Part shown: positions 1-42,965 of the stretch, piece by piece
Numbering within the stretch: position 1 is the first letter of the stretch
How the letters are laid out: every line of letters begins with the position of its first letter
Source of the DNA: Sneathiella sp.
GTDB taxonomy: Bacteria > Pseudomonadota > Alphaproteobacteria > Sneathiellales > Sneathiellaceae
Assembly: GCF_029233945.1 (NCBI RefSeq)
Contig: NZ_JARGOQ010000001.1
Span: forward strand, 166,816-209,780
Reading direction: 5' to 3'
Length of the DNA stretch: 42,965 nucleotides
Made by a program: the position numbers and the translations under genes
Notes under the pieces: generated by a model
Told to the model about the DNA's origin: nothing
The model's database searches: none
What the model saw: the letters and a program-made list of their open reading frames with translations, nothing else

Positions 1-329
1 CGGATCTTGATTTCCGCAAGTTCCTGACGGCGGGCCAAAGTCGCTTCAAGCTCCTGGATGCTCTCTTTACGGAGTATCTCCGCATCTTCCTTGGCTCTTG
101 CAACGATCTCTTCCGCAGTCTGCAGAGCATCATGCTGTCGCCGTTGATAATCCGCAAAGAGTGACTGCGCGTCTTCGCGAAGTTTCTTGGCTTCTTCCAG
201 CTCTTCCCGGATTTTATCGGCCCGGGTATCGAGCTGCTTGGCAATCAGCGGCGGTACCTTGAAATAAACAAGAACTGCGAGGAAGCCGACAAAGGCAACG
301 GCAACCCAAAAGGCGGGATCATGTAGCAT
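1..329 (-). CDS. atpF: ATP synthase F0 subunit b (partial, 3' end missing)
   Basis: This is the peripheral-stalk b subunit of the F1F0 ATP synthase, which links the membrane a/c motor to F1. Reading the minus strand from an ATG at 329 gives MLHDPAFWVAVAFVG, a single N-terminal membrane helix (about residues 7-24), then a long charged helix rich in Glu, Lys, Arg and Ala. That is the usual b-subunit layout. About 109 codons are present; the C-terminal part lies beyond the left edge. The start overlaps the stop of the upstream b' gene by one base (TGATG), so translation is probably coupled. Having separate b and b' genes is typical of alphaproteobacteria, cyanobacteria and plastids. Confidence 0.93.
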   Translation of the reverse strand, partial: MLHDPAFWVAVAFVGFLAVLVYFKVPPLIAKQLDTRADKIREELEEAKKLREDAQSLFADYQRRQHDALQTAEEIVARAKEDAEILRKESIQELEATLARRQELAEIKI

Positions 330-820
330 CAGGCGTCTCCCTTCATGCTGGAGGCGACCGCGGCTTCCACATCTTTGTCGGAAACATCGAAGGCAACGAG
401 CTTGGCTACCGCTGATTTCGCGGTATCGGCCGCAATCTCCCGCACGTGGCTGAGCGCCGTTTCCTTGGCGTCACGAATGCTGGCTTCCGCGGCCTGAGCC
501 TTTTTCGCCAGCTTTGCATCCAGCTCTGCCTTGCTCGCGTCCTGCTCCTTGGCCATCGAGGCCTTCAGTTCAGAAACGATGCCATGAGCTTTGGCGCGGG
601 CTTCTGCGAGAGCCCGTTCATAATCAGCTTTTGCCTTATCGGCGTCTTCACTCAGCCGTCTTGCTTCTTCCAAATCCGAAGAAATACGGTTTTGCCGACT
701 TTCTAGAACATCTGAAATGCCGGGAATCGCGAGCTTCGCCATCAAAAAATAGAGAATGACAAATGAAATCGCGAGCCAGACAAGCTGCGGCGGGAAGTCT
801 GCAATATTAAGTTGCGGCAT
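329..820 (-). CDS. atpF': ATP synthase F0 subunit b'
   Basis: Second b-type stator subunit (163 aa), expected to pair with b as a heterodimer. The N-terminal segment MPQLNIADFPPQLVW runs into one membrane helix (about residues 13-31), followed by an almost continuous Ala/Glu/Lys/Arg-rich helix that would form the right-handed stalk coiled coil. The start has a textbook Shine-Dalgarno AAGGAG five bases upstream of ATG. It lies 56 bp downstream of atpE and overlaps atpF by one base. Length and position between the c and b genes match the alphaproteobacterial F0 operon. The assignment of b' rather than b rests on order and the FPPQL-type N-terminus. Confidence 0.94.
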   Translation of the reverse strand: MPQLNIADFPPQLVWLAISFVILYFLMAKLAIPGISDVLESRQNRISSDLEEARRLSEDADKAKADYERALAEARAKAHGIVSELKASMAKEQDASKAELDAKLAKKAQAAEASIRDAKETALSHVREIAADTAKSAVAKLVAFDVSDKDVEAAVASSMKGDA

Positions 821-876
821 ACCGGCTCCTTAATCCAATCCTATCGACCCAAACTCTTAAAACTGAGAAAGGTTGA

Positions 877-1101
877 TTAACCGAACAGGATCAGGAAGGC
901 GATAACCAGCGCGAACAGCGCAACAGCTTCTGTCAGGGCAAAGCCGAGCAGCACGTTACCGAAAACTTTCGGAGCAGCAGCCGGATTGCGCAGGGAGCCA
1001 GAAACATAGGATCCGAAGATATTTCCGATACCCACACCCACACCTGCAAGTGCGATAGTCGCAAGGCCGGCACCGATCATCTTTGCGGCTTCTAATTCCA
1101 T
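877..1101 (-). CDS. atpE: ATP synthase F0 subunit c
   Basis: Proteolipid of the rotor ring (74 aa). Two hydrophobic hairpin helices are joined by the polar loop containing Arg38-Asn39-Pro40. The ion-binding carboxylate is Glu58 within LTEAVALF in helix 2. The first helix is Gly/Ala-rich ([11 protein letters not shown]), as needed for tight ring packing. I see no clear sodium-binding signature, so proton coupling is the default inference. The start has GAAGGAAG six bases upstream of ATG. The gene sits between atpB (52 bp gap) and atpF' (56 bp gap). I did not find a convincing internal promoter or a distinct hairpin in the short flanks. Confidence 0.96.
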
Positions 1102-1153
1102 AATATTCTTCCTTCTAAATCAAGAACAACCAATGTTGAAGATTAACTAATAC

Positions 1154-1891
1154 TCAATGATGCAGGTGAAGCGCATCGTTAAGATAGAGGCATGACAGGA
1201 TGGCAAACACATAGGCCTGCAAGAATGCGACAAGGAATTCCAAGCCTGTCAAAACAACGATAAACCCGAGGGGCAGCCATCCGAGATAAATCCCGAGGCT
1301 GACGACAAATCCGCCAAACACTTTCAGCAGCGTATGTCCGGCTAGCATATTGGCGAACAAACGAACAGAGAGGCTGATGGGGCGAACGAAATAGGAAATG
1401 ACCTCAATCGGGACCAGGATGATCAGCAAGACGACCGGCACACCGCTGGGGACAAAGAACGTCAGGAACTTGAACCCATGCCGGACGATGCCGATAATCG
1501 TCACGCCAACGAAAACGAGCGCCGCCAGAGCAAAAGTAACAATAATCTGGCTGGTCACCGTGAAAGTGTAGGGAATCATCCCGAGCAAGTTACAGAACAG
1601 CACAAACATGAACAGGGTGAAGATGAAGGGGAAGTATTTCCGCCCGTCAGAGCCCACATTGTCCTTGATCATATTGGCGATGAATTCGTAGCTGATTTCC
1701 GCCATGGACTGCATCCGGCCCGGCACCATGGCCCGTCCGCGCATGCTCCAGGTCAGGAAAAGGGTGATTGCGGCAATCGCGATAACCATGAACAGCGACG
1801 CGTTGGTGAAGGAGACGTCGAGACCACCCACGTCCATCGGAACCAGGCGCTTGATCTCGAATTGTGCAAGAGGGCTATGTTCTGACGCCAC
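1154..1891 (-). CDS. atpB: ATP synthase F0 subunit a
   Basis: Membrane stator subunit that carries the two proton half-channels (245 aa). The N-terminus has the alphaproteobacterial pattern PLAQFEIKRLVP. Several membrane helices follow, with the diagnostic segment SLSVRLFANMLAGH containing the essential Arg177, and a later helix with Gln/Glu (LEFLVAFLQAYVF). The reading frame opens with GTG at 1891, preceded by a weak CGGGA; no ATG gives a better N-terminus. It ends LHLHH. It lies 63 bp after atpI and is followed by atpE, the normal order of the operon. Confidence 0.96.
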   Translation of the reverse strand: MASEHSPLAQFEIKRLVPMDVGGLDVSFTNASLFMVIAIAAITLFLTWSMRGRAMVPGRMQSMAEISYEFIANMIKDNVGSDGRKYFPFIFTLFMFVLFCNLLGMIPYTFTVTSQIIVTFALAALVFVGVTIIGIVRHGFKFLTFFVPSGVPVVLLIILVPIEVISYFVRPISLSVRLFANMLAGHTLLKVFGGFVVSLGIYLGWLPLGFIVVLTGLEFLVAFLQAYVFAILSCLYLNDALHLHH

Positions 1892-1954
1892 GATGCTGTT
1901 CCCGTCTTAAACTGTTTTAACTTGTTCCCAGACATCCAGCAAACTGCCGAATAC

Positions 1955-2272
1955 CTAATCCTCATTCGCGCTGTCATTCATGCGCTTGCCGACTTTAATA
2001 ACGTTGTATAGACCAACAACGGCACCGACAATCAAAAATACCAGCATTAACCACGGTTTCGTGTCCAACCATTTGTCGAGCAGCCAACCGACCCAGCCGC
2101 AAACCAGCAACGCCGCAACCATCTCGACCGATAATCGCCATGCCCTGCCGGCTGAACTGTTTTGCTCCACCTTCAATTCGCTGCGATTCCAGGAAGCCTG
2201 TTCCTGCTGTTGCTGCGCCTTTTTCAGCCGAGCTCTAAATTCTTCTTTCGAGGGAGGTTCAGGTTTAGTCAT
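1955..2272 (-). CDS. atpI: ATP synthase assembly protein AtpI (AtpZ/AtpI family)
   Basis: Small membrane protein (105 aa) encoded first in many F0 operons, thought to help c-ring assembly or Mg2+ uptake. The start is the ATG at 2272 (MTKPEPPSKEEF), preceded by GGGAG six bases upstream; the frame stays open further upstream but that part would cross the promoter and has no family character. A charged Gln-rich N-terminal segment precedes two transmembrane helices (about residues 48-64 and 74-92) with the family-like sequence GWVGWLLDKWLDTKPW between them. A strong promoter lies just upstream (2331-2359), so this is the first gene of the atp transcript. Confidence 0.88.
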   Translation of the reverse strand: MTKPEPPSKEEFRARLKKAQQQQEQASWNRSELKVEQNSSAGRAWRLSVEMVAALLVCGWVGWLLDKWLDTKPWLMLVFLIVGAVVGLYNVIKVGKRMNDSANED

Positions 2273-2330
2273 TCGCGTCTCCCGATGGAATGCACAATGC
2301 GGCCCATCAACCCCCACAGAAAGCGCGGGA

Positions 2331-2359
2331 AACATACGGTCTGCCCCCCGGAGTGTCAA
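2331..2359 (-). promoter_or_regulatory. sigma70-type promoter of the atpIBEF'F operon
   Basis: On the minus strand there is a perfect -35 TTGACA (2354-2359), a 17-bp spacer and a -10 TATGTT (2331-2336). Predicted transcription start is near 2324, giving a leader of about 50 nt before the atpI ATG. It sits in the 160-bp gap between the smc stop and atpI. It is one of the best promoter matches in the window and indicates that the ATP synthase genes are transcribed independently of smc. Confidence 0.75.
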
Positions 2360-2432
2360 GACCCTACGCGCGGCTTTTTCGCCAGATCCAAGAATGTTTT
2401 TTGTGATTGCCAAAACGAGAGGGAAGAGACCC

Positions 2433-5400
2433 TTAAGCCGCGTTTTCGGTAATCTCCTTGGCTTTCTCCAGATCGACCGAAACAAGCTGCGAAATTCCGC
2501 GCTCTGCCATGGTCACACCGAACAGCCGATCCATGCGTGCCATTGTGATCGGATGATGGGTAACCACCAAAAACCTTGTGTCGGAGTTTTGGGCGATACC
2601 ATCCAACAGATGGCAAAGACGCTCCACATTGACGTCATCCAGCGGTGCATCCACTTCGTCGAGCACGCAGATAGGCGCGGGGTTAGTCAGGAAGACGGCA
2701 AAGAGAAGCGCAACTGCGGTTAATGCTTGTTCTCCACCCGACAGTAGCGACATGAGCTGGAGCTTCTTGCCGGGTGGGCTTGCCATGATTTCCAGACCTG
2801 CAGCAAGCGGATCATCGGATTCTGTCAGGGTGAGGTGCGCCTGTCCTCCGCCGAAGACCTGCTTGAACAAATGCTGAAAATGTTCATCCACCTTGGTGAA
2901 GGCTGCAAGCAGACGCTCCCGGCCTTCGCGGTTGAGGCCCGAGATGCCCTGCCGAAGCCGGGCAATTGCGGCGAGCAAGTCCTCGCGTTCCGTCATTAAA
3001 GTTGTGAGTTGCTCCTCTACTTCTTCGGCCTCAATTTCTGCGCGGAGATTGACGGGGCCCATATTATCCCGCTCCCGCTTCAGCCGCTCCAACTTGCGCT
3101 CACTGTCTTCAACGGGCGGAATTTCCTCACCTTCTTCGATACCGCCTGCGGCCTTGATCTGATCCGGAGAACATTCCAGTTTTTCACGGGTCTGCTCGGC
3201 GAGACCTTTCAGCACTTCTGTCATATGCTCCACATCGGACTGATGGCGTACCCGTTCCTCGCGGCAGGTCGCCAGCGCATCCTGGCATTTTTTAAGGGCG
3301 GCATCACATTCTGAAAGGATCGATTCGGCTTCCGCCAGCTTATCGCGTGCGCCGTTTCGCCTCCCTTCGGCGCGGGCGATTTCATCCATCAGGTTGTTAC
3401 GCTTGGTCGCAATTTCTTCCGGCTTATTTTCTATCTCCGCGAGTTCTTCTGCGGTGTCCTTGAAACGCATTTCCAGCTGTACGAAATGAGCCGCCATATT
3501 TTTGTTGCGATCAATCCAGCTGATAACCTCTTTATCTATCGCAGTGAGGCGGTCACGTCGGGAGGCGGCCTCCCGTTCCAGTCGATCCGATTCGCTTCGA
3601 AGCACGGCGAGTTCGTCTCGCTTTTCATGAAGCTCTGACCGCAACAACTCTATTTCGCCGCGGCTGCCTTCTGTGTCCGGCAGTCGGTCCAGAAGCTGCT
3701 GCTTTGCCTCAAGGCTTTCCGCGAGAGATTCGTTCTCTGTGGAAAGCTCAGTAATATTTTCCTTTAGGGATGTAAGGCGGGACTGGCGCGCGGCGTTCTG
3801 TCGTATTTCCTCCGCGTTCTCGGCCCGCAGCTTGGAAAGCTCCTGTTCCTGCTCCCGTTGTTGCCGCCGGAGTTCTTTCACCTTCTCGGCGGCATTTCCG
3901 AGGAGTTCAGAACAGCCTTTCAGGTCGTTCGTGACGTTGGCGAGGATGTCCTGCTTCTTCCCAAGCTCCCTGGCAATCTCTTCCAACCGGTTGCGCTGCT
4001 CAAGGCGCGCCGTCGCGGGGGTTTTGGCTCCGGCCTTGCGCGTAAAGCCATCCCAACGCCAGAGATCGCCGTTCCGGGTCACAAGGCGTTGGCCAGCTTT
4101 CAAGTTGCCTTGCATGAGCGGGCCGTCTTTGGCGTCAATAACAGCAATCTGCGAGAGCCGGATTTTCAGGGCCGGATGTCCTGATACACACTGATCGAGT
4201 GTCTCCATACCGTCCTTGAAGCACTGGGAGGCTGCGGCACCATCCAGCGTTTTCCAGTAGACAGAGGCGGCCTCATCGGCGGGTGCTTCCAACTCGTCAC
4301 CGAGGGCAGCGCCAAGCGCCATTTCATAACCTTTGGAAACCGTTAGCTCTTCGATAATGCCGGGCCATTCGCTATCGCTGGAATTTTCCAGAAGGCGAGA
4401 GAGAGTACGCTCCTCCGTCTCCAGCGTGGTGACATCGCGCTCGGCGAGCTTGACTTTCTCCCGCGCTTCCCGCTCGGCCCCGTCCGCTGACTGGCGCAGC
4501 ATTTCGGCCTCATCACATGCCGTATTAAGATCATTTAGCGCCGCGATGTTTTCTTGCAGAGATGTGGAGGAAGTGGCACCATCATCCGCTACTATTTTTT
4601 CTTGCAGCGTCGCTTTTTCCCGATCAAGCTCAAGAAGACGCGCCTTGATCTTTTCAAGCTGCGTCGTTGCGGTTTCAATCTGTTGAACAAGACTGTTGCG
4701 TTCAGCAAGTTCAGCAGCAACTGTTTCTGTTTTCGTATCGAACGCGGATTGCAACTCCTGAAGGGATGCTGCCTTTTCGTCCACCTTGGCAAGCATGGCT
4801 TCCGCGCGCGGTCCCGCAGTTTCCGTCTCATCTTTTAATGCGGATTTTTCTTCTTCGAGACGGGCTATTGCCTCCGCCGAATCTTTCTCGAGATCCTTCT
4901 CACGGATCATATCATGCGAGATCTGGCTTTTACGGTCTTCCAACTGTTGCTTTGTCCGTTTGGCTCGCTCTTCCTCCGCGTCGAGACTTTCACGGGCGAC
5001 GGTCAGTCGATGAACTGCAGAGGCTGCTGCAGCCTCTGCATCGCGGAGAGGCTTTAGCGCCTCGTTGGCGCGCAATGTCGCCGATTCTGCGGCCGCCGCC
5101 TGCCGGGTCAGTTCATTAACGGCCATTACCGCTTGTTCATATTTCTCCCGTGCTTCAGCTGCTTTTGCTTGCGCCTGCTGATGCTTGCGGAAGAGCAACA
5201 ATGCTTCTGTCTTGCGAATATGACCGGAAAGATTGCGATAGCGGTTGGCCTGCCGGGCCTGCCGCTTGAGATTGCCGAGCTGTACTTCAAGCTGTTCAAT
5301 CACGTCATCGACGCGCTCAAGATTGCTTTCCGCTGAGTTCAGGCGAAGCTCTGCCTCATGTCGACGGGAATGCAGACCCGAAATCCCGGCGGCTTCTTCC

Positions 5401-5891
5401 AGCAGATGCCGTCGTTCTTTCGGCTTGGCATTGATAAGGGCGCCAACCCGGCCCTGACTGACAATCGCGGTGGAATGAGCACCCGTCGCAAGATCTGCGA
5501 ATAGAAGCTGCACATCGCGGGCGCGGGCAACTTTTCCGTTGATTCGATAATCCGATCCCGTTTCGCGCCGGATACGACGTGAGACGTCAAGCTCCGGCGA
5601 ATCGTTATAAGAGGCGGGGGCGGTTCTTTCACGGTTATCGAGGCCAAGAGTGACTTCCGCGGCGTTGCGCGGTGGCCGCGATGTCGTCCCGGCAAAAATC
5701 ACGTCATCCATGGCACCGCCGCGCAGGTTTCTTGCGGAGGTTTCGCCCATCACCCATGTCAGGGCTTCGACAAGATTCGATTTGCCGCAGCCATTCGGGC
5801 CGACAATTCCGGTGAGGCCGTCCTTAATCAGAAGTTCCGTCGGCTCCACAAAGGATTTGAAACCCGACAGTCGTAAATGCGAAAACTTCAC
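2433..5891 (-). CDS. smc: chromosome segregation ATPase SMC
   Basis: Structural maintenance of chromosomes protein (1152 aa), the ABC-type ATPase that compacts and segregates DNA with ScpA/ScpB. The N-terminal head has Walker A GPNGCGKS (residues 31-38). Long Glu/Lys/Arg/Gln-rich coiled coils flank a hinge at roughly residues 490-640. The C-terminal head has the ABC signature LSGGEQ (1050-1055) and Walker B ICVLDEVD (1074-1081). Translation starts at GTG 5891, preceded by GGAGAGG. It follows dsbA by 22 bp and is probably co-transcribed with dciA and dsbA. Full length with no broken motif. scpA and scpB are not in this window. Confidence 0.97.
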   Translation of the reverse strand: MKFSHLRLSGFKSFVEPTELLIKDGLTGIVGPNGCGKSNLVEALTWVMGETSARNLRGGAMDDVIFAGTTSRPPRNAAEVTLGLDNRERTAPASYNDSPELDVSRRIRRETGSDYRINGKVARARDVQLLFADLATGAHSTAIVSQGRVGALINAKPKERRHLLEEAAGISGLHSRRHEAELRLNSAESNLERVDDVIEQLEVQLGNLKRQARQANRYRNLSGHIRKTEALLLFRKHQQAQAKAAEAREKYEQAVMAVNELTRQAAAAESATLRANEALKPLRDAEAAAASAVHRLTVARESLDAEEERAKRTKQQLEDRKSQISHDMIREKDLEKDSAEAIARLEEEKSALKDETETAGPRAEAMLAKVDEKAASLQELQSAFDTKTETVAAELAERNSLVQQIETATTQLEKIKARLLELDREKATLQEKIVADDGATSSTSLQENIAALNDLNTACDEAEMLRQSADGAEREAREKVKLAERDVTTLETEERTLSRLLENSSDSEWPGIIEELTVSKGYEMALGAALGDELEAPADEAASVYWKTLDGAAASQCFKDGMETLDQCVSGHPALKIRLSQIAVIDAKDGPLMQGNLKAGQRLVTRNGDLWRWDGFTRKAGAKTPATARLEQRNRLEEIARELGKKQDILANVTNDLKGCSELLGNAAEKVKELRRQQREQEQELSKLRAENAEEIRQNAARQSRLTSLKENITELSTENESLAESLEAKQQLLDRLPDTEGSRGEIELLRSELHEKRDELAVLRSESDRLEREAASRRDRLTAIDKEVISWIDRNKNMAAHFVQLEMRFKDTAEELAEIENKPEEIATKRNNLMDEIARAEGRRNGARDKLAEAESILSECDAALKKCQDALATCREERVRHQSDVEHMTEVLKGLAEQTREKLECSPDQIKAAGGIEEGEEIPPVEDSERKLERLKRERDNMGPVNLRAEIEAEEVEEQLTTLMTEREDLLAAIARLRQGISGLNREGRERLLAAFTKVDEHFQHLFKQVFGGGQAHLTLTESDDPLAAGLEIMASPPGKKLQLMSLLSGGEQALTAVALLFAVFLTNPAPICVLDEVDAPLDDVNVERLCHLLDGIAQNSDTRFLVVTHHPITMARMDRLFGVTMAERGISQLVSVDLEKAKEITENAA

Positions 5892-5913
5892 AGCCTCTCC
5901 ATCGCCCGGTAAT

Positions 5914-6588
5914 CTATGTCAATGTCTTTAAATAATTGTCCAGAGCCTCAAAACTTCTGCTCTGCTCGTATTTTTCACCCTGAATAAAGAGTGTCGGTGT
6001 CGAATCGACACCGAACTGAGTGGAACCGATCAGGCTCTCGGATGCGATCGCATCAACCAGTTCCTGATTGGTCAGGCAATTCACGAATTCCTCCAGGGCG
6101 ACGCCGTGATTTCCGCCAATCTCGATAAGGGCGAGGGCCGGGTCTTCCTGCCGCGTCCAGTTATCCTGCTGCGTAAATAGCACGTCGATCATTTCGAAGA
6201 ACTTGCTGTCATCGCCGGTACATTCCGAGAGGATTGCTGCAATAAAGGCAAAGCGGTCGAGCGGGAAGTGGCGGTAAACAAATTTCACCTTGCCGGTATC
6301 GATATAGTTCTTTTTGAGATCACCAAATGTGTGATTGTGGAAGTTGCCGCAATGGCCGCATGTCAACGACGCATACTCGATAATGGTCACGGGCGCTGTC
6401 GGGAAGCCGAGAACGTGATCGCTTTCCAGAATTTGAGGTTTCGCGGCCTGAGCTTCACGCGGCGCAAATACTCCCGTTAGAGCGGTTGCCGCAAAAGGCA
6501 GGGCGCTGCCTGCCGCTACAAAATGTCGCCTGGAAATAGCCAATTTGTTATCTTTCCTACTATATGTGGTGCCAGTATAACTTTTCAT
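5914..6588 (-). CDS. DsbA-family thiol:disulfide oxidoreductase with Tat signal
   Basis: Periplasmic thioredoxin-fold protein (224 aa). The N-terminus holds a twin-arginine motif (SRRHFVAAG, Arg20-Arg21) followed by a hydrophobic stretch and a likely AQA cleavage site, so export by Tat is predicted. The active site is Cys77-Gly-His-Cys80, and the cis-proline is Pro198 in STPTLF. These are features of the DsbA/BdbD thioredoxin_4 family, which oxidises or isomerises disulfides in exported proteins. The ATG at 6588 is preceded by GAGG. It lies between dciA (67 bp) and smc (22 bp), a conserved alphaproteobacterial arrangement. Whether it acts as an oxidase or in a specialised role cannot be told from sequence. 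Confidence 0.9.
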   Translation of the reverse strand: MKSYTGTTYSRKDNKLAISRRHFVAAGSALPFAATALTGVFAPREAQAAKPQILESDHVLGFPTAPVTIIEYASLTCGHCGNFHNHTFGDLKKNYIDTGKVKFVYRHFPLDRFAFIAAILSECTGDDSKFFEMIDVLFTQQDNWTRQEDPALALIEIGGNHGVALEEFVNCLTNQELVDAIASESLIGSTQFGVDSTPTLFIQGEKYEQSRSFEALDNYLKTLT

Positions 6589-6655
6589 TCTTCAATCCTC
6601 AAACGATTCCTGCAATTTCTCGCAACATAATATGGAAATAGATATTTTGTAGTGG

Positions 6656-7174
6656 TTAACCGGCTTCATCGGGATCATCACGTTTTTGTGTCTTGTTTCG
6701 AGCACTCAACATTGAGGTAGCCACGCTTTCGAGCCGCTTTTTCAAATCCGGTTCGGAAACATCTGAAAGTATCGTCTCGATCCAGACTTTCTGGGATTCT
6801 GTAAGGGGGAGCGACGGGGCGGGCTTTTGAATTTCAGGCTTTTTTACCGGTGCCTGGATCAATTGTAGCCGCGCGACTGCCCGATAACCGAAGAAGCTGT
6901 TGATCCGTTCTATCACCAGCGGTTCAAAATGTTGAAATTCCGGCGCCCATCCCGGTGCGACCCTGATTCGAAGCGTCGCATCCTTGTTGCCTTGCCGTGA
7001 ATAGCTGAATTTTTCCGGGCTTGAATAATTTGCGAGATTTGGCCCGACAATAGCCGACCATTGGTTAAGGATGTCAGCCTGGGCGAATCCGCGCTTGATG
7101 AGCGCCGCCTTTGAGGATTTCCCGATCAGGCTGGCGATTGCGCGCGGCCCGGCTGCTACTTTCGCTTTTCTCAC
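6656..7174 (-). CDS. dciA: DciA-like DUF721 protein
   Basis: A 172-aa protein of the DUF721 family; DciA members load the replicative helicase DnaB in bacteria lacking DnaC. The N-terminal part (about residues 10-110) has the family pattern: a basic helix, WSAIVGPNLANYSSPEKF, then beta segments ending LQLIQ. The C-terminal tail is charged and probably disordered, ending in a helix. The frame opens with GTG at 7174, preceded by GGGACAAG. It is the first gene of the dciA-dsbA-smc unit and divergent from mutY (70-bp shared upstream region). Family assignment is good; the helicase-loading role is inferred from other bacteria. Confidence 0.8.
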   Translation of the reverse strand: MRKAKVAAGPRAIASLIGKSSKAALIKRGFAQADILNQWSAIVGPNLANYSSPEKFSYSRQGNKDATLRIRVAPGWAPEFQHFEPLVIERINSFFGYRAVARLQLIQAPVKKPEIQKPAPSLPLTESQKVWIETILSDVSEPDLKKRLESVATSMLSARNKTQKRDDPDEAG

Positions 7175-7244
7175 CTTGTCCCTTATCTATCCCCGTAACT
7201 TCGCATTGCCTCAGGATATAAACTTCGCCATAACCTGTAGCAAT

Positions 7245-8336
7245 ATGATTGAACAGAAGCCGCCACAAAAGTCTTTTTCCGCCGCCATTCTCAATTGGTA
7301 TGATCGCCATGCCCGACGGTTGCCCTGGCGAAGTCTTCCCGGCGAGCAACCAGACCCGTATCATGTCTGGCTGAGCGAGATCATGCTACAGCAGACGACT
7401 GTAGTGACCGTCGGCCCTTATTTCGATAAATTCCTGACGCTCTGGCCAACCGTCCAGGATATGGCCGCTGCCCCGCTGGATGATATCCTGACGGCTTGGG
7501 CAGGTCTTGGATATTACGCACGGGCCCGAAACCTTCATAAATGCGCGATCGCCATATCCGAGGGGTATAACGGACAATTTCCCTCTGAAAGGGATCAGCT
7601 TCTAGCACTTCCGGGTGTTGGGCCCTATACGGCCGCCGCGATTTCGGCAATTGCGTTTAATAAGTCTGAAACCGTTGTGGATGGGAATATCGAGCGGATT
7701 ATCAGTCGGCTATATCGCATTGATACGCCGCTTCCGTCCGCGAAGACTGAGATAACCACCTATGCGGCGAAGCTAACGCCCTTGCGTCGTGCCGGAGATT
7801 ACGCGCAGGCGCTTATGGATATCGGCGCAACCATATGCACACCGCGATCGCCGAACTGCGGAGGGTGTCCTGTGTCCGATTTCTGCGCCGCCGGCACGAC
7901 CGGAGATATGGAGCGATTCCCGGTAAAAGCGCCAAAGAAAGTAAAACCAACGCGACGTGCCGTGGTGTTTTGGCTTGAGCGGCTTGATGGTTTTGTCTTG
8001 CTCTGCCGTCGGGAGGAGAAGGGACTCCTCGGTGGTATGATGGAGTTCCCGTCGACGGAGTGGTGTGAGGAGGAGATCGGGGTTGAAGAGGCTATGAATA
8101 GCTTGTTCTCAAATGGCTTTCAGAAATGGACAGACCGTCCCTCGGAAAAGGAATTGGTGCGCCATACCTTCACGCATTTTCATCTCGAACTGCGGCCTGT
8201 CGTAGTTTTGATCAAGGGAACGGACACGTCGATATTACCGAGCGGACAATGGGTCAGGCCCGAGGACTTCGGCAGCTATGCTTTGCCGACCCTGATGACC
8301 AAGGTCTTGCGTGCCGTTGTTAAAGGCCGGGGCTGA
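7245..8336 (+). CDS. mutY: A/G-specific adenine DNA glycosylase MutY
   Basis: Base-excision repair enzyme (363 aa) that removes adenine mispaired with 8-oxoguanine. I chose the ATG at 7245 (MIEQKPPQKSF); the open frame extends further 5' but overlaps dciA and is not MutY-like. Visible features are the catalytic Glu45 in SEIMLQQT, a helix-hairpin-helix LPGVGPYTAAAI (122-133), the catalytic Asp192 in ALMDIGATIC, and a [4Fe-4S] loop with Cys198, Cys205, Cys208 and Cys214 (C-x6-C-x2-C-x5-C). The C-terminal third resembles the NUDIX-like 8-oxoG recognition domain, with GLLGGMMEFP. Divergent from dciA; its 3' end overlaps the convergent EF-hand gene by 17 bp. Confidence 0.96.
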   Translation: MIEQKPPQKSFSAAILNWYDRHARRLPWRSLPGEQPDPYHVWLSEIMLQQTTVVTVGPYFDKFLTLWPTVQDMAAAPLDDILTAWAGLGYYARARNLHKCAIAISEGYNGQFPSERDQLLALPGVGPYTAAAISAIAFNKSETVVDGNIERIISRLYRIDTPLPSAKTEITTYAAKLTPLRRAGDYAQALMDIGATICTPRSPNCGGCPVSDFCAAGTTGDMERFPVKAPKKVKPTRRAVVFWLERLDGFVLLCRREEKGLLGGMMEFPSTEWCEEEIGVEEAMNSLFSNGFQKWTDRPSEKELVRHTFTHFHLELRPVVVLIKGTDTSILPSGQWVRPEDFGSYALPTLMTKVLRAVVKGRG

Positions 8337-8736
8337 CGAACTCTTCTTTCGATACTTTTCCATCGGCATTCTTGTCGAGCTTATCGAAACGAGCAAGTCC
8401 GGCGGCTTTAATTTCCTCCAAGGTGACAATCGTGTCTCCATTGGTATCCATTTCTTTATATTCATCAGGAACAGGAACTTCGGAGTGGGCCGGAGCGGTT
8501 ACGGAGCGGAGGCTTTCTGCCTGCACATATTCCTCATACTCAACTTTGCCGTCGGAATTAAGATCATATTCCTTGAACAGGCGCTCGCGATAGGCTTCGG
8601 TCTCGGCCCTTGAGATGGCGCCATCCGCATCCCTGTCCATGCCGAGAAAACGGGATTCTTCGTATGCAGCTGCCGGGTGACTGGCCGCGATGGTGAGTGT
8701 GCCGGCCAGAATAATTGCGAGTGAAAGTCTGTTCAT
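8320..8736 (-). CDS. secreted EF-hand calcium-binding protein
   Basis: A 138-aa protein with a Sec signal peptide (MNRLSLAIILAGTLTIA, likely cut after AAA) and four EF-hand-type loops: DRDADGAISRAE, DLNSDGKVEYEE, DTNGDTIVTLEE and DKNADGKVSKEE. The third loop is slightly off-consensus. It is a calmodulin-like fold of the kind common in exported alphaproteobacterial proteins; binding of Ca2+ in the periplasm is inferred from the loops, and no partner is identifiable. The start is the ATG at 8736, preceded by GGAAGGGG; a TTG 15 bases upstream is in frame but lies inside that ribosome site. It follows ccrM by 37 bp on the same strand, so it may be co-transcribed. Its 3' end overlaps mutY. Confidence 0.87.
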   Translation of the reverse strand: MNRLSLAIILAGTLTIAASHPAAAYEESRFLGMDRDADGAISRAETEAYRERLFKEYDLNSDGKVEYEEYVQAESLRSVTAPAHSEVPVPDEYKEMDTNGDTIVTLEEIKAAGLARFDKLDKNADGKVSKEEFVSPGL

Positions 8737-8773
8737 TGCGTCCCCTTCCAAATTGGAGGGGCACGGAGACCCC

Positions 8774-9859
<1,086 letters not shown>

Positions 9860-9887
9860 TCAAATTATTCTGCAATTATTCACTGCG

Positions 9888-9940
9888 GATATACTGATTC
9901 GGTCGATTCGCTGCGTCAATATATTTCGTTGAATCAGTAT
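9888..9940 (-). promoter_or_regulatory. putative methylation-sensing promoter of ccrM with GANTC inverted repeat
   Basis: The 107-bp rnhB-ccrM gap holds three GANTC sites at 9896-9900, 9905-9909 and 9931-9935. The outer two end the arms of a perfect 10-bp inverted repeat (9891-9900 and 9931-9940) separated by 30 bp. On the minus strand there is a -35-like TTGACG (9914-9919) and a TATATC (9888-9893) that fits the TANAWC part of the Caulobacter-type -10, but the spacing of 20 bp is too long for a standard promoter. Two GANTC sites fall between these boxes. In Caulobacter, GANTC methylation state controls ccrM transcription, so the same autoregulation is plausible here. Confidence 0.5.
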
Positions 9941-9966
9941 GTTAGAGAATAATTCTGAACTTTCGC

Positions 9967-10584
9967 TTAATCATCAGACAGGAGGGAGCGGATGGGGGCG
10001 AAACTTCGCCTATGTTGTGGTGTGATGCCGAATTCACGCAATCCCTTGCGGTGCCGTGCCGTGCCGTATCCGGCATTTTTCTCCCATTCGTACTGCGGAT
10101 AGACCTCTGCCAATGCGCACATTTTCCGATCTCGTGTCACTTTTGCCACTATCGAGGCGGCTGCTATGGAGAGGGAACGACCGTCGCCTCTAACAATCAA
10201 ACGGCTCGGAATGCCAAGTTTCGGGTCCCGGTTTCCATCGACAAGGGCGATGTCGGGACGGGTGGGAAGGGCCTCCATCGCGCGGCGCATGGCAAGCAGG
10301 CTTGCCTGCAGAATATTATGCTGGTCAATCTCCTGGACACTGGCTTCCCCGGTGCCGACAAACGATGTCGCAAAGATTGCATCGAATAGCGCTTCGCGTT
10401 TTGCCTTTGACAGCTTCTTGCTGTCCTGGATACCGTCCGGGATATTGTTTTGGTCAAGAATGACCGCTGCCGCGACGACCGGGCCGGCAAACGGGCCCCG
10501 GCCGACTTCATCGATACCTGCGACGCGCCCTGTTTCAAGCATCTCAAGGGATAAATCAGGGAATTTTGCAACTGCTCGGGACAT
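9967..10584 (-). CDS. rnhB: ribonuclease HII
   Basis: Endonuclease that cuts the RNA strand of RNA-DNA hybrids and removes misincorporated ribonucleotides (205 aa). Catalytic carboxylates are visible as Asp25-Glu26 in GIDEVGRGPFAGP, Asp116 in ALVDGN and Asp134 in VRGDGRSLSIAAASI. The conserved DSKKLS and AKVTRD segments are present, and the C-terminus has the usual KNAGYGTARH-type motif. Length is normal. The ATG at 10584 is preceded by GAGGGAG, slightly close to the start. It lies 26 bp after the radical SAM gene and upstream of ccrM, an arrangement I recognise from other alphaproteobacteria. Confidence 0.96.
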   Translation of the reverse strand: MSRAVAKFPDLSLEMLETGRVAGIDEVGRGPFAGPVVAAAVILDQNNIPDGIQDSKKLSKAKREALFDAIFATSFVGTGEASVQEIDQHNILQASLLAMRRAMEALPTRPDIALVDGNRDPKLGIPSRLIVRGDGRSLSIAAASIVAKVTRDRKMCALAEVYPQYEWEKNAGYGTARHRKGLREFGITPQHRRSFAPIRSLLSDD

Positions 10585-10610
10585 GCTCCCTCATTAGCAT
10601 GTGCCAGACA

Positions 10611-11705
10611 CTAAAATAAATTCATTTGTCGCTTATCGCGATCCGGCTTCATGAAAAGGTCGGTCGCAAGGTCATATTTCCTGCCATCAAAGCCGAGTTG
10701 CTGACAGGCGAGACGAAATCTTTTGTTGATAAGCGCAGCGTAAGGCCCGGTGCCAACCATGCGCTTTCCAAACTCCGCATCGTAATCCTTCCCGCCCCGG
10801 GTCGAGCGGACAAGTTTCATTACCCGCGCGGCTCTGTCCGGGAAATTTTCCAAGAGCCAGTTTTCAAAGAGGCCCGCCACATCGAACGGGAGGCGGAGCA
10901 GAAGATAGATTGCACTGGACGCCCCCCTGGCCTTCGCTTCCATCAAAATGCGTTCAAGTTCATGATCATTCAGACCTGGTATCATGGGGGAGGCCTGAAC
11001 AAGTGTCTTAACCCCAGCTTTGCTTAAAGTTTCAATCGCGGCAAGCCGTTTATGCGGTGCGCTGGCCCTTGGTTCCATAACGCGGGCGAGATGTTTATCC
11101 AGTGTGGTCACGGATATGCCGACGGACACAAGGTTGTCTTTTGCAAGCGGGGCCAGAAGATCCAGATCACGCAAAACAAGATCGGATTTGGTCGTGATTG
11201 TGAAAGGATGCCGGGTCTTGGCCAGCAGCTTGATAATCTCCCGTGTAATCTTAAGCTTCTTCTCGATCGGCTGATAGGGATCTGTATTCGTGCCGAGCGC
11301 GATGGGTTTACACTGATAGGAGGGACGGGATATCTCGACGGCCAGTAGCTCCGCCGCGTTCGGCTTGGCGAACAGCTTGCTTTCGAAATCGAGGCCAGCG
11401 GAAAGATTCATATAGCCATGGCTCGGCCTCGCGTAGCAATAAATGCATCCATGCTCACAGCCGCGGTAGGCGTTTACGGACCGGTCAAAGGGAAGGTCGG
11501 GCGACATATTCCGGCTGAGGATGGATTTTGGCCGCTCAATCGTGACCGTCGTTTTTAGCCTCTCAGTATCGTCCTCATGAGCAACGTCCCAGCCATCGTC
11601 AATAAAATCCCGTTCGGAAAGCTCAAACCGGCCATCCGGATTGGCGGTGGCACCGCGTCCGTGCCGCTTGTTTTTATCAAAAGGGATGACCTGATTGTCC
11701 TGCAT
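10611..11705 (-). CDS. PA0069-family radical SAM protein
   Basis: Radical S-adenosylmethionine protein (364 aa) of the spore-photoproduct-lyase-like PA0069 group; substrate unknown. The cluster motif is Cys83-x3-Cys87-x2-Cys90 in RGCEHGCIYCYARP, and the segment SHGYMNLSAGLDFE follows, as is usual in this family. Downstream are LGTNTDPYQPIE and the strand pattern of a partial TIM barrel. I chose the ATG at 11705 (MQDNQVIPF); an in-frame TTG 30 bases upstream is possible but has no better ribosome site. It is the first gene of the minus-strand group with rnhB and ccrM and is divergent from the surface-antigen-like gene. Role in nucleic acid repair is only a guess from distant homology. Confidence 0.88.
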   Translation of the reverse strand: MQDNQVIPFDKNKRHGRGATANPDGRFELSERDFIDDGWDVAHEDDTERLKTTVTIERPKSILSRNMSPDLPFDRSVNAYRGCEHGCIYCYARPSHGYMNLSAGLDFESKLFAKPNAAELLAVEISRPSYQCKPIALGTNTDPYQPIEKKLKITREIIKLLAKTRHPFTITTKSDLVLRDLDLLAPLAKDNLVSVGISVTTLDKHLARVMEPRASAPHKRLAAIETLSKAGVKTLVQASPMIPGLNDHELERILMEAKARGASSAIYLLLRLPFDVAGLFENWLLENFPDRAARVMKLVRSTRGGKDYDAEFGKRMVGTGPYAALINKRFRLACQQLGFDGRKYDLATDLFMKPDRDKRQMNLF

Positions 11706-11825
11706 GATTTTAAGATACCCAATTTTAAAGAACAAAACAAGAACAAATTAATAAACGGTGATGCGACCGAATTCGAAATACCGGACGTATAACTAATATG
11801 TCGTCAAAGAGGAAGGAATGAGAAG

Positions 11826-12503
11826 ATGCGAAAACTCGGAATTCTCCTGCTTGGGATGATACTGTTCGGTAGCTTTTCGGTTGCACACGCTGATAGCTGG
11901 CACAGCAGCAAGCACGGCTCTGTGTCGAAGGGATCGAAGGGGCACGGTTCCGCCGTATATGGCAAAGGCCACAAGCAAAAGCCGGATACCGGGCGGAATA
12001 TTACCTATGGCCCACAACATTCAAAGAAAAAATATGTTCATAAGCCGCCGTCGAAGGGACAAGCGGCGCACAAATGGCCTGCGCCGAAGGTGGCGTATGT
12101 GAAGCCGCAGCATAAGCCTTACTACAAAAAACCTTATCACAAGTCATACCGGCCGAAATATGTCTATGTAAAACCTGTCTATGTGCCCCGCTATTACGGT
12201 TATCATCCATACCGGGGATACTACTGGCCATTCGTTAACGTACGCTTTGTGGTCAATCTCACGTCACGCCAGATTGAACATCATCATCAGGCGTTATATT
12301 CCGCCCTGGATGCGCCCGTCGGGCATGTCACGACATGGCGCGATGGCGGCCAAAGCGGAAGTATTGTCATCCTTCGGGACGGGTATGATGCCTATGGTAA
12401 TCTCTGTAAGCAATATAGACAGACCCTGACTTACCGCGGACATGTGACAAGCAGTGTGGAGACATCCTGTCTGTCACAGGACGGATATTGGATCTCTGTT
12501 TGA
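11826..12503 (+). CDS. secreted basic His/Lys/Tyr-rich protein with surface-antigen-like C-terminal domain
   Basis: A 225-aa exported protein of unknown function. Residues 1-22 form a Sec signal peptide ending AHA. Residues 23 to about 135 are low-complexity and very basic, with repeated KPYYKK, KSYRPK, YVKPVYV units rich in Lys, His, Tyr and Pro. The last 80 residues resemble the 17-kDa surface antigen / RT0821-Lpp0805 domain: QALYSALDAPVGHVTTW, GSIVILRDGYDAYGNLCKQYRQT, ETSCLSQDGYW. The two cysteines in that part (in NLCKQY and TSCLSQ) match those of the family. The domain usually sits in a lipoprotein, but no lipobox is visible here. Divergent from the radical SAM gene, convergent with the PilZ gene. 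Confidence 0.72.
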   Translation: MRKLGILLLGMILFGSFSVAHADSWHSSKHGSVSKGSKGHGSAVYGKGHKQKPDTGRNITYGPQHSKKKYVHKPPSKGQAAHKWPAPKVAYVKPQHKPYYKKPYHKSYRPKYVYVKPVYVPRYYGYHPYRGYYWPFVNVRFVVNLTSRQIEHHHQALYSALDAPVGHVTTWRDGGQSGSIVILRDGYDAYGNLCKQYRQTLTYRGHVTSSVETSCLSQDGYWISV

Positions 12504-12522
12504 TGCGTAGATGAAATCAGTT

Positions 12523-12556
12523 AGCGCGGAAATTCCAAAAACGGGGATTCCGTGCT
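12523..12556. terminator. imperfect hairpin between convergent genes, possible bidirectional terminator
   Basis: The arms 12523-12536 and 12544-12556 pair over about 13 positions, with two G-T pairs and one bulged A, around a seven-base A-rich loop. It lies between the convergent stops of the surface-antigen-like gene (12503) and the PilZ gene, and overlaps the latter's stop codon. On the plus strand it is followed by ATCCTTTT, a weak T run. On the minus strand there is no clear T run, so it would act mainly for the plus-strand gene. Confidence 0.4.
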
Positions 12557-12914
12557 ATCCTTTTGCAAGCTGGGTCAGACGATGCATGCTGGCCTTTTCA
12601 AGAAAATCATAGGCGATTTCATCCAGCTTATTGAAGCTGAAGGCAACCTGGTTCTTTCCGACCAGAATACGTGTCACGACGGCGATGGAGTTGGTGGTTG
12701 CGGTTCTGCTCGTATCGTAGGCGATTTGCCGGACGGAAACCTTTTCGCCAACAGGCGGACGCCCCGCAAAATCATCTATACGGAACCCCCCGAGACTCCA
12801 GTCATAGGTAGCGAACTCAAGGTTTCCCAGCGTGAGATGAAGCTTTGGAACCTCAAAGCGTCGATCTTTGCGGTTATGCCCGCGATATCCTGTAGTGATA
12901 AAAATACGTTTCAT
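12555..12914 (-). CDS. PilZ-domain protein
   Basis: Small single-domain protein (119 aa), probably a cyclic-di-GMP receptor. The two ligand-binding motifs of PilZ are present: Arg15-x3-Arg19 (RKDRR) and Asp38-x-Ser40-x2-Gly43 (DWSLGG), with spacing as in the family. The rest fits the six-stranded beta barrel (GEKVSVRQI, NSIAVVTRILVG, VAFSFNKLDEI) and a C-terminal helix. It stands alone between the surface-antigen-like gene and moaB, with a 108-bp gap to moaB. No output domain is attached, so it would act by binding another protein. No diguanylate cyclase or phosphodiesterase is in the window. Confidence 0.82.
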   Translation of the reverse strand: MKRIFITTGYRGHNRKDRRFEVPKLHLTLGNLEFATYDWSLGGFRIDDFAGRPPVGEKVSVRQIAYDTSRTATTNSIAVVTRILVGKNQVAFSFNKLDEIAYDFLEKASMHRLTQLAKG

Positions 12915-13022
12915 TTCGATTTCTAGATCCCGTTTCAGGGCATGTGCTGAAACATCTTAGCGACCTAAAAATTAAAATTGAGTTGCCTTCAGGCGGAAAT
13001 TTGTGATTTCAGATCAATCGGT

Positions 13023-13571
13023 TCAGCTTTTCGATCGCTTTTCATGCTCCTGCAGCCGATCAAACAGCTCGACAAAATTACAGGGCATAAATCGATAGTC
13101 GAGTTGATGAATAAGGATATCGTCCCATGCATCCTTCACCGCGCCGGTCGAGCCGGGAAGCGCAAACAGATAGGTGCCGCGCGCGACCCCGGCGCTTGCC
13201 CGGGACTGAATGGTTGAGGTGCCGATTTTCTGATAGCTCAGCATGCGAAAGAGCTCTCCAAAGCCGGGGATCTCTTTTTCATACAGTGCATCGAAAGCCT
13301 CCGGGGTTACGTCTCGTCCTGTCATACCTGTACCTCCGGTCGAGATAACGACATCGATATTGTCATCTTCAATCCAGTGAGTGACGGCATTCTGGATATC
13401 GTCAATCTCGTCATGGACGATCTTCCTGTCGGCGAGGGTGTGACCGGCGGCCTCCAGCCGATCAACGAGAGTTTTACCTGACGTGTCTTCCGCCAGGCCG
13501 CGACTGTCCGATACGGTAAGGACGGCGATCCGTACCGAGATAAAGGGGCGGGATGTGTCAATTCCGGGCAT
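13023..13571 (-). CDS. moaB: MoaB-type molybdenum cofactor biosynthesis protein
   Basis: Molybdopterin adenylyltransferase-like protein of the MoaB/Mog fold (182 aa), acting in molybdenum cofactor synthesis. Hallmarks are IAVLTVSDSR near the N-terminus, VVISTGGTGMTGRDVTPEA (GGTG at 79-82) and the second loop ALPGSTGAVKDAWD. I chose the ATG at 13571 (MPGIDTSRPF), which overlaps the upstream lytic transglycosylase by 14 bp, so the two are probably translated from one transcript. The open frame continues upstream within that gene, but this part has no family similarity. No other molybdenum genes are in the window. MoaB and Mog cannot be separated cleanly by eye. Confidence 0.9.
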   Translation of the reverse strand: MPGIDTSRPFISVRIAVLTVSDSRGLAEDTSGKTLVDRLEAAGHTLADRKIVHDEIDDIQNAVTHWIEDDNIDVVISTGGTGMTGRDVTPEAFDALYEKEIPGFGELFRMLSYQKIGTSTIQSRASAGVARGTYLFALPGSTGAVKDAWDDILIHQLDYRFMPCNFVELFDRLQEHEKRSKS

Positions 13572-15333
13572 TGTCCGCGATCTCGTTTTCCCAGTGATCC
13601 AATTGTTGATACTCGGGCCATTCACCCCGCGCCATTTGATCAAGCGCAGGCAGGTCCTGACCCATACGATGCCTGTAAATCCAGAAATTTGTCAAAACCC
13701 TTTTTATGAAATTCCGGGTTTCCTTGCTTGGCATCGCCTCAATAAAGAAAAGCGGGTCATCATTATATTTGGTTTCCGACTTCCATTTTTTCAGATTTCC
13801 GGGCCCTCCGTTATAGGCTGCAGTCAGGTTGAAGAGATTGGTGTCGACATCTTTATATTTCATCAGATAGGTCAGATATTTCTGGCCAAGCTCAAGATTA
13901 TAGGCCGGATCGAAAAGCTTTTTGTTATTCCTGTTGCGAAGTGACCTGTCGCCGGAAAGATAGCTCGCCGTGGATGGCATGATCTGCATCAGGCCTTTTG
14001 CGCCGGCGCCGCTTCGCGCCAAAGAATAAAATCCGGATTCCTGCCGCATAAAGGCGTAGAGCAGCGCACGATCCACCTTGAAGCCGTTCTTCGGGTGCCA
14101 TTTCGGCATTGGGTAGATTGCAGCGTCCCAGGCTTCATCTTTATTTTCCCAAAGATAGAGGCCAATGCGCATGGCGACGGAGGGTGCTCCGATTTGCTCC
14201 GATAGGGCCAGCAGCAGTGGAGCAAGCTTGTCATTCGCGCTTGGAAAGGCAGCGCGTAACTCCTGTGCGGCTAGGTCATATAGCCCTATTTCACTTAAAG
14301 CGACCGCGCGTTTGGCTGACGGGATTTTAAGCAGCCACGCGATTTGCTCTGAATTTAGCCGTGGCAGGTTCCAACTGAAAGGTTTCTCGACACCAAGCTG
14401 GCGCAGCGCAAGCAGTCCGTAAAATGTGCGCGGCTGGCTCGCCGTTCGTTCAAGAAAAAGATATGCCTTTTCAGGCTCGCCAAGTTTCAGATAGGCGCGC
14501 GATGCCCACCAATTAGCGGCGGTGTAGTTCCAGTCTGAAATTCGGCTGACGTCCGCCAATGCCGCAAAATGTTCCGCGGCCTTGTCAATACGGCCCATAC
14601 GCCAGGCGGCAAGCCCGGCGGTCCAATCGGCAAGCGGAACATATTTGCGGGAATTTTTGAGTGCCGCCTCGGCAAATTCAATCGCCTGTTCATCGCGAGC
14701 ATAGAGGAAATAGCTTTTCGCGATCTTTTCCCGAAGCTGGTCGAGTTCCACCTGATCGAGCAGCTTCCTGATCTTTTTCTGCCGGAGATATTTCACTGCA
14801 TTGGTTGGCTGATCCCGGTAAAGGTACCGGTTGACTACGCGTTTCGCATGAGCGACATCATTGCGCGTTTGGGCCGATCTTTTGCGGCTACTTTTGTAGG
14901 AGCGGGAGAGGAAGACAGGCTGGCCGGGGCCGGTCCCGCCCAGATAACGTCCATTCAAGGGCTTGGACAAGGGTTTCCATCCTTTAATCCGACGGCTCTT
15001 AGCCAGCTTGTAAAGACGGTGCGCACCCGGATGGTCGTAATAGGCCTTCATCCAAAGATGAAGTTCCTCATAGCTTGCCCGGTACTTTGTCGGGTGCATA
15101 TAGCGCTGAAACCTGACATGACCGAGAAGAATATTGTCTGAGAGGCCCTTTATGAGTTTGTCCGCTTTCTTCCAGTGGCCCTGTTCCTGCAACGCAAATA
15201 TTTCGCGATATCCTTCCGCATCCGCAAGCGAGAGAACAGAGGGAACGTCGCGTGCCATAGCAGGCGAGCCCGTCAAAACGACGGCGGAAATCAACAGCGC
15301 CATCGAGGCGATCAATCTGGGGATATTCTTCAT
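13558..15333 (-). CDS. slt: soluble lytic murein transglycosylase
   Basis: Periplasmic peptidoglycan lytic transglycosylase (591 aa), cutting the MurNAc-GlcNAc bond to give anhydro-muropeptides. The start is ATG 15333 (MKNIPRLIASMALL), giving a Sec signal peptide that ends in AMA; an upstream in-frame TTG is less likely. Residues about 30-410 are an alpha-helical superhelix of TPR/SLT-like repeats. The catalytic goose-type lysozyme domain follows, with the acid Glu432 in MRQESGFYSLARS, then GLMQIMPSTA and AAYNGGPGN. A short C-terminal helical part includes FWIYRHRMGQ. It is followed by moaB (overlap) and preceded by the UDG-like gene 69 bp upstream. Confidence 0.93.
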   Translation of the reverse strand: MKNIPRLIASMALLISAVVLTGSPAMARDVPSVLSLADAEGYREIFALQEQGHWKKADKLIKGLSDNILLGHVRFQRYMHPTKYRASYEELHLWMKAYYDHPGAHRLYKLAKSRRIKGWKPLSKPLNGRYLGGTGPGQPVFLSRSYKSSRKRSAQTRNDVAHAKRVVNRYLYRDQPTNAVKYLRQKKIRKLLDQVELDQLREKIAKSYFLYARDEQAIEFAEAALKNSRKYVPLADWTAGLAAWRMGRIDKAAEHFAALADVSRISDWNYTAANWWASRAYLKLGEPEKAYLFLERTASQPRTFYGLLALRQLGVEKPFSWNLPRLNSEQIAWLLKIPSAKRAVALSEIGLYDLAAQELRAAFPSANDKLAPLLLALSEQIGAPSVAMRIGLYLWENKDEAWDAAIYPMPKWHPKNGFKVDRALLYAFMRQESGFYSLARSGAGAKGLMQIMPSTASYLSGDRSLRNRNNKKLFDPAYNLELGQKYLTYLMKYKDVDTNLFNLTAAYNGGPGNLKKWKSETKYNDDPLFFIEAMPSKETRNFIKRVLTNFWIYRHRMGQDLPALDQMARGEWPEYQQLDHWENEIADNARN

Positions 15334-15402
15334 AGACCAGACAATAAAAATAAAATGCGACCTACAGGGTAAGTTCAACCCGTTAGGAAAAGGTTATCGT
15401 TG

Positions 15403-16203
15403 TTATTCCATTTCTGCCTTCAGGCTGAGCAGGTCCGCCCAGGCAAGCTTTTTAGATCCTGGTTGGTCAATCAGAAAGGCCGGATGAAAAATCGGCAGTA
15501 TTCTTGCGTGAACTTCACTAATTTGCAAATCATTCCACACCCCCCTGAGCCTGTTGATGCCCGTCTTCTTATCCAGCAGGTATCCCGCCGCTTCCCCACA
15601 GGCCAGGATAAAATCGGGATTAGCCAGCTCTATATGGCGAAGGGCGAAGGGCAGACACAAGGCGCGCTCTTCTTCCGTCGGAGCCCTCCCACCCGGAGGC
15701 CGCCAAGGAATCGCACTTGCAAGATAGACGTCACTGCGTTCAAGGCCGATAGCTGCCAGCATCCTATCAAGTAATTGCCCGGCAGTGCCGGAGAAGGGCA
15801 GGCCGCTCCGATCCTCATCACTGGAGGGTTGCCGGTCGATGATCATGAGTTTCGCAGCTGGGCTGCCCTCGGCAAAGACTGTATGGCTCGCTAGTTTTTT
15901 AAGGGCGCAATGCTCGAATTTCTCAAGGGCGGCGCGCAGCGCGTCGATGGTCTCGCAGGCTGCAGCAATCTCCTGTGCCGCGCGTATTCCTTCCGCGAGG
16001 GACGGAACGGACGTATTCGGTGCGGCCGAATTCTGCCGGATTGGTTTGGTGATGAGGGCTGCCTGGGAAGGCGCTGCGGTGGGTGACGCTGATTGCTGTT
16101 TAGGAAGCTGATAGCGATTAACCGGCTCTTCGCCGATAGTCTCTGTTACTCCCGCGTCAAGATAGAAGCGAAGCAGTGCCGCCATGTCAGTTTCCGATTG
16201 CAT
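15403..16203 (-). CDS. family-4-type uracil-DNA glycosylase homologue with degenerate motif A
   Basis: Uracil-DNA glycosylase superfamily protein (266 aa). An N-terminal extension of about 90 residues rich in Ala, Pro and Ser precedes the domain. Recognisable parts are HTVFAEGSP, DEDRSGLPFSGTAGQLLD (129-146), YLASAIPWRPPGGRAPTEEE and the His motif FHPAFL (His240). Two of the four iron-sulfur cysteines of the canonical family remain (Cys99, Cys183); the others read Lys102 and Trp167. I recall the Trp form in other alphaproteobacteria. Unusually, motif A, normally GEAPG, reads Asp123-Arg-Gln-Pro-Ser127, losing the conserved Gly and Glu. Activity may be lost or altered. ATG at 16203, divergent from etfQO. 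Confidence 0.82.
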   Translation of the reverse strand: MQSETDMAALLRFYLDAGVTETIGEEPVNRYQLPKQQSASPTAAPSQAALITKPIRQNSAAPNTSVPSLAEGIRAAQEIAAACETIDALRAALEKFEHCALKKLASHTVFAEGSPAAKLMIIDRQPSSDEDRSGLPFSGTAGQLLDRMLAAIGLERSDVYLASAIPWRPPGGRAPTEEERALCLPFALRHIELANPDFILACGEAAGYLLDKKTGINRLRGVWNDLQISEVHARILPIFHPAFLIDQPGSKKLAWADLLSLKAEME

Positions 16204-16526
16204 GCCATATCATAGCAGCCCTTTTTCCGGTTAGAGAAGATGGGCGGTGAAAGAATTTTATCGCGGAATGAAAACGCCTGATGAATCATATGCGCGCCGT
16301 ATTCCGGATCACCCGCGGATTTGGGGGAGTATTATCCGGGCAACACCATCCAAATGGCAGGAAACTGCCGTAATCCGTAGCAATCGGGATTGACGCGAAT
16401 TAAAAAAAATATAGTGTCGAGGGTAAATCAGCAGGATTGGGGTTGCCGGATCACCTTTGCCAAAGGCACCGGTTCAATGGTAGGTAACGGCTGTCAATCA
16501 GTCGGAAATATAAGAAGAGGCATTTG
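16204..16526. other. 323-bp divergent intergenic region
   Basis: Region between the UDG-like gene and etfQO, which should hold promoters for both. On the plus strand there is TTGACG (16390-16395) and an A-tract followed by TATAGT (16410-16415), but their 14-bp spacing is too short for a confident promoter. The ribosome site AAGAAGAGG precedes etfQO. A GTG-initiated open frame of 48 codons (16247-16393) is present without a ribosome site or recognisable similarity. No repeat, tRNA or hairpin terminator was seen. Confidence 0.5.
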
Positions 16527-18176
16527 ATGGAACGCGAATCTATGGAGTTTGATGTTGTTATTGTCGGTGGTGGTCCTGCCGGGTTGTCGGCGGCAATAAA
16601 GCTGCGCCAACTTAGTGCCGAGGCTGGCATTGACATATCGGTGTGCGTTCTTGAGAAAGGCTCCGAGATTGGGGCTCATATCCTTTCGGGGAATGTGTTT
16701 GAAACCCGGGCGCTGGATGAGTTGATTCCGGACTGGAAGGAAAAGGGAGCCCCGCTTAACACACCGGTCAAGTCTGAGAAATTCTTCTTCATGACCGAGT
16801 CGAGTGAGCTTCGGTTCCCGAACTTCCTACTACCAAAACAGCTGCATAACCATGGCAACTATATCATCAGCCTTGGCAATTTCTGCCGCTGGCTTGCGGA
16901 GCAGGCCGAAGCAATGGAAGTTGAGGTTTATCCGGGCTTTGCCGCCGCAGAAGTGCTCTATCACGACGACGGGAGTGTTAAAGGCGTCGCAACCGGCGAC
17001 ATGGGCGTTGGGCGCGACGGGGAGAACAAGGGCTCCTACGAGCCGGGCATGGAACTACATGCCAAATACACGCTCTTCGCGGAGGGTGTGCGCGGTTCTT
17101 TGACCAAAACTCTGTTCGAAAAATTCAACCTGCGTGAAAACTGTGATCCGCAGACCTTTGGCATCGGGATCAAGGAGCTGTGGGAACTGGACCCGGAGCA
17201 GCATAAGGAAGGCCAGATTTTCCACAGCTTTGGCTGGCCGCTTGACCGTAACACTTATGGCGGTTCCTTCGTTTATCATCTGGAAAACAATCAGGCCTAT
17301 GTTGGCTATGTTGTCGCGCTTGATTACGAAAACCCTTATTTGTCGCCATACGATGAATTTCAGAAGTTCAAGACCCATCCGATGATGAAGGAAATGCTGA
17401 AGGGCGGAAAGCGAATTTCATACGGCGCGCGGGCGATTAACGAAGGCGGCTTCCAGTCGGTGCCGGAACTCGTCTTCCCGGGTGGCGCATTGATTGGCTG
17501 TACTGCCGGTTTCCTGAATGTGCCGAAAATCAAGGGCTCCCATACCGCCATGAAATCGGGCATGATGGCTGCGGAAGCCATTGTCGCAGAAATGAAGCTG
17601 AATGCGGAAGCGCCCGCCAAGGTACTGGATACCTACCCGGCGCTTTATAAGGATTCATGGGTGCATGATGAGTTATACCGCGTCCGCAACAGCCGTCCCG
17701 CGTTTAAATGGGGGCTGCTTGCCGGAACGCTCTATACGGGCCTGGACCTCAAAATCCTGGGCGGAAAAACACCGTGGACGTTCAAGCATCATGATGATCA
17801 TTCGGCGCTGAAAAAGGCGAAGGATTGCGAGAAGATCGACTATCCGAAATATGATGGCGTATATACATTTGATAAACCGTCATCGGTATTCCTCTCTAAT
17901 ACCAACCATGAGGAAGATCAGCCGATCCATCTTACATTGAAGGATGATGGTGTCCCGGTTTCGGTAAATTATGCGGAATATGCCGGGCCGGAACAGCGCT
18001 TTTGCCCTGCGGGTGTGTATGAATTCCTGACGGACGATGATGGGTCCAATCCACGGCTTCAGATAAACGCGCAGAACTGCGTTCATTGCAAAACCTGTGA
18101 TATCAAGGATCCGACGCAGAATATCAACTGGGTCGTTCCTGAAGGCGGCGGCGGGCCAAACTATCCCAATATGTAA
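16527..18176 (+). CDS. etfD: electron transfer flavoprotein-ubiquinone oxidoreductase
   Basis: Inner-membrane-associated FAD and [4Fe-4S] enzyme (549 aa) that passes electrons from reduced ETF, fed by acyl-CoA and other dehydrogenases, to ubiquinone. The N-terminal FAD-binding loop is [13 protein letters not shown], followed by the usual [16 protein letters not shown]. The C-terminal cluster ligands are Cys493, Cys518, Cys521 and Cys524 ([21 protein letters not shown]). The segment [13 protein letters not shown] is also family-typical. The ATG at 16527 follows AAGAAGAGG. It would receive electrons from dehydrogenases such as the AidB-like enzyme further along, although that link is only functional inference; etfAB are not in the window. 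Confidence 0.96.
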
Positions 18177-18300
18177 AAAATTAGCCTGGATTTTTGGAAA
18201 TTTGTTTCATGCTGTTCGGAGACGCCCTACATACTATGGGAATGTTGCTTTCCCGGCGGGCCTTACGCCGGATCGAAAACCTAAAGGTAAGTTAACTGAA

Positions 18301-20058
18301 ATGACGGGCGTAGGCGTGAACAAGTTCAAACTGGGTGTCGGCGGTTTTATTCTGATGGCGGCGCTGGGGGCCTGCGCGGCGAGCAGTGCATCAAGCGAGC
18401 GCCAATCCCTGCCCAATTCTTTTCAGGACGCTGGCGGCACAGCAGAGATATTCCCCTCGTCATATTTTGGCGAATATCTGGCGGGCCGTGAAGCCCTTCG
18501 TGAGCAAGACTCTACCGCTGCCCTCGAATATTTCGAAGATGCGTTGAGTGAGCGCGGCGATGACGGAATTCTCCTGAATATCGCGTTGCAGGCCGCGCTT
18601 TCCAAGGGAGATATAAAGCGGGCTATCTCACTGGCGCCGAAGGTAATTGAGCTGGATGACGATAGTTCAACAGCCTATCTTGTCATGGCCATCAATGCGC
18701 TTAGCCAGAAGAACTATACCCAGGCCCGAAGTAATCTTGAAAAAACGGCCGAGAATGGTTTCAACGTTCTGTTGAAGCCTTTGCTTATGTCTTGGATAAA
18801 GTTGGGGCAGGGAGATATCGACGGGGCGCTCGCTGAACTCAATGCTCTCGACAAATATAACGGTTTTGAGGCACTCAAGCAGTATCAGGCGGCGTTGCTA
18901 AGCGATGTCTCTGGCGACCAGAAACTGGCCGATCAAAACTATGAAGTGGCGCTTGCTGGGCCATCGGGCCGCGCCGTTCGTTTGGTGCAGTCGTATGGGT
19001 CCTATCTCGACCGTACGGGGCGGCGGAATGACGTCCAGAAGCTTTTTAACGACTATATCGAAAAATATCCCTTGAGCCCGACAATCCAGCTCGAACTCGC
19101 GGAACTGGATGCCGGTCGTCCGATCACACCGATCGCAAAAGACCCGATTGAAGGCGCGGCGGAAGCGCTTTACAGCGCGGCATCCATTATTGGACAGGAG
19201 CGGGCTGTCGGTGTTGCAGCGACATATATCTACTTCGCCCTTCAATTAAAGCCGGATTTCCCGATGGGGCGGATGCTGCTCGCGGAAACCGCCGAGGATC
19301 GTAATAAATGGCAGGAGGCGTTTGATCTTTACAGCGAGATCAGTCCCAATTCCGCCTATGGAAAGAATGCCCAGATCCGAACTGCTTGGGTTGCCTATCG
19401 GCTTGGCCGCACGGCAGAGGCGAAGGATCGGCTTGAGACAGTTGCCACCAGCTATCCGGAAGATATTGAGGCGCTGGTCGTTCTTGCGGATGTCAGCCGG
19501 GATTCAAAAGACTGGGAAGAGGCGGCGCGCAACTACGGTCGTGCCATTGAACGGCTTCCCGAACTTCAGGAACGGCATTGGTCGCTCTTCTATGCACGCG
19601 GAATTGCTTATGAGCAGTCCGAGCAGTGGTCGCTCGCGGAAGCCGATCTTTTGAAATCGCTGGAGCTTCGGCCTGATCATCCGCAGGTTCTCAACTATCT
19701 TGCGTATTCCTGGGTGGACCAGAATGAAAATCTGGAGCAGGCCAAGGATATGCTGATCAAGGCGGTCTCCCTCCGGCCACGGGATGGTTTTATCATCGAT
19801 AGCCTAGGGTGGCTCTATTACCGGCTCGGCGAGTTTGATGATGCGGTTGTTCAACTGGAAAAAGCCGTCTCGCTGGAGGCGGCGGACCCAACGATTACAG
19901 ATCACTTGGCCGATGCTTATTGGCGCGTTGGTCGCCGAGAAGAGGCGCGCTATCAGTGGCAGCGGGCGCTTTGGCTTGATCCGGCGGAAGATCAGATTCC
20001 AATCATCAGGGAAAAGCTGAAATCCGGCCTTAAGGATGATATCAAGGCTCAGAAATAG
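18301..20058 (+). CDS. TPR-repeat lipoprotein
   Basis: Tetratricopeptide-repeat protein (585 aa) probably anchored in the outer membrane. The N-terminus has a lipoprotein signal with lipobox LGAC (Cys25 from the ATG at 18301). A GTG five codons later would give a tighter signal sequence, and the ribosome site does not decide between them. Many helical repeats cover residues about 60-570; the last ones are clear TPRs (LNYLAYSWVDQNENLEQAKDML, SLGWLYYRLGEFDDAVVQLEKAV, DHLADAYWRVGRREEARYQWQRAL). It lies 124 bp after etfQO and 14 bp before ispE, a position I recognise in several alphaproteobacteria. Function is unknown beyond protein-protein scaffolding. Confidence 0.85.
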   Translation: MTGVGVNKFKLGVGGFILMAALGACAASSASSERQSLPNSFQDAGGTAEIFPSSYFGEYLAGREALREQDSTAALEYFEDALSERGDDGILLNIALQAALSKGDIKRAISLAPKVIELDDDSSTAYLVMAINALSQKNYTQARSNLEKTAENGFNVLLKPLLMSWIKLGQGDIDGALAELNALDKYNGFEALKQYQAALLSDVSGDQKLADQNYEVALAGPSGRAVRLVQSYGSYLDRTGRRNDVQKLFNDYIEKYPLSPTIQLELAELDAGRPITPIAKDPIEGAAEALYSAASIIGQERAVGVAATYIYFALQLKPDFPMGRMLLAETAEDRNKWQEAFDLYSEISPNSAYGKNAQIRTAWVAYRLGRTAEAKDRLETVATSYPEDIEALVVLADVSRDSKDWEEAARNYGRAIERLPELQERHWSLFYARGIAYEQSEQWSLAEADLLKSLELRPDHPQVLNYLAYSWVDQNENLEQAKDMLIKAVSLRPRDGFIIDSLGWLYYRLGEFDDAVVQLEKAVSLEAADPTITDHLADAYWRVGRREEARYQWQRALWLDPAEDQIPIIREKLKSGLKDDIKAQK

Positions 20059-20072
20059 ACTGGTGGGCCGCT

Positions 20073-20927
20073 ATGATTACCACCGCTGCCCGATCCAAGG
20101 TTAATCTTTTCCTGCATGTCACGGGTAAACGGGATGACGGCTATCACCTGCTCGAAAGCCTTGTGGTCTTCCCTGATTGGGGGGACAGAATAACCGTAAA
20201 AAGGAGCAAGGATCTTACGCTTGAAGTGACGGGCCACTTTGCTCATTCAATAGGTAGTACCGAAGAAAACCTTGTCCTGAAGGCCGCGCATTTATTGAAA
20301 TCCGAAAGCGGAGCTGATGCAGGCGCACATATGATCCTGGAGAAGAACTTACCTGTTGCTGCCGGGATCGGTGGCGGTTCTGCCGACGCGGCCGCTACTT
20401 TAAAAATCCTTAATACATTGTGGAACATAGACTTTTCTGATGAACGCCTGAGCCAGCTTGGGCTAACCCTCGGCGCGGATGTTCCTGTCTGCCTTTATGG
20501 AAGACCGGCAATTATGTCGGGCATTGGGGGGCAGGTTTCCGGACTCCAAAAATTCCCGAAATTTTATATTTTACTGGTTAATTCGAGAATTTCGGTTGCG
20601 ACGCGGGATGTGTTCAGTCGGCTGAAAACCCAGAAGGAAATATTCTCCCCAGTTGATCTTAATGAGCTAACAGCGCGGCAATTATTCACCGACCTCACCT
20701 CGATGCGAAACGATCTGGAGGCCCCCGCATTGGAAATCGCGCCTGTAATTGGCTCTATTCTTTCGATGATCAGGAAGCAGAAACATTGCCAACTCGCTCG
20801 AATGAGCGGAAGTGGCGCAACCTGCTTCGGATTATTCGAAGAAGAGGAAGCCGCAATGGCGGCGGCACGTGACATACAAGCGCATCGTCCCGAGTGGTGG
20901 GTGAAGGCGGCGGCTGTGGGACCATAG
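20073..20927 (+). CDS. ispE: 4-diphosphocytidyl-2-C-methyl-D-erythritol kinase
   Basis: GHMP-family kinase (284 aa) phosphorylating CDP-ME in the non-mevalonate (MEP) isoprenoid pathway. The N-terminus has the family pattern AARSKVNLFLHVTGKRDDGYHLLESL with active-site Lys9. The ATP-binding glycine loop is LPVAAGIGGGSADAAATL (93-110). LTLGADVPVCL carries the catalytic Asp, and RMSGSGATCFGLF is the C-terminal GHMP motif. Normal length. The ATG at 20073 is 14 bp past the stop of the TPR gene, so the two are likely one operon. It is followed by the tRNA-Gln gene with its own promoter. Confidence 0.96.
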   Translation: MITTAARSKVNLFLHVTGKRDDGYHLLESLVVFPDWGDRITVKRSKDLTLEVTGHFAHSIGSTEENLVLKAAHLLKSESGADAGAHMILEKNLPVAAGIGGGSADAAATLKILNTLWNIDFSDERLSQLGLTLGADVPVCLYGRPAIMSGIGGQVSGLQKFPKFYILLVNSRISVATRDVFSRLKTQKEIFSPVDLNELTARQLFTDLTSMRNDLEAPALEIAPVIGSILSMIRKQKHCQLARMSGSGATCFGLFEEEEAAMAAARDIQAHRPEWWVKAAAVGP

Positions 20928-20968
20928 TTCCAGGATTTGACCTTTTCCCCATTTTTTCAAAATTTGGC

Positions 20969-20997
20969 TTGAGGTTAGTCAGCCCTTTGGATAGAAA
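20969..20997 (+). promoter_or_regulatory. probable promoter of tRNA-Gln
   Basis: TTGAGG (20969-20974), 17-bp spacer and TAGAAA (20992-20997), each matching four of six consensus positions. The end of the -10 box is 12 bp before the first tRNA base, a spacing usual for tRNA genes. Confidence 0.5.
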
Positions 20998-21009
20998 GAG
21001 GCTCCTCAT

Positions 21010-21084
21010 TGGGGTGTAGCCAAGCGGTAAGGCAGCGGGTTTTGATCCCGTCACGCGCAGGTTCGAATCCTGCCACCCCAGCCA
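21010..21084 (+). tRNA. tRNA-Gln (anticodon TTG)
   Basis: Cloverleaf gene of 75 bases including an encoded CCA. The acceptor stem TGGGGTG pairs with CACCCCA (21074-21080), the discriminator is G, and CCA ends at 21084. The anticodon stem GCGGG/CCCGT encloses the loop TTTTGAT, with anticodon TTG at 21042-21044 reading CAA and CAG. The T arm contains GGTTCGAATCC. It lies between ispE and the convergent PAS_5 gene. I see no adjacent integrase or duplicated 3' end, so there is no sign that it serves as an integration site. Confidence 0.97.
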
Positions 21085-21100
21085 ATCCCTTCGCGGAGCC

Positions 21101-21652
21101 TTAGGGCACGGATTGTGTGTCTGGGGAAGCGTGAGACGTTGCTTCGGTTGCTTGCCAGTCGAGAATAAAAGTCGTTCCGGGCGAGGGGAGGCTCGCATCC
21201 ATATGCGTCAAATCGACCGCACTCAATATCACGGTCATATTTCCATCTGTGTCTCCGAGTGGAAAAGCGACCACGTCGACAGTTACCCAAGATCTATCAA
21301 CAAATTGAATCTGTTCCCGGACCGCAATGGGCTGCTTGGTTGATGCGCAGTTCCTGAACAACCACAGAATATCATCTGTCTTGTCGCCGTAGAGGTCTTC
21401 ATCCAGCCATTTGCCGGTTGCGTCTCGCCCCGCGAGTTCCGTGATCCTGGTCCCCAAAAGGCGATATCGAAACCGCAGCGGATCCTGAACGACATCGGCG
21501 AGCAGGACATAGGGTAAATGGCGCGCTATGGCCGCCGGGTTGAATTCCTGCTTCAAAGGCATCAACCTGTTCTTCTTCAGTTCCAGCCAATAATCCCGTA
21601 TTTCCACAAGGGTTTCGGAAGACATCGGTAGGTCTGTCTCTCGTCGGTCCAT
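21101..21652 (-). CDS. PAS_5-domain protein
   Basis: A 183-aa protein of the PAS_5 (DUF1488-like alphaproteobacterial PAS) type. The core reads RDYWLELKKNRLMP, AIARHLPYVLLADVV, FRYRLLGTRITELAGRDATGKWLDE and FPLGDTDGNMTVILSAVDL. These correspond to the conserved W/P helix and the beta strands of this family. There is no output domain and no membrane segment, so it is a stand-alone cytoplasmic sensor-like protein with unknown ligand. ATG at 21652; an alternative ATG lies nine codons later. It is 26 bp downstream of the second FecR-domain gene and probably shares its transcript. Convergent with the tRNA gene. Confidence 0.75.
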   Translation of the reverse strand: MDRRETDLPMSSETLVEIRDYWLELKKNRLMPLKQEFNPAAIARHLPYVLLADVVQDPLRFRYRLLGTRITELAGRDATGKWLDEDLYGDKTDDILWLFRNCASTKQPIAVREQIQFVDRSWVTVDVVAFPLGDTDGNMTVILSAVDLTHMDASLPSPGTTFILDWQATEATSHASPDTQSVP

Positions 21653-21678
21653 CTCGCGCTCAAAGGGGAAATGCTCCC

Positions 21679-22314
21679 CTACCTAAAAGTCACAGTTGCA
21701 AGTGCAGCCTGGGCACGTGAAGCGCCCCAAACGGTAACCTCTCCCGGCACTTTATCAATGCCGTCGAGATCTACACCGGTTCCCGGGGTGCTTACTATCC
21801 GTCCGCCTTCGGCGTTGAAGATAACAATTACCCCCTCAAACAGGAATACACCATAAGTTCCCTGTGATGGTCCACCCCAAAAATCAGTCCCGCGCACGCC
21901 AATAGTTCCGGCGCTGCTTTTTATTTCGACGCGTTTGTCTTTCAACTGGCCGATTTTTCCGGTGATAAACCGAAACGGGCCTTGGAGAGCGCTGATAATT
22001 GCCGTTCCGATATTGTTGCCAGGATCGTATAAATATTCGTCAATTTCTATGCGGGCGTTCTCACCGATAAGCAGCGTTGTCCCGTCCGTGAAGGTAATTT
22101 CAATGCGGGCCATGTTTTCCGAATTGATTTCGTCGCTTTCCCGTATCACTGACCCGACTTCCATGGGAATTGTCTGGCCCTCTCTGATTATCTTCGCATC
22201 GCTTTGAAGGCGGGTGACCGTGCCGACGTCAGGATTGGCGGCAATGCCGTTCTCCGCGAATGCAAAGACAAGCCCCGCCGCCAAAGACAATACCACAACC
22301 AGATTCTTGAACAT
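21679..22314 (-). CDS. secreted FecR-domain protein (copy 1)
   Basis: Exported 211-aa protein. Residues 1-25 form a Sec signal peptide (likely cut at GIA-AN). The body matches the FecR domain: VTRLQSDAKIIREGQTIPMEVGSVIRESDEI, ARIEITFTDGTTLLIGENARIEIDEYLYDP, FRFITGKIG and IKSSAGTIGVRGTDFWGGPSQGTYGVFLFEGVIVI. The protein ends in the conserved tail PGEVTVWGASRAQAAL. Unlike FecR itself it has no transmembrane helix for sigma-factor control, and no sigma factor or TonB receptor is nearby. It is a clear paralogue of the next gene. ATG at 22314 is preceded by GGAGAG. Role unknown; a periplasmic or surface structural or sensing part is possible. Confidence 0.82.
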   Translation of the reverse strand: MFKNLVVVLSLAAGLVFAFAENGIAANPDVGTVTRLQSDAKIIREGQTIPMEVGSVIRESDEINSENMARIEITFTDGTTLLIGENARIEIDEYLYDPGNNIGTAIISALQGPFRFITGKIGQLKDKRVEIKSSAGTIGVRGTDFWGGPSQGTYGVFLFEGVIVIFNAEGGRIVSTPGTGVDLDGIDKVPGEVTVWGASRAQAALATVTFR

Positions 22315-22486
22315 ACCGCTCTCCTACATCTTGTATATTGGGCCATGAGTGTTTTCTGATCGCGTTTTAAATGCGATAGACCGCCCCAGTGATGTTTTTA
22401 CGATGCGACTGTGCGAAAAGATCACCTCACCCCGAAATTTTATGTTGTGAGAGGTTGGAAATAAAGGATTCTTTGGCGGCGGCTAG

Positions 22487-23116
22487 CTAAAAAGCAACAT
22501 CAGCCAGAGCCTCTTGTGCGCGCCCGGCACCCCATACCGTTACCTCCCCAGGCGGTGCGCTATTGCCTGTCAGATTGACGCCGGTCCCCGGGGTTGTGAG
22601 GATGCGTTGGCCCAACGGATTGGTGACCGAGATCGACCCATCCAGTAAGAGGACGCCGTATACGCCCCGTGACGGGCCAGCCCAGAAATCCGTGCCGCGA
22701 ACGCCGACGATGCCAAAAGGACTCTGAACGACGACCTGCGGCTGCAAGACTTTTCCGATACGTCCCGTAATGAAGCGAAAAGGCCCTTGCAACGCCCGCA
22801 GGATTGCGATGCCGATATTTTCATCGGGGTCGAACAGAAATTCGTCGATAATAATATGGCAATCTGCGCCAATATTCAGCTTTGTGCCATCATTGAAAAT
22901 AATTTCAACCCGGGCGTTTTCTCCCGATTTTATTTCATCAAACTTCCTCAGCTTATGGCCGACTTGAATATTTATCTGTTGTCCTTGCCGAATGACGGCA
23001 GCGGCGTTTCTAAGCCGTGAAACTGTTGCGACGTCGTCATCCTCAGCCAAGGCGGGAGAAAGCGTGAAAGCCGCGCAGGCAACCAAAATACAGATAGCTA
23101 ACAGGTGTTTGAGCAT
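22487..23116 (-). CDS. secreted FecR-domain protein (copy 2)
   Basis: Exported 209-aa paralogue of the neighbouring FecR-domain protein. A signal peptide (MLKHLLAICILVACAAF, cut near ALA-ED) precedes the same domain order: VSRLRNAAAVIRQGQQINIQVGHKLRKFDEI, VEIIFNDGTKLNIGADCHIIIDEFLFDP, RALQGPFRFITGRIG, VGVRGTDFWAGPSRGVYGVLLLDGSI and the tail PGEVTVWGAGRAQEAL. The segments ALQGPFRFITG and VRGTDFW are almost identical between the copies, showing tandem duplication followed by divergence. It lies 80 bp downstream of the PfkB kinase and 172 bp upstream of copy 1, leaving room for a promoter between the copies. Confidence 0.82.
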   Translation of the reverse strand: MLKHLLAICILVACAAFTLSPALAEDDDVATVSRLRNAAAVIRQGQQINIQVGHKLRKFDEIKSGENARVEIIFNDGTKLNIGADCHIIIDEFLFDPDENIGIAILRALQGPFRFITGRIGKVLQPQVVVQSPFGIVGVRGTDFWAGPSRGVYGVLLLDGSISVTNPLGQRILTTPGTGVNLTGNSAPPGEVTVWGAGRAQEALADVAF

Positions 23117-23196
23117 GGGGATGACGTCCTTTTGTTCGGCTTAAATGTAAATCAAGAAACAAAAAGCTACCATGCAATTCACAGTCATTTGTGAGA

Positions 23197-24255
23197 TCAG
23201 GCACAAATGGCAGCATCTATCTCGGCTTTCCTGAGCAATCCACTTTGCGTATCTGGTGCCGCGATAACAGAGAGGGCGTTTGCCGTCGCCGCCTTAAGGC
23301 AGAGGTCTAAATCAGCATCAATTGCGGCATAAGCAGAGAACGTTGTGGCAAAGGCATCGCCGGCGCCCGCTGTATTGCTGACCTCGGATTTACCTGCTGG
23401 ATGAAAGCGAATGCCGTTCGGTGTTCCCGCGTAAGCTCCCTCTGCACCGTTGGTTACAAGGACAATTCTTGGCCCGATCCTGCACACTTCCCGAACAAAA
23501 CTCTCAAACGTGCGTCCTCCCAAGCCTTTTTCGAGCAGGATGGGTTCCTTTCCGGTTGGTTTTTTGTCTGCCATCGGCTGTCCCTTTGGCAACAGGGTGA
23601 GCGCGAGTTGTTCCGCCTCCACCGCATTGATAGAGAGCAGATCGACATGGGAGAGCGCCTCAATAATATCGCCGGACCAGTATGTAATCTGGCGGATGCC
23701 GGGGTTTGTGGCGACAAAGGCGCCCGCTTCTTTTGCGAGGCGGGCAATTTTTGTCAGGCACGCGGCGGAGTTGCCGGACAGGCTGGCGATATAAACAAGG
23801 TCGTGATTCTGAAAGAGCTCCGGGCCAATTTCATCCTCGCAGAAGGCAATGTTGGCACCGCGGTTTGTGAAGATGGTAGGATTTCGAACATGCGACATAA
23901 CCATGATCGCCTGACCCGTAGGCAAAGCGCCATCTTCTATCATCAGATCAGTATTGATCTTTTCCGAGGTCAGTATGTCCCTGATTTTCTCTCCTTCAAG
24001 ATCTTTTCCCACGCGCAGGAGAGAGGTTGTCTGGCACCCAAGCCGGGCCAGAGCGACGGCAGAATTAGTCCCACCACCGCCAACGGAAGATTTAATGGAA
24101 CTCACATCTATCTTTCGCCCCTCCTCAAGCAAGAGAAAAGACGACGTAGCGTTATGCATGGTCATCCGTTCGATATCCTGGTCATCAACAGAGGCGATGA
24201 CATCGATGGTTGCCGAACCGACCGTCAATGCGTTCAACTGAGAGAATGTTTTCAT
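23197..24255 (-). CDS. PfkB-family carbohydrate/nucleoside kinase
   Basis: Ribokinase-fold kinase (352 aa). The start is ATG 24255 (MKTFSQLNALTVGSATIDV). The N-terminal GGGGTNSAVALARLG is the first PfkB signature, and NTAGAGDAFATTF (294-306) the second, with catalytic base Asp300. A segment ILLEKGLGGRTFESFVREVC is an insertion I cannot place. The substrate (sugar, nucleoside or other) cannot be read from the sequence, and no sugar transporter or isomerase lies beside it to help. It is the first gene of a minus-strand set with the FecR-domain and PAS_5 genes; divergent from the acyl-CoA synthetase gene across a 269-bp gap in which I could not identify a firm promoter. Confidence 0.85.
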   Translation of the reverse strand: MKTFSQLNALTVGSATIDVIASVDDQDIERMTMHNATSSFLLLEEGRKIDVSSIKSSVGGGGTNSAVALARLGCQTTSLLRVGKDLEGEKIRDILTSEKINTDLMIEDGALPTGQAIMVMSHVRNPTIFTNRGANIAFCEDEIGPELFQNHDLVYIASLSGNSAACLTKIARLAKEAGAFVATNPGIRQITYWSGDIIEALSHVDLLSINAVEAEQLALTLLPKGQPMADKKPTGKEPILLEKGLGGRTFESFVREVCRIGPRIVLVTNGAEGAYAGTPNGIRFHPAGKSEVSNTAGAGDAFATTFSAYAAIDADLDLCLKAATANALSVIAAPDTQSGLLRKAEIDAAICA

Positions 24256-24524
24256 ACTACTTGCTCTAGGCCTTGCCATTTTTCCGCAAAGTAGCGGCTA
24301 TTGTGAAGGGCGCCCTGCCAATGTAGCCTGTTTTGATCAATAAGACACCTTTCGGTGCTGCGGGCGAGGATAAATCCTGACCCCGCATATTGCACAGGCT
24401 TGGGTGCATGGGCAGTAATTTTTGATTGTATCTTGCCTTGTATCTGGCATCATGAAGATTAAAAGAAGGATGGCTCAACGTCCTCGCAAGAATAAAACTA
24501 ACAGGTGATTATGGGAGAAGAAGA

Positions 24525-26411
24525 ATGGTGGAAACCATCAACAAGTTCAATTTGCCGTTTGCCAGCCTCGCGGATGTTGAAGAGTTTGAGAAAACGCCTA
24601 TTGAGAAATGGGTGCCGTTTCAGAATGTGTATGATGTTTTCTGCGCGGCGGTCGAACAATATGCCGAAAAACCGGCTCTGATCGCGTTGCCGCCCGGGGA
24701 TCCGATGGGCGATGGCAAGGTAATTACCTACCGTGAATTACTCGCCAGGGTCAATCAGACTGCCAATCTGTTTCTCTCTGCAGGGCTCGCAAAAGGGGAA
24801 ACGGTCACCTATCTCATTCCGCTCTGTCCGCAAGCTTATTTCACCATGCTTGGTGCGGAGGCTGTTGGAACGGTGAATGCCGTGAATCCGCTGCTGGAGC
24901 CCGAGCATATCCTTGGTATAGCGGAGGCAGCAAACGCCACCATTCTAATCGCGACGGGGCAGGCCTTGAGCCCGGAACTCTGGGAAAAGGCCGCCTATGT
25001 CATTGAGAGAATGCCCAACCTGAAGGCGGTCTATGTCCTTGGCGGCGGCGCTGAATGCGATGGAGAGAAAATCTTTCCCTTGGACGAAATGATCGCGAAG
25101 CAGGATGCCAGCGCCATTAACGGCCCCCGAAATGAGGCGCCGGATGATGTTATCGGTTATTATCATACAGGCGGTACAACCGGCGTTCCAAAACTCGCGC
25201 CTCATACAAACAGGATGCAGCTCTCCCAGATCGCGATGAGCGGTTTTGGTCTTGGCTATTCGGAGGCGGATTGCCTGCTGGCCGGACTTCCCATGTTTCA
25301 TATCAGCGGGTCAATTGTTGTTGGTTTGGTGCCCATGATAAACGGCGCGACATTGGTGATTAGTAGTCCTCTTGGATTTCGTGATCCGCTAATTATTGGC
25401 AATTACTGGCGTCTCGTCGAAAAATACGGCATCACGGTTCTTGGCGGTGTGCCGACGATGATGTCCGCATTGTTAAACGTTCCGATCGGCGACGCGGATA
25501 TCAGTACACTTCGGGCGGGCCTGACCGGTGGATCCGCGGCCCCGGTTGAGGTGCTGAAAGCGATTAGCGATCTTTCCGGCGTGCCAATGCTTGAAGGATA
25601 TGGCATGACGGAGGTGACCTGCTTTACCACAATGCAGCCGCAAGGTGGTGAGGCGCGGTTTGGCTCAGTGGGCTTGCGGTTCCCCTTCGTCGAGGTTGAG
25701 GCTGCTCATATCGATGAGGGCGGGAACATCACCCGGTTTGCCGACCCGGAGGAAATCGGTGAGATAATCATGAAGGGCATTTGTGTAACGCCAGGCTATG
25801 TCCAGTCGGACTATAACGCGACGGCCTTTACAGCGGACGGCTGGCTCCGCTCCGGTGATCTTGGGCGTATTGATGCGGAGGGCTATATCTGGCTCACCGG
25901 ACGTGCGAAGGATATTATCATCCGAAGTGGTCATAATATCGATCCGTCCATCATCGAGGAGGCACTGCACGAGCATCCCGCCGTTGAGCTTGCCGCAGCG
26001 GTTGGCAGACCGGATAGCTATGCTGGCGAGATTCCCGTGGCCTATGTTCAATTGAAACCGGATGCGAAGGTAACGCCGGATGAGCTGAAGGATTTTGCCC
26101 GGGAGAGAATTCCGGAGCGCGCGGCCAATCCTGCCGATCTCACGATAATTGAGGAAATGCCGCTTACCGGGGTCGGGAAGATATTCAAGCCGACATTGCG
26201 CCATGATGCAGCCGTGAAGGTGTTCTCGGCTGAATTGGAGCCATTTAACGCGAACGGTGCTTCAATCGCGGTCAATGTCGATAACCATCCTGTGCATGGC
26301 AGTGTGGCGACGATCACTGTAACCGGTGGTGACAAGGCAACTCTTGGCGGCCAGATAGCGGAGAAACTGGGGCCCTATACGCTCCGTCATGAAGTGGTTT
26401 GGAGGGAGTGA
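24525..26411 (+). CDS. acyl-CoA synthetase (AMP-forming) with C-terminal extension
   Basis: ANL-superfamily enzyme (628 aa) that would activate a carboxylic acid to its CoA thioester through an acyl-adenylate. The P-loop is YYHTGGTTGVPK (212-223). The A5 motif is GYGMTEVT, the hinge motif is GRAKDIIIRSGHNIDP, and the A10 lysine lies in TGVGKIFKPTLR. After A10 there are about 65 further residues (VFSAELEPFNANGASI...TLRHEVVWRE) not found in short acyl-CoA synthetases. ATG at 24525 with GGGAGAAGAAG just upstream. It opens the plus-strand cluster and is 55 bp ahead of the acyl-CoA dehydrogenase. The substrate is not predictable; no fatty-acid-specific motif was recognised. Confidence 0.9.
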   Translation: MVETINKFNLPFASLADVEEFEKTPIEKWVPFQNVYDVFCAAVEQYAEKPALIALPPGDPMGDGKVITYRELLARVNQTANLFLSAGLAKGETVTYLIPLCPQAYFTMLGAEAVGTVNAVNPLLEPEHILGIAEAANATILIATGQALSPELWEKAAYVIERMPNLKAVYVLGGGAECDGEKIFPLDEMIAKQDASAINGPRNEAPDDVIGYYHTGGTTGVPKLAPHTNRMQLSQIAMSGFGLGYSEADCLLAGLPMFHISGSIVVGLVPMINGATLVISSPLGFRDPLIIGNYWRLVEKYGITVLGGVPTMMSALLNVPIGDADISTLRAGLTGGSAAPVEVLKAISDLSGVPMLEGYGMTEVTCFTTMQPQGGEARFGSVGLRFPFVEVEAAHIDEGGNITRFADPEEIGEIIMKGICVTPGYVQSDYNATAFTADGWLRSGDLGRIDAEGYIWLTGRAKDIIIRSGHNIDPSIIEEALHEHPAVELAAAVGRPDSYAGEIPVAYVQLKPDAKVTPDELKDFARERIPERAANPADLTIIEEMPLTGVGKIFKPTLRHDAAVKVFSAELEPFNANGASIAVNVDNHPVHGSVATITVTGGDKATLGGQIAEKLGPYTLRHEVVWRE

Positions 26412-26466
26412 TGCCCTGCCCCATATAATGAGGACCATCTGGCTTTCTTAAGAAAGGAACTTCGTT

Positions 26467-28137
26467 ATGACTATCCGAAGCCCGATTTCCAACTTGCCCA
26501 CCCATGAGGTGACCAATGTGCCGCCCATGCTCGGGGATCAGGACCTGTACGGCAAGGATCTGCCGTTGCAGGAAGGCTTGCTTCGGGAAGGGGCCGGATG
26601 GGCGGAGCGGCAGGTCATCGATTTTGCTATGAAAGCAGGCTCGGAAGAAACACTCGAATGGGCCAACCAGGCCAACCGGTATCCGCCCGAGATGAAGGCC
26701 TTTGACCGGAATGGCATGCGAATCAATCAGGTGACCTTTCATCCCGCCTACCACAACCTGATGGGCCTGGCGATTGCCCATGATGTGCCAAGCTTCGCCT
26801 GGAATAATCCGCAAGGCGGCAATCATGTGGCCCATGGGGCGCTCTCCTATCTTCTCAATCAGATCGAAGGTGGCGTTCTGTGTCCAATGGCGATGAGTTA
26901 CGCGGTCGTGCCCGCCCTTAAGGCTACGCCGGAAATTGCGAAGGAATGGATTCCCCGCCTATTGGCGACGGAATATGACTCGCGCGATATTCCCGCGAAT
27001 GAGAAGAAAAGCATCACCATGGGCATGTTCATGACGGAGAAGCAGGGCGGCTCCGATGTGCGCGCAAATTCGACGAAAGCGCGGCCCGAAGGATCCGCCA
27101 CTGGTCCCGGCGCGCCCTATATTTTGTCCGGTCATAAATTTTTCTGTTCCGCCCCAATGTCGGATGCTTTTCTCTCCCTTGCCTATACGGAGAATGGTCT
27201 AAGCTGTTTCTTGTTGCCGAGGTGGCGTCCCGATTGTACGCGAAACGGCCTTTATATCCAGCGACTTAAAGACAAGCTCGGCAATAAATCCAATGCATCG
27301 AGCGAGATGGAGCTTGTTGATGCCTGGGGCTTGATGCTGGGTGAGGAGGGGCGTGGTGTCCGTACTATCATTGAGATGGTGCAGGGAACCCGATATTATT
27401 GCGCGGTTGGCTCGGCCGCCTTGATGCGACAGGCACTGACGCAGGCAATTCATCATGCAAGTTATCGTTCCGCCTTTCAGAAGAAGCTGATCCAGCAACC
27501 CTTGATGCAAAATGTGCTGGCAGACCTTGCGCTGGAGTCAGAGGCGGCGACGGCTCTTTTCTTGCGTCTTGGCCGCGCCATAGGGGAGGGGGAGACAGAC
27601 CCGGCGGAAGCGGCGCTCGCCCGTATCGGCACAGCAGTCGGGAAATACTGGGTCTGCAAACGGACACCGGGCCATGTCTACGAGGCAATGGAATGTCATG
27701 GTGGTCCCGGATATATAGAGGAAAGCATCTTGCCGCGGCTTTATCGCGAAGCGCCGGTCAACAGTATCTGGGAGGGGTCGGGCAATGTGATCTGCCTTGA
27801 TGTGCTCCGGGCGCTTTATAAGGATGCAAGTGCGTTGCCTGCTTTTTTTGCGGAAATTGAACAGGCGAAGGGCGGTAATCGCCTGCTCGATAGTCATACG
27901 GCACGCCTGAAAGCTGAGGTTTCGGAAACCGGCAATTTTGAAAGCCGCGCCCGGCGCGTCACAGAGATGATGGCGCTTGCCTGGCAGGGTGCACTTCTAG
28001 TCCAGCATGCACCCTCGGCGGTATCGGATGCCTTTTGCGCCTCCCGCCTTGGCGACTATTGGTCCGGAGCCTATGGAACTTTACCGGATGATACGGATTT
28101 TAATGAAATCCTCATTCGGGCCGGCGCTGTAATGTGA
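26467..28137 (+). CDS. AidB-like acyl-CoA dehydrogenase
   Basis: FAD-dependent acyl-CoA dehydrogenase-fold protein (556 aa), close in sequence pattern to E. coli AidB over its whole length. Matching blocks include LREGAGW, VTFHPAYHNLM, MGMFMTEKQGGSDVRANST, GHKFFCSAPMSDAFL, LKDKLGNKSNASSEMEL, RLYREAPVNSIWEGSGNVICLDVLR. AidB is induced in the adaptive response to alkylation and binds DNA; many homologues in metabolic clusters are simply dehydrogenases of unknown acyl-CoA. Here the gene follows an acyl-CoA synthetase by 55 bp, which favours a catabolic role. It should pass electrons to ETF. ATG at 26467 preceded by AAGGAAC. Confidence 0.9.
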   Translation: MTIRSPISNLPTHEVTNVPPMLGDQDLYGKDLPLQEGLLREGAGWAERQVIDFAMKAGSEETLEWANQANRYPPEMKAFDRNGMRINQVTFHPAYHNLMGLAIAHDVPSFAWNNPQGGNHVAHGALSYLLNQIEGGVLCPMAMSYAVVPALKATPEIAKEWIPRLLATEYDSRDIPANEKKSITMGMFMTEKQGGSDVRANSTKARPEGSATGPGAPYILSGHKFFCSAPMSDAFLSLAYTENGLSCFLLPRWRPDCTRNGLYIQRLKDKLGNKSNASSEMELVDAWGLMLGEEGRGVRTIIEMVQGTRYYCAVGSAALMRQALTQAIHHASYRSAFQKKLIQQPLMQNVLADLALESEAATALFLRLGRAIGEGETDPAEAALARIGTAVGKYWVCKRTPGHVYEAMECHGGPGYIEESILPRLYREAPVNSIWEGSGNVICLDVLRALYKDASALPAFFAEIEQAKGGNRLLDSHTARLKAEVSETGNFESRARRVTEMMALAWQGALLVQHAPSAVSDAFCASRLGDYWSGAYGTLPDDTDFNEILIRAGAVM

Positions 28138-28218
28138 TTTATGGCAATTGATGATTGCTAATTGGGTGGAAGGACCGCTAAATTACTGGCCATAAGGGTA
28201 GCCTCTTGCGGCAGGTTG

Positions 28219-28247
28219 TTGCAGTATAAGAAATCGCTTCCTATAAA
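28219..28247 (+). promoter_or_regulatory. possible internal promoter before the nitronate-monooxygenase-like gene
   Basis: TTGCAG (28219-28224), 17-bp spacer, TATAAA (28242-28247), the -10 matching five of six consensus positions. It lies in the 141-bp gap after the acyl-CoA dehydrogenase gene and would give a leader of about 25 nt. The -35 is weak. Confidence 0.38.
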
Positions 28248-28278
28248 GAATAAAAATAACAATCAACTGGAGTCATCC

Positions 28279-29259
28279 ATGAAAACAAGAATAACCGAAC
28301 TCTTTGGTATCGAGCATCCGATCATCCAGGGAGGAATGCATTATGTGGGCTTCGCGGAACTCGCGGCGGCCGTATCAAATGCGGGAGGGCTTGGCATTAT
28401 TACGGGGCTGACCCAAAAGACACCGGCAGATCTTGCAAACGAAATTGCGCGTTGTAATGACATGACGGACAAACCTTTTGGCGTAAACTTGACGTTCCTG
28501 CCAAGCTTTACAGCGCCGCCCTACCCTGAATATATTGAGGCGATTGTCAAAGGCGGTGTGAAGATTGTTGAAACCGCAGGTCGCAGCCCGGAAGCTTATA
28601 TGCCTGCGTTGAAGGATGCCGGTATTAAAGTCATTCATAAATGCACCTCCGTTCGTCACTCCCTGAAGGCACAGAAGATTGGCTGTGATGCGGTCAGTGT
28701 GGATGGTTTCGAATGTGGGGGACATCCGGGAGAGGATGACATTCCGAACATGATCCTGCTGCCGCGTGCAGCGGAAGAACTGGACGTTCCGTTCGTGGCC
28801 TCGGGCGGCATGGGCAATGCCCAGCAGCTTGTGGCGGCATTGGCGCTGGGCGCTGACGGGATCAATATGGGCACCCGGTTTATGGTGACGAAAGAGGCGC
28901 CGGTCCATCAGAATGTTAAAGACGCCATTATTGCCGCTACGGAGCTGGATACAAAGCTCATCATGCGGCCGCTCCGCAATACTGAACGTGTTCTCAATAA
29001 CGATGCCGTAGAGAAAGTTCTCGAGATCGAGCGGGAAAAGGGCACGAATACCAAAATCGAGGATATTGTCGATCTGGTTGGCGGCGTCTATCCGAAGGTC
29101 ATGCAGGATGGCGATGTGGGCGTCGGCGCCTGGAGTTGTGGCATGGTTGCGGGCCTCATTCATGATAACCCCACATGTAAGGAACTTATCGATCGGATCA
29201 TGAGCGAGGCGGAAGATATCATTAAAAGCCGCCTTGAAAAACTGGTCAACGCCGCCTGA
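28279..29259 (+). CDS. nitronate monooxygenase-like FMN protein
   Basis: FMN-binding TIM-barrel protein (326 aa) of the nitronate monooxygenase / FabK-like family. The start is ATG 28279 (MKTRITELFGIEHPIIQGGM), preceded by TGGAG. Visible motifs are IIQGGMHYVGFAELAAAVSNAGG, the His-containing GFECGGHPGED (His149), and the phosphate-binding segments ASGGMGN (174-180) and GADGINMGTRF. Family members oxidise propionate-3-nitronate, reduce enoyl-ACP, or act as NADH:quinone reductases, so the reaction is uncertain. In this cluster, a role in reducing or oxidising an acyl-CoA intermediate is as likely as nitro-compound detoxification. It is 29 bp upstream of the SnoaL-like gene. Confidence 0.85.
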   Translation: MKTRITELFGIEHPIIQGGMHYVGFAELAAAVSNAGGLGIITGLTQKTPADLANEIARCNDMTDKPFGVNLTFLPSFTAPPYPEYIEAIVKGGVKIVETAGRSPEAYMPALKDAGIKVIHKCTSVRHSLKAQKIGCDAVSVDGFECGGHPGEDDIPNMILLPRAAEELDVPFVASGGMGNAQQLVAALALGADGINMGTRFMVTKEAPVHQNVKDAIIAATELDTKLIMRPLRNTERVLNNDAVEKVLEIEREKGTNTKIEDIVDLVGGVYPKVMQDGDVGVGAWSCGMVAGLIHDNPTCKELIDRIMSEAEDIIKSRLEKLVNAA

Positions 29260-29288
29260 TTGATGGTCGGTTCAAAAAGGAGCAATGC

Positions 29289-29798
29289 ATGAATACCGCT
29301 GAATTCAAGGAATTGCTCAAGCGCTTCTCCGCCGCCGCTGAAGCTGGCGACGGGGAAGCATTTGCCGCCTGCTTTACTGAGGATGGTATATATCACGACT
29401 ATGTCTATGGGGATCATCAGGGGCGCCCTGAAATCGCGCATATGATGTCAGACATGTTCCATCGCGACGCGGGAGAGGACTATCGATGGGAAATGTTTGA
29501 TCCCATGTGCGAGGGCAATCTGGCCTATGCCTGGTCGCTTTCCAGCTTCACCTCCACCGTGCCGGAATTTTCGGGAAAAAGGGTCGTGATCGATGGTATG
29601 AGCAGGTTTGAGCTTAGGGATGGTCTGATTTCCGACTACCGCGAGTCCGTCAACGGCGGTGTCGCCATGGCGCAGCTTGGCGTGCAGCCTGAACGCCTCG
29701 CGAAAGTCTGTGCAAAATGGGGCAGAATGCTCATCGAGCAACCCGAAACCAAAGAATATCTTGCCCGCACGAAAGGGTCTTGGAAAGACGGTCGCTAG
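29289..29798 (+). CDS. SnoaL-like / NTF2-fold protein
   Basis: A 169-aa protein with the alpha+beta-cone NTF2-like pattern: FKELLKRFSAAAEAGDGEAFAACFTEDGIYHDYVYGDHQG, IAHMMSDMF, AYAWSLSSFTS, KRVVIDGMSRFELRDGLISDYRE. Members include polyketide cyclases, ketosteroid isomerases and limonene-epoxide hydrolases, usually with an Asp, Glu or His in the cone. Asp and His residues at YHDYVYGDH could serve, but the reaction cannot be assigned. It lies between the nitronate-monooxygenase-like gene and the MFS gene, with only 3 bp to the latter, so it is certainly part of the same transcript. A tail of about 30 residues after the fold (ERLAKVCAKWGRMLIEQ...) is helical. Confidence 0.78.
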   Translation: MNTAEFKELLKRFSAAAEAGDGEAFAACFTEDGIYHDYVYGDHQGRPEIAHMMSDMFHRDAGEDYRWEMFDPMCEGNLAYAWSLSSFTSTVPEFSGKRVVIDGMSRFELRDGLISDYRESVNGGVAMAQLGVQPERLAKVCAKWGRMLIEQPETKEYLARTKGSWKDGR

Positions 29799-29801
29799 GA
29801 C

Positions 29802-31028
29802 ATGGTAGCGTCGGGTAGCGACGGCGAGTCGGTAGAGGGTAAGGCAAACGGTATCCCCTATGGTCCGCTGATACTCACAATTGCCATGCAGACCTTGGCG
29901 ACGATGGCGGCTTTTTCCGCGCCTACGCTCGCACCGAAGATTGCCGAAGACCTTGGTGTTGATGGGCATCTTATAGGTTTTTTCGTATCCACTGTTTACG
30001 GCATTGGCATTTTCTCGGCCCTTCTCTCGCCGGACTTTATCCAGAAGTTTGGCGCAGTGCGCGTTGCGCAATTTGTCATGTTGGGGGTCGTGGCCATGCT
30101 CTCTATCGCCGGGTCAGGCGGCATGAACGCGCTGGCGCTTTGTGCGGTTGTGCTTGGTATTGGGTATGGAGCAACCGCGCCGGTCTCGACACATCTCCTG
30201 ATTCCGCGCACGAACCCGAAAGTATTAAATCTTGTGTTTTCAATCCGGCAGATCGGAGTGCCTTTGGGCGGCGTCATTGGGGCGCTATTGTTGCCGACAC
30301 TTGCCGTTAATTTCGGCTGGCGGATAGCATTCTGGGCGCAGATTCTTCCCGCTGCCCTGCTCATCCTGGCGTTTCAGCTTTATCGTAAAAGCTGGGACAG
30401 AGACAGGAACACGGCGCATCGACTGTTCCGGGGCGAGCTGTGGCGCCCGTTATATCTTTTGCGCGATAATGCTTTGATGCGGCTGCTTTCACTCGCAAGT
30501 TTTTCATATGCGGGCGTTCAGCTTTGCTTTATCGGCTTTATGGCCCTTCACCTGACCAGCAGAACGAACCTGGATCTGATCGCGGCCGGGCAGGTGCTGG
30601 CGCTTTATCAAATCGCCGGTGTCACCAGCCGCCCGATCTGGGGTTGGCTGGCGGACCGCTATATTTCTTCTATCAGGTTGCTTGGTCTGCTTGGTCTTGT
30701 CATGGCTGCTACCGCTGTAGCTGCGGGGCAGATATCAGAAAGCTGGTCAATCTGGCCGGTGCTTCTCGTCGCGATCACGGCCGGGGCCACCGCGAGTGGC
30801 TTTACCGGTATAGCCTATGGGGCTTTTGCGGCTTTTGGAGGGCAATACCGGACGGAAGCAACCGCCTTGGGATCGAGCGCCATGTTCGCCGGCGTGCTTA
30901 TCCTGCCGACAATATTTGGCCTTATCGTGGGCGACTTTGCGCATTATTGGCAGGCCTATAGTCTGATGGCAGTAATCGTCTTTTTAAGTGGCCTATGGCT
31001 TATCGTGGCCAAACCGTCAATGAATTGA
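29802..31028 (+). CDS. MFS transporter
   Basis: Major facilitator superfamily permease (408 aa) with about twelve hydrophobic helices and the usual two-half symmetry. The loop between helices 8 and 9 (GWLADRYISSIRLLG) carries the MFS motif-A-like G-x-L-A-D-R. ATG at 29802 is 3 bp after the preceding stop. The type resembles CynX/YbfB-like carriers of small organic anions, but the solute is not deducible. Position within the acyl-CoA cluster suggests uptake of the acid that the synthetase activates, or export of a product. Confidence 0.88.
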   Translation: MVASGSDGESVEGKANGIPYGPLILTIAMQTLATMAAFSAPTLAPKIAEDLGVDGHLIGFFVSTVYGIGIFSALLSPDFIQKFGAVRVAQFVMLGVVAMLSIAGSGGMNALALCAVVLGIGYGATAPVSTHLLIPRTNPKVLNLVFSIRQIGVPLGGVIGALLLPTLAVNFGWRIAFWAQILPAALLILAFQLYRKSWDRDRNTAHRLFRGELWRPLYLLRDNALMRLLSLASFSYAGVQLCFIGFMALHLTSRTNLDLIAAGQVLALYQIAGVTSRPIWGWLADRYISSIRLLGLLGLVMAATAVAAGQISESWSIWPVLLVAITAGATASGFTGIAYGAFAAFGGQYRTEATALGSSAMFAGVLILPTIFGLIVGDFAHYWQAYSLMAVIVFLSGLWLIVAKPSMN

Positions 31029-31072
31029 ACGCCATATATAATTTCAGCTAATCAATAAGAAGGAGAAGAAAA

Positions 31073-31534
31073 ATGGATATCGTTGGGCTGGGACTGCATT
31101 ATGAGGAATTACCTTTGGGGCGGAAGTTCATGACTATCGGCCGGACCGTGACAGAGGCAGATATCGTGAACTTCATCAACTGCACCGGCATGACCGAAGT
31201 TTTGTTTATGGATATGGAATATCTGAAGGAGCATTCGGACATTCGTGGCCGGGTAGCGCCAGGAGCACTCGCCTATACTATCGCTGAAGGACTGCTCGTT
31301 CAGTCGACCATGCAGCACACGGGACTTGCATTCCTGAATATGGAGCTTGATGTGCGCGCACCGGTTTTTGCCGGGGATACAATTCATGTGGAATGCGAGG
31401 TGATCGAGGCGCGCCTGACAAAGAAGGGAACGCGCGGACTGGTTCGCACCCGCAATCACATCACAAACCAAAAAGGGGAAGTTGTGATCGAATATACGCC
31501 CCTTCGTATGATTAAATGCCGTGACGCACACTGA
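31073..31534 (+). CDS. MaoC-fold (hot-dog) protein lacking the usual hydratase dyad
   Basis: Hot-dog protein (153 aa) of the MaoC/R-hydratase type. It shows FMTIGRTVTEADIVNFINCTGM, then GRVAPGALAYTIAEGLL and the strand MELDVRAPVFAGDTIHVECEVIE, in family order. In active (R)-enoyl-CoA hydratases the segment after the second strand reads like GDxNPxH, giving Asp and His; here the corresponding stretch is GMTEVLF, with neither. It may therefore bind an acyl-CoA without hydrating it, or use different chemistry. ATG at 31073 is preceded by AAGGAGAAG. Last gene of the plus-strand cluster, 44 bp after the MFS gene, convergent with the SDR genes. Confidence 0.8.
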   Translation: MDIVGLGLHYEELPLGRKFMTIGRTVTEADIVNFINCTGMTEVLFMDMEYLKEHSDIRGRVAPGALAYTIAEGLLVQSTMQHTGLAFLNMELDVRAPVFAGDTIHVECEVIEARLTKKGTRGLVRTRNHITNQKGEVVIEYTPLRMIKCRDAH

Positions 31535-31615
31535 AGGTGAGGGTTAGATGGCGGAACGGTAGAAGCTTGGCGCTGTTTGGATCACACGCCATCGTGATGC
31601 CATCCGGTTTATTCT

Positions 31616-32395
31616 TCAGGCATTTTTGATGGTAAGTCCCGCATCGACCGGCAACGCCACGCCGTTGATATAGGAGGCCGCAGGCAATACCAGACTTAAA
31701 GTCGCATGAGCAACTTCCTCAGGCTCTCCATACCGCTTCAGCGGGATGCGACGCCGGGAGAAAACCTCCTTATGCTCATCCTTGATACGGGCTGTAATGC
31801 CGGTGTGGATGGCGCCGGGACAGATGCAATTGACCGTAATGCCATATTTTGGCAATTCCACCGCGAGGGAACGGGTGAGGCCGATCACCCCATGCTTGGC
31901 GGAAGTATAGGGCGCAATCTCGGGCGTGGCGCCGAGACCTTCGGTAGAGGCAATATTGACAATCCGTCCGGCGCCCGACGCCTTTAGGAACGGCAACGCT
32001 GACCGGACAAGCCGTACATGTGCGGTGAGCAGAACATCCATATGTCGTTGCCAATTTTTCTCAAACTCTTCATCCTCCACCGACATATGATGAGAGAAGC
32101 CAGCATTGTTGATCAGGATATCAAGTGCGCCGAAATGATCCGCAATCTCTTTCACGACCGTGTCAATCTGATCTTTATCCGCAACGTCGAGAACCCACCC
32201 GTTGGCGGAACCACCAGCTTCGCGGATTTCATCGACAACCTTTTGAACGCCTTCTTCAGTAAGATCCGTCACCGCAACATTTGCGCCTTCATCGGCGAAA
32301 AGATGTGCGGTTGCACGCCCCATCCCGCTTGCCGCCCCGGTTACGAGAGCAGTTTTTCCGGCGATAGACCGGCTGAGCTTTGAAAGTTTCGCCAT
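31616..32395 (-). CDS. short-chain dehydrogenase/reductase (SDR 1)
   Basis: Classical SDR oxidoreductase (259 aa), NAD(P)-dependent. The coenzyme loop is TGAASGMG (19-26) with Asp44 in VAVTDL, favouring NAD(H). NNAG (96-99), Ser150, Tyr163 and Lys167 (YTSAK) form the standard active site. The C-terminus ends GVALPVDAGLTIKNA. It resembles 3-hydroxyacyl and beta-ketoacyl reductase types, but the substrate is not determinable. ATG at 32395 is preceded by AAGGAT. It lies 33 bp downstream of a second SDR gene on the same strand and converges with the MaoC-fold gene, so both SDRs may serve the same pathway from the opposite strand. Confidence 0.92.
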   Translation of the reverse strand: MAKLSKLSRSIAGKTALVTGAASGMGRATAHLFADEGANVAVTDLTEEGVQKVVDEIREAGGSANGWVLDVADKDQIDTVVKEIADHFGALDILINNAGFSHHMSVEDEEFEKNWQRHMDVLLTAHVRLVRSALPFLKASGAGRIVNIASTEGLGATPEIAPYTSAKHGVIGLTRSLAVELPKYGITVNCICPGAIHTGITARIKDEHKEVFSRRRIPLKRYGEPEEVAHATLSLVLPAASYINGVALPVDAGLTIKNA

Positions 32396-32428
32396 GCTTT
32401 TATCCTTTGTTATTCTGCTGCGCCGAAA

Positions 32429-33163
32429 TTAGAGAATAAGTCCGCCATCAACGACAATCGTCTGGCCAATCACGTAACTTGCGAGGGGTGACACAAGATA
32501 GAGCACGGCACCCGCAATGTCTTCCGGGGTGCCGAGACGTCCTTGCGGGATTGTCGAGATCGCAGCGTCACGGCGTTTCGGGTTGTCCGTCGTTACCTTG
32601 GTCAGCTTGGTATCCACCAGCCCCGGGGCGACGCCGTTCACGCGAATGCCTTCACCAGCCCAGGCTTGCCCCAATGTCCGGGTCAACCCGATTGCGCCGG
32701 TCTTGGAGGCGTTATAGGCGGGGTTGCCTTTCGTTGCGTGATACCCGGCTGTTGAACTGATGATCACAAGGGAGCCGTTTGCCTCGGCTAGCATGCCGTG
32801 AAATTTGGAGGCGCAGGCCATCAGGCTGTTAAGGTTTGTATCGATTACCTTCAACCAGCCCGGCATTTCAAATTCACCGCGGTTATAAACGACAATGCCT
32901 TGCGACAGGATCAGCATATCGAGTTTCTCAAACCCCGGTTTGTAATCAGCAATGGCCTGATAATCGCTGACATCCATCTGTTCATAGTGAAGACCAGTAA
33001 GGTCGGACCCCTCCGCATCGTCATAATCCGCTGCGCTGGCCCGGGTGCCCCAGACATACACTTTCGCACCGCGATCCCTTAACGCATGGGCAATACCATT
33101 ACCGATCCCGCTGGACCCGCCGACGACAAGCGCTGTTTTCCCTGTGAAATCAAGATCGTTCAC
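32429..33163 (-). CDS. short-chain dehydrogenase/reductase (SDR 2)
   Basis: SDR oxidoreductase (244 aa). The coenzyme loop reads VGGSSGIGNG (14-23), followed by VWGTR with Arg41, suggesting NADP(H) rather than NAD(H). The usual NNAG motif is replaced by LSQGI (86-90). The catalytic residues Ser137, Tyr150 and Lys154 (YNASK) are kept, so it should be active. The C-terminus has GQTIVVDGGLIL. It starts at GTG 33163 with GGGAGAGG upstream; the ATG two bases further upstream is followed at once by TGA. First gene of the SDR pair, divergent from the HAD phosphatase gene across a 105-bp gap. Confidence 0.9.
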   Translation of the reverse strand: MNDLDFTGKTALVVGGSSGIGNGIAHALRDRGAKVYVWGTRASAADYDDAEGSDLTGLHYEQMDVSDYQAIADYKPGFEKLDMLILSQGIVVYNRGEFEMPGWLKVIDTNLNSLMACASKFHGMLAEANGSLVIISSTAGYHATKGNPAYNASKTGAIGLTRTLGQAWAGEGIRVNGVAPGLVDTKLTKVTTDNPKRRDAAISTIPQGRLGTPEDIAGAVLYLVSPLASYVIGQTIVVDGGLIL

Positions 33164-33268
33164 ATGCCTCTCCCTTTTTCTTATTTTTAAGAACTTTACG
33201 GGGTAATGTGCGATCTAGTAAAGCATAACTTGTTCATGGCCCAGGTCTCGCAAAGGTAATCACATAAA

Positions 33269-34180
33269 ATGTCGTTCTCTCCCCTTACCGCAATGGAAGT
33301 GTTTGAACGCTATGAGGCGATCCGGCCTCGTCTTCCAACGGCGCAGTTTCCATCCGAGAGTATCGCCATTGAAAATCTCGAAATGCTGATTGATGAGTTC
33401 GATGTTTTCTTGCTCGATGCGTTCGGGGTGTTGAATGTGGGCGAAAGTGCGATACCGGGGGCGGCAGAACGGCTTGAGGCTTTCTCGCGCCTCGGTAAAA
33501 AGATTTTTGTGCTGACTAATAGCGCAACCTACGACGCCACAAAATCATTGGAAAAATACCGCAGATTTGGATTCGACCTGGTGAGGGAGCAGGTCATTTC
33601 AAGCCGGGATGCGGCGATTACTGCGCTCAATTCCTATCCGGATGATTATATCTGGGGCGTTGCGGCAACCTCTCATTCCGGGTTGGAGGAACTTTCCAGA
33701 ACAACCCGACTGCTGGGAGAGGATCCATCTGATTATGACATGGCAAATGCGTTTCTATTTCTAAGTTCGGCAGACTGGACAGCGGAGCGGCAAAGCCTCC
33801 TCCGGCAATCGCTTCAGGAAAACCCTCGCCCGATGCTTGTCGGAAATCCCGATCTGGTTGCCCCGCGCGAGCGCGGCTTATCGTTGGAACCCGGCTTTTT
33901 CTCTCATGAAATCGCGGATCAGGCTGCGATAGTGCCGGATTTCTATGGCAAGCCCTTTTCGAACGTCTTCGACCGCGTATTGGAGGAGGAATTAAAAGGA
34001 ACCGATCGTCGCCGGATTGCCATGGTCGGGGATACGCTGCATACGGATATTCTGGGCGGCGCGGCGGCGGGCGTGCGCACCGTACTGGTGACGGGGCATG
34101 GGCTTCTCAAGGGCATGGACATTCCGGAATTGATCGAACGATCCGGAATTGTCCCTGACTTTATCGCGGCAACAACCTAA
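33269..34180 (+). CDS. HAD-superfamily class IIA phosphatase (TIGR01459-like)
   Basis: Cytoplasmic HAD hydrolase (303 aa) of the NagD-like subclass IIA. Motif I is FLLDAFGVLNVGE, with the nucleophile Asp in the DAFGVL pattern. Motif II is FVLTNSAT, and the motif III/IV region has FYGKPFSNVF followed by MVGDTLHTDILGGAAAG. This subgroup is common in alphaproteobacteria and of unknown substrate; some relatives are 4-nitrophenylphosphatase-like sugar phosphatases. It is monocistronic, divergent from the SDR pair and convergent with the HdeD gene, with only 7 bp between stops; no terminator hairpin could be seen there. Confidence 0.88.
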   Translation: MSFSPLTAMEVFERYEAIRPRLPTAQFPSESIAIENLEMLIDEFDVFLLDAFGVLNVGESAIPGAAERLEAFSRLGKKIFVLTNSATYDATKSLEKYRRFGFDLVREQVISSRDAAITALNSYPDDYIWGVAATSHSGLEELSRTTRLLGEDPSDYDMANAFLFLSSADWTAERQSLLRQSLQENPRPMLVGNPDLVAPRERGLSLEPGFFSHEIADQAAIVPDFYGKPFSNVFDRVLEEELKGTDRRRIAMVGDTLHTDILGGAAAGVRTVLVTGHGLLKGMDIPELIERSGIVPDFIAATT

Positions 34181-34187
34181 CGCAAAA

Positions 34188-34775
34188 CTATTCGTTCGGG
34201 GCGCCGTTGCGAGCGGCGAAGGCGGTGAAGATCAAGGCCGTGCCTGCGAACAGCATGTTGATCCCAACCAGTAACCCGATGGCCCAGCTTGCGGTATCGG
34301 GCCAGCCGCGCGAAATTAAATAGGCGAGAAAAAGATCAACAACGCCGCTTAGCAGTGTCCAAACCCAGCTTCGGATATGGGCCCGGAATTGCAGCGCCAG
34401 TAGGATAGAGAAAACCCCCTGAATGATGAAGAAGGCGACCATTACCATGGTCAGGGTGAGGACACCTTCCGCCGGTTTGAAGACCAGCAGGAAACCGAGG
34501 ACAATAGCAAGTACAGATGCAAGAACCGACCATATTGTCCCCGGAATGCTGCGTGAACGAAACAAGGTCAAGGCTCTGATTACGCCGCCGAAAATAAGGA
34601 TCCAGCCGATAAACAGATCGACGACCAGGGTCGCAACCTGCGGCACGAGGATGGCGATGGCCCCCAGAAGCCCGATGAGGATCCCTTGAAAAAGAAACAT
34701 TTTCCAATGCTTGGCCAGTTCAGCAGACATGAGTTGCCTCATTTCCTCAAGCTTCGGCGGTATATTCTCACTCAT
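34188..34775 (-). CDS. HdeD-family membrane protein (DUF308)
   Basis: Integral membrane protein (195 aa) with six predicted helices in DUF308 pairs: LFQGILIGLLGAIAILVPQVATLVVDLFIGWILIFGGV-like, then VLASVLAIVLGFLLVF, VAFFIIQGVFSILLAL and a C-terminal pair. HdeD of E. coli is linked to acid resistance at high cell density; other members are uncharacterised. The ATG at 34775 is preceded by GGGGAGA. A good promoter (34815-34842) lies just upstream, so the gene is transcribed on its own, downstream of the copper ATPase gene. Role under acid or envelope stress is inferred from the family name only. Confidence 0.82.
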   Translation of the reverse strand: MSENIPPKLEEMRQLMSAELAKHWKMFLFQGILIGLLGAIAILVPQVATLVVDLFIGWILIFGGVIRALTLFRSRSIPGTIWSVLASVLAIVLGFLLVFKPAEGVLTLTMVMVAFFIIQGVFSILLALQFRAHIRSWVWTLLSGVVDLFLAYLISRGWPDTASWAIGLLVGINMLFAGTALIFTAFAARNGAPNE

Positions 34776-34814
34776 CTTGCTCTCCCCTGACTAGCTTTGC
34801 AACGAGTTCTCCGC

Positions 34815-34842
34815 ACTATAAGGATGTGTAATCGCAAATCAA
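34815..34842 (-). promoter_or_regulatory. sigma70-type promoter of the hdeD-like gene
   Basis: On the minus strand TTGATT (34837-34842), a 16-bp spacer and TATAGT (34815-34820; five of six consensus bases). The predicted start is near 34808, about 33 nt before the ATG at 34775. It lies in the 98-bp gap after the P-type ATPase gene. Confidence 0.55.
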
Positions 34843-34873
34843 GAGGGGAGACGCTACTCGTTTAAGCTTGCCC

Positions 34874-37192
34874 TTAATTCAATTTAATCGCCCGAAGCCG
34901 GAGCGCATTTGTTATCACCGAAACCGAAGACAGGCTCATCGCAGCGGCGGCAATCATCGGGGAAAGCAACGTGCCGGTAAACGGATAGAGAATGCCGGCG
35001 GCGATTGGGATGCCAAGGCCATTATAGGCGAAGGCAAAGAACAGGTTCTGCTTGATATTCCGGAGGGTGCCGACCGCAAGTTTCCGGGCACGGACAATGC
35101 CGGTCAGATCGCCCTTCACCAGCGTGATACCGGCGCTTTCCACGGCGACATCGGCACCGGTTCCCATGGCGATGCCGACATCGGCGGCGGCCAGAGCAGG
35201 GGCGTCATTGACGCCATCTCCCGCCATTGCGATGTGATGACCTTTGCCTTGAAGATCTTCGATGAGCGTCTTTTTATCCTCCGGCAAGGCGTCGGCGCGA
35301 ATATCATCAATCCCGAGGCGGGCGGCAACGGCCTTCGCAGTACGCTCATTATCGCCCGTCGCCATGATGATCTTGATACCGAGATTATGCAGCGTATTGA
35401 TTGCGTTCTGTGTTGTTTCCTTGATTGGATCGGAAACCGCGATAATTCCGGCGAGTTCGCTCTCACACGTCACATACATCACAGTCTTCCCGTCATTCTG
35501 AAGGTCCGCCGCGCGGCTTTCAATTTCGGAAAGATTGATTTTCTGCTGCTCCATCATGGCCCTGTTGCCAAGTATCACGGTCTTTCCGTCAATCTGGCCT
35601 TCTACTCCCTTGCCCGTAACAGCGTTGAATTCGGTTGCATCAGGGATAGCGAGCTCACGTTCCTCCGCGCCGGAAACGATCGCTTCGGCAAGTGGATGCT
35701 CTGATCCTTTTTCAAGTCCTGCGGCGAGAGCAAGAAGTGCATCCTCCCCCTTATCGTCAACGCTTATGACATCGGTCACTCTAGGGCGGCCCTCCGTTAG
35801 CGTGCCGGTTTTATCGACCACCAGAATATCGACGTCCGCAAAGCGTTCCAGCGCCTCCGCATCGCGGATGAGGACGCCCGCATTGGCGCCGCGTCCTGTC
35901 GCGGTCATGATCGACATGGGGGTCGCAAGGCCAAGCGCGCAGGGGCAGGCGATAATCAACACGGATACTGCCGCAACAATTGCATGGACCATCGCAGGGG
36001 AGGGGCCGAAAGCCGCCCAAAGGACGAAGGCGATAATGGCGATGATAATGACGGTCGGTACAAACCAGGCCGCGACCTTGTCCGCCATTCCCTGAATAGG
36101 CGCGCGGGAGCGCTGGGCGGAAGCAACCATCTCGACAATTTTGGAAAGCATGGTATCCGCCCCCACGAGTTCGGCTTTCATGACCAGCGACCCTGTGCCA
36201 TTCAGCGTTCCGCCAGTGAGCTTGTCCCTTTCGTTTTTCTCGACCGGCACGGGTTCCCCGCTGATCATGCTTTCATCAACGGAGGAACGGCCTTCCACTA
36301 CGATGCCATCCACAGGTATGCTGTCGCCCGGTCGTACACGCAGCTTGTCCCCCTCAAGAATATTCTCAAGCGGGACGTCAGATTCGGAACCATCCGGGTT
36401 TATCCGGCGCGCTGATTTCGGGGCAAGGTCCAGCAATGCCTTGATTGCGGAGCCGGTTTGCTCACGGGCGCGGAGTTCCAGTACCTGACCCAAAAAAATC
36501 AAGGCGATGATCACTGCCGCCGCTTCATAGTAAACCGGAACAATGCCGTCATTCGTCTGAAAGGAGGTCGGGAAACTGCCAGGAAAAAGCGTTGCCACGA
36601 CGCTGAAGCCATAGGCCGCCGCAACACCGAGCATGATCAGTGTCCACATATTGGGGCTGCGATTGACAATGGACGACCAGCCGCGTTTGAAGAAAGGGAT
36701 CGCGGCCCAGAGAACAACCGGTGTCGCCAGTGCCAATTGCATCCAAATGGAAAGCTTCGGGGCGATCCACCGATCAAAGGGTAATCCGGCCATTTCCCCC
36801 ATAGTCAGGATTAGAAGCGGTGAGGCAAAGGCCACGCTTACCCAGAAACGGCGTGTAAAATCAACCAGCTCTTCATTCGGGCCGTCGTCCGCAGTGGGCG
36901 CCCCCATCGGCTCCAGCGCCATGCCACATTTTGGGCAGTCGCCGGGGTGGTCCTGAATGATTTCCGGATGCATCGGGCAGGTATACTCAGTAGCTTTTGC
37001 CGCCGATTTCTGCCGCTTCTTATGGTTGCCGCTTATATAGAAGTAGGGGTCGGCGACGAATTTATCGTGACATTTCTGCGAACAGAAATGATAGGTTTCA
37101 TCATTGTGGACATGACTCGGCTTGCCTGCATCAGGCGCGACTTTCATGCCGCATACCGGATCGGTGGCTGTCTGGGGCTCTTCGGTGGTCAA
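34874..37192 (-). CDS. copper-type P1B ATPase with YHS and CPMHP metal-binding N-terminus
   Basis: Heavy-metal-translocating P-type ATPase (772 aa from TTG 37192). A YHS domain ([16 protein letters not shown], about residues 10-50) and a heavy-metal-binding domain ([25 protein letters not shown], 71-95) replace the usual CxxC ferredoxin-like HMA domains. The membrane CPC is Cys416-Pro-Cys418, the phosphorylated residue is Asp460 in DKTGTLT, and the HP motif is [11 protein letters not shown] favour the TTG start because AGGAAG stands six bases before it, right after the RND stop at 37203. An in-frame ATG at 37261 would overlap the RND gene by 59 bp and has no ribosome site. Copper/silver export is inferred. 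Confidence 0.92.
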
Positions 37193-37202
37193 CTGGGTCT
37201 TC

Positions 37203-40200
37203 CTATCTTTCGACGACGGGTCTCCAGCCTGCTTTTTCTCGCATCCACTGGAAGGCAACATATAACATGGGGATCAGCAGCATACCAACCGTTGCTGCAG
37301 CGAGCATTCCTGAAAACACCGGGACCCCGAGGGCGACCATTGCCCCCGCGCCAGCACCCGAGGCGACGACCAGTGGCACCAGTCCCATGATAAAGGCAAA
37401 GCTTGTCATCATGACGGGGCGGAACCGCAGACGCGCGCCATCTGCCGCGGATTCTGCGAGAGGCTTGCCGATATTCCTTTGCTCAAGCGCAAAGGTATTG
37501 ATCAGGATGGCATTCTTCGCTGCCAAGGCGATCAGGACAACAATGCCGATTTGCGCATAGAGATCGAATGAGAGCCCGACGATCCGAATACCGGCGATAG
37601 CCCCAAAGACGGCCACGACGACGGACGACAGGATGGCGATAGGAATGCTCCAGCTTTCATAAAGCGCCACCAGAAACAGATAGGCGAAAACAAAGGCAAG
37701 GCCGATAACAAGTGGCGTTTTCCCGGCGGCTTCCACCTGTTGCAGGGCGAGGCCGGTCCATTCGTAGGCATATCCGCTTGGTAATTCACTCGCCGAGATT
37801 TTATCCATATCCGCCATGGCGACGCCGAGGCCCGCACCTGGCATCGGATTGCCGAATATCGCGGCCGATTCATAATTGTTATACCGGGTGATTTGGCGCG
37901 GACCGCTATCCAGACGCGCTTCTGCGAAGCTGGAGATTGGCACCATCTCTCCCGATGAATTGCGAACCTGTATGTCGTAAATATCTTCAATCTTCGCGCG
38001 GTATTCCTCGCTGCCCTGCACATAGACTGTCCATGTGCGACCAAACAGATTGAAATCATTGACGTAATAGCCACCCAGCTGGCTTTGCAATGCGCCGAAC
38101 ACATCTGAAATTTCAACGCCAAGCGTTTTTGCCTTGTCCCGATCTATATCGAGAGAGATTTGCGGGGTGTTCGCTTCAAACGTTGAAAAGGCGCTGGCGA
38201 TATTGGGATCCTGATTAGCTTCAACGACAACATTGCGAAGCACGGCCCCCATTTCGGACGGCTTCTGCCCTTGCAGGGCCTGAAGCATATACTGAAAACC
38301 ACCGGCATTCCCGAGCCCATCAATGGCGGGGGGATTAAGCGGGATAAAGGCGGCTTCGGCAATGCCGGCGAGCTTGGGCAACGCGCGTTGCAAGACGGCC
38401 GTCGCACTCAGATCCGGTGATTTGCGCTCTGAATAGGGTTTGAGGTTCATGAAGACGACGCCAGCGTTGGAGGCGTTACTATTACTCAAAAGATCAAGGC
38501 CGGAGACCTGACCAATCATTTGAACGGCCGGGTCCCCCTCCAGGGCTTCCACCGTTTTTTCCGCAACTTTAACGGTACGGTTGAACGAGGCGCCCGCCGG
38601 GAGCTGGAAGACAATCATGACATAGCCTTTGTCTTCTTCCGGAACGAAACCGGCCGGCGTGGTCGTGATGCCATAGCCGGTAACAAGCCCAATGCCGATT
38701 GCGGCCGCAATACTGAGTGCGGCAACTCGAACAAGTTTCTTGATCAATCCGGCGTAGCCATCGCCAATCCGGTTTATCAAGGAGGTAATCGGCCGCATAA
38801 ACACGATCGGTTTGCCCGGACGCAGAAACAATGCACATAGAGCAGGCGATAAGGTCAGGGCGTTAATGGCGGAAATGACCATTGCGGCTGAAACTGCGAT
38901 GGCAAATTGCCGGAATAACACACCGGAGGAACCGGGGAGTACAGCAACCGGAATAAATACCGCCAACAATACGAATGTAATGGCGATAATGGAGCCGGCA
39001 ATTTCGGTCATTGCCTTATGCGCGGCCTTGGCGGGGGACAGGTGCGGCTCCTCCTCCATCACCCGCTCGACATTCTCAACAACGATGATGGCATCGTCGA
39101 CGACAATACCGATGGCAAGTACAAGAGCCAGAAGGGAGATAATATTCGCCGTATAGCCGAGCGCGTAAATGACCGCTATGGCGCCGATAATGGCAACCGG
39201 CACCGCAAAAAGCGGAATAAGAGTTGCCCGGAACCGGCCGAGAAAGACGAAAACCACAATGGCGACAAGGACAAAGGCCTCGATCAGGGTTTCGACCACT
39301 TTATAGATCATATCATCGACGAATTCGGCGCTGTCGACGAATTTATGATATTCCATGCTGGCGGGAAATCTTTCGGCGAGTTCGGCAATTCTTTCCTCTA
39401 CTGCGGTTGCCGTGATCACGGCATTGGCTCCCGGAGAAAGATAGATCGCAACACCCGCCGCCGCAGATTCTCCGAGTTTCAACTGTTGTTGGGAGCTCTG
39501 GGCGCCCAATTCAACACGGGCCACGTCCTTGATGCGTATAATCGACCCGTCGTCCTGCGCCCGCAGAATAATGTTTCCAAACTCTTCCGCACTGGACAGC
39601 CGTCCTTTGGTGTTGACGGTCAGTTGAAGGCTCTGCTCATCGGATATCGGGGGAGCACCGATCCGACCCGCGGGCGCCTGAATATTCTGGTTCTGGATGG
39701 CCGAGATAATGTCCTGATTGGTGAGCTTCAGATTAGACATCAGCGTTGGATTGTCTATCCAGATTCTCATCGCATAGGACGAAGCCCCCAGAATTTGGGC
39801 ATCGCCAACACCCGGCAGGCGTTTTAACTGATCCAGCACATTGATGGTCAGGTAGTTGCTGATAAAAAGCTGGTCAAGGCTGGCATCGCTGGAAAAGAAG
39901 CCGAAGATTTGCAGGATTGAGTTGGACTGCTTCTGGACGGTCACGCCATTTTGCTGGACGGTATCTGGCAATGATGACAGCGCCTGGCTCACGCGGGTCT
40001 GCGTATTCACTGTCGCAAGATCGGGGTTCGTGCCCACATCGAATGAGACGGTCAGCGCGTAGCTGCCATCAGAATTTGACCCTGACGACATGTAAATCAT
40101 ATTGTCGACGCCATTGACGGCGCTTTCAATGGGCTGTGCGACAGAGTCGGCGACCACCTGGGAGCTGGCTCCGGAGTATGACGTGGTAACTTGCACCGTT

Positions 40201-40325
40201 GGCGGCGTGATATCCGGGTATTGGGACACCGGGATAACAAACATCGAGAGAATTCCTGCGAGGACAATCACAGTGGAAATCACCATCGCGAATTTTGGAC
40301 GGCGAATGAAAAAATCGAAGATCAT
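37203..40325 (-). CDS. RND efflux permease, HAE-1 type
   Basis: Inner-membrane proton-driven multidrug pump subunit (1040 aa) of the AcrB/MexB class. The N-terminus [16 protein letters not shown] and the block [16 protein letters not shown] are characteristic of HAE-1. Proton-relay Asp410-Asp411 lie in [17 protein letters not shown]. Two large periplasmic loops and twelve helices are present at normal length. Its ATG overlaps the stop of the adaptor gene by one base (TGATG). No outer-membrane channel gene accompanies it, so a TolC-type partner must be encoded elsewhere. It is followed immediately by the copper P-type ATPase, although the RND protein itself belongs to the drug rather than heavy-metal (HME) class. 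Confidence 0.95.
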
Positions 40326-41455
40326 CAGTTCCCCTCGCCTTGGTCAGCGAGTTGGGGGGTGACGGTAACGCCGCTTCGGACCTTTTGCTGGCCCGCCGTG
40401 ATGACGCGGTCACCCAGTTTGAGGCCCTTCGCCACAACGAGGGAAAGGCCTTGCTGGGCTCCGGTTGTAATGCGCTTTACCTCGACTTTGTCTTCAGGGC
40501 TCACAACAAAAACATAGGGACCCTGTTGATCCAGAAGGAGGGCGTCCTGCGGGATGACAAGATGCTTCTGCGCCTCCTTGCTCTCGATAACAACGCTAAC
40601 AAGTTGCTGATCTACCAACAGAAACTCCGGATTTGAAAATTCAGCTCGGACTGTAATTGTATTTGTCGCTTCGTTGGCACTGGGATCAGCATAGATGATC
40701 TTCCCGACCTGGTCGTAGATTGTTCCGTCGGGGAGCTTCAGCTTGACGCTGACATCCGAGGTGCTGCGTTGGCTCTTTATGACTTCAATATACAGCCGGT
40801 CCGGTATCGGCCATGCCACATGAATGGGATCTTGCGCGACCAGAAGGGCCAAAGGCGCGCCGGATGGGCCGACAAGAGATCCCTTGGTTTCATTTGCCTT
40901 GCCAATCCGTCCATCAATCGGGGCCCGGATTTCCGTATACCCCAAATCGATTTCGGCAAGGGAAAGTTGAGCCTTGCGCGCGGCGACATTGGCTTGCGCT
41001 TCCTCATACTGCGCCAAATCCTGATCGAGCTGTGCCTGGGAAACCGTCTTTCGGGCGACGAGTTCTTTGGATCTATCATAGTCCAGCTTCGTCAGTTTCT
41101 CGGCGGCGGCGGCACTTGCCAGATTGGCGCGCGCCTGTGCCACATTCGCTTCATAGATGCTCTTTTCAATCTTGAAAAGAAGATCCCCTTCCTTGACTGT
41201 ACTTCCTTCTACAAAGGCAACCTCGGCAAGGTATCCTTCTATACGCGCATTAATCTGAACGCGCGCCGTGGCCTCAACCCGGCCAAAGAAGACCGATTGA
41301 TCAGCAATCTCCTTTTCTGCGACCTTTGCCACTAACACAGCAGGGGCGGGCGGCTTTCCGCTGGAGCCCGATTGCGCAAGGCCCGTATTCGTCATAGTTA
41401 GAATGGGGATTGCCGCCAGGAGGGCCAACAGTAGAGTACCGGAAATTAGCCGCAT
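40325..41455 (-). CDS. RND periplasmic adaptor (membrane fusion protein)
   Basis: Periplasmic adaptor (376 aa) joining the RND pump to an outer-membrane channel. The start is ATG 41455 (MRLISGTLLLALLAAIP) with GAGGGGG upstream, giving a signal sequence ending in GLAQ; no lipobox is visible. Order of parts is a beta-barrel strand (VFFGRVEATARVQINARIEGYL), lipoyl half (VKEGDLLFKIEKSIYEA), alpha-hairpin (about residues 90-160), second lipoyl half (YTEIRAPIDGRIGKAN) and the C-terminal membrane-proximal region. The upstream 131-bp gap contains an inverted repeat that may bind a repressor. The stop overlaps the permease ATG. Confidence 0.93.
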   Translation of the reverse strand: MRLISGTLLLALLAAIPILTMTNTGLAQSGSSGKPPAPAVLVAKVAEKEIADQSVFFGRVEATARVQINARIEGYLAEVAFVEGSTVKEGDLLFKIEKSIYEANVAQARANLASAAAAEKLTKLDYDRSKELVARKTVSQAQLDQDLAQYEEAQANVAARKAQLSLAEIDLGYTEIRAPIDGRIGKANETKGSLVGPSGAPLALLVAQDPIHVAWPIPDRLYIEVIKSQRSTSDVSVKLKLPDGTIYDQVGKIIYADPSANEATNTITVRAEFSNPEFLLVDQQLVSVVIESKEAQKHLVIPQDALLLDQQGPYVFVVSPEDKVEVKRITTGAQQGLSLVVAKGLKLGDRVITAGQQKVRSGVTVTPQLADQGEGN

Positions 41456-41504
41456 AGAGCCCCCTCGCAGATTTTGGGAAAAATACTTGAACCTTATTGT
41501 CTCA

Positions 41505-41524
41505 TTTACGGGGCAATTCGTAAA
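41505..41524. promoter_or_regulatory. inverted repeat upstream of the efflux operon, possible operator
   Basis: Two perfect 6-bp arms, TTTACG (41505-41510) and CGTAAA (41519-41524), are separated by 8 bp. On the minus strand the left arm forms a TTTACG -35-like box with GACAAT 17 bp downstream, so the repeat would overlap the promoter of the adaptor gene, about 50-70 bp before its ATG. This is the usual place for a TetR-type operator of an RND operon, but no regulator gene is adjacent. Confidence 0.35.
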
Positions 41525-41586
41525 CATTTCGGTGAAAAAGAATGCTGTCCTTGTGATGGATATATCAGATGTGCTGATTTGCGGCG

Positions 41587-42528
41587 CTACGTTATGGAAT
41601 GAAACGCTGTATCCAGAATACTCGTGAAGTCTGGACTTTTAATGCCGATGGCAACGAAGCCTGTTTTCCCGGAGAATGACGCGCTCGCGGGCAGCGGGGA
41701 AATGTCTACATGTGTACCGACTCTGTGGGCGATCCATAGATCACCCTCTCCGGCGGCGCGGAATATACCTTTGACCCGCAGAACAGACGGGGGAAGATGA
41801 CTGAGTATCTTCTTCAGGGCGGCTTTGTCGATTTCCGCTTCCGTGGCGACGGACCACCTTGAAAAATCCGCCTCATGGGTGTGGGAATGTGGGTCGTCGG
41901 AAGCCTCAGGAAGCTGGACGACGTTCATTTCTTCGCCAAAAAATATTTCTCCGGATAAGGTACCGTGTGTAATTTTGATAATCGGCGCTTTGTCGTTCAT
42001 ACCGCGCATAACCCCTGCACATTTCTCTAAATCTTGCTGTGGGGAGAGATCGCATTTATTGAGCAGTAGCATATGGGCACTGCTGATTTGTGCCTCAACT
42101 ATTTCCGAAAGCCTCTGATCTTCGAGCGTTGTCTGGAGGTTTGCCGCATCGACAATCGTCACAATCCCGTTCAATGTGAGGTCCGGCTCGGCTCTTGCGA
42201 AATTGGCAATTCTCTTGGGCTCCGCGACGCCGCTTGCCTCGATCAGGAGGTGATCCGGCGCTGGATAAAAATCGAGAGCAGTTGAAAAGGCTTTATAGAG
42301 ATCAGCACCCATGGAGCAGCAGGCGCAGCCATTGGCGAGAGTTAGAATATCACCATCTTTCGCGGCAATGAGGTCCTGGTCTATCGGTAGCTCGCCAAAG
42401 TCATTTACAAGGACCATAATACGTAGTCCATCTGCATGGCGCAGCAGATGATTGACCAAAGTCGTTTTTCCCGATCCCAGAAACCCCGCGAGCACGGTCA
42501 TGGGAAGCGGTTCTTGCCGTTTCATCAT
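41587..42528 (-). CDS. COG0523 (CobW-like) GTPase, putative metallochaperone
   Basis: G3E-family GTPase (313 aa). Walker A is GFLGSGKTT (15-23). The COG0523 metal motif is Cys68-Ala-Cys70-Cys71 in NGCACCS. Walker B-like EASGVAEP and the guanine motif NKCD (157-160) are present. A His-rich linker has His214, His216 and His218. The C-terminal domain (RWSVATEAEIDKAALKKIL, VLRVKGIFRAAG) is the CobW_C type. Family members deliver Zn2+ or cobalt to enzymes. The ATG at 42528 overlaps the stop of the upstream amidohydrolase by four bases (ATGA), so that metalloenzyme is the obvious candidate client, by inference only. Confidence 0.9.
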   Translation of the reverse strand: MMKRQEPLPMTVLAGFLGSGKTTLVNHLLRHADGLRIMVLVNDFGELPIDQDLIAAKDGDILTLANGCACCSMGADLYKAFSTALDFYPAPDHLLIEASGVAEPKRIANFARAEPDLTLNGIVTIVDAANLQTTLEDQRLSEIVEAQISSAHMLLLNKCDLSPQQDLEKCAGVMRGMNDKAPIIKITHGTLSGEIFFGEEMNVVQLPEASDDPHSHTHEADFSRWSVATEAEIDKAALKKILSHLPPSVLRVKGIFRAAGEGDLWIAHRVGTHVDISPLPASASFSGKTGFVAIGIKSPDFTSILDTAFHSIT

Positions 42529-42965
42529 GGGATTTTATGCTTCTCCCCCGCGAGGACAGTTCCCCAGATGCCAACGTCTTTCAGATTTTCTCCGCCGATA
42601 GTTTCCGGATCATCTTCGAGAATGGCAAAGTCCGCCCATTTGCCGGATTCAATCGAGCCGACCTCATGATCCATATGGAGTGTGGACGCCGCGCCGAGGG
42701 TGATTGCCTGTAACGCTTCGGCAACGCTAATTCGCTCATACTCACCGAGCAATTTGCCGCTTTCTGTTAATCGGTTAACGGCGCACCATGCGGTAAATAA
42801 CGGCGCCATCGGCGTTACCGGTGCGTCGGAATGAATGGCGAAAGTTACGCCATAGTCTATCGCCGACTGACAGGCATCCAAGCGAAGCGCTCTATCCGGC
42901 CCCATGGTTAGTTCATAATGCTTGTCGCCGAAATAATAGATATGGTTGGAGAAAAGATTGGCGGC
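42525..42965 (-). CDS. amidohydrolase family 3 (YtcJ-like), C-terminal part only
   Basis: The last 146 codons of a metal-dependent amidohydrolase whose 5' end lies beyond the right edge. Visible are NLFSNHIYYFGDKHYE, GPDRALRLDACQSAIDYG, the active-site Asp in FAIHSDAPVTPM, the conserved SVAEALQAITLGAASTLHMDHEVGSIESGKWADFAILEDDP and the C-terminal beta sandwich segment VGIWGTVLAGEKH. This pattern fits the YtcJ/DUF1446-free amidohydrolase_3 group, whose substrates are mostly unknown amides. Frame is open from 42965 without a stop. It overlaps the COG0523 GTPase by four bases. Confidence 0.88.
   Translation of the reverse strand, partial: AANLFSNHIYYFGDKHYELTMGPDRALRLDACQSAIDYGVTFAIHSDAPVTPMAPLFTAWCAVNRLTESGKLLGEYERISVAEALQAITLGAASTLHMDHEVGSIESGKWADFAILEDDPETIGGENLKDVGIWGTVLAGEKHKIP

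Follow-up and report, generated by a model that had tools for sequence, protein, structure and literature searches.

The stretch of DNA analysed here (the window; 42,965 nucleotides of a Sneathiella sp. genome) carries on its minus strand the gene ccrM (8774..9859), which encodes a GANTC N6-adenine DNA methyltransferase of 361 aa and was assigned using Pfam and NCBIfam profiles together with identity to congeners. Specifically, the product matches the Pfam families N6_N4_Mtase (4.9e-65) and, at its C-terminus, RAMA (1.5e-17), and it aligns with the NCBIfam CcrM model at 4.4e-190 and 631 bits, the latter below the model's own cut-off of 830 bits, which is set for a Caulobacter-type protein. It is 82–96% identical to the CcrM proteins of Sneathiella congeners. 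By these sequence matches the product is a CcrM ortholog, with an N6-adenine methyltransferase domain, a C-terminal RAMA domain and a predicted specificity for GANTC. Its upstream neighbour on the same strand is rnhB (ribonuclease HII; 9967..10584, minus strand; Pfam RNase_HII, 2.6e-42), which lies directly upstream of ccrM in all Sneathiella loci compared. The two genes are separated by a gap of 107 nt (9860-9966).

The original prediction held that this gap contains three GANTC sites, the outer two of them joined by an inverted repeat, and the gap sequence bears out both statements. The sites lie at 9896-9900, 9905-9909 and 9931-9935, and the repeat is a perfect one of 10 bp (9891..9940, no strand; arms 9891-9900 and 9931-9940) with a 30-nt interior. 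Both features exceed chance in the window sequence alone: the probability of at least three GANTC sites in 107 nt is 6e-4 given the density in the window and 5e-3 given the base composition of the gap, the triplet is by far the tightest in the window (35 nt from start to start, vs 233 nt for the next), and a perfect 10-bp inverted repeat arises in 0.4% of gap shuffles. Across the window as a whole (1-42965) GANTC is depleted about 3-fold, with 65 sites observed and approximately 208 expected from dinucleotide composition.

We then compared the gap with those of 22 congeners, giving 23 Sneathiella sequences aligned on a TTGAC anchor (the ccrM loci of Sneathiella glossodoripedis and of a Sneathiella MAG are the named ones within the genus; one other genus of Sneathiellaceae was also extracted). 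All three GANTC sites are present in 23/23 gaps at near-fixed positions: the sites corresponding to 9905-9909 and 9896-9900 begin at exactly +10 and +19 from TTGAC, and the upstream site (9931-9935) shifts by one base either way. Invariant columns comprise TTGAC, the GA.TCG of the middle site (N is A in 22 sequences and G in one), and GA.TCA followed by the A and T of CAnnAT, while columns outside the conserved blocks are near random and carry little information. Upstream of TTGAC, the invariant columns (23/23) are TAA, CTGATTC and the second base beyond CTGATTC.

Read on the ccrM strand, the invariant columns form a sigma70-type promoter, TTGACG, 17 bp, CAnnAT, the last of these being CAGTAT in the window. 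The predicted −35 element TTGACG (9914..9919, minus strand) has an invariant TTGAC and a final G in 22/23 Sneathiella, and in the predicted −10 element CAGTAT (9891..9896, minus strand) the A at position 2, the A at position 5 and the T at position 6 are invariant in all 23. The original prediction had flanked the sites at 9896 and 9905 with TTGACG and TATATC; the former stands, whereas conservation gives the role of −10 element to CAGTAT and not to the latter. Since comparison with relatives identifies CAGTAT as the −10 element, the GANTC site at 9896-9900 (minus strand; coding-strand GAATC, template TGATTCG) overlaps that element rather than merely preceding it: the C that ends the site also begins CAGTAT. 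Counting from a predicted transcription start at 9884 (minus strand; +1, give or take about 2 nt), which is placed solely by the position of the −10 element in the promoter alignment and on which all positions relative to +1 depend, this third site spans about −16..−12, the second (9905..9909, minus strand; 23/23 Sneathiella) lies at about −25..−21 within the −35/−10 spacer, and the first lies at about −51..−47. The predicted start would give ccrM a leader of approximately 25 nt. In 23/23 Sneathiella, two of the three sites thus fall within the core promoter TTGACG-N17-CAGTAT, one in the spacer and one overlapping the −10 element. The first is held by an upstream element, TAAC-nnn-CTGATTCAACGAA (9923..9944, minus strand), the TAA and CTGATTC of which are likewise invariant in 23/23. 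The TAA begins 9 nt before the upstream GANTC and is also found class-wide; the base after it is C or G, with a single A (9941-9944, minus strand).

The symmetry of the repeat fared differently from the sites it joins. Perfect arms are found in only 8/23 Sneathiella, with 1–4 of the 10 positions differing in the other 15, and the interior measures 29, 30 or 31 nt across the 23. At one position of the right arm, 15 species have G, 7 have C and 1 has A, whereas the left-arm partner is C in all 23. The right arm consists of a GANTC site plus the −10 element, and the left arm is part of the separate upstream element, TAA[C/G]-nnn-[C/T]TGATTC-A. Given that the symmetry is not conserved and that changes in one arm are not mirrored in the other, we read the palindrome in the window as incidental to two elements that are each conserved in their own right. 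Loss in close relatives, which the original prediction had named as the outcome that would speak against it, is therefore what we found for the repeat and the opposite of what we found for the GANTC sites. Two other readings were considered and set aside: an RNA hairpin (the predicted fold of the gap has modest stability, z −1.77, and complementarity between the arms is not maintained) and a DnaA box, which the left element resembles only weakly.

We also looked for the layout outside the genus, using 172 Alphaproteobacteria genomes drawn evenly across the class. Of these, 122 had a strong CcrM match, and 100 ccrM upstream regions outside Sneathiella were taken. TTGAC-N14-GANTC was found in 41/100 of these regions, whereas block shuffles averaged 0.07 and never exceeded 1. 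The spacing is sharply defined, with 41 regions at k=14 in TTGAC-Nk-GANTC vs 0–3 at k=12, 13, 15 and 16, and a second, broad peak at k=3–5 (22, 13 and 10 of 100 regions) corresponds to the spacer site. Class-wide, A occupies −11 and T occupies −7 in 40/40 promoters each, a bias absent from other GANTC sites; these are the bases that matter most in a −10 element recognised by sigma70. When the class draw was combined with named genomes into 61 distinct promoters, 50/61 had an upstream GANTC 10–22 nt before TTGAC, with the consensus TAA[C/G]-nnn-TTGATTC-AAA, and 40/61 had all three classes of site. The N of the −10 GANTC (coding strand) is C or A in 58/61 of them vs 133/258 (133:125) of other sites (p=1e-11), and such an oriented preference fits a protein that would read the site in one direction. 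In the class set, GANTC occurs at 13.3/kb upstream of ccrM vs 2.3/kb within ccrM itself (first 250 nt). On the CcrM tree, whose branch support is low, motif-bearing genomes are widely spread and cluster more than shuffled labels do. In a first set of named genomes, Rhizobiales (Mesorhizobium, Phyllobacterium and Brucella relatives) mostly lacked the GANTC layout, which is consistent with the CtrA boxes reported for that order.

GcrA is a sigma70 cofactor that recognises methylated GANTC and promotes formation of the open complex via sigma2 (PMC7403470, PMC3667746), the region on which it acts at m6A promoters (PMC7403470). In Caulobacter, an extended motif, YGAKTCK, has been reported for activation by GcrA, with TGATTCG as its best form, although work in Brevundimonas did not confirm that it is required (PMC7987155). 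On the template strand the −10 site fits YGAKTCK in 23/23 Sneathiella and is exactly TGATTCG in 20/23, and 21/23 have a fitting spacer site. For the upstream site the match is limited to 1/23, so something other than GcrA may read it. The genome from which the window comes encodes gcrA (G000:C67:259592-259912, above the Pfam cut-off), and both the DNA-binding and the sigma-binding parts of Sneathiella GcrA match solved Caulobacter GcrA chains. Across the class, GcrA was undetected in 10/42 motif-bearing genomes, many of them drafts, both with Pfam and in a search with an alignment of 11 GcrA sequences. The corresponding figure for genomes without the motif is 9/59, i.e., no association (p=0.31) in a comparison whose absences come largely from draft genomes, and the CcrM tree offers only 1 supported independent pair for this association. 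GcrA was also undetected in 4/30 named genomes. Among the CcrM-bearing class genomes examined, about one in six has no detectable GcrA (G048, G157 and 17 others).

Taken as a promoter built from its product's own target, this layout recurs in the same fixed form across Alphaproteobacteria with one of the three sites fused to the −10 element, which suggests that CcrM probably controls its own production. The core idea of the original prediction, that CcrM methylates its own promoter, is strongly supported at the sequence level by the 23/23 conservation of the sites and by the class-wide layout. The reading we favour, to which we assign a probability of roughly 0.6, is that the Sneathiella promoter is methylated by CcrM and assisted by GcrA, and so would couple ccrM transcription to its own methylation state. 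In this reading, the CcrM target is built into the −10/−35 region of the sigma70 promoter (TTGACG, 17 bp, CAGTAT), with a third site near −50; CcrM would methylate all three sites, replication would turn them hemi-methylated, and the methylation state would then set promoter activity. GcrA would most likely read the methyl marks inside the promoter, as its motif suggests, and help RNA polymerase to open it. As to the sign of the feedback, we lean weakly towards ccrM expression being highest when the sites are hemi-methylated and damped after full methylation by CcrM, as modelled for Caulobacter, where hemimethylated DNA is described as the template for ccrM transcription and methylation as what switches it off (PMC2217572, PMC10073500). 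Alternatively, GcrA binds fully methylated probes best (PMC3667746), a preference which would favour the opposite sign, and the loop may instead be one of GcrA-driven positive feedback.

Several other explanations of the conserved sites need to be weighed against this one. The most serious is that control does not involve GcrA, and that m6A at −16..−12 and in the spacer directly alters the binding or opening of the promoter by sigma70-RNA polymerase, or is sensed by another reader; its simplest form would be auto-repression by CcrM. We consider this unlikely, albeit worth keeping in view, since a GANTC site overlaps the −10 element itself and most of the 10 motif-bearing genomes without detectable GcrA still carry the other GANTC sites. 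The congeneric G048 and G157, both without detectable GcrA, keep the spacer and upstream sites and have lost the −10 site. Against it, Sneathiella has a full GcrA together with −10 and spacer sites that match the motif for GcrA, and the absences of GcrA come largely from draft genomes. G095, for example, has no detectable GcrA but a congener of it does, meaning that some absences are probably assembly gaps, while G141, where GcrA was likewise undetected, is the only genome in its family. The layout may nevertheless work without GcrA in some lineages. The more specific proposition that, at this class-wide promoter, sigma70-RNA polymerase itself senses methylation of the −10-fused GANTC, with no part played by GcrA, seems to us somewhat more doubtful; if true, it would represent a minimal, self-contained CcrM feedback switch, which may predate GcrA control or outlast the loss of GcrA.

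It is also conceivable, though improbable, that GANTC is incidental, i.e., that the gap holds a promoter and an activator site whose recognition sequence happens to contain GANTC, with methylation playing no role. The upstream element TAA[C/G]-nnn-TTGATTC is indeed conserved beyond its GANTC, and methylation at this locus is predicted. However, GANTC appears at three distinct positions whose flanking bases differ, the spacer site remains GANTC even where its position and its N change, and the sequence is depleted elsewhere in the window. A CtrA-activated promoter as in Caulobacter and Rhizobiales, where CtrA controls ccrM (PMC2877005), with GANTC only modulating it, would account for the TAA[C/G] of the upstream element, which is part of a CtrA half site. 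Yet no Sneathiella gap contains TTAA-N6-8-TTAA or a relaxed full site, and a search for the box TTAA-N7-TTAA, strict or relaxed, found none in any of them, which makes this explanation very improbable. Equally hard to sustain is the suggestion, made in the original prediction, that the symmetric arms are bound by a dimeric methylation-sensing protein. The perfect 10-bp repeat in the window's genome and seven congeners, and its rarity among shuffles, speak for such a dimer, but the arms are imperfect in 15/23 with unmirrored changes and a spacing of 29–31 nt, and class-wide each of the two elements has a consensus of its own.

The GcrA-assisted reading has close parallels in Caulobacter crescentus. 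There, the GcrA/CcrM sigma70 promoters of ctrA (P1), mipZ, podJ (P2) and ftsZ likewise have CcrM sites in the −35/−10 region, with GcrA as methylation-dependent cofactor (PMC3667746, PMC7403470, PMC4287350), and promoters with GANTC in the −10/−35 region form one timing class (PMC4287350). The positions of the Caulobacter sites differ, being approximately −24 in podJ P2 and −28/−29 in ctrA P1 (PMC4287350), and in Sneathiella the target is ccrM itself, with three sites, one of them fused to the −10 element, in a fixed register that is conserved across the class. The Caulobacter ccrM promoter also shows transcription dependent on its own methylation, with two GANTC sites reported (PMC10073500, PMC2217572, PMC3973325), but it is activated by CtrA, whereas the Sneathiella gaps lack a full CtrA site.

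Adhikari et al. (2021) predicted ccrM to be a core GcrA target in Alphaproteobacteria, with the predicted GcrA control lost in Caulobacterales (PMC7987155), and our analysis likewise points to probable GcrA control of ccrM in many orders. Their model counted extended GANTC sites from −200 to +100 irrespective of position, and described no fixed geometry, −10 fusion or upstream element (PMC7987155); Brilli et al. tallied GANTC around cell-cycle genes but drew no conclusion about position, and reported CtrA boxes in Rhizobiales. In the open-access literature searched, we found neither the fixed −10 fusion nor the three-site layout described. Thus, ccrM as a GcrA target had already been predicted, while the fixed geometry appears to be new, turning a loose prediction into a base-resolved one. 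Caulobacter, where self-control of ccrM has been reported, is in this respect atypical, as it uses CtrA and has lost the predicted GcrA control of ccrM; the three-site layout marks the probable seat of ccrM control in many other Alphaproteobacteria. Genomes which bear the layout and have no detectable GcrA make the need for GcrA in reading CcrM marks directly testable.

Finally, the promoter with a −10-fused GANTC is essentially specific to ccrM and not regulon-wide. TTGAC-N14-GANTCANNNT is present in 24/24 Sneathiella genomes, with other hits amounting to about 10 in total, the level of the reversed-pattern control. The general class TTGACN{2,18}GANTC is not enriched in the window's genome (149 vs 133 in the reversed control). 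We therefore rejected a genome-wide promoter class, the general spacing being unenriched and the exact ccrM form rare elsewhere. An identical 29-mer matching the ccrM promoter pattern, TTGACTTAATGGTTGAATAGATTCAATCT, was found at G000:C71:9951-9979 and G021:C146:465-493, and in both genomes it lies approximately 5–6 kb from a second CcrM-like methyltransferase gene.
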